A DNA stretch of 64,000 bases from Microbacterium sp. AZCO (GTDB lineage: Bacteria; Actinomycetota; Actinomycetes; Actinomycetales; Microbacteriaceae). The position numbers and the translations under genes were made by a program. Positions 1-64,000 of this stretch are shown here, piece by piece. Every line of letters starts with the position of its first letter. Within the stretch, counting starts at the first letter, position 1. The notes under the pieces are model-generated. The model worked only from the letters and a program-made list of their open reading frames with translations. It was not told the DNA's origin and made no database searches. Where the stretch lies: assembly GCF_039614715.1 (NCBI RefSeq), contig NZ_CP154857.1, positions 62,001 to 126,000 on the forward strand. Direction: 5' to 3'.

Positions 1-30
1 GTCGAGCGGGTCCTCCTCCGGAAGCTCTGA
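1..30 (+). CDS. coaA: C-terminal end of pantothenate kinase (partial)
   Basis: The first 30 bases read as the last nine codons of a gene, ending VERVLLRKL and a TGA stop. Bacterial type I pantothenate kinases commonly end in an ...RLRKL-like tail, and coaA lies directly upstream of glmS in many Microbacteriaceae, so this is probably its 3' end. The enzyme phosphorylates pantothenate in the first step of coenzyme A synthesis. With only nine residues visible the call rests on the tail and the position, and another gene cannot be excluded. Confidence 0.5.
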   Translation, partial: VERVLLRKL

Positions 31-90
31 GCGGCACACGGGGCCGGGGACGCGGCATCCCTCCCGGTTTGTTCAGGCGTCTCACGAAAC

Positions 91-110
91 CCCCCGTCTA
101 AAATCGGGGG
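91..110 (+). promoter_or_regulatory. glmS -10 box inside a small palindrome
   Basis: A TAAAAT -10 box at 99-104 ends 7 nt before the glmS ATG, so the mRNA is expected to start at or next to the start codon (leaderless). The box is flanked by CCCCCG (91-96) and CGGGGG (105-110), perfect 6-bp inverted arms. No good -35 hexamer is visible at normal spacing. Confidence 0.55.
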
Positions 111-111
111 C

Positions 112-1965
112 ATGTGTGGAATCGTCGGATACGTAGGGCCCCGTGACAGCCAGGCCATCCTCCTCGCCGGTCTGTCGCGCCTCGAGTACCGGGGATACGA
201 CTCCGCGGGCATCGCCGTGATCGACGGCGAGGGCGGCCTCGGCATGCGCAAGAAGGCCGGAAAGCTCGGCGTCCTCCGCGACGACCTGAAGCACCACCCG
301 CTGCCCGACGGCTCGACCGGAATCGGCCACACGCGCTGGGCGACGCACGGCGGACCGACCGACGCGAACGCGCACCCCCACCTCGCCGACCACGACGAGC
401 TCGCGCTCATCCACAACGGCATCATCGAGAACTTCTCCGAGATCAAGGACGACCTGCTCGCGGAGGGCTACTCGTTCCGCAGCGAGACCGACACCGAGGC
501 CGCCGCGATCCTGCTCGGCCACGAGTACCGCCGCAACGGCGGTGACCTCGTCGAGGCGTTCCGCTCGACCGTCGCCCGCCTCGAGGGCGCCTTCACCCTT
601 CTCGCGATGCACGAGGAGCACCCCGGACTCGTCGTCGGCGCGCGCCGCAACTCGCCGCTCGTGATCGGGCTCGGCGACGGCGAGAACTTCCTCGCCTCCG
701 ACGTCGCTGCGTTCGTCGAGCACACGCGTCACGCCCTCGCGATCGGCCAGGACGAGATCGTCGCGATCACGCCCGCGGGCGTTGAGGTGACCGACTTCTC
801 CGGCGGCCCCGTCGAGGTCGAGCCCTTCGAGGTGCTGTGGGATGCCGCGGCCGCCGACAAGGGCGGATGGTCGTCGTTCATGGCCAAAGAGGTCTCGGAG
901 GAGCCCGACGCCGTGGCCAACACGCTGCGCGGCCGCATCCGCGAGGGCGTCGTCTCGATCCCCGAGCTCGACGGACTCGACGACCTGTTCTCGGGCATCA
1001 ACCGCGTCATCGTCATCGCGTGCGGCACGGCGGCGTACGCCGGCATGGTCGGCAAGTACGCGCTCGAGCAGTGGGCCCGCGTGCCCGTGGACGTCGAGCT
1101 CGCCCACGAGTTCCGGTACCGCGACCCCGTGATCGGACCCGACACGCTCGTCGTCTCGATCAGCCAGTCGGGCGAGACGATGGACACGCTCATGGCGGTC
1201 AAGTACGCCCGCGAGGCCGGTGCCCGCACCGTCTCGATCTGCAACACGCAGGGAGCGACGATCCCGCGCGAGTCCGACGCCATCGTCTACACGCACGCCG
1301 GCCCCGAGGTCGCCGTCGCGTCGACGAAGGCGTTCGTGGCCCAGATCACGGCGCTGTACCTGCTGGCGCTGCACATCGGCAGCGTCCGCGGGTCGCTCAC
1401 GCCGACCGAGGTCGCGCAGCACGTGCTCGAGCTCGAAGGCGTGCCGGAGAAGATCCAGCGGATCCTCGACCGCTCGCAGAAGCACATCGAGGAGTTCGCG
1501 GGCTGGATGGCCGACACCCGCTCGGTGCTCTTCCTCGGACGGCACGTCGGCTACCCGATCGCCCTCGAGGGCGCGCTGAAGCTCAAGGAGATCTCGTACA
1601 TCCACGCCGAGGGCTTCGCCGCCGGTGAGCTCAAGCACGGCCCCATCGCGCTGATCGAGCCGGGCCAGCCGGTCTTCGTCATCGTGCCCTCGCCGCGCGA
1701 GTCGCCCGTGCTGCATTCGAAGGTCGTCTCGAACATCCAGGAGATCCGCGCGCGCGGCGCCCGTGTCATCGCGGTCGCCGAAGAGGGCGACGCGGCTGTG
1801 CTCCCGTTCGCCGACGAGGTGCTGCACATCCCGCTCGCGGCTCCCCTCATGGAGCCGCTCCTCGCCGTCGTGCCGCTGCACATCTTCGCGATGGGCCTCG
1901 CGACCGCGAAGGGCCTCGACGTCGACCAGCCCCGCAATCTGGCGAAGTCCGTCACGGTCGAGTAG
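112..1965 (+). CDS. glmS: Glutamine-fructose-6-phosphate aminotransferase (isomerizing)
   Basis: 617 aa, full length for GlmS. Converts fructose-6-phosphate and glutamine to glucosamine-6-phosphate and glutamate, the entry step to UDP-GlcNAc for peptidoglycan. The protein starts MCGIVGYVG, so Cys2 is the N-terminal nucleophile of the class II glutaminase domain (about residues 1-230). Two SIS sugar-isomerase domains follow (about 290-430 and 460-605), with SQSGET and STKAF in the first, and the C-terminus ends in a typical ...KSVTVE. The ATG at 112 is fixed because Cys must be residue 2. It sits 7 nt after a -10 box and has no Shine-Dalgarno sequence, as expected of a leaderless transcript. 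The polysaccharide lyase on the other strand ends 9 bp past its stop. Confidence 0.98.
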   Translation: MCGIVGYVGPRDSQAILLAGLSRLEYRGYDSAGIAVIDGEGGLGMRKKAGKLGVLRDDLKHHPLPDGSTGIGHTRWATHGGPTDANAHPHLADHDELALIHNGIIENFSEIKDDLLAEGYSFRSETDTEAAAILLGHEYRRNGGDLVEAFRSTVARLEGAFTLLAMHEEHPGLVVGARRNSPLVIGLGDGENFLASDVAAFVEHTRHALAIGQDEIVAITPAGVEVTDFSGGPVEVEPFEVLWDAAAADKGGWSSFMAKEVSEEPDAVANTLRGRIREGVVSIPELDGLDDLFSGINRVIVIACGTAAYAGMVGKYALEQWARVPVDVELAHEFRYRDPVIGPDTLVVSISQSGETMDTLMAVKYAREAGARTVSICNTQGATIPRESDAIVYTHAGPEVAVASTKAFVAQITALYLLALHIGSVRGSLTPTEVAQHVLELEGVPEKIQRILDRSQKHIEEFAGWMADTRSVLFLGRHVGYPIALEGALKLKEISYIHAEGFAAGELKHGPIALIEPGQPVFVIVPSPRESPVLHSKVVSNIQEIRARGARVIAVAEEGDAAVLPFADEVLHIPLAAPLMEPLLAVVPLHIFAMGLATAKGLDVDQPRNLAKSVTVE

Positions 1966-1974
1966 CCGGAGGCG

Positions 1975-4785
1975 TCACCCCGACGGATCGGTCTCGATCA
2001 CGATGCCGTCGAGGGTGATGTTGCGGCTCGTCGCCGCCGCCGACTTCGTGCCGGTGCGCGTGACGGTGACGGTGTGCTGCCCGTCCGGCAGCACGGAGCT
2101 CGTGAAGACGGTCTGCCGGTAGGTCGGCGTCGCGGCGTAGCCGTCGTAGCGCCCGACGACGACGCCGTCGATCGTCACCTCGTTGATCCCGGACGTCGAT
2201 GTGAGGCGCGTCTCGATGCGCACGCGGGTTCCCGTGAACGTCAGCGAGAACGACGCGAGGGATTCGGAGCTGTAGGAGATGCCGCCGGCGTAGTCCTGCG
2301 GCGCCGACGTCGTCTTCCAGAGGCCCTGGTAGCGGATCCGGGCGTCGGCGTCGTCGATCCGCACGAGCGTCGGCGCAGGAGCCTTCGCCAGCACGACCGA
2401 GAGAGTGCGCCCGTCGGCGCCGGTGGGATCGAACTCGAGCCTCGTCCCGTCGGCACCCGGCTCGGCCGCCACGAGGCCGTGACCCAGCTCCGGCGTGATG
2501 ACGGCGCGGTCGAGGGTGACGTCGATGCGTCCCGCGGAGCGCGCCGGGTCGGCGACGGACACGCTCACGGCATCGGCGGACTCCGTGATGGAGAGGATGC
2601 CGCTCCCGCGCCACGTCGCCAGGGGCACGCCGTCGGGGGCGAGGGTGTGATCCGTCGTCGCGTCGAACGAGACGGCGCCCGTCGTCGCCGACGACGTGTC
2701 GTGCACGGCCACGTGCCCCGCTGATCGATCGAGGATCTGGATGCCGGGACGCTGCGCGTAGGAGGCCGTCTCGGCCGCGGTCGCGCCGGGGAGCAGCACA
2801 TACTCGTAGCCGGCGCCCGCCGGATTGCGACCGTGCGACGTGACGAGTGTGAGGTACCTCCCCGTCACTGTCGCGCTGCTGCCGGACAGGCTGTTGATGG
2901 CCGCCCAGGACCCCGAGCGCGTCTCGTCGAGGGCCGTCACGCTCGTGCGGCGCGGGAAGTAGTAGCCGACCGACTCACCGGGTCCCGTGACGGCGGCCCA
3001 GGTCGCGGTGCGGTTCGCCGACGTGTCGCGCGCGATGGAGGCGCCGTCCACGACGAGCGCGGCGTCCGAGGTTCGGGCGAGGCGGTTGTCGATGACCGTC
3101 TCGACGCGCGTCGTGGCGCCGTCCCATCCGTACCCGCTCATGCCGGACGAGCGGATGTCGACCCCGACGCACACGATCTCGTCGTCGAACGCGAACCACG
3201 TCTTCTTCGCGGTGAGGTTGTTGCGATACGCGTCGTAGCGCATGGCGGCGATCCCCGTCGCCCTGTCGGGCGTGGCGAGCGACCCGGCGAAGGATTCGGG
3301 GCTGACGTAGCTCGATCCCTCGGCCGATGCGCGGCGCATCGTGTCTTCCGTTGTTCCCGGCATCCGGTACGGATTGACGGTGGCCCAGTAGCCGCCGTCG
3401 AACTGGCCGCCCGTTCCGAGCCGCAGCGAGGTCATCCCGTCGCCTGTGTACCAGCCGCGCAGGTTCTCGCCGTTGATCGACTCGAACCCGCCGATCCGGC
3501 TGCTGGACATGCTGACCGAGAAGGCGGCACGGGCGTTCGACGAGACGAACCGGTCCATGCCGTCGAGTGCGACGGCGCCGCCGGCGCCGGGGGTGGCGGG
3601 TGCGACCGAGGCGTCGGCGAGAAGGAGACGCGCTCGGACGACATCGGCGCGTGCGCCGATCGCCTCGACGCTCGACGCGGTCCCGTCCGAGCACTCGAGC
3701 CACTGCTTCGCGCGGGCGCGGATGACGGCACGCGCCGCCGAGGGTGCGGTGTCGGCGAGGCGGAGCGCCGACGCTTGCGCGATCGCGCCGGCCGAGCCGT
3801 CGGTCGAACCGGCTCGCGCGATCTCGCGGCCCCGGACGTCGGCCAGGAGGTCGCCGCACCACATGACGGGGGCGTAGGACGACTCGATGCGGTCGTAGTA
3901 GGAGAGGTAGGCGGCATCCGTCCGCTCCCACGGGGATCCGTCCACGAGGAGGTAGAGGCGCGAGACGGTGTCGAGCATCGAGAGGCCGTAGCCGCCCGTG
4001 TACGCGAACCGGTCGTGCTGCACGAAGGAGCCGTCGGGGTGGAAGCCGTCGCCCGAGGTCGTGTCGAGGAGGGCGGGCCGCAGCCCGGACATCGCCTCGT
4101 CGATCTTCGCCGGCTCCTTCGCGAGCACGCCGCGCAGCGCGACGACCCACGACGACCACGCGAGGTTCGCTCCCGTCCGCGACGGGTGCGGTGTGAACCG
4201 CGCGACGGCCGCGAGGTAGCGGGACCGCTGGTCGGCCGTGAGATCGTCGAACAGGAGGCTCGTGAGGTCGTTCACCTCCATCGGGATGCCGATCTCCCAG
4301 TACCACCACTCGGCATCCTTCGCCCTCGTGGTGTTGTAGCGGTAGGCGTTCAACCACTCCGCGACCGAGATCGTGTCGGCCAGCAGGTCGGGGTCGTCGC
4401 TCAGTGCCGAGCCGGGCGTGCGCACCGCCGTCGCCATCGCGACGACGCGCTGGTAGGCGAACAGCAGGTGGCGGCTGCTCGTCCCGGTCGACAGGTCCGC
4501 CCACGGTTCCGTCGACGCGCTCGTCGTGGGACGCAGCGATCGCCACGCGCTCTCGCCGGCGGACGCGACGCGGGCCGTGGCGGCGTCGAGGTCGCCGACG
4601 TCGTCCGCTCCGGGCACGACGCCCGCCAGATCGGCGGCGTACCGGGCACGCATGGAGTCGTACACGTCGGCGGCACCCGCGCCGGCCGGGACGCCGACGG
4701 CGGTCAGGAGGGCCGCGCCGAGGAGCGCCGCCGTCATGGCGGCGAGCGCGCGGCGCAGCGCGGAACGCAGGGCAGGGTGAGTCAC
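1975..4785 (-). CDS. Secreted polysaccharide lyase family 8 (hyaluronate/chondroitin/xanthan lyase type)
   Basis: 936 aa with a GTG start. A Sec signal peptide covers roughly residues 1-38 (basic start, hydrophobic core, AGAGA end), so the enzyme is exported. The alpha/alpha-toroid domain shows the PL8 catalytic residues Asn207 (TGANLAW), His257 (SFVQHDRF) and Tyr266 (GGYG). Their spacing of 50 and 9 equals the Asn/His/Tyr of pneumococcal hyaluronate lyase as I recall it. WWYWEIGIP and NGENLRGWYTGDG are further PL8 signatures. The usual beta-sandwich follows, then about 140 extra C-terminal residues of beta-rich sequence that look like a carbohydrate-binding module. The substrate (hyaluronan, chondroitin or xanthan) cannot be told. 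It lies opposite to the housekeeping genes on both sides and is probably a lineage-specific insertion. Confidence 0.88.
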   Translation of the reverse strand: MTHPALRSALRRALAAMTAALLGAALLTAVGVPAGAGAADVYDSMRARYAADLAGVVPGADDVGDLDAATARVASAGESAWRSLRPTTSASTEPWADLSTGTSSRHLLFAYQRVVAMATAVRTPGSALSDDPDLLADTISVAEWLNAYRYNTTRAKDAEWWYWEIGIPMEVNDLTSLLFDDLTADQRSRYLAAVARFTPHPSRTGANLAWSSWVVALRGVLAKEPAKIDEAMSGLRPALLDTTSGDGFHPDGSFVQHDRFAYTGGYGLSMLDTVSRLYLLVDGSPWERTDAAYLSYYDRIESSYAPVMWCGDLLADVRGREIARAGSTDGSAGAIAQASALRLADTAPSAARAVIRARAKQWLECSDGTASSVEAIGARADVVRARLLLADASVAPATPGAGGAVALDGMDRFVSSNARAAFSVSMSSSRIGGFESINGENLRGWYTGDGMTSLRLGTGGQFDGGYWATVNPYRMPGTTEDTMRRASAEGSSYVSPESFAGSLATPDRATGIAAMRYDAYRNNLTAKKTWFAFDDEIVCVGVDIRSSGMSGYGWDGATTRVETVIDNRLARTSDAALVVDGASIARDTSANRTATWAAVTGPGESVGYYFPRRTSVTALDETRSGSWAAINSLSGSSATVTGRYLTLVTSHGRNPAGAGYEYVLLPGATAAETASYAQRPGIQILDRSAGHVAVHDTSSATTGAVSFDATTDHTLAPDGVPLATWRGSGILSITESADAVSVSVADPARSAGRIDVTLDRAVITPELGHGLVAAEPGADGTRLEFDPTGADGRTLSVVLAKAPAPTLVRIDDADARIRYQGLWKTTSAPQDYAGGISYSSESLASFSLTFTGTRVRIETRLTSTSGINEVTIDGVVVGRYDGYAATPTYRQTVFTSSVLPDGQHTVTVTRTGTKSAAATSRNITLDGIVIETDPSG

Positions 4786-4822
4786 GGTGGCCGACTCTCA
4801 GCGGTGGCGCCGGATAACGGAG

Positions 4823-4851
4823 TGTTTCCGTCATGTTTCCGGCATGTTTCC
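4823..4851 (-). promoter_or_regulatory. Three TGTTTCC direct repeats at 11-bp spacing upstream of the lyase gene
   Basis: TGTTTCC occurs at 4823-4829, 4834-4840 and 4845-4851 (+ strand), i.e. GGAAACA three times on the coding strand of the lyase, 38-66 bp upstream of its GTG. The exact 11-bp period places the sites on one face of the helix, which suggests a regulator-binding array, but no regulator is encoded nearby. Confidence 0.45.
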
Positions 4852-5009
4852 TTCGGGTGTGAACAGACAGTAGACCCCGCCCCGGGAAGCACGCCACGGA
4901 ATCGGTGCGATGCATTACTGTTCTGAACCCGCCGGGGCTTTCGGCGATGCGCGATAGGGTGACGGATGCCGCTCCCGCGCCGGTCTCGGAGAGGCGGAGG
5001 GGAGACCAG

Positions 5010-5384
5010 GTGATCGTCGGCATCGGCGTCGACCTCGTCGACATCCCGCGCTTCGAGCGGACGATGGAGCGGACGCCGCGACTGCTCGAGCGGCTCTTCT
5101 CGGCGTCGGAGCGCGAGCGTCCGGTGCGCTCCCTCGCAGCGCGCTACGCCGCGAAGGAGGCGCTCATCAAGGCCCTCGGCGGCTCCGACGGACTGCACTG
5201 GACCGAGATCGAGGTCGCGTCCGAGGCATCCGGCCGCCCCGTGTTCGTGCTGTGCGGCTCGACCGCCGATGTGGTACGCAGCCGGGGCATCTCGACGCTC
5301 CACCTCTCGCTCTCGCACGACGCCGGGATGGCGACCGCCTACGTCGTCGCCGAGTCGGTCGATTCTGCCGGGGTGCTCCCGTGA
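5010..5384 (+). CDS. acpS: Holo-[acyl-carrier-protein] synthase
   Basis: 124 aa. Transfers 4'-phosphopantetheine from CoA to the acyl carrier protein for fatty-acid synthesis. The start is set at GTG 5010 (VIVGIGVDLVDIPRF), preceded by the purine-rich GGAGGGGAGA. Further in-frame upstream codons exist but give no conserved sequence. Motifs: GVDLVDI at the N-terminus (Asp metal ligand) and RYAAKEALIKAL (the (F/W)xxKEAxxKA signature). LSLSHD lies near the C-terminus. A TAGGGT -10-like box at 4955-4960 implies a leader of about 45 nt. The stop overlaps the alr GTG by 4 bp, starting an operon running through tsaE. Confidence 0.95.
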   Translation: MIVGIGVDLVDIPRFERTMERTPRLLERLFSASERERPVRSLAARYAAKEALIKALGGSDGLHWTEIEVASEASGRPVFVLCGSTADVVRSRGISTLHLSLSHDAGMATAYVVAESVDSAGVLP

Positions 5385-6505
5385 GCCGCCTCCCCGCCGG
5401 CGTGCTGCGGGAGGCGACCATCGACGTCGGCGCGATCACCGCCAACGTGCGGCACCTCCGCCGGCTGACCGGCTCCGAGGTCATCGCGGTGGTCAAGGCC
5501 GACGGCTACGGCCACGGCGCCGTCCGCAGCGCCGTCGCGGCGCTCGAGGGCGGTGCGACGCGACTCGGCGTCGCCGACATCGGCGAGGCGCTCGCGCTTC
5601 GTCGCGGGGGAGTCATGGCCCCGGTCGTGGCATGGCTGCACGCGCCCGGCGCGAACTTCGGCGAGGCGGCGGGCGTCGGCATCGAGCTCGGCATCTCGAG
5701 CTTCGACCAGCTGCTGCAGGCGTCGGCCGCGGCATCCGTCGATCGCCCCGTGGGCGTGCATCTCAAGCTCGAGACCGGCCTCGGCCGCAACGGCATCGCC
5801 CCCGAGGACGCGGGGGTGGTCTTCGCCGAGGCGGCGCGCCTCGAGCGCATCGGCAAGCTCCGTGTCGTGGGCCTGTTCAGCCACCTCTCCAACGCGTCGG
5901 CCGACGACGATCGCGCCGCGCTCCGCATCTTCCAGGACGCCCTCGGCGTCGCGGCCGCGGCGGGTCTCGCACCCCCTCTGCGGCACATCGCCGCGAGCCA
6001 CGCGGCGATCGCCCTGCCCGAGTCGCGACTGGGCTGCGTGCGACTCGGTGTGTCGATCTACGGCCTCTCGCCCTTCGACGACCGGGACTCGGGCGATCTC
6101 GGGCTGCGCCCCGCGATGACCCTTCGCGCGCCCGTCGCCGCTGTCCGCCGCGTTCCGGCGGGCCACGGTGTCTCGTACGGCTACGACTACCGCACCGAGC
6201 GCGAGACGACCCTCGCGCTCGTGCCCCTCGGCTACGCCGACGGCGTTCCGCGCCAGGCATCGGGCGCGGGGCCCGTCTCGATCGGCGGCGCGCGATTCCG
6301 CGTCGCCGGGCGCATCGCGATGGACCAGCTCGTCGTCGACGTCGGCGATCACCCGGTGGCGGTCGGCGACGAAGCTGTGCTCTTCGGCGATGCGACGCTC
6401 GGGCTGCCGTCGGCCGACGAGTGGGCGGCCGCGGCATCCACCATCAACTACGAGATCGTGACGCGCATCGGGCCCCGCGTGCCGCGCCGGCAGGTGTCGT
6501 CGTGA
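5381..6505 (+). CDS. alr: Alanine racemase
   Basis: 374 aa, normal length. A PLP enzyme that interconverts L- and D-alanine for peptidoglycan. The GTG at 5381 overlaps the acpS stop (GTGA). The N-terminal barrel begins REATIDVGAI and contains AVVKADGYGHGA, whose Lys binds PLP. LGCVRLGVSIYG is the conserved substrate-binding segment, and the C-terminal domain has GYADGVPR and GRIAMDQLVVDVG (the MDQ motif). The 3' end overlaps tsaE by 4 bp, so acpS-alr-tsaE are translationally coupled. Confidence 0.97.
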   Translation: MSRLPAGVLREATIDVGAITANVRHLRRLTGSEVIAVVKADGYGHGAVRSAVAALEGGATRLGVADIGEALALRRGGVMAPVVAWLHAPGANFGEAAGVGIELGISSFDQLLQASAAASVDRPVGVHLKLETGLGRNGIAPEDAGVVFAEAARLERIGKLRVVGLFSHLSNASADDDRAALRIFQDALGVAAAAGLAPPLRHIAASHAAIALPESRLGCVRLGVSIYGLSPFDDRDSGDLGLRPAMTLRAPVAAVRRVPAGHGVSYGYDYRTERETTLALVPLGYADGVPRQASGAGPVSIGGARFRVAGRIAMDQLVVDVGDHPVAVGDEAVLFGDATLGLPSADEWAAAASTINYEIVTRIGPRVPRRQVSS

Positions 6506-7059
6506 GCGGGAACGCCGAGGCGGGCTCGGGCGTTGAGGCGGGTATGGACACCACGACGAACGGACTCGACACGCTCGCGGGGAGCCGCGAGATCGGCTCG
6601 CCCGACGACATGGAGCGATTCGGTGCTGAGATCGGGAGGATGCTGCGCCCCGGCGACATCCTGGTCCTGACCGGGCCGCTCGGCGCGGGCAAGACGACCC
6701 TGACGCGCGGGATCGCCGCCGGCCTGGGCGTGCGCGGGCCCGTGCAGAGCCCGACCTTCGTCATCGCCCGCACCCACCCGTCGCTCGTCGGCGGTGCGCC
6801 GCTCGTGCATGTCGACGCCTACCGCCTCGGCTCCGCCGCGGAACTGGACGACCTCGACATCGACTTCGACACGTCGGTGGTCGTCGTCGAGTGGGGTCGC
6901 GGACTCGTCGACGCGATCGCCGACTCGTGGTGGGAGCTCGAGCTCGACCGCGAGTGGGGCGGCACGGGCCTCGATTCCGCCTGCGGCACGAGCGGCCCCG
7001 CCGCTGCGGAGATGGATGCCGCGGCCCCGCGTCTCGTGACCCTCACGCACCGCCCGTAA
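6502..7059 (+). CDS. tsaE: tRNA t6A37 biosynthesis ATPase TsaE
   Basis: About 185 aa from the GTG at 6502 that overlaps the alr stop; an in-frame ATG at 6544 is the alternative. TsaE is the P-loop ATPase that works with TsaB and TsaD to add threonylcarbamoyl to A37 of ANN-decoding tRNAs. The Walker A motif GPLGAGKTT (about residues 54-62) is clear. SPTFVIARTH matches the family SPTF motif, and VHVDAYRL and VVVVEWGRGL are also family motifs. The C-terminal 30 residues are Ala/Gly-rich and look poorly conserved. tsaB follows 46 bp later with its own -10 box. Confidence 0.95.
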   Translation: MSGNAEAGSGVEAGMDTTTNGLDTLAGSREIGSPDDMERFGAEIGRMLRPGDILVLTGPLGAGKTTLTRGIAAGLGVRGPVQSPTFVIARTHPSLVGGAPLVHVDAYRLGSAAELDDLDIDFDTSVVVVEWGRGLVDAIADSWWELELDREWGGTGLDSACGTSGPAAAEMDAAAPRLVTLTHRP

Positions 7060-7092
7060 GCGGCGGACACGACCTCCGACGTGAGCGCCGAC

Positions 7093-7098
7093 TAGCCT
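7093..7098 (+). promoter_or_regulatory. -10 box for leaderless tsaB
   Basis: TAGCCT ends 7 nt before the tsaB GTG. It gives tsaB, rimI, tsaD and the DUF4190 gene an internal promoter separate from acpS-alr-tsaE. Confidence 0.5.
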
Positions 7099-7105
7099 GG
7101 AGGGC

Positions 7106-7765
7106 GTGATCCTCGGCATCGACACGTCCCTCGGCTCGGCCGTCGCGGTCGTCGAGCACGACGGCGTCGTACGGTCGCAGCGCGAGAGCAGCGACCCCCG
7201 CGGGCACGCCGAGGTGATCGGCTCGCTCATCGCCGACGCGCTGGCAGAGGCATCCATCCGACCCTCCGACGTGACGCATGTCGCCGCGGGCATGGGACCG
7301 GGCCCCTTCACGGGACTCCGGGTCGGCATTGCGGCGGCGCGCGCGTTCGCCCTCGGACGGGGCGTGCCAGTCGTGCCGGTCGTGAGCCACGACGCCGTCG
7401 CGCTCGAGCTGCTGCTGCACGCGGCGCTCACGGGCGGCCGGGACGACACGGACGACGAGGCGTTCGCCGTCGTGACCGACGCACGCCGGCGCGAGTTCGC
7501 ATACACGGTCTATCGGGGCATCGACGACGACGGACTGCCGGTCCGCGTGTCCGAGCCGGCTCTCGCTCCGCGCGACGACCTCGACGCGATCCTCGCCGAG
7601 CGGGCGGTCCTGCGCCGCGACGCCGACCGCATCCCGGCCGCGATCCTCGCCCTCGCCGCGGGGCGCGCCCTTTCTGCGGGCCGCACGATCGGCCCCGCGG
7701 ACGCCCTCTACCTGCGCTCGCCCGATGTCACGCCGTCGGCGGGGCCGAAGCGGGTGACGGCATGA
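7106..7765 (+). CDS. tsaB: tRNA t6A37 biosynthesis protein TsaB
   Basis: 219 aa. An ASKHA-fold partner of TsaD in the t6A-modifying complex, lacking TsaD's metal site. It starts MILGIDTSLGSAVAVVEHDG from GTG. GMGPGPFTGLRVGI is the hallmark TsaB motif (about residues 71-84). The GTG lies 7 nt after a TAGCCT box and has no convincing Shine-Dalgarno sequence, so it is probably leaderless. The stop overlaps the rimI ATG (ATGA). Confidence 0.95.
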   Translation: MILGIDTSLGSAVAVVEHDGVVRSQRESSDPRGHAEVIGSLIADALAEASIRPSDVTHVAAGMGPGPFTGLRVGIAAARAFALGRGVPVVPVVSHDAVALELLLHAALTGGRDDTDDEAFAVVTDARRREFAYTVYRGIDDDGLPVRVSEPALAPRDDLDAILAERAVLRRDADRIPAAILALAAGRALSAGRTIGPADALYLRSPDVTPSAGPKRVTA

Positions 7766-8259
7766 CCCTGCGCCGTGCGACGCCCGACGACCTCGGCGCC
7801 ATCATGACGCTCGAGCGCGCCTCGTTCCCGACGGATGCGTGGTCGGACGCCATGATGCGTGAAGAGCTCGCCTCGCGCCACGGCTACTACGTCGTGCTCG
7901 AGGAGGCCGGGCGGCTGCTGGGCTACGGCGGGCTGCGGGCGCCGAAGGGATCGAGGGATGCCGACGTCCAGACGATCGCCATCGCGGAGGCCGCTCGTGG
8001 CCGGGGCCGCGGACGCGCGCTCCTCGAGGCGCTGCTCACGGAGGCATCCGCCCGCGGCGTGCAGGAGGTCTTCCTCGAGGTGCGCGCCGACAACCCCGTC
8101 GCGCACGCGCTCTACGTCTCGGAGGGCTTCGCCGACGTCGGACGCCGCCCGCGGTACTACCAGCCGGACGACGTCGACGCGGTCGTGATGCGTCTCGACG
8201 TGCGCGCATGGGCGGCGCACCGGACCGTCGATCCGGACGATGCGGGGGTGTGCACGTGA
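7762..8259 (+). CDS. rimI: Ribosomal protein S18-alanine N-acetyltransferase
   Basis: 165 aa GNAT acetyltransferase, RimI type, which acetylates the N-terminal alanine of ribosomal protein S18 in the classical case. It starts [23 protein letters not shown]. The acetyl-CoA loop is [15 protein letters not shown] (about 74-88), followed by [18 protein letters not shown]. The C-terminal 15-20 residues ([16 protein letters not shown]) form a non-conserved tail produced by the overlap with tsaD. Placement between tsaB and tsaD is typical of actinobacteria. Confidence 0.92.
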
Positions 8260-9371
8260 CCCTCGGACAGGCGCACGCGCAGGCGCAGGCGCAGGCGCCG
8301 GCGGAGGCGCGCGCGCAGCCGCTCGTGCTCGGCATCGAGACGAGCTGCGACGAGACGGGCATCGGCATCGTGCGCGGCCGCACGCTCCTCAGCAACACCA
8401 TCGCGAGCAGCATGGACGAGCACGCCCGCTACGGCGGCGTCGTGCCCGAGGTCGCGGCCCGCGCCCACCTCGAGGCGCTGCAGCCCTCGATCGAGGCGGC
8501 GCTCGCCGAGTCGGGCGTCACGCTCGCCGACATCGATGCCGTGGCCGTCACCTCCGGGCCGGGTCTCGCCGGCGCGCTCATGGTCGGCGTCGGCGCCGCG
8601 AAGGCGCTCGCCGTGTCGCTCGACGCGCCGCTCTACGCCGTGAACCACCTCGTCGGGCACATCGCCGCCGACATCCTCGACTCCGACGCGCCCCCGCTCG
8701 AGTACCCGACGGTCGCCCTCCTCGTGAGCGGCGGACACACGTCGCTGCTCCTCGTGCGCGACCTCACGACCGACGTCGAACTGCTCGGCGAGACGATGGA
8801 CGACGCCGCCGGCGAGGCCTTCGACAAGGTCGCCCGCATCCTCGGTCTGCCGTACCCGGGCGGACCGCAGATCGACCGCGCGGCGGCGGACGGCGACCCG
8901 AAGGCCATCCCGTTCCCCCGGGGACTCTCGCGGGCGTCCGACATGGCGGCGCACCGCTACGACTTCTCGTTCTCGGGGCTCAAGACCGCCGTCGCACGGT
9001 GGATCGAGCAGCGTCAGGCGGCGGGGGAGACCGTTCCCGTCGCGGATGTCGCCGCCTCCTTCCGCGAGGCGGTGGTCGATGTGCTCGTGACGAAGGCGCT
9101 CGCCGCCTGCAAGGACCATGGGGTCCCGCGCCTCCTCCTCGGCGGCGGCGTCATCGCCAACAAGCGCCTGCGCGACGTGGCGATCGAGAGGGCGGATGCC
9201 GCGGGCGTGACCGTGCGGATCCCGCCGCTGTCGCTGTGCACCGACAACGGCGCGATGATCGCGGCGCTCGCGTCCGAGCTCATCATGTCGGGACGACCGC
9301 CCTCGACGCTCGCCTTCGGGGCCGACTCGACGCTGCCCGTCACGGAGATCCAGGTCGCGGGGGCCGTGTGA
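8256..9371 (+). CDS. tsaD: tRNA N6-adenosine threonylcarbamoyltransferase TsaD
   Basis: 371 aa. The catalytic subunit that transfers the threonylcarbamoyl group from TC-AMP to A37. The GTG at 8256 overlaps the rimI stop (GTGA). The core begins [16 protein letters not shown], and the metal-binding [16 protein letters not shown] contains the conserved H..E..H spacing (His near residues 50-70). [26 protein letters not shown] and [14 protein letters not shown] follow the family order. Residues 5-18 are an alternating Gln/Ala run encoded by a CAGGCG hexanucleotide repeat (8268-8309), outside the conserved fold. Confidence 0.97.
8268..8309 (+). repeat. CAGGCG hexanucleotide repeat in the 5' end of tsaD
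   Basis: About seven 6-bp units, three perfect CAGGCG in a row with degenerate neighbours (CACGCG, CCGGCG, GAGGCG), encode Gln-Ala pairs. Changes in copy number would keep the reading frame. Confidence 0.6.
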
Positions 9372-9946
9372 GCGACGGCGAGTCCCCGCGCGAGCGACCG
9401 GCTGCTCGGGATGCCGGCGCGCCGGGCACGCCGGTGGGGCCGGGGACGCCGACCGGGCCGGGCATGCCCTCCCCGCCGGGCACGCCGACGGGGTCGGGCA
9501 CGCCGACGGCGCCGGGCACGCCGCTCGGGCCGGCCACGCCGGAGCTCGGTCCGGTGTCGTCGGAGTCGGTGCTGCCCGGCGGCCATCGTGGCGGCTTCCA
9601 GCGCCTGCCGACGGGGCCCGTCGAGATCACGTCGCAGTCCGCTCCCGCGGAGCCCGACGGGGAGCAGCCCGAGATCCTCTGGGCGATGCCGGAGCCGCAG
9701 GCGCCGCAGCGCGGCGTCGGCGCGTGGGCGCTCGTCTTCTCGATCCTCGGCCTCGTCGTGTCGCTCTTCGTCGGGTGGGGGTTCCCCCTCGGCCTCGCGG
9801 GCATCGTCGCCGGCATCCTGGCACTCCGCCGTCCGCTCGAGAGCCGCGCCGTCGCCGTCTGGGCGATCGCCCTGGGCGGGCTGTCGCTCCTCTACAGCGC
9901 GGGGTGGCTCCTCTTCGCCGCGACGAGCGCGGGCCTCATCGGCTGA
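9368..9946 (+). CDS. DUF4190-type membrane protein with a Gly/Thr/Pro repeat N-terminus
   Basis: 192 aa from a GTG overlapping the tsaD stop. Residues about 17-60 are low complexity, repeating GTPxGPG-like units, followed by a short charged linker with [12 protein letters not shown]. The C-terminal 75 residues hold two hydrophobic segments: [36 protein letters not shown] and [21 protein letters not shown], joined by RRPLESRA. This matches the DUF4190 arrangement. Function unknown; probably an envelope protein with its disordered part on one side of the membrane. Confidence 0.72.
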
Positions 9947-9956
9947 CCCTGGCCGA

Positions 9957-11153
9957 TCAGGCGGCAGCGACGCGGTCGGCCAGCAGCGCCACGCGGCGGC
10001 TGCCGAGACGCGTCATGATGAGCGTCGCCGACTCGTCCCCGCGCAGTGCGAGCGCCTTCCGCAGAGTCGACGGGTCGATGTCGACGCCGCGCTTCTTGAT
10101 CTCGAGCCGGCCGATGCCGCGCTCGCGGAGCGCCCTGGCGAGCTTCTTCGTATCGGCGGGAAGCTCCTCGCGCACGCGGAACGAGGCGACGAAGGGCGAC
10201 GTCAGCGCCGAGTCCGACGTCAGATAGGCGATGTGCTCGTCGAGCATCCCCGCGTCGAGCGACCGGGCGACGTCGCCGATGAGCCGCGCGCGGATGATCG
10301 CGCCGTCGGGCTCGTGCACGTAGGCGCCGAGCTCGCGCACCGGCTCGTCCTCGGCATCCCCCTCCGCCGTCAGCTCCGCCGCCGCGTCGCCGCGCACGAC
10401 GAGCGCGGCCCGCCGCACCCCGGGCCGGGCCAGCGCGCCCGACCAAAGCACGAGCTCGATCGTCGACCCATCGGCGCTGACCCACTGCGCCTCGGCGTTG
10501 TCGGGGATGAGCGCGCGGTCGAGCGCGGGCCCGAGTTTGACGCCGGTGGGATGCCGCGACGCGAGGTCGAACACCCAGTCGAGCGACGGCGACCAGTCCT
10601 CGGGGCGGGTGCGGGTGGTCTCGCTGTGTCCCGCCGTCCGCCGCGCCGGATCAAGCCAGAACGCATCCACGTCGGGGAGGTCGACCTCCTCCGCCCGAGC
10701 GCACAGCACCGTGGCGTCCTCGCCGAACGGCGCGAGGTTGTACGCGGCGATGGCGGCCGTGACCTCGTCGGCGTCGACGGCGACGACCCGCAGCCCGAGC
10801 GCGGCGAGCCCCAGGGCGTCGCCCCCGATGCCGCATCCGAGGTCGGCGACCGTCGAGACGCCGGCATCCCGGAACCGCGCGGCGTGCCGCCCCGCGATCG
10901 AGAGCCGCGTCGCCTGCTCGAGGCCCGCGCGCGTGAACAGCATGCGGTCGGCGAAGGGCCCGAACTTCGCCTGCGCGCGCACGCGCAGGCGCGCCTGGCC
11001 GACGACGGCCGACACGAGGTCGGGCGAGTGGCCCGCCGCGCGCAGCCGCGAGACCGTCCGCGCGACATCGGCGGCCGCCTCGACCGCGGGCAGCTCATCG
11101 AGCAGCCGCAGGCCCTCGGGGGTCAGCAGCGCCGTCAGCTCGGCCAGGTCCAT
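9957..11153 (-). CDS. Class I SAM-dependent methyltransferase with THUMP-like domain
   Basis: 398 aa from ATG 11153 (MDLAELTALLTPEGLRLL); an in-frame ATG 12 codons upstream lies among the groES control elements and is less likely. VSTVADLGCGIGGDALGLAALGLRVVAVDAD (near residue 105) is the SAM-binding motif I with the acidic residue ending motif II. DAFWLDPARRT is the motif IV region (DPxR instead of the common DPPY). The C-terminal part, FRVREELPADTKKLARALRERGIGRLEIKKRGVDIDP, resembles the THUMP-like RNA-binding domain of actinobacterial homologues. Probably an RNA methyltransferase; target unknown. It is transcribed divergently from groES and converges on the DUF4190 gene with a 10-bp gap. 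Confidence 0.85.
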   Translation of the reverse strand: MDLAELTALLTPEGLRLLDELPAVEAAADVARTVSRLRAAGHSPDLVSAVVGQARLRVRAQAKFGPFADRMLFTRAGLEQATRLSIAGRHAARFRDAGVSTVADLGCGIGGDALGLAALGLRVVAVDADEVTAAIAAYNLAPFGEDATVLCARAEEVDLPDVDAFWLDPARRTAGHSETTRTRPEDWSPSLDWVFDLASRHPTGVKLGPALDRALIPDNAEAQWVSADGSTIELVLWSGALARPGVRRAALVVRGDAAAELTAEGDAEDEPVRELGAYVHEPDGAIIRARLIGDVARSLDAGMLDEHIAYLTSDSALTSPFVASFRVREELPADTKKLARALRERGIGRLEIKKRGVDIDPSTLRKALALRGDESATLIMTRLGSRRVALLADRVAAA

Positions 11154-11182
11154 CGGGCCAGGGTAGTGCCGTATGACGCTGA

Positions 11183-11209
11183 TTGGCACTCACGTTGCAT
11201 GAGTGCCAG
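11183..11209 (+). promoter_or_regulatory. CIRCE element 1 (HrcA operator)
   Basis: TTGGCACTC, nine bases, GAGTGCCAG, a near-perfect match to the CIRCE inverted repeat TTAGCACTC-N9-GAGTGCTAA. It overlaps the -35 region of the groES promoter, so HrcA binding should block transcription. Confidence 0.9.
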
Positions 11210-11224
11210 CCCGCCGCCTAGACT
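11195..11224 (+). promoter_or_regulatory. groES promoter
   Basis: -35 TTGCAT (11195-11200) and -10 TAGACT (11219-11224), spacing 18. It lies between, and partly inside, the two CIRCE elements. Confidence 0.65.
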
Positions 11225-11227
11225 GGA

Positions 11228-11254
11228 TCAGCACTCGCCACCTGCGAGTGCTAA
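11228..11254 (+). promoter_or_regulatory. CIRCE element 2 (HrcA operator)
   Basis: TCAGCACTC, nine bases, GAGTGCTAA; only one base differs from the consensus. It lies just after the -10 box, in the 5' leader of groES. Confidence 0.92.
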
Positions 11255-11291
11255 CGAGTCTTGAAGTCTCAAGGAAAGCAGAGGTAGACCC

Positions 11292-11588
11292 GTGTCGGTT
11301 TCCATCAAGCCGCTCGAGGACCGCATCGTCATCAAGCAGGTCGAGGCCGAGCAGACCACCTCGAGTGGCCTCGTCATCCCCGACACCGCCAAGGAGAAGC
11401 CCCAGGAGGGCGAGGTCGTGGCGGTGGGCCCCGGCCGCATCGACGACAACGGCAACCGCGTCCCGCTCGACGTCGCCGTCGGCGACCGCGTGATCTACAG
11501 CAAGTACGGCGGCACCGAGGTCAAGTTCGGCGGAGACGACTTCCTCGTCCTGTCGGCTCGCGACGTGCTCGCGGTCGTCGTCCGCTGA
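11292..11588 (+). CDS. groES: Co-chaperonin GroES
   Basis: 98 aa, complete. The seven-subunit lid of the GroEL chaperonin. It starts [23 protein letters not shown] from GTG 11292, with GAGG 7 nt upstream. The mobile loop ([19 protein letters not shown]) and the [14 protein letters not shown] segment are typical. Two CIRCE operators in the promoter indicate HrcA repression. No groEL follows: a strong terminator stands directly after the stop, so the partner chaperonin must be encoded elsewhere, as is common in actinobacteria. Confidence 0.98.
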
Positions 11589-11602
11589 GGACTGCTCTTT
11601 CT

Positions 11603-11638
11603 GGAAGGACCCGGATGCTTCGGCATCCGGGTCCTTCC
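11603..11638 (+). terminator. Strong intrinsic terminator after groES
   Basis: A perfect 16-bp stem (11603-11618 with 11623-11638) closed by a TTCG tetraloop, followed by a short T-containing stretch. It starts 14 nt after the groES stop. Confidence 0.9.
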
Positions 11639-11719
11639 GCTTTGCGCGGGTGGCAGGAATCCACCGCTGGTCGGCAGGGGAGGGATGCCGCGCCCGGCCG
11701 GAGCCCCCGCGCACGGTTC

Positions 11720-11725
11720 TAGGCT
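11720..11725 (+). promoter_or_regulatory. -10 box for leaderless rarD
   Basis: TAGGCT ends 6 nt before the rarD GTG, so the transcript should begin at the start codon. Confidence 0.5.
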
Positions 11726-11731
11726 GGTGAA

Positions 11732-12682
11732 GTGACCCCCGAGCCCTCCCGCGAGACCGCCCTGGGTGGGGTGTACGCCTTCACCGCGTACGTCATGTGG
11801 GGCTTCCTGCCCCTCTACTTCCTGCTGCTCGCGCCGACGGGCCCGTTCGAGGTCGTCGCATGGCGCATCCTGCTCTCGCTCGTCTTCTGCGCCCTCCTGC
11901 TGACGGTCACGCGGACGTGGCCGAAGCTCATCGCGATCCTGCGCAACCGCCGGCTCGTGGTGTGGACGATGGTGGCGGGCGCCCTCATCTACGTCAACTG
12001 GCAGGTCTTCCTCATCGCGACCCTCACGGGGCACGTGGTCGAGACGAGCCTCGGATACTTCATCAACCCGATCGTGACGGTGCTGCTGGGTGTGGCGGTG
12101 CTGCACGAGCGGCTGCGCATCACTCAGTGGGTCGCGCTCGGGATCGCGGCATCCGCCGTCATCGTGATCATGGTGGGCTATCAGTCGTTCCCCTGGATCG
12201 CGCTGTCCCTCGCCTTCAGCTTCGGCCTCTACGGCCTCGTGAAGAAGCAGATCGGCCCCTCGGTGGACGCGATCAGCGGCCTCACCCTCGAGTCGCTGTG
12301 GCTCACCCCGATCGCCGTCATCCAGCTCATCGTCGTCGCCGCGACGGCGGGGCTCTCGATGGGCCAGGGCACGCCGCTGCACACGGTGCTCCTGAGCCTC
12401 GCGGGCGTCGTCACGGCCGTGCCGCTCCTCCTCTTCGCCGCCGGCGCGCGCCGCGCGCCCTTGACGCTCATCGGCATCCTGCAGTTCGCGGCGCCGATCC
12501 TGCAGTTCGTCATCGGCGTGTGGCTGCTTGGCGAGCCGATGCCGCCCGAGCGCTGGATCGGCTTCGCGCTCGTCTGGGTCGCGCTCATCCTCCTGACCGT
12601 CGACTCGGTCGTCGCGGCTCGCCGCGCCCGCACCTCGCGCGTCGTCGAGGATGCGCCGTCCGACGTCGCCGAGCTGACCTGA
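11732..12682 (+). CDS. rarD: EamA-family transporter, RarD type
   Basis: 316 aa integral membrane protein of the drug/metabolite transporter superfamily with about ten hydrophobic segments in two EamA repeats. The start GGVYAFTAYVMWGFLPLYFLLLAP..PFEVVAWRILLSL and LIYVNWQVFLIATLTGHVVETSLGYFINPIVTVLLGV are characteristic of RarD. The substrate is unknown; E. coli RarD was named for a chloramphenicol phenotype. GTG start, probably leaderless. It ends 162 bp before the convergent csoR, and that gap holds nothing recognisable. Confidence 0.9.
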   Translation: MTPEPSRETALGGVYAFTAYVMWGFLPLYFLLLAPTGPFEVVAWRILLSLVFCALLLTVTRTWPKLIAILRNRRLVVWTMVAGALIYVNWQVFLIATLTGHVVETSLGYFINPIVTVLLGVAVLHERLRITQWVALGIAASAVIVIMVGYQSFPWIALSLAFSFGLYGLVKKQIGPSVDAISGLTLESLWLTPIAVIQLIVVAATAGLSMGQGTPLHTVLLSLAGVVTAVPLLLFAAGARRAPLTLIGILQFAAPILQFVIGVWLLGEPMPPERWIGFALVWVALILLTVDSVVAARRARTSRVVEDAPSDVAELT

Positions 12683-12844
12683 CCCCTCGCCGCAGCGTCG
12701 GAGATCTGCGCGCCGTCGGATGCCTCACGGCGTGTCGGTCCGACGTTGCGAGGATCTCGCACCGCGTGGTGCGTCCGCAGGCCGAGCGGGCGCACGCGTC
12801 GAGCCGACCCCAAACGCGGAGCGGGCGCACCGCGCGGAGCGGGC

Positions 12845-13168
12845 TCAGCGCACGAGGCGCGCGATCGCCTGAGTCGCCTCGGCGATCTTCGCGTCGGCCT
12901 CTGGGCCGCCGAGCCGCGCCGCATCGACGACGCAGTGCCGCAGGTGGTCGTCGAGGAGGCCGATCGCGACCGCCTCGAGCGCCGACGTCAGCGCGCTGAT
13001 CTGCGTGAGGATGTCGATGCAGTACTTCTCGTCCTCCACCATCTTGTGGATGCCGCGCGCCTGGCCCTCGATGCGCTTGAGGCGGTTGAGGTACTTGTCC
13101 TTGTCGGTGATGTACCCGTGGGGGGCCGAGTGGTCGTGCGCCGTGGACGGCGTCTCTGCGAGGGTCAT
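12845..13168 (-). CDS. csoR: Copper-sensing transcriptional repressor CsoR
   Basis: 107 aa, all alpha-helical, CsoR/RcnR family. [35 protein letters not shown] opens the domain. The Cu(I)-binding Cys-His-Cys set is present: Cys in EKYC, then His and Cys in DHLRHC. The N-terminus has an additional His-containing stretch ([10 protein letters not shown]). ATG 13168 overlaps the copA stop, so it is the last gene of copZ-copA-csoR and should autoregulate the operon through the GC-rich palindrome upstream of copZ. Derepression occurs on Cu(I) binding in this family. Confidence 0.93.
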
Positions 13169-15372
13169 CGTGTCTCCTTCACGGAGTCGTCCGCGTGGCT
13201 GCGGAAGCGACGGAGCAGCAGGCTGTTGCCGACGACGAAGGCGCTCGAGAACGCCATCGCCGCGCCGGCGATCATGGGGTCGAGCAGGCCGAGCGCCGCG
13301 AGCGGGATCGCCGCCACGTTGTAGGCGAAGGCCCAGAAGAGGTTGATGCGGATCGTGCGCAGAGTCGCGCGCGACAGGCGGATGGCGTCGCCCGTGCTGC
13401 GCAGGTCGCCGCGCACGAGGGTCAGGTCGGAGGCTTCGATCGCGGCATCCGTCCCCGTCCCCATCGCGAGTCCGAGATCGGCCTGGGCGAGTGCGGCCGC
13501 ATCGTTGACGCCGTCGCCGACCATCGCGACCGAGCGATCCTCCGCCTGGAGTCCGCGCACGACGGCCACCTTCTCGGCGGGGAGCACGCCCGCGACGACG
13601 CGGTCGATGCCAACCTCCGCGGCGACGCGCTGTGCCACGGACTCGTTGTCGCCGGTCAGGAGCACCGGCTGCAGGCCGAGTCCGCGCAGCTGTGCGACGG
13701 CCGCGGCGCTCGTCGGCTTCACGCCGTCGGCGACCGCGAGGAGCCCCCGCACCTCGCCGTCCCACGCGACCGCGACGGTCGTACGCCCGTCGGCTTCGAG
13801 TCGACGCGCGGCGGCGTCCAGCTCGGAGTCGAGAGAGAGGGCCCAGTCCGCGAGAAGCGCGGTGCGACCCACCACCACGGCGTGACCCTCCACCACTCCC
13901 GAGACGCCGGCGCCCGCGAGGCTCTCGAACGACTCCGGCACCGGGAGGGTTCCCTGCGCGGCAGCCGCCCGGGCGACGGCCTGGGCGACGGGATGCTCCG
14001 ACGCGTGCTCGATCGCACCCGCGAGCCGCAGCAACTCGGCGCGATCGACTCCCGGCGCGGGCACGATGTCGGCCAGCGACATCCGCCCGGTCGTCACGGT
14101 GCCGGTCTTGTCGAGCACGACGGTGTCGACGGCGCGGGTCGATTCGAGCACCTCGGGCCCGCGGATCAGGATGCCGAGCTGGGCACCGCGGCCCGTGCCG
14201 ACGAGCAGGGCGATGGGGGTGGCGAGCCCGAGGGCGCACGGGCACGCGATGATGAGCACCGCGACGGCGGCGCCGAACGCGGCCTCGGGTGTCGCGCCGA
14301 GCGCGAGCCAGACGACCAGCGTGACGACGGCGATCCCGATGACGGCCGGGACGAAGACCGACGAGATGCGGTCGGCGAGCCGCTGCACGTTCGACTTCCC
14401 CGACTGCGCCTCCTCGACGAGCCGGGCCATGCGGGCGAGCTGCGTGTCGGCGCCCACCCGCGTCGCGCGGACGACGAGGCGTCCGCCCGCGTTGACGGTC
14501 GCGCCGACGACGGCGTCACCCGGTGCGACCTCGACGGGCACCGACTCTCCCGTCACGGTCGACACGTCCACCGCGGAGGTGCCCGACACGACGAGCCCGT
14601 CGGTGGCGATCTTCTCGCCGGGTCGCACGACGAACTCGTCGCCGACCCGCAGCTGATCGATGGGCATGCGCACCTCGATCGGCGCCCTCGACACCAGGTC
14701 CTCCCGAAGGACGGCGACGTCCTTCGCGCCGAGCTCGAGCAGCGCCCGCAGCGCCGCGCCCGCCTGCCGCTTGGAGCGCACCTCGAAGTAGCGCCCTGCG
14801 AGCACGAACATCGTCACACCCGCGGCGACCTCGAGGTAGGTGTGTCCCATGCCGCCGGAGAGCAGCGCGTAGACCGACCACCCGTATGCGGCGGTGACGC
14901 CGATGGAGATGAGGGTGTCCATCGTCACGGCGCCGTGCCGCAGGTTGACCCACGTCGCCTGGTGGAACGGCCACGCCGCCCAGGTGACGACCGGCGTCGC
15001 GAGCGCGAGTGCGACCCACTCCCAGCCGGCGAACTGGAGCGCCGGGATCATCGAGAGCAGGATCACCGGCACTGCGAGGACGATGGATGCCACCAGCCGC
15101 CGCTGCAGGGAGGCGAGCTCGGGCTCGGCGTGATGAGCGTGCTCGTGCTCGTGCACCGGCTGGGGGAGTGCGGCGCCGTAGCCGGTCTTCTCCACTTCCG
15201 CGATGAGCGTGCGGGCCTCGAGGCCCGCGGGCGCGACGACGTGCGCGCGCTCGGTCGCGAAGTTGACGGATGCCTCGACGCCGTCGAGGCGGTTGAGCCG
15301 CTTCTCGACGCGCGCCGCGCAGGAGGCGCACGTCATGCCCGAGATCTCGAGCTCGATGGTCTTCTCGCTCAC
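13165..15372 (-). CDS. copA: Cu(I)-translocating P1B-type ATPase
   Basis: 735 aa from GTG 15372, which overlaps the copZ stop. Exports Cu(I) across the cytoplasmic membrane using ATP. An N-terminal heavy-metal-associated domain (about 1-70) carries GMTCASC. A His-rich linker ([12 protein letters not shown]) precedes the membrane helices. The actuator domain has TGES, the transport helix has the metal-binding CPC ([12 protein letters not shown]), the phosphorylation site is DKTGT, and the hinge is [12 protein letters not shown]. About eight transmembrane helices, normal size for the class. Confidence 0.96.
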
Positions 15373-15581
15373 GCCACCCGCACCGCCTCATAGCCCGCTT
15401 CGTCGACCGCCGCGATGACGGCCTCATCGGAGACGTCGGCAGCGGAGCGCACGACGAGCCGGCCCCATGCGGCGCTGACCTCGACGGCCTCGACGCCGGT
15501 CAGCGCGGAGACCTCACGCCGCACGCTGGCCTCGCAGTGGCCGCAGCTCATGCCCGTCACGCGGTACTCGTTCGTCGTCAT
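15369..15581 (-). CDS. copZ: Copper chaperone CopZ (heavy-metal-associated domain)
   Basis: 70 aa, one HMA domain (ferredoxin-like) with the metal-binding motif GMSCGHC near residue 10-16. It carries Cu(I) to CopA and/or CsoR in the cytoplasm. The start is placed at ATG 15581 because AAGGAG lies 7 nt upstream; the ATG two codons earlier is too close to that site. First gene of the copper operon, directly behind the CsoR operator. Confidence 0.92.
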
Positions 15582-15600
15582 GTGCATTCTCCTTCGTCCG

Positions 15601-15649
15601 ATACCCCTAGGGGGTACCCGTCCTCAACGGTATACCCAGTCGGGGTATT
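15601..15649 (-). promoter_or_regulatory. CsoR-type operator(s) of the copper operon
   Basis: A palindrome ATACCCCTAGGGGGTA at 15601-15616 matches the GC-rich CsoR box (TACCC...GGGTA). A second related pair, TATACCC and GGGGTAT, lies at 15631-15648. Both are within 70 bp upstream of copZ. The spacing fits a repressor covering the promoter; the exact -10/-35 cannot be fixed. Confidence 0.75.
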
Positions 15650-15788
15650 CCGGGGCCGACGGAGACCTCTCCACAGCGTTACAAACCGTTAACGAAAGGC
15701 AATACACAAGAGACCGGCGCCCGATTAGGTTTATGGAACTGGGGCGGCGCCCGAGCCGTGCCCGCATCCATCCACAGCAAGGAGCAAT

Positions 15789-17069
15789 ATGAGCGTCTTC
15801 ACTCGCTCGCGTAAGGCCGGGGTCCTCGGCGCCATCGCGATCGCCGGCGCGAGCGCCCTCATTCTCGCCGGATGCTCCGGCGGCGGATCGGGTTCGTCGT
15901 CGAGCGCTGCACCGGCCGAGAACGTCGATCTCAGCCTCAAGATCGGCACGATCCTTCCCCAGACGGGAACCCTCGCCTTCCTCGGCCCGCCCGAGGAGGC
16001 CGGTGTCGGCCTCGCCGCTCAGGACATCAACGACGCCAAGGTCGGCCTCACGATTCCTGACGTCATCTGGGGCGACTCGGGAGACACCGACAACAAGGCG
16101 TACGCGACCACCATCCAGAAGCTCATCTCGGAAGGCGTGTCCGCCGCCATCGGCGCCGCGTCCTCGGGTGTCACGAAGCTCTTCCTCGACGACGCGGTTG
16201 CGGCGGGCATCATCACCTTCTCGCCGGCCAACACGTCGTTGGACTTCACCAACTGGGACGACAACAACCTCTACTGGCGCACGGCTCCGTCCGACACGCT
16301 CCAGGGCGAGGTCCTCGGCAACCTCGTCGCCGAGGACGGCCACGAGAACGTCGCGGTGCTCTACCAGAACGACTCCTACGGCACGGGCCTCAACAAGGTG
16401 TTCCAGGACACCTTCACGGGCGCGGGCGGCAAGATCGTCGAGCAGCAGTCGTACAACACGGGTGACACGACCTTCGACGCGCAGATCAGCGCGATCCTGG
16501 CGTCGAACCCCGACGCGATCGTCCTGATCACGTTCGACGAGATCTACACGATCGGTCCGGCGCTCATCGCCGCGGGCTACCCGGCGAAGGACCTGTACCT
16601 GGTCGACGGCAACCTGAAGAACTTCGGTTCGGATGAGAAGTGGCCCAAGGGCGTGAGCATGGAGGGCGCGAAGGGCACCACGCCCGCCGGCCCGACGACG
16701 CCGAAGGACTTCCAGGAGCGCCTCAACACGTACTGGACGGGTGAGGGCAACTCGGCTCTGACGGACTTCTCGTACTCCAACGAGTCGTACGACGCCGTCG
16801 TGCTCCTCGCGCTCGCCTCGCTCGCGGCCAACTCGACCGACCCGACCGACATCGCCAGCAAGCTGCAGGAAGTCTCGGGCGGCACGGGTGACGGCAAGAA
16901 GTGCACGTCGTTCAAGGAGTGCGCCGACATCATCCTGAGCGGTGGCACGGCGGACTACGACGGCTACTCCGGCCCGATCACGTTCGACGAGCACGGCGAC
17001 CCGACCGAGGCCACCATCGGTGTCTTCCAGTACGGAGCCGACAACCTCAACAAGCGCATCGACCAGTAA
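15789..17069 (+). CDS. Branched-chain amino-acid-type ABC transporter substrate-binding lipoprotein
   Basis: 426 aa, periplasmic-binding-protein fold type I (LivK/Leu-Ile-Val-binding family). A lipoprotein signal ending LILAGC puts the lipid-anchored Cys at about residue 29, followed by a Gly/Ser linker. The mature part starts LSLKIGTILPQTGTLAFLGPPEEAGV and shows VIWGDSGDT, NVAVLYQNDSYGTGLNK and SYDAVVLLALA, typical of the family. ATG is preceded by AAGGAG. It converges on livF across two hairpins, so it is transcribed apart from the livHMGF operon, although it surely feeds that transporter. Specificity (amino acid, amide or urea) is not readable. Confidence 0.9.
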   Translation: MSVFTRSRKAGVLGAIAIAGASALILAGCSGGGSGSSSSAAPAENVDLSLKIGTILPQTGTLAFLGPPEEAGVGLAAQDINDAKVGLTIPDVIWGDSGDTDNKAYATTIQKLISEGVSAAIGAASSGVTKLFLDDAVAAGIITFSPANTSLDFTNWDDNNLYWRTAPSDTLQGEVLGNLVAEDGHENVAVLYQNDSYGTGLNKVFQDTFTGAGGKIVEQQSYNTGDTTFDAQISAILASNPDAIVLITFDEIYTIGPALIAAGYPAKDLYLVDGNLKNFGSDEKWPKGVSMEGAKGTTPAGPTTPKDFQERLNTYWTGEGNSALTDFSYSNESYDAVVLLALASLAANSTDPTDIASKLQEVSGGTGDGKKCTSFKECADIILSGGTADYDGYSGPITFDEHGDPTEATIGVFQYGADNLNKRIDQ

Positions 17070-17080
17070 GGCGACTCGCA

Positions 17081-17115
17081 GCGAAGGGCCCCGGAGCGAT
17101 CCGGGGCCCTTTCGC
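17081..17115 (+). terminator. Terminator after the substrate-binding protein gene
   Basis: Stem AGGGCCCCGG (17085-17094), loop AGCGAT, CCGGGGCCCT (17101-17110), extended by GCGAA/TTCGC outside. Confidence 0.85.
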
Positions 17116-17146
17116 GTGCCGTCGTCGTCACGCGGATGCGGGCACG

Positions 17147-17189
17147 GAAGAAGAGGAGTGGATGCCGGCGGCATCCACTCCTCTTCTTC
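17147..17189 (-). terminator. Terminator for the livHMGF operon
   Basis: A perfect 20-bp stem (17147-17166 with 17170-17189) and a 3-nt loop, purine-rich on one arm, 17 bp past the livF stop. It can work in both directions. Confidence 0.85.
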
Positions 17190-17205
17190 TTCTGGTCCGG
17201 CTCGG

Positions 17206-17991
17206 TCAGACCCCGTCGGCGCCCAGGCTGCCGAGGTAGAGGCCGATCACCTTGGGGTCGTTGAGCAGCTCGCGGCCCGTGCCCTCGTAGGCGTCGCGGC
17301 CCTGGTCGAGGACGTAGCCGCGATCGCAGATCTGCAGGCAGCGGCGCGCGTTCTGCTCCACCATGATCGTCGTGACGCCCGCCTTGTTGATGTCGGAGAC
17401 GCGGATGAACGCGTCGTCCTGGCGCACGGGGCTGAGGCCGGCGGACGGCTCGTCGAGCAGCAGCACGGAGGGCTCCATCATGAGCGCACGCGACATCGCC
17501 ACCATCTGGCGCTCACCGCCCGAGAGCGAGCCCGCGCGCTGCTTGAGCCGCTTGCCCAACTCGGCGAAGATGCCGGTCACGAAGTCGAGTCGCTCGGCGT
17601 AGCGCTTGGGGTTCTGGTAGAGCCCCATCTGCAGGTTCTCCTCGATCGTGAGCGACGGGAAGACGTTGTTCGTCTGGGGGACGAAGCCCACGCCGCGCTG
17701 CACGAGCTTGTCGGACTTCAGCCCGACGACGCTCTCGCCGTCGACCGTGATGTCGCCGCCGCGCACCTTCACCATGCCGAAGATCGCCTTGAGCAGCGTC
17801 GACTTTCCGGCGCCGTTGGGGCCGATGATGCCGATGAGCTCGCCCTTGTGGGCGACCAGGTTGGCGCCGTTGATGATGTTGATGCCGGGGAGGTAGCCGG
17901 CGGTGAGGTCGGTGACGTTGACGACGACCTCGTCGCTCAGCGTGCGTCCCGGCGCAGGCCCGCTCACCGGGGTGGTCGAAGGATCGGTCAC
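17206..17991 (-). CDS. livF: Branched-chain amino-acid ABC transporter ATP-binding protein LivF
   Basis: 261 aa from GTG 17991, overlapping the livG stop by 4 bp. Walker A is GPNGAGKST, the signature LSGGERQ, Walker B SVLLLDEPSAGLSP, and the H-loop region reads TTIMVEQN with Gln-Asn as in LivF. VTDLTAGY.PGINIINGANLV near the start is also typical. About 25 extra N-terminal residues (Thr/Pro-rich) precede the domain. Last gene of the operon, before the 20-bp hairpin. Confidence 0.94.
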   Translation of the reverse strand: MTDPSTTPVSGPAPGRTLSDEVVVNVTDLTAGYLPGINIINGANLVAHKGELIGIIGPNGAGKSTLLKAIFGMVKVRGGDITVDGESVVGLKSDKLVQRGVGFVPQTNNVFPSLTIEENLQMGLYQNPKRYAERLDFVTGIFAELGKRLKQRAGSLSGGERQMVAMSRALMMEPSVLLLDEPSAGLSPVRQDDAFIRVSDINKAGVTTIMVEQNARRCLQICDRGYVLDQGRDAYEGTGRELLNDPKVIGLYLGSLGADGV

Positions 17992-18977
17992 TTGTTCTCC
18001 TCCTCGGCCTCTGCGATGGACGCGGCTTCTTCGTCCTTGATCTCCTCGAGCAGCTCGAGGGCGGACGTGTCGAGCTCGCCCGCGATGCGGCCCGTCACGA
18101 CGCCGAGGTCGACGTCCTGGTGGCTGCCGAGGTACGCGTCGACGACGGCCTGATCCTGCATGACGGTGTCGGGCGGCCCTTCGGCGACGACCCGGCCTTC
18201 GGCCATGACGACGACCCAGTCGGCGATGTGGCGCACCATGTGCATGTCGTGCTCGACGAAGAGCACCGTCATGCCGAGGTCCTTCAGGTCGAGGATGTGA
18301 TCGAGCAGCGACTCGGTGAGGGCCGGGTTCACGCCGGCCATCGGCTCGTCGAGCATGACGAGCGTCGGGTCGCTCATGAGGGCGCGCGCCATCTCGAGGA
18401 GCTTGCGCTGTCCCCCGGAGAGCGAGGCCGCGTAGTCGTCGGCCTTGGCGTCCAGCTTGAACCGCTTGAGCAGCTCCATCGCCTTGTCCTCGATGTCGCT
18501 GTCCTGCTTGCGCCAGACCGCCGGGATGATGCTGGCCCAGAGGCTCTCGCCCTTCTGGGCGGTCGCGCCGAGCTTCATGTTCTCGAGCACCGTCAGCAGC
18601 GACAGCGCCTTCGTGAGCTGGAACGTGCGCACCTGGCCCATGCGGGCCACCTTGAACGAAGGGACGCCGCTGATCTGCTGGCCGTCGAACGTCCACGATC
18701 CCGAGTTGGGCTTGTCGAAGCCGCACAGCAGGTTGAACAGCGTCGTCTTGCCGGCGCCGTTCGGACCGATGAGCGCGGTGATGGCGTTGCGCGGAATCTC
18801 GAGGTGCTCGACATCGACGGCTGTCAGACCGCCGAAGCGGCGGGTGACGTTGTCGACGACGAGGAGGGGGTCGACTTTCGCGACGCCGGGGACGCCCTCG
18901 CCCTTGGCGAGTCCCGTCGTCTTGGGGCGACGGATGCTTCCCGTCGTCGGCGTGGGTTCTGAGGCGCTACTTGACAA
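17988..18977 (-). CDS. livG: Branched-chain amino-acid ABC transporter ATP-binding protein LivG
   Basis: 329 aa; longer than the usual 255-260 because of a 40-residue N-terminus and a C-terminal acidic tail (LLEEIKDEEAASIAEAEEENK) of about 35 residues. Walker A GPNGAGKTT, signature LSGGQRK, Walker B TLVMLDEPMAGVNP and the LivG-type FVEHDMHMV are present. The start is TTG 18977, backed by GGGAG 7 nt upstream; it overlaps the end of livM by 11 bp. Confidence 0.93.
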   Translation of the reverse strand: MSSSASEPTPTTGSIRRPKTTGLAKGEGVPGVAKVDPLLVVDNVTRRFGGLTAVDVEHLEIPRNAITALIGPNGAGKTTLFNLLCGFDKPNSGSWTFDGQQISGVPSFKVARMGQVRTFQLTKALSLLTVLENMKLGATAQKGESLWASIIPAVWRKQDSDIEDKAMELLKRFKLDAKADDYAASLSGGQRKLLEMARALMSDPTLVMLDEPMAGVNPALTESLLDHILDLKDLGMTVLFVEHDMHMVRHIADWVVVMAEGRVVAEGPPDTVMQDQAVVDAYLGSHQDVDLGVVTGRIAGELDTSALELLEEIKDEEAASIAEAEEENK

Positions 18978-19953
18978 AGGTCAGCTCCCTCTTGTTTCCG
19001 AAGATGCCCTGGGGGCGGAAGATCACGATCAGCATCAGCGCGACGCCGACGAGGATGAAGCGCAGCGTGCCCGCCTGCTGGCTCGACATGGCCGACAGGA
19101 TCGGGATGTCGGACTGGGCGAGAGCCGGCAGCACGTTGTCGAGGAAGCCCATGATGACCCAGAAGATCACCGAGCCGACGACGGGTCCGAAGACGGTGGC
19201 CGCTCCGCCGAGGAGCAGGATCGTCCAGATGAAGAACGTCAGGGACGTCGTGTAGGTCGCGGGGACGACGGCCGAAGGCAGCGCGAACACGACGCCGCCG
19301 AGGGCGCCGAAGACGCCGCCGATGATGAGCGCCTGCATCTTGTACGAGAAGACGTTCTTGCCGAGCGAGCGCACGGCGTCCTCGTCCTCGCGGATGCCCT
19401 TCAGCACACGACCCCACGGGCTGCGCATGAGCGCCCACACGAGGTAGACCGCGATGCCGAGGAGGATGATGCCGAAGACGCGCACCCACAGCTGATCCTG
19501 GGTCCACGTCCACGGGCCGAAGCCGTAGGTGCCCTCGGGGAAGGGGTTCGCCGCGCGGAAGCCCGCGTGATACCCGCCGAGGCCGTCCGCCGAGTTCGTG
19601 AAGTCGTCGAACAGCTGTGTCGTGAGCAGCAATCGCACGATCTCGGCCGCCGCGATCGTCACGATGGCGAGATAATCCGCTCTCAGACGCAGGGTCGGGA
19701 TGCCGAGGATCACGGCGAAGATCGCCGCGGCGATGCATCCGATGATGATGCCGAGCCACCAGGGCAGGTTGAAGCTCAGGATCGAGATGGCGTAGCCGTA
19801 GGCGCCGAGCGCCATGAAGCCGGCCATACCGAAGTTCAGCAGGCCCGTGTAGCCGAAGTGCACGGCCAGACCGGTTGCGGCGAGCGCGTACGCGATCGTC
19901 TCCGGGCTGAAGATCCAGTAGGCCGTGTTGTTGAGAATCTGTCCCCAATCCAT
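18967..19953 (-). CDS. livM: Branched-chain amino-acid ABC transporter permease LivM
   Basis: 328 aa, about nine transmembrane segments, BPD_transp_2 family. FGYTGLLNFGMAGFMALGAYG near the N-terminus and GRVLKGIREDEDAVRSLGKN (the cytoplasmic coupling loop that meets the ATPases, with the E-D pair) are diagnostic of LivM. Ends RPQGIFGNKRELTFVK, a usual LivM tail. ATG start, 4 bp after livH. Confidence 0.94.
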   Translation of the reverse strand: MDWGQILNNTAYWIFSPETIAYALAATGLAVHFGYTGLLNFGMAGFMALGAYGYAISILSFNLPWWLGIIIGCIAAAIFAVILGIPTLRLRADYLAIVTIAAAEIVRLLLTTQLFDDFTNSADGLGGYHAGFRAANPFPEGTYGFGPWTWTQDQLWVRVFGIILLGIAVYLVWALMRSPWGRVLKGIREDEDAVRSLGKNVFSYKMQALIIGGVFGALGGVVFALPSAVVPATYTTSLTFFIWTILLLGGAATVFGPVVGSVIFWVIMGFLDNVLPALAQSDIPILSAMSSQQAGTLRFILVGVALMLIVIFRPQGIFGNKRELTFVK

Positions 19954-19957
19954 GGCC

Positions 19958-23037
<3,080 letters not shown>

Positions 23038-23054
23038 GTCGCGGGCGGGCCGAC

Positions 23055-23088
23055 GAAGCTCGGAGTTTCGGACGAACTTCGGAGCTTC
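23055..23088 (+). terminator. Imperfect hairpin after guaB
   Basis: GAAGCTC (23055-23061) pairs with GAGCTTC (23082-23088), the inner part with one mismatch and a bulge. Probably the guaB terminator. The same short motifs recur on the far side of the next gene. Confidence 0.5.
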
Positions 23089-23241
23089 CGCGGCCGAGGA
23101 TCCGGACTTCGCGAAGAGCTCCGACGTTCGTTCGTGGCTCGGCGGCGCACCGTCTCCTCGACAGAGGCCGCGCGCCGGCATCCGTCCACAGACTCGCCTG
23201 CGGCGATCGGCGCTGCGGCGCGCACCGCGGATGATCGCGGG

Positions 23242-24102
23242 ATGAAAGCTCTGCCCTCGATCGGCGATTGGCTGCGCTCCAGGAGTGGCATCGCGCATCG
23301 CGAAGCACTCCTCCGCGCCGGGTTTCCGATCGTCGGGCTGCGCGCATTCGTCCGCGAGGGATGCGCCGATATGATCCGGCGGGCCTGGATCGCTCTGCCG
23401 ACGGCCGATGCGGACCTGGTCCTCGCCGCCCGGGCGGGCGGCCGGGTGACGTGCGTATCGCTCGCCCGGCGCCGGGGGTGGTGGATGCCGCCGGGCATCG
23501 GAGACGAGCCGCACCTGCATCTCGACCCCGGCGCGGGTTCTGCTCGTCTGGGCGAGGACTGGAGCGGCGTGCTGCATTGGACGCAGCCGCTCGCACAGGC
23601 CCCGGGCCGCGTGCTCGAGGGCACGATCGAGGACTCGCTTGCGCACATCGCCCTGTGTCAGCCGCATGACATCGCCCGGGTGCTCTGGGAGTCGGCGGCT
23701 CGCACGGAGGGACTCGCGCCCGAATACCTGCGGAGCGTGCGATGGCGTGGTCCGGCCGCACGCGAGCTCGCGAACGAGGTGAATGGACTGTCCGACTCGG
23801 GCCTCGAGACACTTGTCGTCGTCCCTCTGGCGCGCTGGGGAATCCGCGTGCGGCAGCAGGTGAAGATCGCGGGCCGACTCGTCGACCTGCTCGTCGGCGA
23901 GCGTCTCGTCCTCCAGATCGACGGATTCGAGTTCCACTCCACGAGCGCCGCCCGCACTCGTGATCTGGCGCAGGACGCGGAGCTGAGGCTGCGCGGCTAC
24001 ACCGTGCTGCGCTTCAGCTATGCCCAGATCGTGCATGATTGGCCCACGGTCGAGTCGACGATCCGTCGCGCTCTGGCCATCGGGCTGCACGGTGAACGGT
24101 GA
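23242..24102 (+). CDS. DUF559 / Vsr-like endonuclease-domain protein
   Basis: 286 aa from ATG 23242 (MKALPSIGDWLRSRSGIAHREALLRAGF). The N-terminal 60 residues look like the winged-helix AbiEi-type antitoxin domain often found in these proteins. The C-terminal 100 residues carry the PD-(D/E)xK nuclease-like core: VKIAGRLVDLLVGERLVLQIDGFEFHS, then LAQDAELRLRGYTVLRFSYAQIVHDW, as in DUF559 proteins related to Vsr. Microbacteriaceae often hold many such genes; activity and target are unknown. A small terminator-like hairpin and CTCCGA(A/C)CTTCG-like motifs lie on both sides. Could be a mobile or defence-associated cargo gene. Confidence 0.75.
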   Translation: MKALPSIGDWLRSRSGIAHREALLRAGFPIVGLRAFVREGCADMIRRAWIALPTADADLVLAARAGGRVTCVSLARRRGWWMPPGIGDEPHLHLDPGAGSARLGEDWSGVLHWTQPLAQAPGRVLEGTIEDSLAHIALCQPHDIARVLWESAARTEGLAPEYLRSVRWRGPAARELANEVNGLSDSGLETLVVVPLARWGIRVRQQVKIAGRLVDLLVGERLVLQIDGFEFHSTSAARTRDLAQDAELRLRGYTVLRFSYAQIVHDWPTVESTIRRALAIGLHGER

Positions 24103-24233
24103 GGTGCTCACCGACTTCGGACATTCGCGCGAGCTTCGGAGCCTCTTCGACCCGTCCCTCCGACCTTCGCGCTGATCTCCGAACTTCGTCGAGCCGGCCG
24201 GCGAAGAACGAGCGCCGGCGGGCGCGGGCTCGC

Positions 24234-24239
24234 TAGCCT
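24234..24239 (+). promoter_or_regulatory. -10 box for the leaderless TMEM175-like gene
   Basis: TAGCCT ends 6 nt before the GTG at 24246. Confidence 0.5.
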
Positions 24240-24245
24240 GAGCGG

Positions 24246-24881
24246 GTGATCCGGCGCAGGCACCATCCGTTGGCGACGGAGTCGACCCGTCGGCTCGAGG
24301 CGTTCACCGACGGCGTCTTCGCGATCGCGGCGACCCTGCTCGTGCTCGACCTCACGAGTCACGCGCTCGGCGAAGTCGGCTCCGATTCCGCGATGTGGTC
24401 CGCGCTCGGCGGGATGTGGCCGCTCTTCCTCAACTTCGTGCTGAGCTTCGGGCTCCTGTGCCTGCTGTGGATGATCCACGTCGAGCAGTTCGAGCACATC
24501 GCGCGGGTCGATGCGGTGGTGCTCTGGCTCAACAACGCGCGGCTGCTCTTCATCGTGCTCGTGCCGTTCGCGACGGGGTTGATGACGGAGTATTCGGATT
24601 GGCTCGCGGGGCGACTGGCGATGCCCGTCGTCTTCTTCTTCGCGATCTTCACGAGCTGGCTGCAGTACCTGTGGGTGCTGCGTCACCGCGACGTCATGCT
24701 GCCCGATCTCAGCGACGAGGAGGCCCGGCTCTCCGGACGGAGCTCGCTCAGCGCCCTCGTCATCGCCGCCCTCGTGGTGGTGGCGGCGCCGTTCATCGGG
24801 TCGTTCGCCTTCCTGCTCTTCTTCCTCGACGCGCCCTTCACGCGTCTCCTCCGCGGGCGCACCCGGGTGGGGCCCGCCTGA
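24246..24881 (+). CDS. TMEM175 (DUF1211) family potassium-channel-like membrane protein
   Basis: 211 aa with about six hydrophobic segments. The N-terminal helix TRRLEAFTDGVFAIAATLLVLDL matches the family F(S/T)DGVFAIA motif that lines the pore of prokaryotic TMEM175 channels. NNARLLFIVLVPFATGLM also fits. Prokaryotic relatives are K+-permeable tetramers; ion selectivity here is not shown. GTG start, probably leaderless. It ends before a large bidirectional terminator shared with the MFS gene. Confidence 0.85.
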   Translation: MIRRRHHPLATESTRRLEAFTDGVFAIAATLLVLDLTSHALGEVGSDSAMWSALGGMWPLFLNFVLSFGLLCLLWMIHVEQFEHIARVDAVVLWLNNARLLFIVLVPFATGLMTEYSDWLAGRLAMPVVFFFAIFTSWLQYLWVLRHRDVMLPDLSDEEARLSGRSSLSALVIAALVVVAAPFIGSFAFLLFFLDAPFTRLLRGRTRVGPA

Positions 24882-24884
24882 CTC

Positions 24885-24928
24885 GCGCGGAACGGGCCCC
24901 GGCGGCTCCCGCCGAGGCCCGTTCGCGC
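24885..24928 (+). terminator. Bidirectional terminator between the TMEM175-like and MFS genes
   Basis: Arms at 24885-24898 and 24916-24928 pair over 13 bp with one bulged G, and an inner CGGCG/CGCCG stem lies between them. It serves both convergent genes. Confidence 0.75.
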
Positions 24929-24935
24929 TCGTGAG

Positions 24936-26378
24936 TCAGACCGCAGCGAGTTCCTCGTCACGGGATGCCTCGGGCGAGGCATCCACTTCCCGTGAAGAAC
25001 GACCGGACGGCAGCCACAGCGCCGCGACGGCGGCGGCGAAGAGCACGGCCGCTCCCGTGAGCACGGCGGGGCGCGCGGCGTCGACGTAGAGATCGGGCTG
25101 GAGGGCGCCCCCCGCCCCGACGAAGATCGCGGTCATGACGGCGGTGCCGAGCGCGATGCCGATCTCCCGGACCGTCGAGTTGACGCCCGACGCCTTGGCG
25201 TGGTCGAGCACGCCGAGCGTCGCCAGGAGCGCCGTCGCGGACGGCGCGAAGACGAGGCCCATGCCGACGCCGGCGAGGATGAACGGCGCCACGAGCTGCA
25301 CGTAGTCGAGCGTCGCCGACATCGTGAGTCCGATCCAGGCGAGCGCGATGCCCTGCAGCACGAGCCCCGAGAGCATGAGGAGCCGGGTGCCGACGCGCGG
25401 CGCGAAGATGCCGGCGAGCGGCGCGACGAACATGGGCGCGAGCGTCCAGGGCGTCGTCTGCACCGCGGCCTCGAGGGGCGTCGAGCCCTGCACGACCTGC
25501 ATGTACTGGATGAGGATGAAGACGGCGCCGAACGTGCCGAAGCTGAATCCGAAGCCGACGATGTTCGTGAGGGTGAACGACCGGTCGCGGAACAGGCGCA
25601 GCGGCACGAGCGGCGCCTTCGCGCGGAGCTGCCAGAGGACGAAGCCGACGAGCAGCGCCGTTCCGGCCACGAGCTCGGCGATGACAGAGACCGACGACCA
25701 GCCGTCGTCGTTGCCGCGGACGATCGCGTGCACGAGCGCGAGCACGCCGAGTGCCGCGAGGACGGCTCCCACGACGTCGATGCGGGCGCGGGCGCCGAAG
25801 TCGTTGTTGAGCGCGAAGAGAGCGAACGGGATCGCGATGATCGCGACGGGCACGTTGATCCAGAAGATCGCCTGCCAGTTCCACCCCTCCATGACGGCCC
25901 CGCCGACGAGCGGGCCGACCGCGACGCCGAGCCCGGAGATCCCACCCCAGATCCCGATCGCGAGCGGCCGGCGCTCGGGGGCGACCCCGCCCGCGATGAG
26001 GGCGAGGGAGAGGGGCATGACCCCCGCGCCGCCGAAGCCCTGCAGCGCCCGCGCCGCGATGAGCTGCGTCGGGTCGGTGCTGAGCGCCGCGAGCACCGAG
26101 CCGACGCCGAAGATCGCGATGCCCGCGATGAAGATCGTGCGGCGGCCGAACCGGTCGCCGAGCGCCGAGGCGATGAGGATGGCACTCGCGAACGCCAGCG
26201 TGTAGGCGTTGACGAACCACTGCAGCTCTTCGACGCTGGCGCCGAGCGTGGTGTGCAGCACGGGGAGGGCGTTCGTCATGACGAGGTTGTCGAGCGTGGC
26301 CATGAACATCGGGATGGATGCCGCGGCCACGACGAGCCCGAACGCTCGTGTGCGGGTGGGGGTGAGGACGTCGCTCAT
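24936..26378 (-). CDS. DHA2-family MFS drug exporter (EmrB/QacA type)
   Basis: 480 aa, fourteen predicted transmembrane segments. ATG 26378 has AAAGGAG upstream. FMATLDNLVMTNALPVLHTTLG holds the motif D1 region of H+ antiporters (Asp in the first helix), ALGDRFGRRTIFIAG is motif A, and the GFGGAGVMPLSLALI stretch is typical of DHA2 pumps. It probably exports hydrophobic or cationic compounds by proton antiport. The divergent TetR gene and two operator-like palindromes between them indicate substrate-inducible control. Confidence 0.9.
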   Translation of the reverse strand: MSDVLTPTRTRAFGLVVAAASIPMFMATLDNLVMTNALPVLHTTLGASVEELQWFVNAYTLAFASAILIASALGDRFGRRTIFIAGIAIFGVGSVLAALSTDPTQLIAARALQGFGGAGVMPLSLALIAGGVAPERRPLAIGIWGGISGLGVAVGPLVGGAVMEGWNWQAIFWINVPVAIIAIPFALFALNNDFGARARIDVVGAVLAALGVLALVHAIVRGNDDGWSSVSVIAELVAGTALLVGFVLWQLRAKAPLVPLRLFRDRSFTLTNIVGFGFSFGTFGAVFILIQYMQVVQGSTPLEAAVQTTPWTLAPMFVAPLAGIFAPRVGTRLLMLSGLVLQGIALAWIGLTMSATLDYVQLVAPFILAGVGMGLVFAPSATALLATLGVLDHAKASGVNSTVREIGIALGTAVMTAIFVGAGGALQPDLYVDAARPAVLTGAAVLFAAAVAALWLPSGRSSREVDASPEASRDEELAAV

Positions 26379-26401
26379 CGGAGCTCCTTTCTCGGTTGGT
26401 T

Positions 26402-26417
26402 GTAATCCAATGATTAC
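26402..26417. promoter_or_regulatory. TetR-type operator 1
   Basis: A perfect inverted repeat GTAATC-CAAT-GATTAC in the MFS/TetR divergent spacer. Confidence 0.7.
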
Positions 26418-26436
26418 TAAGACGAGGATCAATGTA

Positions 26437-26452
26437 GTAATCGACTGATAAC
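26437..26452. promoter_or_regulatory. TetR-type operator 2
   Basis: GTAATC-GACT-GATAAC, one mismatch from operator 1, 35 bp further and directly abutting the TetR gene start. Two sites on an AT-richer spacer suggest repression of both divergent genes. Confidence 0.62.
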
Positions 26453-27103
26453 ATGTCAAGTATGACCGCGAATCAGGAGACGACGACGGCGTCGCGGCCC
26501 GAGACGACGGGGCGGCGGATGAGTTCGGAGGAGCGTCGCGAGCAGATCATCACGGCGGCGATCGCCGTGTTCGGCGCGCGCGGCTACGAGGGCACGACCA
26601 CGGATGACGTCGCCCGGACCGCGGGCGTGAGCCAGCCGTACGTCGTTCGGCTGTTCGGGTCGAAGGAGAGCCTCTTCCTCGCGGCGATGCAGGCGTCGCT
26701 CGACGAGCTCATGCGCGTGTTCCGGCTCGCACTCGCAGACGAAGCGGCGGATCGGCCCGTCTCGAAGCGCATCGGCGAGGCGTATGTCGAGCTCCTCAGC
26801 ATCCGGGGCCTGCACCAGACCCTCTCGCACGCCTGGCTGCTCGGCGGCCATCCCGTCATCGGACCGGCGGCGCGCCGCGGCTTCGCCCAGGTGTGGCAGT
26901 TCTTCCGCGACGAGGCGGGGCTCGACGCCGATGAGGCCCGCAAATTCCTCGCCGAAGGGATGCTGATCAACGTCATGATCGGCATGCGACTCGTCGACGA
27001 CTACGGGTCCGACCCGCGCATCACCGAGCTCTTCCGCGCCTGCTTCCCCACGGAGCTGCCCCACATCCTCGACATCGCACCCCGCGGCGACGAGCCCTGG
27101 TGA
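26453..27103 (+). CDS. TetR/AcrR-family transcriptional regulator
   Basis: 216 aa. The N-terminal HTH (about 25-75) reads REQIITAAIAVFGARGYEGTTTDDVARTAGVSQPYVVRLFGSKESLFLAAM, a standard TetR domain; the rest is the variable ligand-binding part. ATG 26453 or ATG 26462 could be the start; neither has a clear Shine-Dalgarno sequence. Divergent from the MFS exporter, which it most likely represses together with itself through the twin GTAATC palindromes. Confidence 0.92.
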   Translation: MSSMTANQETTTASRPETTGRRMSSEERREQIITAAIAVFGARGYEGTTTDDVARTAGVSQPYVVRLFGSKESLFLAAMQASLDELMRVFRLALADEAADRPVSKRIGEAYVELLSIRGLHQTLSHAWLLGGHPVIGPAARRGFAQVWQFFRDEAGLDADEARKFLAEGMLINVMIGMRLVDDYGSDPRITELFRACFPTELPHILDIAPRGDEPW

Positions 27104-27149
27104 TCTCGGCCGTCGGAGCCTGGCCCTGGTGATCCGAGCCCTCGGAGCC

Positions 27150-27155
27150 TAGCCT
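27150..27155 (+). promoter_or_regulatory. -10 box for the leaderless DUF2277 gene
   Basis: TAGCCT ends 7 nt before ATG 27163. Confidence 0.5.
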
Positions 27156-27162
27156 CGGGGGC

Positions 27163-27477
27163 ATGTGCCGCAACATCGTGCCTCTCAACAACTTCGAGCC
27201 GGCCGCGACCGACGCCGAGTGCTACGACGCCGCACTTCAGTTCGTGCGGAAGATCGCCGGCACGACGAAGCCCTCCAAGGCGAATCAGGAGGTCTTCGAC
27301 CGGGCGGTGGCGGAGATCGCGCATGCGACCCGGCACCTCATCGACGACCTCGTGACGACGGCTCCTCCGAAGAAGCGCGAGGACGAAGCGGCCAAGCGGA
27401 AGGCGCGTTCGGCCGATCGCTACGAGGCGCTGCGGGTCTTCCAGCAGGAGAAGCGGGCGGCGCGAGCCGCCTCCTGA
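27163..27477 (+). CDS. DUF2277 family protein
   Basis: 104 aa, small and soluble. It begins MCRNIVPLNNFEPAATDAE, the invariant MCRNI(R/V) start of DUF2277, followed by ECYDAALQFVRKIAGTTKPSKANQEVFDRAVAEIAHATRHLIDDL, a helical region. The C-terminal 35 residues are Lys/Arg/Glu-rich and look like a helix or coil. The conserved Cys2 and Arg3 hint at a binding or catalytic role, but no function is established. Likely leaderless. Confidence 0.85.
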   Translation: MCRNIVPLNNFEPAATDAECYDAALQFVRKIAGTTKPSKANQEVFDRAVAEIAHATRHLIDDLVTTAPPKKREDEAAKRKARSADRYEALRVFQQEKRAARAAS

Positions 27478-27554
27478 CAGCGAGGTGGGGACAGTCGCCT
27501 CGACCGGATAAGCTGGTCGGCTCCGCGCGCGCAGGAGCGTGAGGAGCGGCCACG

Positions 27555-29243
27555 ATGGGGCACATCGACGTCAACGGCGTCTCGTACGCGCTGCCCGACG
27601 GGCGGCAGCTGCTCGACGACGTCTCGTTCCGCGTCGGCGAAGGGTCGACGACGGCGCTCATCGGTGCGAACGGCGCCGGCAAGACGACGCTGCTGCGGAT
27701 GATCCGCGGCGAGGTCGCAGCCGACCAGGGCTCGATCTCGATCGGCGGCGGCCTGGGCGTCATGGACCAGTTCATCGGCCACGGCGGCGCCGATCAGACC
27801 GTGCACGACCTCCTCGTCGCCGTCGCGCCCGACCGCATCGCCCGCGCCGCGCGTGCGCTGGACGCGGCCGAGAACGCGATGATCGAGCGCGACGACCTCG
27901 AAACGCAGATGGCGTACGCGACGGCGCTCGCCGACTACGCCGAGGCCGGCGGGTACGAGCACGAGACCGTCTGGGACACCTGCACGACCGCGGCGCTCGG
28001 CATCCCGTACTCGCGCGCCCTGTTCCGAGACCTCTCGACCCTCTCCGGCGGTGAGCAGAAGCGGCTCGCGCTCGAGGCGCTGCTGCGCGGACCCGACGAG
28101 GTGCTGCTGCTCGACGAGCCCGACAACTACCTCGACGTGGCCGGCAAGCGCTGGCTCGAGGAGCGACTGCGCGAGACGCCGAAGACCGTCCTGCTCGTGT
28201 CGCATGACCGGGAGCTCCTCGCGCGCGGCGCCGACCGCATCGTGACGCTCGAGGCGAGCCCGGCCGGAAGCTCCGCCTGGGTGCACGGCGGCGGATTCCG
28301 CACGTATCACGCAGCACGAGAGGACAGGATGCTGCGCCTCGACGAGCTGCGCCGCCGCTGGGACGAGCAGCACGCCAAGCTCAAGGCGCTCGTCGCCGAC
28401 CTCAAGGTCAAGGCGGCCGCCAACGACGGCTTCGCGTCGCGGTATCGCGCCGCCCAGACTCGGCTCCGCCGGTTCGAGGACGCCGGCCCGCCCGAGGAGC
28501 GCCCGCCCGAGCAGGAGCTGGCGCTGCGCCTGCGCGGAGCCCGCACGGGCAAGCGCGCCGTCGTCGCGGAGCACCTCGAGCTCACCGGGCTCATGCAGCC
28601 CTTCGACCTCGAGGTGTGGTTCGGCGACCGCGTCGCGGTGCTCGGCTCGAACGGGTCGGGCAAGTCGCACTTCCTCCGGCTCCTCGCGCGCGGCGGCACC
28701 GACCCCGACGGACGCCTCGGCCACATCACGACGGTCGGCGGCGCGCTCGAGCCCGTGCCGCACACGGGCCGCGCGATCCTCGGTGCGCGGGTCGTCCCGG
28801 GCTGGTTCGCGCAGACCCACCGCCATCCGGAGTTCTCGGGTCGCACGCTGCTGGACATCCTGCATCGCGGCGACGACGAGCGGTCCGGGATGCCTCGGGA
28901 TGCCGCGAGCTCCGCTCTGGACCGCTACGGGCTCATCCGCCAGGCCGAGCAGGCGTTCGACACGCTGTCGGGCGGCCAGCAGGCGCGCTTCCAGATCCTG
29001 CTGCTCGAGCTGTCCGGCGCGACGCTGCTGCTCCTCGACGAGCCGACCGACAACCTCGACCTCGTCTCTGCGGAGGCGCTCGAGGACGCCCTGGCGCGCT
29101 TCGAGGGCACGGTCGTGGCGGTGACGCACGACCGCTGGTTCGCCCGGTCGTTCGACCGGTTCCTCGTGTTCGGGGCCGACGGCCGCGTGCGCGAGACGCC
29201 CGATCCCGTGTGGGACGAGGGCCGCGTCGCCCGCGCCCGCTGA
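27555..29243 (+). CDS. ABC-F family ATPase (ribosome-associated type)
   Basis: 562 aa, two nucleotide-binding domains and no membrane segments. NBD1: Walker A GANGAGKTT, signature LSGGEQKR, Walker B EVLLLDEPDNYLD. NBD2: Walker A GSNGSGKS, signature LSGGQQAR, Walker B TLLLLDEPTDNLD. The linker between them (about 250-330, YHAAREDRMLRLDELRRRWDEQHAKLKALVADLK...) is the charged, coiled P-site-interaction linker. ABC-F proteins act on the ribosome as translation factors or antibiotic-protection proteins; which one this is cannot be told. ATG 27555 is preceded by GAGGAG; a TAAGCT -10 box at 27509-27514 implies a leader of about 35-40 nt. Confidence 0.93.
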   Translation: MGHIDVNGVSYALPDGRQLLDDVSFRVGEGSTTALIGANGAGKTTLLRMIRGEVAADQGSISIGGGLGVMDQFIGHGGADQTVHDLLVAVAPDRIARAARALDAAENAMIERDDLETQMAYATALADYAEAGGYEHETVWDTCTTAALGIPYSRALFRDLSTLSGGEQKRLALEALLRGPDEVLLLDEPDNYLDVAGKRWLEERLRETPKTVLLVSHDRELLARGADRIVTLEASPAGSSAWVHGGGFRTYHAAREDRMLRLDELRRRWDEQHAKLKALVADLKVKAAANDGFASRYRAAQTRLRRFEDAGPPEERPPEQELALRLRGARTGKRAVVAEHLELTGLMQPFDLEVWFGDRVAVLGSNGSGKSHFLRLLARGGTDPDGRLGHITTVGGALEPVPHTGRAILGARVVPGWFAQTHRHPEFSGRTLLDILHRGDDERSGMPRDAASSALDRYGLIRQAEQAFDTLSGGQQARFQILLLELSGATLLLLDEPTDNLDLVSAEALEDALARFEGTVVAVTHDRWFARSFDRFLVFGADGRVRETPDPVWDEGRVARAR

Positions 29244-29282
29244 CCCGCCGCCGGCCCGCGGGGGCAGGGCAGGGGTGCCGAG

Positions 29283-29288
29283 TAGGCT
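29283..29288 (+). promoter_or_regulatory. -10 box for leaderless guaB3
   Basis: TAGGCT ends 6 nt before GTG 29295. Confidence 0.5.
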
Positions 29289-29294
29289 GGGGAC

Positions 29295-30419
29295 GTGAGC
29301 ATGGACATCGAGCTCGGCCGCGCGAAGCGCGCCCGCCGGGCCTACGCGTTCGACGACATCGCGGTCGTGCCCTCGCGGCGCACCCGCAACCCGGAGGACG
29401 TCTCGACGGCCTGGACGATCGACGCCTTCCAGTTCTCGATCCCCGTGCTCGGCGCCCCGATGGACTCCGTCACGAGCCCCCGCACTGCCATCATGCTCGG
29501 CCAGCTCGGCGGCCTCGGAGTGCTCGACCTCGAGGGCCTCTGGACCCGCTACGACGACCCCGAGCCGCTCCTCGCGGAGATCTCGTCGCTGCCCGACTCG
29601 GCGGCAACCGCACGCATGCAGGAGCTCTACACCGAGCCCATCAAGCCCGAGCTCGTGCGCGACCGGCTCGCTGAGGTCCGCGCGGCCGGCGTCACCGTCG
29701 CTGGCGCGCTCACGCCGCAGCGCACGCAGGAGCTGTACGAGACGGTCGTCGCCGCGGGCGTCGACCTCTTCGTCATCCGCGGCACGACGGTGTCCGCCGA
29801 GCACGTCTCGTCGGTCGCCGAGCCGCTCAACCTCAAGAAGTTCATCTACGACCTCGACGTCCCCGTCATCGTCGGCGGCGCGGCGACGTACACGGCGGCA
29901 CTCCACCTCATGCGCACCGGCGCGGCGGGCGTGCTCGTCGGGTTCGGCGGGGGAGCGGCATCCACCACCCGTGCGACCCTCGGTCTGCACGCGCCCATGG
30001 CCACGGCCGTCGCCGATGTCGCGGGCGCTCGCCGTGACTACCTCGACGAGTCGGGCGGCCGCTACGTGCACGTCATCGCCGACGGCGGGGTGGGCACGTC
30101 GGGCGACATCGTCAAGGCGCTCGCGATGGGGGCGGATGCCGTCATGCTCGGCGTCGCGCTCGCGCGCGCGACCGACGCGCCCGGCCTCGGGTACCACTGG
30201 GGACCGGAGGCGCACCACGCGAAGCTCCCGCGCGGTCGGCGCATGAAGGTCGAGCAGCTCGTCGACCTCGAGTCGGTGCTCTACGGCCCCGCCCCCGTCG
30301 CGGACGGCACGGCGAACCTCATCGGCGCGCTCCGCAAGTCCATGGCGACGACGGGGTACTCCGACCTCAAGGAGTTCCAGCGGGTCGAGGTCGTGGTCGC
30401 GCCCTACAACGGCGGATGA
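29295..30419 (+). CDS. guaB3: GuaB3 family IMP dehydrogenase-like protein
   Basis: 374 aa, an IMPDH/GMP-reductase barrel without CBS domains. MDIELGRAKRARRAYAFDDIAVVPSRRTRNPEDVSTAW is the typical GuaB3 start. The IMPDH catalytic loop with Cys is absent: the equivalent region reads VLVGFGGGAASTTRATLGLHAPMA, which is the GuaB3 signature. VIADGGVGTSGDIVKALAMGADAVMLG is the phosphate-binding part. Role uncertain; actinobacterial GuaB3 is thought to be related to GMP reductase or purine recycling. GTG 29295 (or ATG 29301) is likely leaderless. SURF1 follows 13 bp later. Confidence 0.93.
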   Translation: MSMDIELGRAKRARRAYAFDDIAVVPSRRTRNPEDVSTAWTIDAFQFSIPVLGAPMDSVTSPRTAIMLGQLGGLGVLDLEGLWTRYDDPEPLLAEISSLPDSAATARMQELYTEPIKPELVRDRLAEVRAAGVTVAGALTPQRTQELYETVVAAGVDLFVIRGTTVSAEHVSSVAEPLNLKKFIYDLDVPVIVGGAATYTAALHLMRTGAAGVLVGFGGGAASTTRATLGLHAPMATAVADVAGARRDYLDESGGRYVHVIADGGVGTSGDIVKALAMGADAVMLGVALARATDAPGLGYHWGPEAHHAKLPRGRRMKVEQLVDLESVLYGPAPVADGTANLIGALRKSMATTGYSDLKEFQRVEVVVAPYNGG

Positions 30420-30432
30420 GCGTGACCGGTCG

Positions 30433-31299
30433 TTGAGCGAGCGAAGCGAGTCGAAACGCCCCGAGCCTTCGACAGGCTCGGGGACCGCGGGCGAGGTGGA
30501 GGTCTTCCCGCCGACCCTGCGGGAGGTGCTGCTGCGGCCGCGCTGGATCGCGATGCTCGGCCTGTGCCTCGTGGTCGCGGGCGTCTTCGCGTGGCTCGGG
30601 CAGTGGCAGCTGGGCCGCGCGCTTCAGACCGACCCGACGCCCCCCGGTGCGACGGAGGTCGTCCGGCCCATCGACGAGGTCGTCCAGCCAGGCGAGTACC
30701 TGACCGATTCGCTGATCGGGCAGCAGGTCGAGGTGAGCGGCTCGTTCGTGCCCGGTGACTTCCTCATCGTCTCCACGCGCTACAACGACGGCGACGAGGG
30801 GTATTGGGTGACCGGTCAGCTGCGCGTCGACGGGACGCCGGGGCCGACCTCGGTCGCCGTCGCGGTCGGCTGGGCCAAGACGATGGACGAGGCGCGGGCC
30901 GCGGCGGAGAAGCTCGAGAAGGATGCCGCCGCCGGCGGGTCGCCCGTGACCGTGCGGGGTCGTCTCATCGCCGACGAGGGGCCTGTCACGCCGCCGCGCG
31001 GCAGCGACCCCCAGACGATGACCCGCATGTCGCCCGCTGCGCTCCTCGGGCAGTGGCACGACGTCGACGGCCTCAGCGTGTACCGCCAGTACGTCGCCTC
31101 GCAGTCCGCGCCCGCCGGGCTCACCGACATCCACTCCTCCCCTCCCACCGAGGGCTCCGGCGTCAACTGGCTCAACATCTTCTACGCGATCGAATGGGCC
31201 GTCTTCGCGGGCTTCGCGTTCTATCTCTGGTACCGCCTCGCGAAGGACGCGTGGGAGAAGGAAGTCGAAGACCTCGAGGACCTGAAGGCATCCGCCTGA
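30433..31299 (+). CDS. SURF1 family protein (cytochrome c oxidase assembly)
   Basis: Up to 288 aa. A first helix WIAMLGLCLVVAGVFAWLGQWQLGRAL, a periplasmic beta-rich middle (GQQVEVSGSFVPGDFLIVSTRYNDGDEGYWVTGQLRVDG) and a second helix WLNIFYAIEWAVFAGFAFYLWYRLA give the SURF1 layout. SURF1 helps insert haem a into cytochrome oxidase. The start is uncertain: TTG 30433 lies inside a repeat element (30430-30484) and has no Shine-Dalgarno sequence; GTG 30496 or 30526 are equally possible. So the first 20 residues may be non-native or untranslated. Confidence 0.88.
   Translation: MSERSESKRPEPSTGSGTAGEVEVFPPTLREVLLRPRWIAMLGLCLVVAGVFAWLGQWQLGRALQTDPTPPGATEVVRPIDEVVQPGEYLTDSLIGQQVEVSGSFVPGDFLIVSTRYNDGDEGYWVTGQLRVDGTPGPTSVAVAVGWAKTMDEARAAAEKLEKDAAAGGSPVTVRGRLIADEGPVTPPRGSDPQTMTRMSPAALLGQWHDVDGLSVYRQYVASQSAPAGLTDIHSSPPTEGSGVNWLNIFYAIEWAVFAGFAFYLWYRLAKDAWEKEVEDLEDLKASA
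30459..30483. repeat. REP-like palindrome at the 5' end of SURF1
   Basis: CCCCGAGCC, 7-nt loop TTCGACA, GGCTCGGGG: a perfect 9-bp stem, preceded by TTGAGCGAGCGAAGCGAGTC. A degenerate copy with the same TCGACA core occurs at 46254-46275. I have seen this type of dispersed palindrome described in other actinobacterial genomes. Confidence 0.6.
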
Positions 31300-31323
31300 G
31301 CCGGCTGTCGGGCCGAAGCGGGG

Positions 31324-32238
31324 TCAGCCCTTCACGGCACCCTGCGTCACACCCTCCATCACCCACCGCTGCGTGAACAGGTACACGATGATCGCCGGCG
31401 CCATGGCCATGAGGTAGGACGCGAACGACACGTTGTAGTTGTTGCTGAACTGCGACTGGAACAGCGAGTTCACAACCGGCAGCGTCTGCAGCGCCGGGTC
31501 GGCGATGATGAGCGACGGCATCATGAAGTCGTTCCACGCGTACAGGAAGGCGAAGATTCCGATCGTCGCGCTCATCGGCGCCAGCAACGGGAAGATCATG
31601 TGCCAGAAGGTCTGCCACGTCGTCGCACCGTCGATGCGTGCGCTCTCCTCGAGCTCGAAGGGGATCGAGCGGAGGAACGCCGTGAACAGCAGCACGCTGA
31701 AGCTCAACTGGAACATCGTCGCCAGGATGATGACACCGGCGGGATTGGCGAGCCCCAGCAGACCCGTCATCTGCACCTGGGGCAGGGCGACGACGGGGAA
31801 CGGGATGAACATCGCGGCGAGCAGATAGAAGAAGGAGAAACGGAAGAGCTTCCGGTCCCAGTTGCGGACGATCGCGTAGGACGCGAACGCGGCGAGGAAG
31901 ATCGTCGCGGTGACCGTGCCGGCCGTGACGAGCACGGACATCGCGGCGCCCATCGGGAAGTTCGTGAGGTTCCAGGCCGCGACGAACCCCTCCACGCTGA
32001 ACGGTGCGGGCAGCGAGAACGCGTTGCCGTCGACGGCCTGGGCGGTCGTCTTGAACGCCATCGTGACGGTGACGTACAGCGGCACAAGGACGGTGAGCGC
32101 GCAGAGGATGAGGAGGATGGTCGCGGTCCAGTTGACCCGCTCCATTCCGAGGCGCCGTCGCGCCGGTCGCGGCGCGACGCCTTCGAGGACTTCGGTCGCT
32201 CCGACAGTTTCGGCGACGAGAGCTGGCTGCACAGACAT
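31324..32238 (-). CDS. Carbohydrate ABC transporter permease (MalG-like)
   Basis: 304 aa, six transmembrane segments. The EAA cytoplasmic loop, LRSIPFELEESARIDGATTWQTFWHMIFPLLAP, is diagnostic of binding-protein-dependent sugar permeases; GLTLGxx-type helices follow. Third gene of a solute-binding protein / MalF / MalG operon on the minus strand; its ATG overlaps the MalF stop by one base. No ATPase is encoded here, so a shared MsiK/UgpC-type ATPase elsewhere must energise it, as is normal in actinobacteria. Confidence 0.93.
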   Translation of the reverse strand: MSVQPALVAETVGATEVLEGVAPRPARRRLGMERVNWTATILLILCALTVLVPLYVTVTMAFKTTAQAVDGNAFSLPAPFSVEGFVAAWNLTNFPMGAAMSVLVTAGTVTATIFLAAFASYAIVRNWDRKLFRFSFFYLLAAMFIPFPVVALPQVQMTGLLGLANPAGVIILATMFQLSFSVLLFTAFLRSIPFELEESARIDGATTWQTFWHMIFPLLAPMSATIGIFAFLYAWNDFMMPSLIIADPALQTLPVVNSLFQSQFSNNYNVSFASYLMAMAPAIIVYLFTQRWVMEGVTQGAVKG

Positions 32239-33173
32239 CAGAGGGCGTTCCTTCCGCGCGTGATCGAGAGTTGGAGCACGGCGATGATGACCGTGATGAT
32301 GAAGAACACCGTCGCGTTGGCCATCTGGTAGGCGTAGTCGCCGGTGGTGAGACCCGAGACGACGGTCATCGCGATGCTGTACGTCGAGGTGCCCGGGCCG
32401 CCGCCCGTGAGGCCCTTGATGACGTCGTAGGCGTTGAGGAAGCCTTTGAAGCCGAGGATCACGTTGATCACGATGTAGCCGAACATGAGCGGCACCGTGA
32501 TGCGGGTGAGCTGCTGGAACTTGGACGCTCCGTCGAGGTCGGCCGCCTCATACACGTCGCCCGGGATCGACAGGATGCCGGCGATGTAGATGAGCAGCGC
32601 TCCCGGGATCGCCTGCCAGGCCGTGACGATGACGATCGCGAGCCATGCCCAGTCCGGCTTGGCGAGGATGCTCTCCTGCAGCCAGGCGATGCCCGAGATC
32701 GTGCCGAATGCCGGCAGGGAGTTCGAGAACAGGAACTTGAAGACGAACGCGATGATGATCGCCGAGATCACCATCGGGATCACGAAGATCGTGCGCAGCG
32801 GCGTCTTGAGCCGGATCTGGGCCGTGAGTCCGACCGCCAGGAGGAGGGCGATCACGTTCACCAGGACGACGGTGACCAGCGAGAAGCCGAAGGTGAAGAG
32901 GTAGCTCTGGATGATGAGCGGGTCGCTCCACAGGGCGATGTAGTTGGTCAGCCCGATGAAGTTCCACTCCCCGAGCCCGATCGAGTTCGTGAAGCTGAAG
33001 AAGATGCCGATCACCGCCGGGACGGTGATCGCCAGCGTGAACAGCACCAGCGTCGGGAACAGGAACCAGTAGTAGACGGCGTCGACGCGGCCGCGCGGGC
33101 GGGCCTGTCCTGCTCGGCGTCTACCCTGCGTGACGATCGTCGTGGTGGTCGGCGAAGCCGTGGTGGTTGCCAT
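32238..33173 (-). CDS. Sugar ABC transporter permease (MalF-like)
   Basis: 311 aa, six transmembrane segments with a Thr/Arg-rich cytoplasmic N-terminus. YEAADLDGASKFQQLTRITVPLMFGYIVINVI is the EAA loop. GLTGGGPGTSTYSIAMTVV is the conserved segment after it. It pairs with the downstream MalG-like permease and the upstream lipoprotein; probable substrates are oligosaccharides or a monosaccharide derivative. Confidence 0.93.
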   Translation of the reverse strand: MATTTASPTTTTIVTQGRRRAGQARPRGRVDAVYYWFLFPTLVLFTLAITVPAVIGIFFSFTNSIGLGEWNFIGLTNYIALWSDPLIIQSYLFTFGFSLVTVVLVNVIALLLAVGLTAQIRLKTPLRTIFVIPMVISAIIIAFVFKFLFSNSLPAFGTISGIAWLQESILAKPDWAWLAIVIVTAWQAIPGALLIYIAGILSIPGDVYEAADLDGASKFQQLTRITVPLMFGYIVINVILGFKGFLNAYDVIKGLTGGGPGTSTYSIAMTVVSGLTTGDYAYQMANATVFFIITVIIAVLQLSITRGRNAL

Positions 33174-33194
33174 GAGGGACTCCTTCGTTCCCGG

Positions 33195-34463
33195 TCACTG
33201 CTGTCGGTAGGCGAGCCGCGCGTAGTCGGCGTCGATGTTGCTGAGGATGCGCTGCGGGTCGCTGCCGAGCATGATGGCCTGCACGTAGTTCATGATCGGG
33301 ATGGCGCGGGGCACGAGCTGGGTCGAGCCCTGGTACATCTCGCCGGCATCGATGTACTTCTGGAGACCGAGGATCCGCGTGTCCGTGACGGGCGGGGCGT
33401 CCTTGGTCGGCAGGAAGCCCAGCTGCGACTCGTTGTACGCCTGGATGACCTCCGGCTGGTACAGGTACTCGAGGAAGGCGCGGGCGGCGGCCTGGTGCTT
33501 GGAGGCTTCCGGGATCCACGCGGCGAGGTCCATGTTGATGCGGGCCTTGAGGTCTTTCGGGTCGTCGGTGACGGGCAGCGGGAACATCCCCAGCTGCAGG
33601 TCGGGAGCCGCCTTCGCGATCTCGCCGAAGGCCCAGGGGCCCTGCATGTACATCGCGGCTTCGCCCTTGGCCATCGCCGTGTTGCCGTCGCCGTATCCGC
33701 GGCTCGGGGCGTCCTGATTGACGTAGGCGGCCAGCTCGAGCATCTTGTCGACGGGCTCGGCCTGATCCTTCTGGAACGACACCGGAGAATTCGGTCCGAC
33801 GTTCGTGCCTTCCTTCGCGAGGTCGTCGAAGAACGTGACGGTGTCGAGCGTGCCGCCGACCGTGTAGTCGTACCAGCCCTGGCCGATCGTCCAGCTGTCG
33901 GCGAAGGTGCCGTAGAACGGCGTCACCCCCGCCTCCTCGAGCGTCTTGCACACCGTGATGAGCTCGTCCCAGGTGGTGGGCACCTCGAGGTTGTTGTCCG
34001 CGAAGATCTGCTTGTTGTAGATGACCGCGGCGCCCATGATCGAGTACGGGATCGCGCTCGTGCGGCCCGGGCAGTCGCCGAACTGCTCCATGAACGGCTT
34101 CAGGTCCTCGCGGACGCTCTGGGCCGCCGTGGTGCCTGAGAGGTCGGACATCGCGCACCGCTGGATGAACCGCGCGGTCTCCTGGTTGTAGTTGTTGAGA
34201 GCGATGTCGGGCGGATCGCCGCGCACGAACCCCGCCGAGACGGCATCGATGCCCGACGTGTCGAGCACGACCGTCACCTTGTCCTGCGAGGCGTTGTACT
34301 TGGCCACGAGGTCTCGCATGTACGGGATCGCCTCGGGCTTGGCGAACGCGAACCGGATCGTCTCGCGACCGTCGGAGCTGCACCCCGCGAGCGCCGCGCC
34401 GGCGAGAGCGAGTGCGAGGAGAAGACCCCCCGCGCGTGTCAGTCGATTCATGGATGCAGGCAC
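33195..34463 (-). CDS. Extracellular solute-binding lipoprotein (sugar ABC transporter, SBP_bac_1 family)
   Basis: 422 aa from GTG 34463, which has AAGGGGA 7 nt upstream; ATG 34451 is the alternative. The lipobox ALAGC follows a hydrophobic stretch at residues about 10-27. SBP family 1 features: IRFAFAKPEAIPYMRDLVAKYNAS (N-terminal strand-helix), PYSIMGAAVIYNKQIFADNNLEVPTTWDELI, and GEAAMYMQGPWAFGEI. First gene of the operon; the ROK regulator is divergent 120 bp upstream. Confidence 0.92.
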   Translation of the reverse strand: MPASMNRLTRAGGLLLALALAGAALAGCSSDGRETIRFAFAKPEAIPYMRDLVAKYNASQDKVTVVLDTSGIDAVSAGFVRGDPPDIALNNYNQETARFIQRCAMSDLSGTTAAQSVREDLKPFMEQFGDCPGRTSAIPYSIMGAAVIYNKQIFADNNLEVPTTWDELITVCKTLEEAGVTPFYGTFADSWTIGQGWYDYTVGGTLDTVTFFDDLAKEGTNVGPNSPVSFQKDQAEPVDKMLELAAYVNQDAPSRGYGDGNTAMAKGEAAMYMQGPWAFGEIAKAAPDLQLGMFPLPVTDDPKDLKARINMDLAAWIPEASKHQAAARAFLEYLYQPEVIQAYNESQLGFLPTKDAPPVTDTRILGLQKYIDAGEMYQGSTQLVPRAIPIMNYVQAIMLGSDPQRILSNIDADYARLAYRQQ

Positions 34464-34582
34464 TTCCTCGTCCCCTTCCGCCCGGCAACGGGAGGCATGA
34501 GTTTGTTGAGTGATTAGATAAATGCTCCGAATCAAGTCGGATGCGTTCATAATGCAGTGACGGAGGGGAAAGGTCAAGAGTC
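34464..34582. promoter_or_regulatory. Divergent spacer of the sugar-ABC and ROK genes
   Basis: 119 bp, AT-rich for this genome. CATAAT at 34548-34553 is a plausible -10 for the ROK gene, followed by GGAGGGGAAAGG as ribosome-binding site. TCCGA and TCGGA arms about 34525-34540 form a small inverted repeat that could bind the regulator. No stronger site is visible. Confidence 0.4.
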
Positions 34583-35794
34583 ATGTCCAAGACGCTGCTC
34601 CCGGCGGCTCCGCTGCGGGCCGAGAGTCTCGGCGCGGTCCTGTCGTTCGCGTGGGACGCAGGACCGTTCACAGCGACGGATGCGATGACCGTCGGGTACA
34701 CCCGCTCGACCACGATCGATCTCATCGACGAACTGATCGATCGCGGCCTGGTGCGCGAGCTCCCGAACGCGCGCACCGCGGGCGAATACAGCAAGGGCCG
34801 GCCGGCGCGGCGCTTCGAGCTGGATGCCTCGTACGGCGTCGTGGTCGGGGTCGACGCCGGTCGCGGCCACGTCGCCGCCACGATCGCGGATCTCGTGGGT
34901 CGGGAACTGCTGCGCCATCACCTGACCCTCGACCCCGAGAACGACAGCGAGTCGGTGCGGAGGGCGGCGGTTCAGCGGGTCGTCGACGAGGCGCTGGAGA
35001 AGGCCGGCATCCCGGACGAGCGGGTCGTGGCGATCTGCGTCGGAGTTCCCGCCCCGGTCGATGCCGATGGCGTGTCGCCCGCTGGTCGCGGCGGCTTCTG
35101 GTCTCGGATGAACCCCGGCTTCCGTGACATGTTCCCGGCCGTTCCCGCCGTCGAGGTGATGAACGACGCGTCGCTCGCGGCGGTCGCCGAGGGGGCCGTC
35201 GGAGCCGGTCGAGGCTGCCTGAACTACGTCGCCCTGCTCGCCGGCGAGCGGCTGGGCGCCGGCGTGGTCATCGACGGCCGTGTGCTGCGGGGCGCCAACG
35301 GCGGTGTCGGCGAGATGGCCGGATTCGACCACGTCGCCGGGGTCGGCGGCGCGTGGGGGCTCGGCTACCGCGTGGCCGAGTGGGCGAGAGCCGAGGTCCG
35401 CGACGGCGTCATCCGCCGCGGCACACCCCTCGCGCAGCTGCCCACCGAGGAGATCACGGGCCGGGCGGTGCTCGAGCTCGCGCGCGACGGAGACGCGGAT
35501 GCCGCGCGCATCGTCGAGCGCGCGGGAGAGCTCCTCGCCACGATCACCGGCGTGCTGGACAACTTCTTCGACCCGTCGCGCATCATCCTCTCGGGGGCCA
35601 TCTCGGAGGGCGCGGACCAGATCCTCGAGGCCGCGATCCGTCATCTCCCCGATCGCGTCGACCTGCCGACCCCTCTGCTGGTGGGATCGGAGCTCGGTGG
35701 CGACGTCGTCTCGACGGGGGCGATCTTTCAGGCGATCGAGGCGGCGCGCGGCGTCGTGCTCGGGCTGACGACCGTCGTCCGGAACGCCGGCTGA
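34583..35794 (+). CDS. ROK-family transcriptional regulator
   Basis: 403 aa. An N-terminal winged helix (about 1-75, AVLSFAWDAGPFTATDAMTVGYTRSTTIDLIDELIDRGLVRELP) precedes a ROK domain starting YGVVVGVDAGRGHVAATIADL. MNDASLAAVAEGAVGAGRG...LLAGERLGAGVVIDGRVLRGANGGVGEMAGFDH follows the ROK pattern. The usual zinc motif (CxCGxxGC) after GExGH is missing: the sequence here is VAGVGGAWGLGYRVAEWAR, with no Cys. Sugar binding therefore may not be zinc-dependent. Divergent from the sugar ABC operon, which it most likely represses. Confidence 0.9.
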   Translation: MSKTLLPAAPLRAESLGAVLSFAWDAGPFTATDAMTVGYTRSTTIDLIDELIDRGLVRELPNARTAGEYSKGRPARRFELDASYGVVVGVDAGRGHVAATIADLVGRELLRHHLTLDPENDSESVRRAAVQRVVDEALEKAGIPDERVVAICVGVPAPVDADGVSPAGRGGFWSRMNPGFRDMFPAVPAVEVMNDASLAAVAEGAVGAGRGCLNYVALLAGERLGAGVVIDGRVLRGANGGVGEMAGFDHVAGVGGAWGLGYRVAEWARAEVRDGVIRRGTPLAQLPTEEITGRAVLELARDGDADAARIVERAGELLATITGVLDNFFDPSRIILSGAISEGADQILEAAIRHLPDRVDLPTPLLVGSELGGDVVSTGAIFQAIEAARGVVLGLTTVVRNAG

Positions 35795-35824
35795 GGGCCG
35801 GAAACCGGCCCCGCGGGCCGCGGC

Positions 35825-35830
35825 TAGACT
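35825..35830 (+). promoter_or_regulatory. -10 box for the leaderless DUF3817 gene
   Basis: TAGACT ends 7 nt before ATG 35838. Confidence 0.5.
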
Positions 35831-35837
35831 GGAGTCC

Positions 35838-36353
35838 ATGCCCGCCGCCCCCAAACTCGCCTCGTTCCCGGCGATCCGCGGTGCGCTGCGGTTCTACCAG
35901 ATCTGCTCGATCATCACGGGCACGATGCTGCTGCTCCTGTGCGCCGAGATGATCGTGAAGTACGTGTTCGGCTACGAGCTGTTCTTCGGCGGATCCGGTG
36001 GATTCCTCTGGTTCGCGCCCGTCATCGAGGGGCCGAACGGCCACGAGTCGACCGGAAACGGCCTCAACCTGTCGCTCGGCATCCTCGTCGCGCACGGCTG
36101 GTTCTACGTCGTCTACCTCTTCTCGTGCTTCCGCGTGTGGAGCCTCATGCGCTGGCACTTCAGCCGCTTCCTGCTCCTCGCAGCGGGCGGCATCGTGCCG
36201 TTCCTGTCGTTCTTCCTCGAGGCGCGCGTCGCGCGCGATGTGAAGCGCTACCTCGCCGAGCGCGAGGCGGCCGAAGCCACCCACGATCTCGCGAAGCACT
36301 CCACGCTCACGCAGACCATTCCCACCGAGCAGCGCGAGCGCCCGCTCATCTGA
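35838..36353 (+). CDS. DUF3817 integral membrane protein
   Basis: 171 aa, three to four hydrophobic segments: [25 protein letters not shown], the [20 protein letters not shown] stretch, and [38 protein letters not shown] and HGWFYVVYL are DUF3817 hallmarks. The C-terminus is charged and soluble (about 45 residues). Function unknown; often next to guaA in actinobacteria, as here (24 bp before it). Confidence 0.85.
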
Positions 36354-36376
36354 TCCGCTCCGACCGAAGGCAGCCG

Positions 36377-37960
36377 TTGACCGAGCAGACCGAGACCTCC
36401 CAGCGACCCGTCCTCGTCGTCGATTTCGGCGCGCAGTACGCGCAGCTCATCGCGCGACGCGTCCGCGAAGCGGGCGTCTACAGCGAGATCGTGCCGCACA
36501 CGGCGTCGGCCTCCGACATCGCCGCGAAGAACCCCGTCGGCATCATCCTCTCCGGCGGGCCGTCGTCGGTCTACGAGGAGGGCGCACCCGCCCTCGACAC
36601 CGGGGTCTTCGACCTCGGCGTGCCGACGCTCGGCATCTGCTACGGCTTCCAGGTCATGGCGCAGGCGCTCGGCGGAGAGGTCGCGAACACCGGGCTCCGC
36701 GAGTACGGGGCGACGGATGCCTCGGTCACGGGCGACGGCGGTGTGCTGCTCGCCGGTCAGCCGGCCGAGCAGAACGTGTGGATGAGTCACGGCGACCAGG
36801 TGTCGCGCGCCCCCGAGGGCTTCGACGTGCTCGCCTCGACGCCGGCCACGCCCGTCGCCGCGTTCGGCAGCGATGAGCGTCGCCTGTACGGCGTGCAGTG
36901 GCATCCCGAAGTGAAGCACTCCGACCACGGGCAGCGCGTGATCGAGAACTTCCTGCACCGCGCCGCCGGGCTTCCCGCCGACTGGAACAGCGGCAACGTC
37001 ATCGCCGAGCAGGTCGCGCGCATCCGGGAGCAGGTCGGGTCGGGACGCGTGCTCTCCGCGCTCTCGGGAGGCGTCGACTCCGCCGTCTCGACGGCGCTCG
37101 TCCACGAGGCCGTGGGCGACCAGCTCGTCGCCGTCTTCGTCGACCACGGACTCCTCCGCAAGGGCGAGCGCGAGCAGGTCGAGAACGACTACGTCGCCTC
37201 GACGGGCGTGCGGCTCGTGACGGTGGACGCCCGCGAGCAGTTCCTCACCGCCCTCGCCGGGGTCAGCGACCCCGAGCAGAAGCGCAAGATCATCGGTCGC
37301 GAGTTCATCCGCGCCTTCGAGCAGGTGCAGGCCGATCTCATCGCCGAAGCGGCGGCCGAGGGCGAGCCGATCCGCTTCCTCGTGCAGGGCACGCTCTACC
37401 CCGACGTCGTCGAGTCGGGCGGCGGCACGGGCACGGCGAACATCAAGTCGCACCACAACGTCGGCGGCCTCCCGGAAGACCTGCAGTTCGAGCTCGTCGA
37501 GCCGCTGCGCACCCTCTTCAAAGACGAGGTCCGGGCGATCGGCCGCGAGCTCGGCCTCCCCGAGGTCATCGTCTCGCGCCAGCCGTTTCCGGGCCCCGGC
37601 CTCGGCATCCGCATCGTGGGTGAGGTCACCGCTGACCGCCTCGAGATTCTGCGTGATGCCGACGCGATCGCGCGCGAGGAGCTGACGAGGGCCGGACTGG
37701 ACGGCGAGATCTGGCAGTGCCCCGTCGTGCTGCTCGCCGACGTGCGCTCCGTCGGTGTGCAGGGCGACGGCCGCACGTACGGCCACCCCATCGTGCTCCG
37801 CCCGGTCTCGTCGGAGGACGCCATGACCGCCGACTGGACGCGCCTGCCCTACGACATGCTGTCCAGGATCTCGAACCGCATCACGAACGAGGTGCGCGAG
37901 GTCAACCGCGTGGTGCTCGACGTCACGTCGAAGCCCCCGGGGACCATCGAGTGGGAGTGA
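36377..37960 (+). CDS. guaA: GMP synthase (glutamine-hydrolysing)
   Basis: 527 aa from TTG 36377 ([28 protein letters not shown]), with GAAGG 6 nt upstream. Converts XMP, glutamine and ATP to GMP. The class I glutamine amidotransferase domain (about 1-200) has the catalytic Cys in [10 protein letters not shown] and a His/Glu pair in VQWHPEVKH. The ATP-pyrophosphatase domain has the P-loop [12 protein letters not shown], and the dimerisation domain contains [13 protein letters not shown] and the end [10 protein letters not shown] terminator follows directly. Confidence 0.98.
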
Positions 37961-37963
37961 GCT

Positions 37964-37994
37964 GAAGGGCCGGAGTCGTGGACTCCGGCCCTTC
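37964..37994 (+). terminator. guaA terminator
   Basis: Perfect inverted repeat GAAGGGCCGGAGTC (37964-37977), GTG, GACTCCGGCCCTTC (37981-37994). Its right arm is the first unit start of the tandem array that follows. Confidence 0.85.
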
Positions 37995-38199
37995 GCCGTT
38001 TCGCCGCGTCCCCCGGCGTGCCGGACTCCGGCCCTTCGCCGTTTCGCCGCGTCCCCCGGCGTGCCGGACTCCGGCCCTTCGCCGTTTCGCCGCCCGCCCG
38101 GCGTGCCGGACTCCGGCCCCGCGCCGTTTCGCCGCCCGCCGGCGTGCCGAACTCCGGCCCTTCGCCCTTTCGCCGCCCGCCCGGCGTGCCGAACTTCGG
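37981..38199. repeat. Tandem repeat array derived from the guaA terminator arm
   Basis: Five units: 37981-38023 (43 bp), 38024-38066 (43), 38067-38108 (42), 38109-38149 (41), 38150-38191 (42), plus the first 8 bases of a sixth. Each begins GACTCCGGCCCTTCGCC and ends CCCGGCGTGCCG; units drift from left to right (GAC to AAC). Most unit junctions also create GCCGGACTCCGGC, a near-palindrome. It looks like slippage amplification of one terminator arm, located upstream of clpP. No gene in it. Confidence 0.85.
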
Positions 38200-38358
38200 C
38201 TGGATGTGACGAGAGTGGGCTACGGCGGCCGGTTTCACGGTGTGTCGTCACAGCGAGCCGGAGTCGCGCACGCCTCGACGACGGCTCCTCCGCCCACGGC
38301 AGAGCCGCCGCCGGCAGAACCGGCCCCGCGGCATCCCCGACCGACGCAGGCTGGGGGC
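38200..38358. other. Spacer between the array and the clpP genes
   Basis: 159 bp without a gene. I saw no ClgR-type box (CGCY-N-A-N-RGCG) and no clear TANNNT box directly before the ATG. Confidence 0.4.
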
Positions 38359-38982
38359 ATGGCTGAAGAAGGCAAGATCCCGCAGTTCGGGGCCGAGGCG
38401 CGACGCGAGCTGTTCCACCAGCGCGTGCTCGTGCTCGACGGCGTCCTCGACGACGACAACGGCACCCTCATCGCGACGCAGCTGCTGGCGCTCGCGGCGG
38501 AGGACGAGGCATCCGACATCGCCCTCTGGATCCACTCGCCCGGCGGCTCGGTGCCGTCGATGCTCGCGATCCGCGACGTGATGCGGCTCATCCCCAACGA
38601 CGTGGCAACCCTCGCGGTGGGCCTCGCGTGCAGCGCCGGGCAGTTCCTGCTGTCGGCCGGCACGCCGGGCAAGCGCCGAGCCCTGCCGCACGCGCGCATC
38701 CTGATGCATCAGGGCTCCGCCGGCATCGGCGGATCGGCGGGGGAGGTCGAGGTGCAGGCCGACGACCTCCGCCACATGCGTGACACGGTGCTCGGCATCA
38801 TCGCGGCCGACACGGGTCAGCCGGTCGAGCGCGTCTTCGAGGACTCCCTGCACGACCGGTGGTACACGGCGCAGCAGGCCCTCGACTACGGCTTCATCGA
38901 CGGCATCGTGACCGACTTCGCGCAGGTCGTCCCCCGTCGCCGGCGATCGACGGGCCTCGGTGTCGAGGCGGTGGCGGCATGA
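38359..38982 (+). CDS. ClpP-family serine peptidase, catalytic triad intact
   Basis: 207 aa from ATG 38359 (MAEEGKIPQFGAEARRELFHQRVLVLDGVLDDDNG). ClpP family: the triad Ser92 (GLACSAGQF), His117 (LPHARILMHQG) and Asp166 (LHDRW) is complete, with the standard 25/49 spacing. The oxyanion loop is HSPGGSVPSMLAIRDVM. Residues 190-207 are basic and variable. The stop overlaps the next clpP (ATGA). The pair resembles the second actinobacterial clpP locus (Streptomyces clpP3-clpP4), not the clpP1-clpP2 that precede clpX. Confidence 0.9.
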   Translation: MAEEGKIPQFGAEARRELFHQRVLVLDGVLDDDNGTLIATQLLALAAEDEASDIALWIHSPGGSVPSMLAIRDVMRLIPNDVATLAVGLACSAGQFLLSAGTPGKRRALPHARILMHQGSAGIGGSAGEVEVQADDLRHMRDTVLGIIAADTGQPVERVFEDSLHDRWYTAQQALDYGFIDGIVTDFAQVVPRRRRSTGLGVEAVAA

Positions 38983-39587
38983 GCTCGTACACGATCCCGA
39001 ACGTCGTGGCGCAGCATCCACGGGGCGACCGCATCATGGACGTCTACTCGCATCTGCTCGCGGAGCGCGTCGTCTACCTCGGCACGGGGATCGACGCGGG
39101 CGTCGCGAACGCGCTGATCGCGCAGCTGCTGCACCTCGACGCCGACAATCCCGACCGCGACATCCAGCTCTACATCAACTGCGAGGGCGGCGACCCGGCC
39201 GCGATGCTCGCGATCTACGACACGATGCAGCACGTGCGCCCGGACGTCGCGACGACGGTCGTGGGCCAGGCCATCGGCGTCGGCGCGGTCATGCTCGCCG
39301 CGGGTGCACACGGCAAGCGCGCAGTGCTGCCCCACGCGCGCGTCGTGCTGCATCAGCCCGCGGGGCAGGGGCGCGGGGCGATCCCCGACCTCATCCTGCA
39401 GGCCGACGAGCTCGTCCGGGTGCGGGGCGACGTCGAGCAGATCCTCGCGCTGCATACCGGGAAGGATGCCGCGCAGCTGCGCGCCGACACCGACCGCGAC
39501 CGCGTCTTCACGGCCGCCGATGCCGTGGCGTACGGCCTGGCCGACCGTGTGCTCGAGCGGGCCGGGGCTCAGGCGGCGAGGGTGTAG
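38979..39587 (+). CDS. ClpP-family protein lacking the catalytic serine (ClpR-like)
   Basis: 202 aa from ATG 38979, overlapping the previous clpP by 4 bp. The overall ClpP sequence is well kept: VVYLGTGIDAGVANALIAQLLHLDADNPDRDIQLYINCEGGDPAAMLAIYDTM, and LPHARVVLHQPAGQGRG. The nucleophile position is changed: the consensus GQAASMGA reads GQAIGVGA, so Ser is replaced by Gly100 (codon GGC at 39276-39278). His125 and Asp174 remain. It should not form an acyl-enzyme, but could build a mixed barrel with the upstream peptidase. Its 3' end overlaps the XRE gene by 19 bp. Confidence 0.9.
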   Translation: MSSYTIPNVVAQHPRGDRIMDVYSHLLAERVVYLGTGIDAGVANALIAQLLHLDADNPDRDIQLYINCEGGDPAAMLAIYDTMQHVRPDVATTVVGQAIGVGAVMLAAGAHGKRAVLPHARVVLHQPAGQGRGAIPDLILQADELVRVRGDVEQILALHTGKDAAQLRADTDRDRVFTAADAVAYGLADRVLERAGAQAARV

Positions 39588-39904
39588 GCGGCGCGGACGC
39601 CGACGACCGCGCGCTCTGCCGTGCGCAGGCGCAGGTCGTCGGCGACCGATGCGGTCAGCTCGACGAGCGTCACCTCGAGGGCCCCCGCGACGGCGGCGAT
39701 CATCTCGCTCGAAGGCTCCTTGAGGCCCCGTTCGATCTCGGACAGGTACTGGGGGGAGACGCCCGCGCGCTCGGCCGTGTCCGCGAGACGCTCGCCGCGC
39801 TCGTGTCGGAGGCGGCGGAGCAGGTCGCCGAGGGCGTCGCGCCACAGGGGCTCGGGCGCGCGCGGGGCCGGCTTCTTCGTGGGCAGCGGGATGATCTCGG
39901 CCAT
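39569..39904 (-). CDS. XRE-family regulator ending in Leu-Ala-Ala (PopR/ClgR-like)
   Basis: 111 aa. The HTH_3 domain (about 23-80) is DALGDLLRRLRHERGERLADTAERAGVSPQYLSEIERGLKEPSSEMIAAVAGALEV. The C-terminus is AERAVVGVRAAYTLAA, ending in LAA like the ssrA tag. From memory, PopR, the Streptomyces activator of clpP3-clpP4, and ClgR are Clp substrates through C-terminal Ala residues; this protein would fit that scheme. It converges on, and overlaps by 19 bp, the serine-less clpP. Predicted role: activator or repressor of the clpP pair. Confidence 0.85.
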   Translation of the reverse strand: MAEIIPLPTKKPAPRAPEPLWRDALGDLLRRLRHERGERLADTAERAGVSPQYLSEIERGLKEPSSEMIAAVAGALEVTLVELTASVADDLRLRTAERAVVGVRAAYTLAA

Positions 39905-39985
39905 GGCCTCACGTTAGGCCTGGGCCCGCGCGGAGTCCCAGCGCTTCCGCTCAGAGCAGAACGCCGCATGGGGGAGGATGGACCG

Positions 39986-41356
39986 GTGACCGACCTCCTG
40001 CCGGACGCCCGCTACCTCGTGCTCGCGAGCCGCCTGCTGCCCGACCGCGACGGCGGCTTCACGATCTCGGTGCTGCGCCGCGCGCTCGACATGGCCGCGG
40101 CCGGCGCCGCGCCGCTGCTGCTCACGATCGACCCGGGCGAGACGGCCGACCACGATGCCGATCGCGCGGAGTGGGTACGGCGCGGGCTCCTTCCCACGCC
40201 CGACGGGTTGCGCAACCTCTTCGACGATGCGCGCTCCGACCCGACGTGGCTGCGCTCGGCGGCTCTCGCCGGGCCGATTCCCGAGAGCGAGTGGCCGTAC
40301 CGCCAGATCCGGGATGCCTCGGGCGCGACCGTGCTCGAGCTCCCCGTCGTGTCCGGCGACCCGGCATGGCACCTGACCGACGCGCCCGTCCGCGTGTGGG
40401 GCGACGACGGGCCCATCGGATGGCTTCCGGGCTATGGCGGGCTCTACCGGGCGTGGGTCGATGCGGTCGCGGCGGAGTCCGATGAGCCGGTCGTACTCCT
40501 GTGCGAAGCGCGTCAGGTCGGTGAGGCGCTCGTCGCCGACCGCGAGCCGGCCCTGGCGCCCGGCATCCGGATCCTGCACACGACCCACGCGTGCCATGTG
40601 CTCGCGCCCTTCGACTGGGATTCGCCGATGGATGCCGCGTGGGAGCGCTGGTTCTCCGTCGCCGATCGGTTCGACGGCGTGCTGTGGCTGACCCCGACTC
40701 AGCAGGCCGATGTCGAGCGGCGGATCGGCGACGGCATCCGCTCCGCCGTCGTGCCGCACCCCGCGCCGCAGACGCCCGCTGTCGCGCCGAGGCCGGTGCC
40801 GGGGCGCATCCTCGTGCTCAACTCCCTCATTCCGCGCAAGCGGGTCGATCACGTCGTGCGCGCGTTCGCCGCGCTGCGCGCGACGCGCCCGGAGGCCCAC
40901 CTGCACATCTACGGCGACGGCGCGCAGCGAGAGGAGCTGGCCGCTCTCGCCGAGGAGCTCGGTGTCTCGGATGCCGTCGAACTCCGCGGCCACACGTCCG
41001 ACCCGTCCGCTGCCTGGGCCGAGGCGGATGTCTTCGTGCTCGCCAGCACGAACGAGGGTCAGCCGCTCGTCGTGCTCGAGGCGCTCGCGGCGGGGGTGCC
41101 GGTCGTGAGCTACGACATGCCGTACGGGCCGCGGGACACGCTGGCGCGGGGCGGGGGCGTGCTCGTCCCCGACGGCGACGTCGAGGCGCTCGCGGCTGCG
41201 CTCGGCGATGTCATCGGCGACCGCGCGCTGCGCGACCGGCTCTCGTCCGAGGGGCGCGCGGCCGCGGCCGAGATGGATCCGCCGGCCTCCATGCGTGCGC
41301 TCGGCGCCGCCGTGCGCGCGGCGCTCGACGAGCCCGTGGCGCGTCCGGGGCGCTGA
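39986..41356 (+). CDS. GT4-family glycosyltransferase
   Basis: 456 aa from GTG 39986, behind GGGGGAGG 8 nt upstream; ATG 39968 is the alternative. The C-terminal GT-B half is clear: GRILVLNSLIPRKRVDHVVRAFAAL (nucleotide-sugar domain start), LHIYGDGAQREELAALAEELG, and ADVFVLASTNEGQPLVVLEALAAGVPVVSYDMPYGPRD with the E-x7-E motif. The YGPRD ending resembles TagE/TarM-type poly(glycerol phosphate) glucosyltransferases. The N-terminal half has ARYLVLASRLLPDRDGGFTISVLRRALDMA. Substrate unknown; a cell-wall glycopolymer is a guess. Confidence 0.85.
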   Translation: MTDLLPDARYLVLASRLLPDRDGGFTISVLRRALDMAAAGAAPLLLTIDPGETADHDADRAEWVRRGLLPTPDGLRNLFDDARSDPTWLRSAALAGPIPESEWPYRQIRDASGATVLELPVVSGDPAWHLTDAPVRVWGDDGPIGWLPGYGGLYRAWVDAVAAESDEPVVLLCEARQVGEALVADREPALAPGIRILHTTHACHVLAPFDWDSPMDAAWERWFSVADRFDGVLWLTPTQQADVERRIGDGIRSAVVPHPAPQTPAVAPRPVPGRILVLNSLIPRKRVDHVVRAFAALRATRPEAHLHIYGDGAQREELAALAEELGVSDAVELRGHTSDPSAAWAEADVFVLASTNEGQPLVVLEALAAGVPVVSYDMPYGPRDTLARGGGVLVPDGDVEALAAALGDVIGDRALRDRLSSEGRAAAAEMDPPASMRALGAAVRAALDEPVARPGR

Positions 41357-41448
41357 CCCGCGTCGCGCCCTCGCGGGCCGCTGGCCTCGCGGCGCCGTCT
41401 CGGTGCGGCCACGCGCTACGGCACGGTAGCTTCTACCCGGAGGTCGCA

Positions 41449-42330
41449 ATGGCGCAGAACACCCGGGAGCTGCTCGACGTCATCCTGGTGCACGAGGATC
41501 CGGTCGCGCGCAATCGGCTCATCACGCAGTGCTACCGCGACATCGCCGATCAACTCGCGCTCGTCGTGGGCAGGCGAGACCTCAACTGGTTCGCGTTCGG
41601 CGCGTGGGCGAGCGGCACGGCCGGAGCAGCCATCCGCGGCGAGAGCATCCCGGTCGACTTCGGCACGTCGCGCAACGTCGCGGCGGGCAACCTCGCGATC
41701 ATCGCGGACGTCGCCCCGGCCGCCATGCGCTGGCTCGACGAGGTCGAGCTCGACGGCGGCCCGACGACGGACGCCCTCGAGCGGGCGCTCGCCGATCCGC
41801 TCTTCGAGCGCGCGTCCAAGCTGGCCGACGCGATCCGCTGCTATCACGATGCGGCGCTGCTGCTGCCCGATGCCGCGACAGACCCGGTCCGCGACAAGCT
41901 CGCCGCGGAGCTCATCCTCCTCGGCAACATCCGCATGGGCGAGCACGAGCAGACCGTCGTCGACGGGTTCATCGACGCCGCGATGCCGTTCGGCGGCCCG
42001 TTCGGTCTCATCACGACGCGCTTCATCGCGATCGAGACGCCCGACGGCGACATCGACGTCTGCCGCGACGTGCTCGCGCCCGCCTACCTTACCGACGAGC
42101 TGTTCCCGGCTGTGCTGCTGGAGCTCGAGCACGACGAGCTGCGCGCCGCGTGCGATGCCTTCGGGCAGTCGCGCGGCGCGGAGTCGTCGGCGTCCAACGC
42201 GCTGCGGTGGGAGGACTACGACGACCGGATGGGCTTCATCCTGACGTTCTTCCGGGCCTACCAGCGCGACGCACGGTTCTTCGACGTGCCGGCGAGGTAT
42301 CTGCCTGAGCTTCTCGACGGGGCGGGGTGA
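41449..42330 (+). CDS. Conserved hypothetical helical protein
   Basis: 293 aa from ATG 41449, with GGAGGT 4 nt upstream. I do not recognise the family. It looks mostly helical and soluble, with no signal peptide or membrane segment. Notable parts are RNRLITQCYRDIADQLALVVGRRDLNWFAFGAWASGTAGAAIRGE, RYAD-like helix SKLADAIRCYHDAALLLPDA, and ELLLEHDELRAACDAFGQ-type C-terminal helices, ending DVPARYLPELLDGAG. Codon use matches the neighbours. Neighbours (a glycosyltransferase upstream and a LigD-type polymerase convergent) give no hint at function. Confidence 0.75.
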   Translation: MAQNTRELLDVILVHEDPVARNRLITQCYRDIADQLALVVGRRDLNWFAFGAWASGTAGAAIRGESIPVDFGTSRNVAAGNLAIIADVAPAAMRWLDEVELDGGPTTDALERALADPLFERASKLADAIRCYHDAALLLPDAATDPVRDKLAAELILLGNIRMGEHEQTVVDGFIDAAMPFGGPFGLITTRFIAIETPDGDIDVCRDVLAPAYLTDELFPAVLLELEHDELRAACDAFGQSRGAESSASNALRWEDYDDRMGFILTFFRAYQRDARFFDVPARYLPELLDGAG

Positions 42331-42436
42331 ACCGTGTGCACGAACTCAGCATGTTCTGACGGCGAGAGCCGGTGCAGACGGCGTGTCGCGCCCTGCCCGC
42401 ACTGATCTTGAGGAGTTGGTGCACGGCGCCACCTGA

Positions 42437-43681
42437 TCATTCGCGGCCGGGCCAGACCTTCCCCGCCCACGGGTCGTAGTCCGCCAGGAGCGGGCCCTGC
42501 TCGGGACGCTCCGCCTCGGGGACGTGCTGAAGGTTGATGCGCACGCGATACCAGAGCGAGCTCGAGCCGCGCATGCCGTCGATCATGACGTCGGCGGGGC
42601 TCAGGTGCGCGACGACGTCGGGGTGCTGCTCGTTCCAGGTCTGCAGAGCCGAGAGCGCTTCCGACTTGAGCTTCGTGCGGGCGACCTCGATGAGCGGCAT
42701 GGTCGAGACGCGCCGGCCCGAGCCGTCACCGGCGCGCGGCGGCTTCTCGGCGGGGCCGAGCTCTTTTGCGAGGCCGAGCAGTCCGTCCAGCGTGCCGACG
42801 GCGTCGTCGATGCCCGCGTGCGGATCGCCGAGCTCCGCGAAGCGCGCGGGAACCGTCAGCACCGTGAACTCCTCCGGGCGGCGCGTGCGCACCTCGTCCC
42901 AGTCGAGGGGCGTCGAGACACGCGCATCCGGAAGCGGACGGATCGAATAGGCGGATGCCACCGTGCGGTCCTTCGCGTTCTGGTTGAAGTCCACGAACAC
43001 GCTCTCGCCGCGCTCCTCCTTCCACCACCGGGCTGTCGCGAGTCCCGGCGCGCGGTTCTCGACCTCGCGCGCGAGGGTCTCGGCGGCAAGGCGCACGTCG
43101 CGGTAGTCCCACTGCGGGGCGATGCGCACCAGGATGTGCATGCCGCGCGAGCCGCTCGTCTTCGGCCAGCCCGTGAGACCGTAGTCGTCGAGCACCTCCC
43201 GGGCGACCATCGCGACGTCGACGATCTGCGACCAGTCGACCCCCGGCATGGGGTCGAGGTCGATCCTCAGCTCGTCGGGGTGGTCGAGGTCTTCCGCGCG
43301 CACGGGATGCGGATTGAGGTCGAGGCATCCGAGATTCACGACCCACGCGAGGCCCGCGGCATCCCGGATCACCGCCTCCTCGGCCGAGCGGCCGGACGCG
43401 TAATGCAGCGTTGCGGTCTCGATGAAGTCCGGGTGGTTCTCGTCGACGCGCTTCTGGAAGAACGGCTCGGCGTCGATGCCCTTCACGAAGCGCTTGAGCA
43501 CCATCGGCCGCCCGCCCGCGCCGCGGAGGGCGCCTTCGGCGACGGCGAGGTAGTACTGCACGACGTCGAGCTTCGTGAGACCGGGCTCGGGGAAGACGAT
43601 CTTGTCGGGGCTCGAGACGCGCACCTCGCGTCCCTCCACGTCGAGGAAGGTCTCTTTGCGTGCGGGGCTCACGCGCCCCAC
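42437..43681 (-). CDS. Stand-alone LigD-type DNA polymerase/primase (non-homologous end-joining)
   Basis: 414 aa, archaeo-eukaryotic primase fold. Motif I is ELRIDLDPMPGVDW (two Asp metal ligands), motif II is WPKTSGSRGMHILV (catalytic Ser/His), and motif III is FVDFNQNAKDRTVASAYS (third Asp). A C-terminal part from about 300 (VGTLDGLLGLAKELG..) is not a ligase: no KxDG motif. In mycobacteria similar separate PolD1-type proteins fill gaps during end joining. No ku or ligD is adjacent. Start GTG 43681 or GTG 43672. Confidence 0.85.
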   Translation of the reverse strand: MGRVSPARKETFLDVEGREVRVSSPDKIVFPEPGLTKLDVVQYYLAVAEGALRGAGGRPMVLKRFVKGIDAEPFFQKRVDENHPDFIETATLHYASGRSAEEAVIRDAAGLAWVVNLGCLDLNPHPVRAEDLDHPDELRIDLDPMPGVDWSQIVDVAMVAREVLDDYGLTGWPKTSGSRGMHILVRIAPQWDYRDVRLAAETLAREVENRAPGLATARWWKEERGESVFVDFNQNAKDRTVASAYSIRPLPDARVSTPLDWDEVRTRRPEEFTVLTVPARFAELGDPHAGIDDAVGTLDGLLGLAKELGPAEKPPRAGDGSGRRVSTMPLIEVARTKLKSEALSALQTWNEQHPDVVAHLSPADVMIDGMRGSSSLWYRVRINLQHVPEAERPEQGPLLADYDPWAGKVWPGRE

Positions 43682-43725
43682 GTTACGGCGGTGATGGATG
43701 CCGCGGCCAGGCCTTGCGCCACGCG

Positions 43726-43755
43726 AAAAGGCCGCCCCCGGAGGGACGGCCTTCT
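43726..43755 (-). terminator. Terminator of the Bax-inhibitor family gene
   Basis: AAGGCCG (43728-43734) pairs with CGGCCTT, continued by CCC/GGG around a CGGA loop (one C/A mismatch between). 17 bp past the gene's stop. Confidence 0.8.
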
Positions 43756-43771
43756 CGTGGAACGCGAACTG

Positions 43772-44704
43772 CTAGTTGCTGCCGCGCAGGATCGCGAGGA
43801 TGCGGAGGATCTCGATGTACAGCCAGACGACCGTCACCATGATGCCGAAGCCGCCGAGCCAGCCGAACTGGCGCGGAGCGCCGTTGCGGACGCCCTGCTG
43901 GATCTGGTCGAAGTCGAGCACGAGCGAGTACGCCGCCATGATCACGACGAGGACGCCGATGATGAGGCCGAGCGGGATGCCGAAGACCTGGACGCTGTAG
44001 ATGCCGAAGGGTCCGGCGCTGTCGGGACCGCTGAATGCGCCGAACATCATCATCACGACGTTGATGAGGGCGAACACGAGGTAGCCGATCATCGCGATCA
44101 TGAAGACCTTGGTCGCACGCTTCGACGCGCGTACCTTGCCGCTCGCGAAGAGGGCGAGGGTGACGCCGACGACGGCGAGCGTCGCGACCGTCGCCTGCAC
44201 GACGATGCCGGGCCAGATGAACTCGAAGTACGCCGAGATGGCGCCGACGAAGACACCCTCGAACAGGGCGTAGCCGAAGATCAGCGCGGGGCGCACCTTC
44301 TTGCGCGACGTGAAGGCGACGACCATCGCGAGGACGAAGCCGACGAGGGCGCCGATCGTCCACGGCACGAACGACACGCTCGTCGCCGCGGCGGGGTCGA
44401 CGGCTCCGCCGAGGGTCCACACCCAGCCGACAGCCGCGCCGACGAGGAGGACGACGAAGAGGGCGAGCGTCTTGAGGACGGTGTCCTCGACAGTCATCCG
44501 GCCGGTGTCGATCGCGTTCGCCGGCGGGGCGGCGAACGCGCCTTCGAGCTGCGCCTGGGTCGCGGCATCCACTCCCGCCTGTGCGGTCGATGCGTACTGC
44601 GTCGGCGCGCCGAACTGGGCCGCCTGCGGCCCGCCCGGGTAGGTCTTGACGGCCTTGGGGTCTTGGAAGGCCGGGTTGTTGAATGCGGGGTTTGCCGAGG
44701 CCAT
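43772..44704 (-). CDS. Bax inhibitor-1/YccA family membrane protein
   Basis: 310 aa, seven transmembrane segments after a Pro/Ala-rich cytoplasmic N-terminus (NPAFNNPAFQDPKAVKTYPGG...). TVEDTVLKTLALFVVLLVGAAVGW opens the domain. FEGVFVGAISAYFEFIWPGIVVQA, ATKVFMIAMIGYLVFALINVVMMMFG and DFDQIQQGVRNGAPRQFGWLGGFGIMVTVVWLYIEILRIL (the DFD..Q motif of the family) are diagnostic. Possibly a pH-dependent ion leak channel; role in bacteria unclear. ATG start. Confidence 0.93.
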   Translation of the reverse strand: MASANPAFNNPAFQDPKAVKTYPGGPQAAQFGAPTQYASTAQAGVDAATQAQLEGAFAAPPANAIDTGRMTVEDTVLKTLALFVVLLVGAAVGWVWTLGGAVDPAAATSVSFVPWTIGALVGFVLAMVVAFTSRKKVRPALIFGYALFEGVFVGAISAYFEFIWPGIVVQATVATLAVVGVTLALFASGKVRASKRATKVFMIAMIGYLVFALINVVMMMFGAFSGPDSAGPFGIYSVQVFGIPLGLIIGVLVVIMAAYSLVLDFDQIQQGVRNGAPRQFGWLGGFGIMVTVVWLYIEILRILAILRGSN

Positions 44705-44844
44705 GCTCGATCACACTCCAGTTGTCGGTAGCAGCGAGGTGCTGTGGCCTCCACGATAACCGATAGGGTGTCGGGCCCTACCGCCCGGCGCTGAGAGACC
44801 TCTTTGAGCCTTGATGCCGCACCGCCGGCGCGGAGCGCGACGGG

Positions 44845-44850
44845 TACCGT
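44845..44850 (+). promoter_or_regulatory. -10 box for the glycerophosphodiesterase gene
   Basis: TACCGT ends 6 nt before ATG 44857. Confidence 0.45.
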
Positions 44851-44856
44851 GGGGGG

Positions 44857-45864
44857 ATGCCGCGCTCTCGCCCGCTCGTCATCGGGCATCGCGGTGCGCC
44901 GGGGTATCGACCCGAGCATTCCCGGTCGTCGTACGCCCTCGCGCTCGCGATGGGCGTCGACGCGGTCGAGCCCGACGTCGTCGTCTCGCGCGACGGCGTG
45001 CTCGTCGTGCGGCACGAGAACGAGATCGGCTCGACGACGGACGTGTCGACCAGGCCAGAGTTCGCCGACCGGCGCACGACGAAGACCGTCGACGGCGAAG
45101 ACCTCACGGGGTGGTTCACGGAGGACTTCACGTGGGACGAGCTCGCGACGCTGCGCTGCCGCGAGCGGCTGCCCGCGATCCGGCAGACGAGCGCGTCGTT
45201 CGACGATCAGCAGCCGGTGCTGCGCCTGCGCGACGTGCTCGACCTCGTGCGGGAGGGATCCCTCGAGCAGGGCCGCGAGATCGGCGTTGTGCTCGAGATC
45301 AAGCACGCGACCTACTTCGCCCGGGCGGGATGGGACGTCGCGGCCCTCGTGGAGGCCGAGCTGCGTGCCGCGGGCTGGGCGAACGGCGAGCTGCCGCTCG
45401 TCATCGAGTCGTTCGAGTCGACAGTCCTGACGCAGCTCAGGCAACGAGGCATCCGCGGCTCTTCCGTCTACCTGCTCGAGGCGGACGGCCGGCCGTTCGA
45501 CCTCGTCGCGGCGCACGGCAAGGCTGCGCCGACCTATCAGGAGACGGCGGCCCCCGCGGGCCTCGACGCCCTCGTCGGGGTCGTCGACGGCATCAGCGTC
45601 GACAAGCGCATGATCCTCGCCCCCGACCGGCTCGGTCGCGCGTCGGGTCCGTCGCGCGTCGTCGCCGACGCGCACGAGCGCGGCCTGCAGGTCTTCACGT
45701 GGACCTGCCGCCCAGAGAACGCCTTCCTCATCGCGCAGTTCCGCGGGCGCGGCGGCCGCAGCGCGTTCGGCGATTGGGAGGGCGAGTGGTCGGTGATCCG
45801 GGATGCCGGTGTCGACGGCGTCTTCGTCGACCACGCCGACCTCGGGGTGGGCTTCTTCCGCTGA
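44857..45864 (+). CDS. Glycerophosphodiester phosphodiesterase
   Basis: 335 aa, GDPD TIM barrel, no signal peptide. RPLVIGHRGAPGYRPEHSRSSYALALAMGVDAVEPDVVVSRDGVLVVRHE holds the catalytic His pair (HRG..PEH..), and the metal ligands E, D and H (VEPDVVVS..VVRHE). EIGVVLEIKHATYF and TWTCRPENAF are conserved further on. It hydrolyses glycerophosphodiesters to glycerol-3-phosphate. Likely leaderless, though GGGGGG precedes the ATG. Confidence 0.93.
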   Translation: MPRSRPLVIGHRGAPGYRPEHSRSSYALALAMGVDAVEPDVVVSRDGVLVVRHENEIGSTTDVSTRPEFADRRTTKTVDGEDLTGWFTEDFTWDELATLRCRERLPAIRQTSASFDDQQPVLRLRDVLDLVREGSLEQGREIGVVLEIKHATYFARAGWDVAALVEAELRAAGWANGELPLVIESFESTVLTQLRQRGIRGSSVYLLEADGRPFDLVAAHGKAAPTYQETAAPAGLDALVGVVDGISVDKRMILAPDRLGRASGPSRVVADAHERGLQVFTWTCRPENAFLIAQFRGRGGRSAFGDWEGEWSVIRDAGVDGVFVDHADLGVGFFR

Positions 45865-46002
45865 CGCACTGCTCGCAGTTCTACGATGAGTGGCGTGACG
45901 TCCGGTGCGACCCGGCGCACGCGCGCTCCACGACGGAAGGCATCCGGAGGGCGGTGTCGCCCCGCATCCGACTCACCCTGACGAATGGAAGGGGGTGAGC
46001 AC
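45865..46002 (+). other. Spacer with a possible 28-codon leaderless ORF
   Basis: TACGAT (45882-45887) ends 7 nt before GTG 45895, which opens a 28-aa Arg-rich reading frame to TGA 45981 (VTSGATRRTRAPRRKASGGR...). This copies the spacing of the leaderless genes. Alternatively it is just the promoter and 5' leader of the S1-like gene. Confidence 0.3.
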
Positions 46003-46203
46003 ATGGCTGAGACCCTTCTCCGCCCCGGCGACGAGCTGACGGCGACGGTCACGGCGACGAAGCCCTTCGGCGTCTTCGTGCGCGCGGACTCAGGAGTCGA
46101 CGGACTCGTCCGCGGTGCTCGCGCAGAAGTCGGCGCGAGCATCCGCATCCGAGTCGTCGAGTTCGACGACGTCGAGCACCGCTTCAGCGCCGTCGCCGTC
46201 TGA
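46003..46203 (+). CDS. Small S1-like RNA-binding domain protein
   Basis: 66 aa from ATG 46003, with AAGGGGGTG upstream. It reads LLRPGDELTATVTATKPFGVFVRADSGVDGLVRGARAEVGASIRIRVVEFDDVEHRFSAVAV: the OB-fold pattern of an S1 domain (TVTATKPFGVFV, ..VDGLV.., ...I.IRVVEFD). Probably a single-domain nucleic-acid-binding protein; partner and target unknown. Confidence 0.7.
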   Translation: MAETLLRPGDELTATVTATKPFGVFVRADSGVDGLVRGARAEVGASIRIRVVEFDDVEHRFSAVAV

Positions 46204-46253
46204 TCGAACGGCTCCGAGCTGTCGGGGGGTCCGGCGCCCCTCGCGGGTGTCGG

Positions 46254-46275
46254 CCCCTCGACACGCTCGGGGACC
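46254..46275. repeat. Degenerate second copy of the REP-like palindrome
   Basis: CCCCTCGACACGCTCGGGGACC shares TCGACA and GCTCGGGGACC with 30466-30486. Confidence 0.5.
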
Positions 46276-46341
46276 TACCGCCTGCGTGCCATGAATGCCG
46301 CCCCCGGCGGGGCGGCCCGCCGACGCCGCACGGGACGCGGG

Positions 46342-46347
46342 TAGCGT
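46342..46347 (+). promoter_or_regulatory. -10 box for the leaderless APH-family gene
   Basis: TAGCGT ends 7 nt before GTG 46355. Confidence 0.45.
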
Positions 46348-46354
46348 GACGAGG

Positions 46355-47236
46355 GTGACGCAGGCGGGCATCGAGGCATCCCGGATCGACGAGGACCTCG
46401 TGCGCGCGCTCCTCCGCGAGCAGTTCCCGGACTGGGCGGGGCTCGCCGTGCGGGCCGTCGAGCCCGGCGGCAATGATCACCGCACCTTCCGCCTCGGCGA
46501 CGAGCTGAGCGTGCGGCTGCCGAGCGCGCCGGGATATATGCCGCAGGTCGCGAAGGAGCAGGCCTGGCTGCCCCGCCTCGCACCCGCGGTCCCGCTTCCC
46601 ATCCCGGTGGTGCGCGCGAAGGGGGAGGCGTGCGACATCTTCCCGGCGCCGTGGTCCGTCTACGGGTGGCTCCACGGCGAGCCGCTGGCCGCGGCATCCA
46701 TCGACGATCCCGTGCGTCTCGCGGTCGACCTCGCGGGCTTCCTCGTCGCCCTGCGAGGTGTCGACCCGGCCGGCGGTCCCCGGCCCGGCCTGCACAGCGC
46801 GTATCGGGGCGCGCCCGTCGCGCACTGGGACGACGAGGTGCGCGACATCCTCAACCGCCTCGACGGTGCCGAGCGCGATCGAGCCGCGGGCACCTGGCGC
46901 GACGCGGTCGTCGCCCCGGACGCCGAGTCAGCGGCGTGGCTGCACGGCGATGTCGCCGTGAGCAATCTGCTGGTGCGCGACGGCGCACTCGCCGCGGTCA
47001 TCGACTTCGGCTGCTCGGCGGTCGGCGACCCCGCGTGCGACACCGTGATCATCTGGACGCACTTCCGGGGCGCCGCCCGCGAGGCGTTCCGGCGGGAGTA
47101 CGACGTCGACGAGGCCACGTGGGCGCGCGGCCGCGGGTGGGCGCTGTGGAAGGCGCTCATCATGCTCACCAACAAGCCGCCTGCGCAGCGCGCGCTCGCG
47201 CGTCACGTGCTCGACGAGCTCTTCGCGGGGGTGTGA
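46355..47236 (+). CDS. APH-family phosphotransferase (aminoglycoside/choline kinase fold)
   Basis: 293 aa from GTG 46355, chosen because a -10 box lies 7 nt upstream; GTG 46346 is an alternative. AWLHGDVAVSNLLVRDGALAAVIDFGCSAVGDPACD is the APH catalytic loop (HGD...N) followed by the metal-binding DFG-like IDFG; WLPRLAPAVPLPIPVVRAKGEACDIFPAPWSVYGWLHGE matches the family hinge. The substrate could be an aminoglycoside or another small alcohol; such genes are common in actinobacteria and are not in themselves proof of resistance. It overlaps the convergent gene by 34 bp. Confidence 0.88.
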   Translation: MTQAGIEASRIDEDLVRALLREQFPDWAGLAVRAVEPGGNDHRTFRLGDELSVRLPSAPGYMPQVAKEQAWLPRLAPAVPLPIPVVRAKGEACDIFPAPWSVYGWLHGEPLAAASIDDPVRLAVDLAGFLVALRGVDPAGGPRPGLHSAYRGAPVAHWDDEVRDILNRLDGAERDRAAGTWRDAVVAPDAESAAWLHGDVAVSNLLVRDGALAAVIDFGCSAVGDPACDTVIIWTHFRGAAREAFRREYDVDEATWARGRGWALWKALIMLTNKPPAQRALARHVLDELFAGV

Positions 47237-47925
47237 GCCGGCTGCTCGCGCTGCGTCAGGTCGTAGGAGGGCTGGCGCGCCGCCCGCACCCACCGATAGC
47301 TGCCGGCACCCGGGATGGGGCGCACGACGGCGTCGAAGCGCAGGTCGTCGGCCCGGTCGGGTGCCTCTCGCAGCGACAGATCGGCGAAGGGATGCCATTT
47401 CCTGGCGGGTCCCGCGTGGTAGAGGCGCAGTCGCCACTCGCCGTCGCTGAGTGCCGCGTCGAGCGGCTGCCCGCCCGCGGCGAGATCCGGCGGCGTGAGC
47501 GTCCGGGCGCATACGAGCACGGGACCGGACGGCCCCCGATAGGGCACGAGCGTGCCGAGCGTCGCGCGCGCCGGTGAGCGGTGCGGCACGAGCATGAAGC
47601 GTCCGGGCACGCCGAAGCCCGTCGATGCGAGCTCGAGGTCGGCGGGGCGTCCTCCCACGTCGAGCCGCAGCGCGAGGCCGATGATGTCGGGGAAGACCGG
47701 GGGGAGTCCGATGCCCCGTGAGAGACGCGCGACGACGGGCACCGAGGCATCCCGCTCTCCGTCGATCCACACGATGCCGGAGCGCACCGGGTTTCCGAGC
47801 CACGTGATCCGGCCCTCCAGCATGCGGCCGCGCGCGTGGATGGGGCGGGGTCGTCGCACGAGAAGAAGGGTCGCGAACAGCAGGCGCAGGACTCGTCCCG
47901 CCGCGCGTGAGATCGCCATGAGCAT
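47203..47925 (-). CDS. Hypothetical protein with N-terminal membrane anchor
   Basis: 240 aa from ATG 47925 (ATG 47919 also possible). A hydrophobic start (ISRAAGRVLRLLFATLLLV) suggests a single anchor or signal. The rest reads as beta-strand-rich (RMLEGRITWLGNPVRSGIVWIDGERDASVPVVARLSRGIGLPPVFPDIIGLALRLDVGG), with a conserved-looking GFGVPGRFMLVPHR and YHAGPARKWHPFADLSL. I do not recognise the family; DUF-type proteins of unknown role with RWLR..FADL elements exist. No neighbour helps. Confidence 0.7.
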   Translation of the reverse strand: MLMAISRAAGRVLRLLFATLLLVRRPRPIHARGRMLEGRITWLGNPVRSGIVWIDGERDASVPVVARLSRGIGLPPVFPDIIGLALRLDVGGRPADLELASTGFGVPGRFMLVPHRSPARATLGTLVPYRGPSGPVLVCARTLTPPDLAAGGQPLDAALSDGEWRLRLYHAGPARKWHPFADLSLREAPDRADDLRFDAVVRPIPGAGSYRWVRAARQPSYDLTQREQPAHTPAKSSSST

Positions 47926-48043
47926 GCGCGCAGTATCGCCACTCGCTCCGTCGAGACGGCATGGGTTGCCTCGGAGCGGCGGGCACGCTAACCGTTCCGC
48001 CCGCCGCCCCGCGGCCCCGCCGCCCCGCCGCCCAGCAGGCTCG

Positions 48044-50431
48044 TCAGCCGCTGACGACGTCGGTCGTCTTCGCGAGGCGCAGCCAGGTGTCGACGACGGT
48101 GTCGGGATTGAGCGAGACCGATTCGATGCCCTGCGCAACGAGCCATTCGGCCAGGTCGGGGTGGTCGCTCGGCCCCTGACCGCAGATGCCGATGTATTTG
48201 CCCTGCCGACGGCACGCCTCGATCGCGAGCGAGAGCAGCTTGAGCACGGCGGGGTCGCGCTCGTCGAACGTGTCCGCGACGAGCGAGCTGTCGCGGTCCA
48301 GGCCCAGAGTCAGCTGCGTCATGTCGTTGGAGCCGATCGAGAAGCCGTCGAAGAACTCGAGGTAGTCGTCGGCGAGGAGGGCGTTGGTGGGCACCTCGCA
48401 CATCATGATGACCTTGAGGCCGTTGACGCCTCGGCGCAGCCCGTTCTCGGCGAGGAGCTCGACGACGGCGTGCCCCTCGCCCACGGTGCGGACGAACGGC
48501 ACCATGACCTGCACGTTGGTGAAGCCCATCTCGTCTCGCACGTGGCGCAGCGCCTCGCACTCCATCTCGAAGCACGCGCGGAAGTCGGGGGAGATGTACC
48601 GCGAGGCGCCGCGGTACCCGATCATCGGGTTCTCCTCGTCGGGCTCGTAGCGCTCGCCGCCGATGAGGTTGGCGTACTCGTTGGACTTGAAGTCGCTCAT
48701 CCGCACGATCACGGGCTCGGGCGCGAACGCGGCCGCGATCATCGCGACGCCTTCGGCGACGCGCTTGACGAAGTAATCGCGCGGAGAGTCGTACGCCGCG
48801 ATGCGCTCGGCGATCTCGCCGCGCAGCTCGTCGGGGAGCGTCTCGAACTCGAGCAGCGCGCGGGGATGGATGCCGATCTGGCGGTTGATGATGAACTCGA
48901 GGCGTGCGAGCCCGACGCCCCGGTGCGGGAGACGCGAGAACGAGAAGGCCTGGTCGGGGGTGCCGACGTTCATCATGATCTTGACGGGCGCCTCGGGCAT
49001 CTTGTCGAGGTGGGTCTCCTCCTCGACGAAGTCGAGCAGGCCGTCGTACACGAACCCGGTGTCGCCCTCGGCGCAGGAGACGGTCACGGGGGTGCCGTCG
49101 GTGAGGGTGCGGGTGGCGTCGCCCGTTCCGACGACGGCCGGGATGCCGAGCTCGCGGGCGATGATGGCCGCGTGGCACGTGCGCCCGCCGCGGTTCGTGA
49201 CGATCGCCGCGGCGCGCTTCATGATCGGCTCCCAGTCGGGATCGGTCATGTCGGCCACGAGCACGTCGCCCGTCTGGAACGACGCCATCTGCGAGATGTC
49301 GGTGAGCACGCGCACGGGCCCCGCGCCGATGCGCTGCCCGATCGCGCGACCGGCGACGGCGACCGTGCCCCGCTCGCGCAGCCGGAAGCGGCGGATCACG
49401 TTCGCCGAGGCGCGGGAGACGACGGTCTCGGGGCGGGCCTGCAGGATGTACAGCTGCCCGTCGACGCCGTCCTTGCCCCACTCGATGTCCATCGGACGCC
49501 CGTAGTGCTCCTCGATCACGAGTGCCTGGCGGGCGAGCTCCTCGATCTCGGCATCCGTGATCGAGAACTGCGACCGGGCCAGATCGGGAACGTCGACGAA
49601 CGCGGTGCTCGACCCGGCCTCGCGGCTGTCGGTGTACCGCATCGCGATCGCCTTCTCGCCGACCGAGCGCTTGAGCACGGCGGGGCGCCCCGCGCGCAGC
49701 GCGGGCTTGGAGACGTAGAACTCGTCGGGGTTCACGGCGCCCTGCACGACCGCCTCACCCAGGCCGTACGAGCTGGTCACGAACACCGCCTGGTCGAAGC
49801 CCGACTCCGTGTCGACCGTGAACATGACGCCGGACGCGCCGACGTCGGAGCGGACCATCCGCTGCACGCCGGCCGAGAGGGCGACGTCGTCGTGGGCGAA
49901 GCCGTGGTGCGCGCGGTAGGCGATCGCCCGGTCGTTGTACAGCGAGGCGTACACGGCGCGGACCGCGGCGAGCACGTTGTCGACGCCCCCGACATTGAGG
50001 AACGTCTCCTGCTGGCCGGCGAACGACGCATCGGGAAGATCCTCCGCCGTCGCCGACGAGCGCACCGCCCACGTCACGGTGTCGGGCTCGGCATCCGTCG
50101 CGACCAGGCGATCGTAGGCGGAACGGATGTCGCGCTCGAGGTCGTCGGGAAGCGGGTGCTCCTCGATCCAGGCGCGGATCTCGGTGCCCACGTGGGTGAG
50201 CCGGGTGACGTCGTCGACGTCGAGCCCCTCGATCGCGTCGCGGATGCGCCCGCGCAGATCGCCGTGCGCGAGGAAGCGGCCGTACGCCTCGGCGGTGGTC
50301 GCGAAGCCGCCGGGGACGCGCACGCCCAGCTCGGCGAGGTTCGAGACCATCTCGCCGAGCGACGCGTTCTTCCCGCCCACCTGGGGCAGGTCGGCCATGC
50401 CGAGCTCGTCGAACCAGAGGATGTTCGTCAT
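48044..50431 (-). CDS. ppsA: Phosphoenolpyruvate synthase
   Basis: 795 aa from ATG 50431, with GGAGAG 7 nt upstream. Converts pyruvate and ATP to PEP, AMP and phosphate for gluconeogenesis. ATP-binding N-terminal domain with [14 protein letters not shown] and [26 protein letters not shown]; the swivelling His domain has the phosphorylated His420 in [16 protein letters not shown]; the C-terminal barrel has MVPFVRT and [17 protein letters not shown] with the catalytic Cys. The 23-bp gap to ppsR indicates one operon, in which PpsR controls PpsA by phosphorylation. Confidence 0.97.
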
Positions 50432-50454
50432 GGGACTCTCCTTCATGTGGTGGG

Positions 50455-51297
50455 TCAGGGCCGGAGCCTGAGGGTCTGCAGGATCACGGCCGACATCTCC
50501 TCGACGCTTTTCGTCGAGGAGTTGAGGAACGGGACGCGGTTGCGGCGGTAGAGGTCTTCCGCGCGGCGGAGCTCGAGGGTGCACTGCGCGAGGCTCGCGT
50601 AGCGCGAGTCCGGTCGGCGCTCGTGTCGCACCTGGCTGAGTCGGAGCGGCGTCGTCGTGATGCCGAAGCACCGCGACGCGTAGGGCTCGACGAGGCGCGG
50701 GAGGCCGTCGGTGGGGAAGTCGTCGTCGGTGAGGGGGTAGTTCGCGACCAGCAGGCCGTACTGCAGCGCGAGGTACATCGTCGTCGGAGTCTTGCCGCAC
50801 CTGCTCGGCGCGATGATGATGACGTCCGCGATGTCGAGCGCCCGGCTGCTCTGGCCGTCGTCGTGCTCGATCGCGTACTCCACCGCGCGCATCCGCGCGA
50901 AGTACTGCGTCGTGTCCCCGAGTGTGTGGAACTGCCCGAGCTGCTCCGACGCCGTCGTGCCGAGTGCTGCCTCGAGCTCGGTGAGGTGCCCGCCGAGCAG
51001 GTCGATGAGCGTCGCGGGCGCCGAGGCGAGCATCGCCCGGACCGCGGCATCCTTCGTCGTCGTGAACAGGATCGGGGCGAGTCCCGCCTCGGCGTCGCGC
51101 GAGATGTCCCGAACGACGTTCGCCGCTCCGTCGGGGCTGTCGACGAAGGGGATCGTGTGCCGGACGAAGGCGAACCCGGGGAAGTTCGCGAGCAGGGCAT
51201 TGCCGAGCGTCTCAGCCGTGATGCCCGTGCTGTCCGAGATGAAGTACGCCGCGCGCGTGGCTTTCCCCACTCCGAGGGCTGCGGTCGTCGGCTCCAT
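50455..51297 (-). CDS. ppsR: PEP synthase regulatory kinase/pyrophosphorylase (DUF299)
   Basis: 280 aa, PSRP family. It inactivates PEP synthase by ADP-dependent phosphorylation of a Thr near the catalytic His, and reactivates it by phosphate-dependent dephosphorylation. [23 protein letters not shown] is the family start, and the P-loop is [40 protein letters not shown] and the end [14 protein letters not shown] are typical. Directly upstream of ppsA in one operon. Confidence 0.93.
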
Positions 51298-51380
51298 GAG
51301 TTGACGCTACGGCCAGCTCTTGGGTGGTTTGCGCCACATCAGGGGGTCAAAGATCCCAGTTCTTAACGCTGTGGCAACGT

Positions 51381-51411
51381 CACGCGGTCAGTGAGGAAAC
51401 CACGCGGTCAG
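51381..51411. repeat. CACGCGGTCAG direct repeat downstream of the oxidoreductase gene
   Basis: Two copies (51381-51391 and 51401-51411) 20 bp apart in the ppsR upstream region, the second running into the end of the next gene. Two helical turns apart, so possibly a regulator site for ppsR-ppsA. Confidence 0.35.
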
Positions 51412-52424
51412 CGCGTGAGTGACGCGTACCCTCCCGACATCGCCTCGTGCACCTGCCGGGCCTTGATCGTCCGGTAGGTCGTCACCGGCCGGGTGGCGAG
51501 CACGACCTTTCCCCGCGAGTGCATCGTCGCGAGATCCTCGAACGCCTCGACGACGTCGTCGAGCGGATAGAGCCCCGACACGAGTAGGCGGAACGCGCCG
51601 ATCCGCGCGAGCTCCGCCAGCCTGCGGAGCAGGTCGGTGCCGTGCATGACGGCGTCCGGATCGTCATCGAGCAGGCTGAGCTCGATGTCGCGGCGATCCG
51701 CGCTCGACCGATAGCGGCGCGCGGGGACGCCGAGCGCGTCCGCGAGCTCGCTGCCGTCCTTGCCGAAATTGTCGATGTAGGCCGTCACGGGACCGTCCGC
51801 CGCGCGGCGGATGCGGTCGGCCATCCCCTCCCCGTACCGGACCGGCGTGATGCCGAGCTGACGAAGGTAGTCGAAGTTGCGGTCGCCGCAGGTGCCGATC
51901 ACCCGCGCTCCGCGGTGCCGGGCGAGCTGGGTCTGGATGCTGCCCACGCCGCCCGCGGCAGCGGAGACGACGACCGTGTCGTCGCTCCCGATGCGCAGCC
52001 GGTCGAGCGTCTCGAGGGCCGTCGCCCCCGCGAGGTAGAGGCCGCCGGCGACCTCCCACGACACGCGGTCGGGCTTGACGACGAGCGATGCCGCCGGAAC
52101 GGTGAGGTGCGTCGCGTGAGCACCGGTCCGGACGTGCCCCATGACGCTGGCCCCGACGCCGAATCCCGTGCCCGCCGCTGCCGCGACCACGATGCCGGCG
52201 AAGTCGCTCCCGGACCGGCGCGGCCAGGGGTCGTCGGCCCACGTCTCTTCGTGCCCGTTGCGGAGGAAGGCCTCCATGTGGTTGATCGAGGTCGAGAAGA
52301 CCTCGACGGTCACCTCGCCCGGTCCGGGAGGCGGGAGCGTTCCGGTGCGCTTCTGCAGCACGTCGGCGTCGCCGTAGTGGTCGTACTCGAACCACGTCGC
52401 CTGGATGGCTCCACTGCTCTTCAT
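51408..52424 (-). CDS. Zinc-independent MDR-type NAD(P)H oxidoreductase (quinone-reductase-like)
   Basis: 338 aa from ATG 52424, with AAGGGA upstream. It follows the quinone oxidoreductase pattern: ATWFEYDHYGDADVLQKRTGTLPPPGPGEVTVEVFSTSINHMEAFLRNG, then AGATALETLDRLRIGSDDTVVVSAAAGGVGSIQTQLARHRGARVIGTCG with the AAGGVGS nucleotide loop. No zinc-binding cysteines are present. Natural substrate unknown. Its gene is divergent from ribA. Confidence 0.87.
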   Translation of the reverse strand: MKSSGAIQATWFEYDHYGDADVLQKRTGTLPPPGPGEVTVEVFSTSINHMEAFLRNGHEETWADDPWPRRSGSDFAGIVVAAAAGTGFGVGASVMGHVRTGAHATHLTVPAASLVVKPDRVSWEVAGGLYLAGATALETLDRLRIGSDDTVVVSAAAGGVGSIQTQLARHRGARVIGTCGDRNFDYLRQLGITPVRYGEGMADRIRRAADGPVTAYIDNFGKDGSELADALGVPARRYRSSADRRDIELSLLDDDPDAVMHGTDLLRRLAELARIGAFRLLVSGLYPLDDVVEAFEDLATMHSRGKVVLATRPVTTYRTIKARQVHEAMSGGYASLTR

Positions 52425-52658
52425 GACAGTCCCTTCCGCGTCGCGAGGAGGACGCTCCGGATCGGTGTGCTGTCTGGTTGTTCGGCGCGAACGCCCGGTT
52501 CGGATGCGCTCGAGCAGAAATCGGCCGCCCGGTGGACGTTTTTCGTGGTTCCAGGAATGTTCGCCGACCGCTTGGGGGTTGTACCCATCCACCGGCGGAG
52601 TCGGCTCCGAACTGATCCCGATCAGTCCGCGCTCGCCCTCGACCCTCAGGAGCAACCG
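52425..52658. other. Divergent spacer before ribA
   Basis: 234 bp without a gene. I looked for an FMN riboswitch before ribA and saw none of its conserved blocks. AGGAG before ATG 52659 is the ribA ribosome-binding site. Confidence 0.5.
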
Positions 52659-53327
52659 ATGCTGCAGATTCACGAACCCGTCACGCGGGATGCCGCGACC
52701 GCCGACATCCGCACGGCCGTGACGATCCCGCTCCGATTCCCCGACGGTTACGCGGCCGTCGCGCGCGTGCTCACGTTCACGGGACTCATCGACGGCGCGG
52801 AGCACCTCCTGCTCGCCTTCGGCGACGCGGTGACCGACGAGGGCGTCGTCGACCCGGGCGATTCGCCGCTCGTGCGCCTTCACAGCGAGTGCCTCACAGG
52901 CGACGTGTTCGGGTCGGAGCGCTGCGACTGCGGTCCGCAGCTGCGCGAGGCCGTCGAGCGCCTCGCGGCGGAGGGCGGGCTGCTGCTGTACCTGCGCCAG
53001 GAGGGCCGGGGGATCGGGCTCTACTCGAAGCTCGACGCGTACGCGCTGCAGGATGCCGGACTCGACACCTACGAGGCCAACCAGGCGCTCGGGCACGGCG
53101 AGGACGAGCGCGACTACTCGGCGGCGGCGCAGATGCTGCGCGCGGTTGGTGTGGAGAGCGTGCGCCTCCTGACGAACAACCCCGACAAGGCGCGTCAGCT
53201 CACCGGGCTCGGCATCCGGGTCGACGACGTCGTCCGCACGGCTGTGCACCTCACGCCGGCGAACGCCCGCTACCTGGAGGCCAAGCGCGACCGCACGGGT
53301 CACCTGCTCGACATCCCCGCCGCCTGA
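52659..53327 (+). CDS. ribA: GTP cyclohydrolase II
   Basis: 222 aa from ATG 52659. Opens the imidazole ring of GTP in the first step of riboflavin synthesis. The zinc site is HSECLTGDVFGSERCDCG (three Cys), the active-site arginine motif is LRQEGRGIGLYSKL, and TNNPDK is conserved near the C-terminus. This is a free-standing RibA, without the DHBP synthase part of the usual RibBA fusion; another ribBA copy elsewhere is possible. No other riboflavin gene is adjacent. Confidence 0.93.
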   Translation: MLQIHEPVTRDAATADIRTAVTIPLRFPDGYAAVARVLTFTGLIDGAEHLLLAFGDAVTDEGVVDPGDSPLVRLHSECLTGDVFGSERCDCGPQLREAVERLAAEGGLLLYLRQEGRGIGLYSKLDAYALQDAGLDTYEANQALGHGEDERDYSAAAQMLRAVGVESVRLLTNNPDKARQLTGLGIRVDDVVRTAVHLTPANARYLEAKRDRTGHLLDIPAA

Positions 53328-53410
53328 CCGCCGCCCGCCTTCCGCTCATGCCTGCATAGGCTTGCGAGTGCGGGGTGGTGACCTCCGCGAACCGCAGGAG
53401 GGCGGAATCG

Positions 53411-54520
53411 ATGAGGATCTCCGGAGCCGTACTGACCGCATCGGGGGCGGCCCGCCCGTACTCCGCCTCGCGGCCGCTCGAGATCGAGGAGCTCGAACTC
53501 GATCCTCCGGGGCCGGGGGAGCTGCTCGTGCAGGTCGAGGCGGCGGGCATCTGCCACTCGGATCTCTCCGTCGTCAACGGCAGCCGCCCGCGCCCGCTGC
53601 CGATGCTGCTCGGCCACGAGGCTGCCGGCCGTGTGATCGAGGTCGGCGACGCGGCATCCCGCGATCTGCTCGGCCGCCGGGTCGTGATGGCCTTCCTCCC
53701 GCGCTGCGAAGAGTGCGCGGCCTGCCGGATGCAGGGACGCCTCCCGTGCGAGCGCGGGTCGAAGGCGAACGCGGCGGGAACCCTTCTGTCGGGCGCCCGC
53801 CGCCTCCATGACGGAGCTGACTCCGTCGCGCACCATCTCGGCGTCTCGGCCTTCGCGACGCATGCCGTCGTCGACCGGAGATCGGTCGTGCCCGTCGGTG
53901 ACGACGTCCCCGCCGAGATCGCCGCCCTCCTGGGCTGCGCTGTCCTGACGGGTGGCGGGGCGGTGCTCAACGCCGCACCGCCCGAACCGGGTGACACGAT
54001 CGCCGTCGTCGGCCTCGGGGGAGTGGGGATGGCCGCCCTTCTCGTCGCACTCACGCGCCCGGGTGTGCGCGTGGTCGCGGTGGACACGGTGGCGAGCAAG
54101 CGCGAGAAGGCGATCGCGCTCGGCGCCGACGAGGCATTCGATCCGGCGGAGGCGCTGGATGCCGGCATCCAGGCGGATGTCGTCATCGAAGCGGCGGGAG
54201 CGGCACGGGCCTTCGAAACGGCGGCGCAGCTGACGGGCGTCGGTGGCCGGCTGGTGACCGTCGGCCTCCCCGATCCCTCGGCGCGGGCGAGCATCTCGCC
54301 GCTCGACCTCGTCGCCGGCGCGCGGCAGATCATCGGCAGCTACCTCGGCTCCGCCGTTCCGGCTCGCGACATCCCGATCTTCGAACAGCTCTGGCGCGAC
54401 GGCCGCCTCCCCCTCGACGAGCTGATCACGGCGCGCGTGGGGCTCGGCGACGTCAACCGCGCGATGGATGAGCTGGATGCCGGCCGCGCCATCCGCCAGC
54501 TGATCGAGTTCCCCTCGTGA
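53411..54520 (+). CDS. Zinc-dependent alcohol dehydrogenase
   Basis: 369 aa from ATG 53411, with AGGAGGG upstream. MDR with both zinc sites: catalytic CHSDLSVVNG and GHEAAGRVIEVG, and the structural Cys set in RCEECAACRMQGRLPCERG. VGLGGVGMAALLVALTRPGVRVVAVD is the NAD-binding fold. It opens the oxidation island with the dehydratase, lactonase and second dehydrogenase, so it may oxidise a sugar, a sugar alcohol or an aldehyde from polysaccharide breakdown. Confidence 0.88.
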   Translation: MRISGAVLTASGAARPYSASRPLEIEELELDPPGPGELLVQVEAAGICHSDLSVVNGSRPRPLPMLLGHEAAGRVIEVGDAASRDLLGRRVVMAFLPRCEECAACRMQGRLPCERGSKANAAGTLLSGARRLHDGADSVAHHLGVSAFATHAVVDRRSVVPVGDDVPAEIAALLGCAVLTGGGAVLNAAPPEPGDTIAVVGLGGVGMAALLVALTRPGVRVVAVDTVASKREKAIALGADEAFDPAEALDAGIQADVVIEAAGAARAFETAAQLTGVGGRLVTVGLPDPSARASISPLDLVAGARQIIGSYLGSAVPARDIPIFEQLWRDGRLPLDELITARVGLGDVNRAMDELDAGRAIRQLIEFPS

Positions 54521-54621
54521 TCGCGGTTCCTATCGCAGGGCGGGCCCGGGCGGCGCGCAGAGCGTCCGTGATGAGGGATGCTGGCATCCAGCCCTCTCGA
54601 CGCCGATGAAGGATGCGATCC

Positions 54622-56334
54622 ATGAGCCTGCGCAGTTCCGAGTGGTACTCGGGCGATGACCGGAATGCCTACATCCACCGGGCCTGGATGCGCCGGGGAG
54701 CGCCGTCCTCCGCCTTCGAGGGGCGCCCGCAGATCGCCATCGCGAACACCGCGTCGGATCTCACCCCCTGCAACGCGAACCTGACCGAGGTCGCGCAGTC
54801 CGTGAAGAACGGCGTCTACGAGGCGGGCGGCATCCCGCTCGAGCTGCCGGTGGTGTCGCTCGGCGAGACACTGGTGCGGCCGACGGCGATGCTGTGGCGG
54901 AATATGGCGGCGATGGCGACGGAGGAGATGCTCCGCGCGAACCCGATCGACGGGGTCGTGCTGCTGGGCGGCTGCGACAAGACGATCCCGTCGCTGATGA
55001 TGGCCGCGGCATCCGTCGATCTACCCGCCGTCGTGGTGCCGGGCGGTCCGATGCTCACGGGGCATTTCCGGGGTGAGGCGCTCGGCTGCGGAACGGACGT
55101 GTGGCGCCTTTCCGAGGAGGTGCGAGCGGGGACGCTGAGCGAGGCGATGTTCCTGAAGAGCGAGTCGTCGATGATCCGCTCGAAGGGGCACTGCAACACG
55201 ATGGGCACGGCGTCGACGATGGCGCTCGTCGCGGAGGCGCTGGGCGTCGTCGTGCCGGGCGTCGCGGGCACTCCTGCGCCGGACGCGAGGCTGCTCGAAG
55301 CGGCGCACGAGACGGGGATGCTGGCGGTGCAGCTCGTCGCGGACGACCGGCGCCCGTCGACCTTCCTGACGAAGGGGAGCTTCCACAACGCGATCGTCGC
55401 GCTCGCCGCGATCGGCGGATCCACGAACGCCGTCGTGCATCTGCTCGCGATCGCGGGGCGGCTCGGCATCGACCTCACGATCGACGACTTCGACCGCATC
55501 GGCGCCGACGTGCCGCTGCTGGTGAACCTGCAGCCGGCGGGCCGGTACCTCATGGACGACCTGTACCGCGCGGGCGGCTTCCTCGCGGTGATGCGCGAGG
55601 TCCGAGACCTGCTCGACCAGGACGCGCTCACGATCACAGGACGTCCGTTCGTCGAGTACCTCGAGGACGCGCAGATCTGGGATGCCGACGTCATCACTCC
55701 ACGGGATGCTCCGCTGCAGCCCGCAGCCGGGATCTCGGTGCTGCGCGGGTCGCTCGCGCCGGGCGGCGCGATCATCAAACCGGCCGCGGCATCCGCTCAC
55801 CTCTTGAAGCACCGCGGCCGGGCCGTCGTGTTCGACTCGATCGAGGACTTCCACGCGCGCATCGACGACCCCGATCTCGACATCGACGAGAACAGCGTCA
55901 TGGTGCTGCGCGGGTGCGGGCCGAAGGGCTATCCGGGCATGCCCGAGGTGTCGAATATGCCGCTGCCGCAGAAGCTGCTGGAGCGAGGCGTCCGGGATGT
56001 CGTCCGCATCTGCGACGGACGCATGTCGGGAACGGCATACGGCACGGTCGTGCTGCACGTCACCCCCGAGGCCGCGGCCGGCGGGCCGCTCGCGCTCGTG
56101 CAGACGGGCGACTGGATCAGCCTCGACGTGCGCGGCGGGCGCCTCGACCTCGACGTGCCCCCGGACGAGGTCGCGGCCCGCGTCCCGAATCAGACGACCA
56201 CCGACGGCTTCGCGGCACCTCGCCGCGGATGGGAGCGCCTGTATGTCGACCACGTGCTGCAAGCCGACCGAGGCGCCGACCTGGACTTCCTCGTCGGCGC
56301 GAGCGGATCCGAGGTGTCACGTGAATCGCACTGA
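54622..56334 (+). CDS. IlvD/Edd-family sugar-acid dehydratase
   Basis: 570 aa from ATG 54622 (MSLRSSEWYSGDDRNAYIHRAWMRRG), AAGGA upstream. Iron-sulphur dehydratase: Cys in TASDLTPCNANL, in LLGGCDKTIPSLMMA, and in VRICDGRMSGTAYG. Other marks are GTASTMALVAEALGV and NSVMVLRGCGPKGYPGMPEV. The RSSEWYSG start and 570-aa length resemble L-arabonate/D-xylonate-type dehydratases rather than branched-chain-amino-acid IlvD. Predicted reaction: aldonate to 2-keto-3-deoxy-aldonate. Operon with the SMP-30 gene, 27 bp downstream. Confidence 0.9.
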   Translation: MSLRSSEWYSGDDRNAYIHRAWMRRGAPSSAFEGRPQIAIANTASDLTPCNANLTEVAQSVKNGVYEAGGIPLELPVVSLGETLVRPTAMLWRNMAAMATEEMLRANPIDGVVLLGGCDKTIPSLMMAAASVDLPAVVVPGGPMLTGHFRGEALGCGTDVWRLSEEVRAGTLSEAMFLKSESSMIRSKGHCNTMGTASTMALVAEALGVVVPGVAGTPAPDARLLEAAHETGMLAVQLVADDRRPSTFLTKGSFHNAIVALAAIGGSTNAVVHLLAIAGRLGIDLTIDDFDRIGADVPLLVNLQPAGRYLMDDLYRAGGFLAVMREVRDLLDQDALTITGRPFVEYLEDAQIWDADVITPRDAPLQPAAGISVLRGSLAPGGAIIKPAAASAHLLKHRGRAVVFDSIEDFHARIDDPDLDIDENSVMVLRGCGPKGYPGMPEVSNMPLPQKLLERGVRDVVRICDGRMSGTAYGTVVLHVTPEAAAGGPLALVQTGDWISLDVRGGRLDLDVPPDEVAARVPNQTTTDGFAAPRRGWERLYVDHVLQADRGADLDFLVGASGSEVSRESH

Positions 56335-56361
56335 CGTCCACCGACGGCTGGGAGGTGCCGC

Positions 56362-57258
56362 GTGAACGCCTACGACGACGTGCCCGTGATCGGCGTCGCG
56401 CAGGTCGCGACCGACGACACGCACTTCCTCGGCGAGGGGCCGACGTGGGACCCGATCCGTGGGCGGATCCTGTGGGTCGACATCATGGCGGGTGTCGTCC
56501 ATGCGGGTCGACTGCTCGACGACGGCAGCATCGTCGAGGACGAGAGCATCCGTTTCCCGGACACGGCGGGCGCCGTCGCGGTTTCGGCATCCGGTGAGCT
56601 CGTCGTCGCCGGGCGGCAGGCCCTCCACTACCGCGACCTCGACGGGCAGATCACGACCGGCCGGCCGCTCGTCGACGGCGACGAGCGCCGGTTCAACGAC
56701 GGGAAGGCCGACCCGGCCGGTCGCTTCCTCGTCGGCACGAAGGGACCGGGGGGCGAGGTCCTGCTGCGCGTCGACCCCGACGAGACGGCCGTCATCATCG
56801 ATGACGACCTCGGCCTGTCGAACGGTCTCGCCTGGACTCCCGACGGCCGGCGGCTGTACAGCATCGACACGGAGCGCCGCTGCATCTTCGTCCGCGACTA
56901 CGACCCCGCGACCGGCGCGACCGGCGAGCGCGCCGTCTTCGCCCAGCTCGAGCACGGCCACCCCGACGGCGTGACGATGGATGCCGAGGAGCATCTCTGG
57001 GTCGCGGTGTGGGGCGCGGGAACCGTGCTGCGGTTCTCGCCGCAGGGCGAGATCGTCGGCCGGGTCAGTGTGCCGGTGCCGAACACGTCGTGCCCCGCGT
57101 TCGCGGGACCGGGGCTCGACACCCTCGTCATCACGACGGCGACCGAGGGCCTGAGCGACGAGGACCTCGCCGCCTCTCCGCTGTCCGGGCGGCTCTTCAC
57201 CATCGCACCGGGCGTGCGCGGGCTCCCGCCGCACCTGTGGGCGGGTCGGGCCCGATGA
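56362..57258 (+). CDS. SMP-30/gluconolactonase-family lactonase
   Basis: 298 aa from GTG. Six-bladed propeller with metal ligands: FLGEGPTWDPIRGRILWVDIMAG (Glu), RRFNDGKADPAGRFLVGT (Asn), LSNGLAWTPDGRRLYSIDTE (Asn, Asp) and HPDGVTMDAEEHLWVAVWGAGTV. It should hydrolyse an aldonolactone made by a dehydrogenase, handing the acid to the dehydratase upstream. Its stop overlaps the next dehydrogenase start by 4 bp. Confidence 0.9.
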   Translation: MNAYDDVPVIGVAQVATDDTHFLGEGPTWDPIRGRILWVDIMAGVVHAGRLLDDGSIVEDESIRFPDTAGAVAVSASGELVVAGRQALHYRDLDGQITTGRPLVDGDERRFNDGKADPAGRFLVGTKGPGGEVLLRVDPDETAVIIDDDLGLSNGLAWTPDGRRLYSIDTERRCIFVRDYDPATGATGERAVFAQLEHGHPDGVTMDAEEHLWVAVWGAGTVLRFSPQGEIVGRVSVPVPNTSCPAFAGPGLDTLVITTATEGLSDEDLAASPLSGRLFTIAPGVRGLPPHLWAGRAR

Positions 57259-58262
57259 AAGCGCTCGTTATCACGGGCCCGGATCACGCCGAGATCCAGG
57301 ACGTGCCGGCGCCCGAAGCCGCTCCGGGCGAGGTCGTCGTCGACGTGCAGCGCGCAGGGATCTGCGGCACCGACGTCGAGTTCTACACCGGAGAGATGCA
57401 GTACCTGCACACGGGTCACGCCGATTATCCGATGCGGATCGGGCACGAATGGATGGGCACGATCACGGCGGTCGGGCCGGGAGTGGATGCCTCGTGGCTC
57501 GGCGCACGCGTGACGGGCGACACGATGCTCGGCTGCGGCCGATGCCGGCGATGCCTGACGGGCCGTCAGCATGTCTGCGAGTTCCGCTTCGAGCTCGGCA
57601 TCCGCGGCGGCCGGCCCGGTGCGCTCGCCGAGCAGGTCGCCGTTCCGGAGACCTCGCTGCACCGTCTGCCGGACACCGTCGACGCCGCGATGGGTGCGAT
57701 GGTCGAGCCGGGCGGCAACGCCTATCGCTCGGTGCAGGCCGCCGCCCTCTCGCCCGGCGACCGCTGCCTCGTGCTCGGGCCGGGCACCATCGGACTGCTG
57801 TGCGCCCTGTTCGCGCGCGCGGCGGGCGCGGAAGTGCACCTCCTCGGTCGCGGTTCGAGGTCGCTGGAGTTCGCGCGCTCGCTGGGGTTCGACGGGGTAT
57901 GGGCCGAGGACGAGCTGCCCGACCTGCCGTGGGACGCCGTCATCGATGCATCCAACGCCCCTCATCTCCCGGCGCGCGCCGTCGACCTCGTGGAGCCGGG
58001 GAAGCGGATCGTCTACGTCGGCCTGGCGGGCACCCCGAGCCTCGTCGATACGCGCGAGCTCGCGCTCAAGGATGTGACGGCGGTCGGCATCCTGAGCGCA
58101 TCGCCGGGCCTCGCCGGCACGATCGAGGCGTACGCGACCGGCGCCGTCGATCCCACCCCGCTCATCGCGGCGACCGTCGCGCTCGAGCAGCTGCCCGCGA
58201 TCCTCGCCGGAGAACGGCCCGAGGGCTCGGGGCCGGGACCGAAGTTCCACGTCGCGCTCTGA
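57255..58262 (+). CDS. Zinc-binding dehydrogenase, polyol/sugar type
   Basis: 335 aa from ATG 57255. CGTDVEFYTGEM and MRIGHEWMGTITAVG are the catalytic zinc region, and GCGRCRRCLTGRQHVCE the structural zinc site. LGPGTIGLLCALFARAAGAEVHLLGRG binds NAD(P). Sequence type resembles galactitol/L-threonine or aldose dehydrogenases. Last gene of the island, ending 7 bp before the convergent lyase-like gene. Which of the two dehydrogenases feeds the lactonase cannot be told. Confidence 0.88.
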   Translation: MKALVITGPDHAEIQDVPAPEAAPGEVVVDVQRAGICGTDVEFYTGEMQYLHTGHADYPMRIGHEWMGTITAVGPGVDASWLGARVTGDTMLGCGRCRRCLTGRQHVCEFRFELGIRGGRPGALAEQVAVPETSLHRLPDTVDAAMGAMVEPGGNAYRSVQAAALSPGDRCLVLGPGTIGLLCALFARAAGAEVHLLGRGSRSLEFARSLGFDGVWAEDELPDLPWDAVIDASNAPHLPARAVDLVEPGKRIVYVGLAGTPSLVDTRELALKDVTAVGILSASPGLAGTIEAYATGAVDPTPLIAATVALEQLPAILAGERPEGSGPGPKFHVAL

Positions 58263-58269
58263 CGGAGCG

Positions 58270-59727
58270 CTACCGGCGTCGGTAGGAGCCGGGATCGACG
58301 GACTCCACCGTCGGCCCGATCTTGTGCGCGGTGTGGTTGAGCACGACCAGGTCGTAGGCACTCCGGGAGCGGTACACCTGCATGTCCATGCGGTTGCGCC
58401 GCGAGCCGCCCTCGATGAGCACCCCGTCGGAGTACGCGGGCGGCACCGGCGGAGTCGATGTCTGGGGCCACGCGGTGACGCGCGGGAGGCGCAGCATCCC
58501 GCCGAAGAGCGGCACCGGCTGCACGGCCTCGTGGTCTCCGAGGTTCAGATACACCTCGATCCACCCGCGCTTGATGTCGGCCGACATGTGGAAGCCGAGC
58601 ACGATGTCGGTCCACTTCCCCCGGTTGTAGTCGAAGTCGACGACGAAGCCCGGATCGCCGCCGTTGAGCTGGTTGGCGTCGATGTGGAATCGGTCGATCG
58701 GGTCGGATTCGCTGTTGCGATTCGCGTCGATGATCGTGATCGCGCCGCGACCGGACGGGTAGTCGCTCGGCTCCGTCGCCTGCGGGCCGTACATCTGGAA
58801 GATGGCGATGTGCATGTTGGTCTCGCCGGGACGGGACAGCTCGACATGCGGGAAGCCGGGGGAGAGATAGCTCGAGGAATCGCGCTCCGGCACCATGATC
58901 GAGAATCCGACGTACGCCTCGTTGCCCTCGTACCACTCACTCGGCGACTGCGCCTGGAATCGGGGCTGACCCGTCGCCCCGTAGTCGGCGGTGTCCGGCG
59001 GAAACGCCTGGAGCATGTTGCGCCGGGGATTGTGGGGGTCGGCGACGATCCGCGAGTAGCGCAGCCCGACGATCTCCGCATCGTGCGACGCGTCGAAAGC
59101 CGCCCTCGAGGAATAGTCGGCGGCCCAGTCCAGCTTCGGGTCCCAGCCGACGTTCGACAGCGGGCCGTAATCGTAGTTGCCGGTGTACACGCCGATCGGG
59201 TCGGTCACGTACTCGAGACCGTTGATGGTGGTCTGCACCTGCGCCCACGCGAGGAAGTTGGACGGGGATGCCTGGGTCGCGTCCGCGAGCTTGCGGGTGG
59301 TGTCCCAGTCGTCCGCCACCCATACCCGAGGGCTGACCCTGCGCGCCGCGCGGCTGTATCGCCCCAGGGTCACCTGCACGGCGGATGCCTCGGCGAGCCG
59401 CTCGTCGGTCTCGATCCTGAGCGGAACGACGCCGGAGTAGGTCTCGCCGGCGACGAGGGAGAACGACTTCACCGCGGGGATCGCGGGGCGCGGCAGGGCG
59501 ATCGCGGCGTGGCCAGGGCCCGCGACGGCACCGGTGGTCGGTGGCACCGAGGCGGATGCCGGTGCGGCGGCGGGTGGAGCGGCGGCCGCGGGTGGTGCGG
59601 CCGCAGAGGGTGTCGCGGCTGCGACGGCGAGTGCCGGGGCAGCGAGAGCGCCCGCCGCCATGAAGGCGCGGCGGGAGATGGAGGCGCGATGGCCTTCCTG
59701 ACCGTTGGGAGCTTCGATGTCATCCAC
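58270..59727 (-). CDS. Tat-secreted putative polysaccharide lyase (heparin lyase I-like jelly roll)
   Basis: 485 aa. The N-terminus has a twin-arginine signal: SISRRAFMAAGALAAPALAVAAATPSA (residues about 17-43), then an Ala/Pro linker to about 85. From about 160 the sequence is beta-rich with conserved-looking RSRIVADPHNPRRNMLQAFPP, EWYEGNEAYVGFSIMVPE, HVELSRPGETNMHIAIFQMYGPQ and GKWTDIVLGFHMSADIKRGWIEVYLNLG. The last is like the W..iv.h...s....G.iEv..n pattern of the PF14099 polysaccharide-lyase family. I see no certain catalytic set, so the call is by fold pattern. Convergent with the sugar-oxidation genes, which could use its products. Confidence 0.6.
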   Translation of the reverse strand: MDDIEAPNGQEGHRASISRRAFMAAGALAAPALAVAAATPSAAAPPAAAAPPAAAPASASVPPTTGAVAGPGHAAIALPRPAIPAVKSFSLVAGETYSGVVPLRIETDERLAEASAVQVTLGRYSRAARRVSPRVWVADDWDTTRKLADATQASPSNFLAWAQVQTTINGLEYVTDPIGVYTGNYDYGPLSNVGWDPKLDWAADYSSRAAFDASHDAEIVGLRYSRIVADPHNPRRNMLQAFPPDTADYGATGQPRFQAQSPSEWYEGNEAYVGFSIMVPERDSSSYLSPGFPHVELSRPGETNMHIAIFQMYGPQATEPSDYPSGRGAITIIDANRNSESDPIDRFHIDANQLNGGDPGFVVDFDYNRGKWTDIVLGFHMSADIKRGWIEVYLNLGDHEAVQPVPLFGGMLRLPRVTAWPQTSTPPVPPAYSDGVLIEGGSRRNRMDMQVYRSRSAYDLVVLNHTAHKIGPTVESVDPGSYRRR

Positions 59728-59963
59728 GGGCGAACCCCCTCGCTAGGAGTGACACGATGTTGAACTGTCAGGGCTGACGCTACCAACCACTGGGAGTCCT
59801 CGACAGCATTCATCCAGTACGGATGACGCCAGTACCTCGCCGGTTCCGAGTACTCGGTGAGGCTGTCATGCGGACGAAACATCCCGACAACCGTCATGAC
59901 ACAGGCCACCGGCATACTCCGAGATAACTGTCGACCGACAGTTATTAATCTCGGGGAGATCCG
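59728..59963. other. Intergenic region before the carboxylase operon
   Basis: 236 bp between divergent genes. A 12-bp palindrome CCGAGTACTCGG is at 59846-59857, and an imperfect stem-loop joins GTCATGCGG (59865-59873) to CCGTCATGAC (59891-59900). Neither matches a guanidine or other riboswitch that I know. The strong operator is listed separately. Confidence 0.45.
59924..59945 (+). promoter_or_regulatory. 22-bp perfect operator-like palindrome before UAAP1
   Basis: ATAACTGTCG-AC-CGACAGTTAT, ten-base perfect arms with a 2-bp centre, 18 bp before the UAAP1 ATG. It touches the AT-rich stretch TATTAAT that could be the -10 box, so a bound TetR- or GntR-type regulator would repress. The regulator gene is not in this window. 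Confidence 0.75.
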
Positions 59964-60812
59964 ATGACCACTGACCAGGCGGCGCACAGCACCGACACCG
60001 TCGGCAACGCGCGAGCGGATGCCCGAGCGCAGGGCGGCCAGACGAGTGACCACATGCCCTACCTGCCGGCATCGTCGTCGCCGCACGTGCCCGCTGGTGT
60101 CGACCCCGCCGAGCTGACCTGGGCGGAGACCGTCGCACCCGGCGGCTACACGCATCGGGTGCTCGCCCGCGGAACGCATGTGCGGCTCGATGACCCGACC
60201 GGCGATGCCAACGCGCACGTCCTGCTGTTCAATGCGCTCGAGCCATGGGAGCGACTCAACACGGCCGACACCGTCAAGATCCCGTGGCAGGCCTACCTCG
60301 GAGCGGGGCATCCCCTGCTCTCGGGCGACGGCCGGACTCTCGCGACGATCGTCGAAGACACCTCGGGACACCACGACGCGCTGTTCGGGACGACGACGGA
60401 TGCCGCGAACCTTGCCCGCTACGGAGACGCGCGACCGGAGGGGCCCACCCCGTCGGGCCGTGCCCTGTTCGTGAAGGCCGCCGCCAAGCACGGCCTCGGC
60501 CCGCGCGACCTCCCGCCGAGCGTGTCGTTCTTCCAGGGCGTGCGCGTCGGCGTCGACGGCGCGGCCGAATGGCTCGGCTCGGCCGGAGCCGGCGGCTCCG
60601 TGACGCTCGTCGCTGAGCTGCCCCTCGTCGTGCTCATCGCGAACGTCGCGCACCCCCTCGACCCGCGCGACGAGTACCGCGTGGGCGAGCTGCGTGTGCA
60701 CGCCTGGCGCGGCGACCCGACACTGCCCGGCACGGCGCTCTTCGATGCGTCGCCCGAGTCGCGGCGCGCGTATCTGAACACCCTCGACTATGCGGAGGCC
60801 CGCGGACTATGA
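59964..60812 (+). CDS. Urea carboxylase-associated protein 1 (UAAP1; possible carboxyguanidine deiminase subunit)
   Basis: 282 aa, DUF1989. ATG 59964 with GGGGAG upstream. About 45 non-conserved residues precede the domain (TWAETVAPGGYTHRVLARGTHVRLDDPTGDANAHVLLFNALEPWERLNTADTVKIPWQAYLGAGHPLLSGDGRTLATIVEDTSGHHDAL), which matches UAAP1. GPRDLPPSVSFFQGVRVGVDG and LPLVVLIANVAHPLDPR are also typical. UAAP1/UAAP2 pairs next to such carboxylases have been shown to act as carboxyguanidine deiminase in other bacteria (CgdAB), so this operon may degrade guanidine. Overlaps UAAP2 by 4 bp. Confidence 0.88.
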   Translation: MTTDQAAHSTDTVGNARADARAQGGQTSDHMPYLPASSSPHVPAGVDPAELTWAETVAPGGYTHRVLARGTHVRLDDPTGDANAHVLLFNALEPWERLNTADTVKIPWQAYLGAGHPLLSGDGRTLATIVEDTSGHHDALFGTTTDAANLARYGDARPEGPTPSGRALFVKAAAKHGLGPRDLPPSVSFFQGVRVGVDGAAEWLGSAGAGGSVTLVAELPLVVLIANVAHPLDPRDEYRVGELRVHAWRGDPTLPGTALFDASPESRRAYLNTLDYAEARGL

Positions 60813-61549
60813 GCACTTCCCTCTCTCGCCCGGCGATTCACAGCACCGTTCCCGTCGGCGCCGTCGCCGCTCCCGGCTCGCCCCTCGACTGGGCCTCCAG
60901 CGCCGTCGACGGCCGAATCGTGGCCGACGACCGCGTCGCATCCAACGCCTCGTGGTCGGCCGTCATCGCCGCGGGGCACGTGCTCACGATCGTCGACGCC
61001 GGCGGCAACCAGTCAGCCGACTTCCTCGTGTACGACGCCCACGACACGGCACACCGCTACAGCGCCCCCGATACCCTCGCCGCGCAGCGGAACGCCTACC
61101 TGCGCGAGGGCTCGGTGCTGCTCTCCAACGAGGCGCTTCCGCTCATGACGGTCGTCGTGAACGAGATCGACCGCCAGGACACGATCGGCGGCGCGTGCTC
61201 GAAGGAGTCCAACACCCTCCGGTACGGACCTCACGTCGCCTTCCAGCACGCCTGCCGGGAGAACTTCCTCAGCGAGGGCGCGGCCCACGGGCTCGGCGCG
61301 CGCGACCTGGTCTCCAACATCAACTGGTTCATGAACGTGCCGGTCGAGGAGGACGGAAGCCTCGGCATCGTCGACGGCATGAGTGCACCGGGCAAGCGGG
61401 TCTCCCTCCGCGCCGAGCGAGACGTCCTCGTGGTCGTGTCGAACTGCCCCCAGATGAACAACCCGTGCAACGACTTCAACCCCACGCCGCTGAGGATGAT
61501 CACGGTCGATCCGCAGGGTCTCGCCACCACCGAGGAGGCCGTCCGATGA
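60809..61549 (+). CDS. Urea carboxylase-associated protein 2 (UAAP2; possible carboxyguanidine deiminase subunit)
   Basis: 246 aa, DUF1989, ATG overlapping the UAAP1 stop. SWSAVIAAGHVLTIVDAGGNQSADFLVYDAHDTAHRYSAPDTLAAQRNAYL, the CSKESNTLRYG segment with a Cys, and VVVSNCPQMNNPCNDFNPTPLRMI (conserved Cys pair) are typical. These Cys residues are probably metal ligands. It pairs with UAAP1 as a complex and overlaps the carboxylase gene by 4 bp. Confidence 0.9.
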   Translation: MSTSLSRPAIHSTVPVGAVAAPGSPLDWASSAVDGRIVADDRVASNASWSAVIAAGHVLTIVDAGGNQSADFLVYDAHDTAHRYSAPDTLAAQRNAYLREGSVLLSNEALPLMTVVVNEIDRQDTIGGACSKESNTLRYGPHVAFQHACRENFLSEGAAHGLGARDLVSNINWFMNVPVEEDGSLGIVDGMSAPGKRVSLRAERDVLVVVSNCPQMNNPCNDFNPTPLRMITVDPQGLATTEEAVR

Positions 61550-64000
61550 CCGCCCTGTCACGCGACACGGTCCTGATCGCCAACCGCGGCGAGATCGCGC
61601 GCCGCGTCATCCGCTCGGCTCGTGAGCTCGGGATGCGGACGGTCGCCGTCTACTCCGACGCCGACCGCGCCGCGCCGCACGTGCGCGAGGCCGACGAAGC
61701 CGTCCGTCTCGGTCCCGCCGCCCCGAAGGAGTCGTACCTGCGCGCAGACGCCGTGCTCGACGCCGCTCTGACGACGGGTGCCGGACTCATCCACCCCGGG
61801 TACGGGTTCCTCTCCGAGAACCTGTCGTTCGCCTCCGCGGTCGAGGCCGCCGGCGTCCGTTTCGTGGGCCCCTCCGCCGCGCAGATCGCCGCCTTCGGCG
61901 AGAAGCACACGGCGCGCGAGCTCGCGCAGCAGGCGGGCGTGCCGATGCTCCAGGGCACCGGCCTCCTCTCCGGCGCCGACGAGGCGGTCGCCGCCGCCGA
62001 CGCGATCGGCTATCCCGTCATGGTCAAGGCCACCGGGGGCGGTGGCGGGATCGGCATGCAGGCGTGCTTCAGTGCAACCGAGGTGCGCGACGCCTTCGCG
62101 CGCGTCGCTGCTCTCGCCGCGGCGAACTTCGGGTCGACCGGCATCTTCCTCGAGCGGTTCGTGCGTCCCGCCCGGCATGTCGAGGTGCAGTTGTTCGGCG
62201 ACGGCGAAGGACGCGTCGCCGTCTTCGGCGACCGCGACTGCTCACTGCAGCGCCGCAATCAGAAAGTAGTCGAGGAGGCCCCCGCGCCGGCGCTTCCCGA
62301 CCACGTGCGCGAGCTGCTGCACCGGTCGGCGCGCGAGCTCGCGGCATCCGTCTCCTACCGCAGCGCCGGCACCGTCGAGTTCGTCTACGACCCCGCTCGG
62401 GAGGAGGCCTCGTTCCTCGAGGTCAACACGCGCCTGCAGGTCGAGCACCCCGTCACGGAGGAGGTGTTCGGAGTCGACCTCGTCGCGATGATGCTCACGC
62501 TCGCGCGCGACGGCGCCGCGGGGCTCGCCGACGACGTCTTCACGTGCGAGTGGAAGCCCCAGGGCGCGGCGGTGGAGGCCCGCGTCTACGCCGAGGACCC
62601 CGGCAAGAACTCCCTGCCCTCAACGGGTCTCGTCACGCGTGCTGTGTTCCCAGGCCAGGGGACCGAGGCGATGGAGAGCGTGCGCGTCGATGGCTGGATC
62701 GAGGACGGCACGGAGGTCACGGCGTCGTACGACCCCATGCTCGCGAAGGTCATCGCGCACGGCCACGACCGTGTCGCCGCGCTCGAACTGCTCGGAGATG
62801 CGCTGGGGGCGAGCCGAGTCGACGGCATCGTCACGAACCTCGGTCTGCTGCGCTCCCTCGCGGAGCACCCCGCCCTCGTGGCGACGAGCCACAGCACCTC
62901 GACGCTCGACGTGACGGAAGACCCCGAGCCGCGGATCGACGTCATCGCTCCGAGTGCCATGACGACGGTGCAGGACCTTCCGGGCCGCATCGGCTACTGG
63001 CAGATCGGCGTCCCCCCGAGCGGGCCGTTCGACCGCGTCTCGTTCGCCGAGGCGAACCTCGCCGTCGGCAACGCCGAGGGGGCGCCGGGACTCGAGATCA
63101 CGCTCACGGGTCCGACCCTGCGCTTCTCGCACCCCGCCGTGATCGCGGTGACGGGCGCACCGGCGGCGGTCACGGTGGACGGAGAGCGGATGCCGCTGTG
63201 GGAGCCGGTCCGCGTCCCGGCGGGTGCCACCCTCGCGATCGGTCCCGCGACGGGCCCCGGCCTGCGCACCTACGTCGCGGTGCGCGGCGGGATCGACGTC
63301 CCGACGTACCTGGGGAGCGCCTCGACGTTCACCCTGGGCGGGTTCGGCGGGCACGGCGGTCGTGCGCTGCTCGCCGGCGACGTGCTGCGTCTTGGGCCCG
63401 CGGCATCCCATCCCGACGACGCGCTCGGCGACGGCACCCCCGACGATCGTCGCCCCGCGCTGACGCACTCGTGGACGATCGGCGTGACGGAAGGCCCGCA
63501 CGCGGCTCCCGAGTTCTTCACGCGCGGCGACCTCCACGCGTTCTACGCCACCGATTACGAAGTGCACCTCAACTCAGCCCGCACAGGTGTACGACTCATC
63601 GGCCCCAAGCCGCAGTGGGCGCGCCCGGACGGGGGCGAAGCCGGTCTGCACCCGTCGAACATCCACGACACGCCCTACGCCGTCGGCGCGATCGACTTCA
63701 CGGGCGACACGCCCATCATCCTGGGGCCCGACGGGCCCTCGCTCGGCGGCTTCGTCTGCCCCGCGGTGGTTGCGAGCGGCGAGCTGTGGAAGGTCGGTCA
63801 GCTGCGTCCGGGCGACCGCGTGCGGTTCGCACCGGTGGCCGAGGCCGACGCCCCGTCGCTCGTGACGCGTCGCGCCACCCCCGCGCTGATCACGGCGGGC
63901 GGCGACGGGGACGACGGCGTGTACGCGCGTCGGGAGGCGACCGAGGCGGGTCCGTCGGTGACGTATCGCCGGGACGGCGACTCCAACGTCCTCGTCGAGT
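61546..64000 (+). CDS. Urea/guanidine carboxylase (biotin-dependent), 5' part
   Basis: About 818 residues are visible, open at the window end; the family is about 1,200 aa. The biotin carboxylase domain (about 1-450) starts VLIANRGEIARRVIRSARELGMRTVAVYSDADR and has the ATP-grasp loop VMVKATGGGGGIGMQ, and FLEVNTRLQVEHPVTEEV. From about 465, IDVIAPSAMTTVQDLPGRIGYWQIGVPPSGPFDRVSFAEANLAVGN is the carboxyltransferase AHS2/KipA-like domain, with HPSNIHDTPYAVGAIDFTGDTPIILGPDGPSLGGF. The AHS1-like and biotinyl domains lie beyond the window. Substrate urea or guanidine; the determining residue of the carboxyltransferase site may be outside this part. Confidence 0.92.
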   Translation, partial: MTALSRDTVLIANRGEIARRVIRSARELGMRTVAVYSDADRAAPHVREADEAVRLGPAAPKESYLRADAVLDAALTTGAGLIHPGYGFLSENLSFASAVEAAGVRFVGPSAAQIAAFGEKHTARELAQQAGVPMLQGTGLLSGADEAVAAADAIGYPVMVKATGGGGGIGMQACFSATEVRDAFARVAALAAANFGSTGIFLERFVRPARHVEVQLFGDGEGRVAVFGDRDCSLQRRNQKVVEEAPAPALPDHVRELLHRSARELAASVSYRSAGTVEFVYDPAREEASFLEVNTRLQVEHPVTEEVFGVDLVAMMLTLARDGAAGLADDVFTCEWKPQGAAVEARVYAEDPGKNSLPSTGLVTRAVFPGQGTEAMESVRVDGWIEDGTEVTASYDPMLAKVIAHGHDRVAALELLGDALGASRVDGIVTNLGLLRSLAEHPALVATSHSTSTLDVTEDPEPRIDVIAPSAMTTVQDLPGRIGYWQIGVPPSGPFDRVSFAEANLAVGNAEGAPGLEITLTGPTLRFSHPAVIAVTGAPAAVTVDGERMPLWEPVRVPAGATLAIGPATGPGLRTYVAVRGGIDVPTYLGSASTFTLGGFGGHGGRALLAGDVLRLGPAASHPDDALGDGTPDDRRPALTHSWTIGVTEGPHAAPEFFTRGDLHAFYATDYEVHLNSARTGVRLIGPKPQWARPDGGEAGLHPSNIHDTPYAVGAIDFTGDTPIILGPDGPSLGGFVCPAVVASGELWKVGQLRPGDRVRFAPVAEADAPSLVTRRATPALITAGGDGDDGVYARREATEAGPSVTYRRDGDSNVLVE

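Follow-up and report, generated by a model that had tools for sequence, protein, structure and literature searches.

In a 64,000-nt stretch of the Microbacterium sp. AZCO genome (positions 62,001–126,000; hereafter, the window), we identified a clpP3-clpP4-popR locus in which the downstream ClpP subunit has glycine at the position of the catalytic serine. We consider it likely that this locus encodes an actinobacterial emergency Clp protease in which a non-catalytic ClpP4 ring would serve for docking, a ClpP3 ring would cut, and a PopR-type regulator would act as the switch.

The two clpP genes (38359–39587, forward strand) share a 4-nt overlap, ATGA, at 38979–38982, based on their translation. 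The upstream gene (38359–38982) encodes a ClpP3-type subunit of 207 amino acids that has a full Ser-His-Asp triad (Ser92, His117, and Asp166), lacks an axial N-loop, and carries substitutions at the docking aromatics. The downstream gene (38979–39587) encodes a ClpP4-type subunit of 202 amino acids with an axial N-loop and with glycine at the nucleophile position. By codon reading and alignment, the nucleophile Ser92 of ClpP3 is encoded by AGC at 38632–38634, and Gly100 of ClpP4 is encoded by GGC at 39276–39278. Ser92, His117, and Asp166 of ClpP3 occupy the same alignment columns (181, 212, and 274) as Gly100, His125, and Asp174 of ClpP4. These analyses confirm the original prediction of an ATGA-coupled pair in which the upstream protein keeps all three residues and the downstream protein keeps His125 and Asp174 at a spacing of 25 and 49 residues from Gly100. 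The triad that defines an active serine peptidase of family S14 is present in ClpP3 and, given Gly100, absent from ClpP4; both products nevertheless matched Pfam PF00574 (upstream, 177.5 bits; downstream, 210 bits; cut-off, 20.2 bits). The whole genome (4.23 Mb) encodes four ClpPs in two pairs, and the second pair is separate and adjoins a gene for a ClpX-like ATPase. Among the best 80 of 507 confirmed matches, the nearest named relatives by the ClpP4 gene are Microbacterium. A scan for promoters and terminators gave no match.

In a tree of 727 ClpPs from 390 loci, 279 sequences formed a ClpP3-type clade (support 0.97) and 277 formed a ClpP4-type clade (support 0.94), each separate from both housekeeping sets. 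The pair at 38359–39587 falls within the same two clades as a clpP3-clpP4 type pair from Streptomyces fungicidicus, in agreement with the resemblance to Streptomyces clpP3-clpP4 that had been proposed, and it is a clpP3-clpP4-popR locus. Among 274 distinct complete pairs drawn from both clades, clpP3 and clpP4 overlap by exactly 4 nt (ATGA) in 217.

Within the ClpP4 clade, at least one triad residue is altered in 227 of the 277 sequences, and exactly one residue is lost in 199 of these 227. Written in one-letter code, the commonest states are GHD (85), AHD (83), intact SHD (50), SGD (18), EHN (6), and EHH (5), followed by GHE (4), SHN (4), SHA (3), WHT (3), GND (2), and SHS (2); GHA, GDD, SDD, FHN, GHQ, SHH, DHD, SDA, ADD, WHD, AQD, and SGE each occur once. 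The ClpP3 clade is SHD in all 278 scorable sequences, one of the 279 being incomplete. Housekeeping subunits from 60 of the same genomes are SHD in 60/60 (upstream) and 59/60 (downstream) cases, the exception (L382) being TQE.

The altered residue is lineage specific. Serine is replaced by glycine in the group of the window and by alanine in most of the Nocardia and Actinomadura sequences read; elsewhere in the ClpP4 clade, it is replaced by glutamate or tryptophan. In another class, aspartate is replaced by alanine (L126, L127, and L291), and a further sequence (L123) also lacks the histidine. The original prediction asked whether Streptomyces has the same change, and this we reject: ClpP4 of S. 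fungicidicus (L144) and 18 others in its clade keep the serine and have lost the catalytic histidine to glycine instead (HARVLLGQP in S. fungicidicus). In a tree built with the triad columns masked, losses assessed by eye occupy no fewer than five distinct clades, besides two isolated sequences. Parsimony gives a minimum of 12 gain or loss changes if serine can be regained and 33 losses if loss is irreversible, neither figure being exact. Triad loss looks derived because the outgroup and the basal groups are intact, albeit with weak support for the ClpP4 root (0.51) and for several other deep nodes in the masked tree.

Among 119 genomes of the genus, 60 have a ClpP4 gene at ≥276 bits. Their triads are GHD (49), AHD (2), GDD (1), GND (1), and SHD (4), with three unscored (L028, L313, and L323, in which the gene is broken in the open reading frame step); serine is therefore absent from the nucleophile position in 53 of the 57 scored genomes. 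The best 80 of 507 matches, which are biased toward close kin because they are the best-scoring of the confirmed matches, comprise 43 AHD, 24 GHD, 2 GND, 2 GHE, 1 DHD, 1 ADD, and 7 SHD sequences, such that 73 of 80 named relatives lack the serine. A plasmid search served only as a source of named relatives. A survey of the class found a match in 133 of 393 genomes, at 134 places; of the 133 places read (G241 was left out), 115 were scored in the ClpP4 clade (39 intact), 17 lay outside the clade, and one (L258) was unscored. Beyond the surveyed class, part of the matches was read. Where the open reading frame step broke a gene (L028, L183, L258, L313, and L323), the locus was excluded from counts or shown as unscored.

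The ClpP4 gene is under purifying selection. Close relatives (27 sequences, 351 pairs for each gene) gave a median dN/dS of 0.096 (ClpP4) and 0.134 (ClpP3); for the housekeeping genes, the medians are 0.082 (upstream) and 0.176 (downstream), based on 14 other sequences each. The value for ClpP4 upholds the original view that decay is unlikely, and, judged from sequence, the change is old. That view also held that the loss was limited to the nucleophile, which is accurate for the triad (His125 and Asp174 are kept) but not for the oxyanion loop. The loop reads SPGGS in all 118 housekeeping rows and in nearly all ClpP3 sequences, and it is changed to CEGGD in ClpP4 of the window (residues 68–72, 39180–39194); most of the ClpP4 sequences grouped by a CEGGD-type loop have either CEGGD or SEGGD. 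The first residue of the loop is cysteine in 51% of ClpP4 sequences, including that of the window, and a sister Microbacterium group has SEGGD, with serine instead of this cysteine. After serine loss with a CEGGD-type loop, histidine is kept in 162 of 166 sequences and aspartate in 163 of 166; possible reasons are fold, ring contacts, or substrate binding.

Using untrimmed frames, we found the axial N-loop motif in 265 of 274 ClpP4 sequences and in 0 of 274 ClpP3 sequences, and the housekeeping subunits are divided similarly (downstream, ClpP2-type, 59/60; upstream, ClpP1-type, 0/60). An earlier count on trimmed sequences (277/277 versus 0/274) may have been biased by trimming, and the untrimmed recount is used here. 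A looser form of the motif matches 43 of 274 ClpP3 frames, and those displayed lie mostly upstream of the likely start codon. The N-loop of ClpP4 in the window (residues 8–21, 39000–39041) forms a beta hairpin in the predicted model, and no N-terminal hairpin appears in the ClpP3 model (the two models have pLDDT values of 88.5 and 88.9). Both models have the ClpP fold, with best ClpP matches in the PDB at E values of 1.3e-24 and 7.7e-28. The best matches of the ClpP3 model are chains of the Mycobacterium tuberculosis ClpP1P2 entry 4u0g, and later matches include the ClpP1-only entries 4u0h and 6pbu. Among the matches of the ClpP4 model, chain 4u0g_A, which is named as subunit 2, ranks 7th.

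Docking pocket positions, which we take to be Y60, Y62, F82, I90, and F112 in E. coli numbering, were placed on the alignment. At the Y62 position, 98% of ClpP4 sequences have tyrosine, and all 277 have phenylalanine, tyrosine, or histidine at F82. ClpP3 sequences have mostly tryptophan and leucine at these two positions, and 48% have arginine at F112. An aromatic residue at F82 occurs in 23 of 274 ClpP3 sequences: 22 of the 50 pairs with an intact ClpP4 versus 1 of the 224 with an altered ClpP4, a comparison uncorrected for kinship. Degeneration of the ClpP3 pocket together with the ClpP4 triad is thus visible by group. The five pocket positions of ClpP4 in the window read Q-Y-H-T-A, which is partly canonical; because this pocket is not fully canonical, docking by ClpP4 is the weakest of the steps that we infer. 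In full-length numbering, Y60, Y62, and F82 correspond to Y74, Y76, and F96 (PMC9765437, excerpt).

A gene encoding a PopR/ClgR-like XRE regulator of 111 amino acids, with the C-terminus LAA, lies on the reverse strand at 39569–39904, where it converges on clpP4 and overlaps its end. Of the NCBIfam models, ClgR matches it best, with a score (64.5 bits) under that model's cut-off of 170. Of the 274 pairs, 231 are accompanied by a similar regulator gene on the opposite strand, and 224 of these 231 proteins end in AA. No PopR-like match was found in the other 43 pairs, of which 39 have ≤1.5 kb of downstream sequence and 4 have 3 kb.

A candidate PopR operator lies on the forward strand at 38289–38318, 40 nt 5' of the clpP3 start, and consists of two abutting inverted repeats (TCCGCC-CAC-GGCAGA-GCCGCC-GCC-GGCAGA). 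The PopR site of S. lividans is given in a review as TCTGCC-3N-GGCGAATCTGCC-3N-GGCAGA (PMC9775585, excerpt). The site in the window has the identical 6-3-6-6-3-6 layout and matches 19 of the 24 fixed bases, differing at 5; by layout, it is a predicted, operator-like site. The published site itself is found in S. fungicidicus (L144). With a relaxed consensus, picked after inspection of the upstream regions, and ≤3 mismatches, a site was found in 180 of 272 regions upstream of clpP3 (2 of the 274 were too short to scan), compared with 0/272 shuffled regions and 0/272 coding stretches. The unrelaxed published site at ≤5 mismatches was found in 121 of 272 upstream regions and in 0 of 272 shuffled regions. 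All 10 EHN or EHH loci scanned lack an operator-like site under 6 mismatches. In the whole genome, 38289–38318 is the sole match at ≤2 mismatches on both strands, although a reversed-pattern control also gave one forward and one reverse match; genome-wide uniqueness is therefore weak evidence, and the weight rests on the position of the site and on the relatives.

Taken with published work on related systems, these observations suggest how the protease might operate. ClpP3 and ClpP4 would assemble into a two-ring barrel in which all cutting is probably done by ClpP3. The ClpP4 ring, non-catalytic and bearing the axial loops, would dock Clp ATPases (ClpX and ClpC) held in common with the housekeeping system. 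While ClpP1P2 works, it would degrade PopR by way of the Ala-Ala tail, and the operon would be silent; upon ClpP1P2 failure, PopR would accumulate, bind 38289–38318, and turn the backup on. Co-assembly into separate rings, the inactivity of ClpP4 and its docking role, and the operation of the switch in this organism are what we infer. With ClpP4 in the role of ClpP2, its active site would be free to go: catalysis on the ATPase-side ring would be dispensable, which would explain repeated loss at whichever residue changed first, while the fold and docking surface would stay under continued selection.

This division of labor has precedents. According to excerpts of PMC9765437, Streptomyces ClpP1P2 keeps full activity when ClpP2 carries S131A and has none when ClpP1 carries S113A, and the ATPases ClpX, ClpC1, and ClpC2 depend on the ClpP2 pocket only; in M. 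tuberculosis, both ATPases require the ClpP2 face (PMC4416901, excerpt). S. lividans requires one of the pairs clpP1P2 and clpP3P4 and can live with either (PMC9765437, excerpt); if S. lividans resembles the 19 streptomycete-type sequences, Streptomyces ClpP3P4 should consequently work without the ClpP4 histidine. In the literature covered, we found no ClpP3P4 structure or assay. E. coli BL21 has a ClpP of its own. In this host, each of four S. cattleya ClpPs, including two from neighboring genes numbered ClpP4 and ClpP5, is reported to have cut the half-life of RelB2 when expressed with ClpX (PMC4989188, excerpt); this result possibly speaks against ClpP4 inactivity, and it is ambiguous because host ClpP is a likely confounder.

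Compared with known systems, the locus is most like clpP3-clpP4-popR of Streptomyces in gene order, overlapping genes, a PopR operator (predicted in the window), and ClpP3 and ClpP4 clades; in S. fungicidicus, a gene for an HTH regulator likewise lies beside clpP4 on the opposite strand. The systems differ in that Streptomyces ClpP4 keeps serine and has glycine for histidine, whereas Microbacterium ClpP4 has glycine for serine together with the CEGGD oxyanion loop, and in that the S. fungicidicus genes share 1 nt and the Microbacterium pair 4 nt. As in housekeeping ClpP1P2 of Streptomyces and M. tuberculosis, where ClpP2 has the N-loop motif and the dock and ClpP1 cuts, the two subunits appear to be specialized; however, housekeeping triads are intact (119/120 subunits) and the split is functional, whereas the ClpP3P4 split is written in the sequence. 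The Streptomyces dock-and-cut division thereby yields a prediction that can be read from sequence. Like ClpR of cyanobacteria and plastids, ClpP4 of the window is a ClpP-like subunit without a catalytic triad, presumably in a mixed core. The cyanobacterial ClpR differs in being interleaved with ClpP in each ring (PMC4673316, excerpt). In our tree, built without ClpR, the ClpP4 loss appears to have arisen within the ClpP4 clade from intact ancestors. Listeria ClpP1, too, is part of a mixed barrel (ClpP1P2) and has one triad residue substituted (Asn172), and yet it becomes active in the complex (PMC9765437 and PMC4673316, excerpts), whereas Gly100 would lack a side chain for that. By analogy, the four ClpP4 forms with asparagine for aspartate may be active in a complex.

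A mixed barrel of active and inactive subunits, as originally predicted, is still the best reading of the sequences. Cyanobacterial ClpR shares rings with ClpP, whereas separate ClpP3 and ClpP4 rings are more likely here by analogy with actinobacterial ClpP1P2. Interleaving of ClpP4 with ClpP3 in each ring has a precedent in Synechococcus, where ClpR and ClpP3 alternate as R-P3-R-P3-R-P3-R (PMC4673316, excerpt). We regard it as improbable here, in that mycobacterial and Listeria hetero-ClpPs stack separate rings (excerpts of PMC8182300, PMC4673316, and PMC9035409) and the confinement of the N-loop motif to ClpP4 suits whole rings. A somewhat better candidate, although still unlikely, keeps the same architecture and changes the cause of the loss: ClpP3 without a docking side and ClpP4 would be obligate complementary half-proteases, and single triad hits would have disarmed ClpP4 repeatedly under selection, since an unreactive ATPase-side ring would escape the acylating or deregulating ClpP poisons (beta-lactones and acyldepsipeptides) that trigger backup expression. 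The operon would be on exactly when ClpP1P2 is poisoned, ClpP3P4 is insensitive to ADEP (PMC12607617, excerpt), and S. coelicolor without clpP3 and clpP4 is killed by beta-lactones (review PMC9775585, excerpt). The predominance of single-residue loss in altered ClpP4 sequences also fits, as does the retention of histidine and aspartate after serine loss, which simple relaxation does not predict; however, this retention may serve folding or ring contacts, the reactive serine of ClpP3 remains and would still be acylated, and fifty ClpP4 sequences keep the triad. These fifty count as well against the reading that we prefer, a docking ClpP4 ring with dispensable catalysis, since they mean that triad loss is not obligatory.

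There is little to recommend ClpP4 as a decoy or regulator whose inactive rings bind ATPases or mix with ClpP1P2 and so slow proteolysis. In its favor, ClpP4 retains the N-loop as well as docking aromatics (positions Y62 and F82), and a dominant accessory ClpP is described in S. hawaiiensis, where ClpP-ADEP disrupts ClpP1 complexes (PMC12607617, excerpt); yet ClpP4 adjoins an intact ClpP3, with ATGA coupling in most pairs, and clpP3P4 can stand in for clpP1P2 in S. lividans viability (PMC9765437, excerpt). It is very doubtful that ClpP4 is still a peptidase with a different nucleophile. The cysteine that opens the altered oxyanion loop could be considered for that role, and 9 of the 10 EHN or EHH rows displayed have a serine shifted by one residue toward the N-terminus (GQASETAAV). 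The sister Microbacterium group has serine in place of that cysteine, however, the Gly and Ala forms offer no nucleophilic side chain at residue 100, and the CEGGD or SPGGS residues are positioned at the oxyanion hole, not at the nucleophile. Recent mutation, a pseudogene, or a sequencing error, which the original prediction tied to serine being present in most relatives, has a negligible chance of being correct: we found no point in its support, and the absence of serine from 53/57 genus genomes and 73/80 of the best of 507 matches, together with the dN/dS of 0.096, excludes it.

In recent papers, ClpP3P4 figures as a backup that is non-isofunctional and insensitive to ADEP (PMC12607617, excerpt), and the literature that we covered contained no statement that any actinobacterial ClpP4 lacks triad residues. 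The founding Streptomyces papers lie outside this coverage, so we claim no priority. Of 121 Clp-like proteins from 91 genomes, including Streptomyces avermitilis with five Clp proteins, a survey from 2008 classed 21 as putatively inactive (PMC2605481, excerpt); its inactive proteins, unnamed in the main text, could include a ClpP4. The sequence evidence is strong, and it points to a ClpR-like outcome to which the ClpP3P4 system has come more than once. ClpP subunits without catalysis are mostly discussed for cyanobacteria and plastids, and here a defined bacterial operon appears to have come to a similar outcome, with the same subunit disarmed repeatedly through different changes and its partner, among the scored sequences, in no case. 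For work on ADEP and beta-lactones, this is a caution that the backup ClpP3P4 is not a second ordinary ClpP pair. The intact and disarmed pairs also form a natural set with which to investigate the reason for inactivity in a protease ring. Within this set, 11 ClpP4 sequences combine an intact triad with a CEGGD-type loop, and several of them are nested inside Ala or Gly clades, as if serine had been regained; in ClpP4 with this loop, drift from one small residue to another may bring serine back.

Within family f98 (loci L213, L224, L232 and others), ClpP4 carries Glu at the nucleophile position and His or Asn as the third triad residue, and the sequence of the nucleophile region reads GQASETAAV in most of these Glu forms. 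Their close relatives have SHN, SHS or SHH at the Ser/His/Asp triad columns, which suggests that Asp was lost first. Elsewhere in the ClpP4 tree, proteins with Ser (L078, L299 and L106/L322/L324/L326) were placed within Ala clades; their oxyanion loops are CEGGD-like, as if the nucleophile residue had been regained.

Altered triads were also identified outside ClpP3/ClpP4 pairs. In genome G588, the downstream gene of a housekeeping-type pair (L382) encodes a ClpP2-type subunit with TQE in place of SHD, and the ClpP4 of the same genome (L212) has an intact triad; judged by sequence, the disarmed ring is again the predicted ATPase-side one. The streptomycete-like group f6 includes two genomes whose single ClpP genes (L388 and L389) likewise encode proteins without the triad, one being AHD and the other PRG; these genes perhaps represent a further type, for which we coin the label ClpP5.

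In Streptomyces, Embleya, Prescottella and Tsukamurella, pairs of the clpP3P4 type (L144–L147) occur on records labelled as plasmids, and the locus may therefore move between strains.

Upstream of clpP3, five tandem repeat copies of ~42 nt each (37964–38200) lie between a guaA-like gene and the candidate PopR operator. A genome search identified four copies of their 20-nt core within this array and one elsewhere, with one mismatch.
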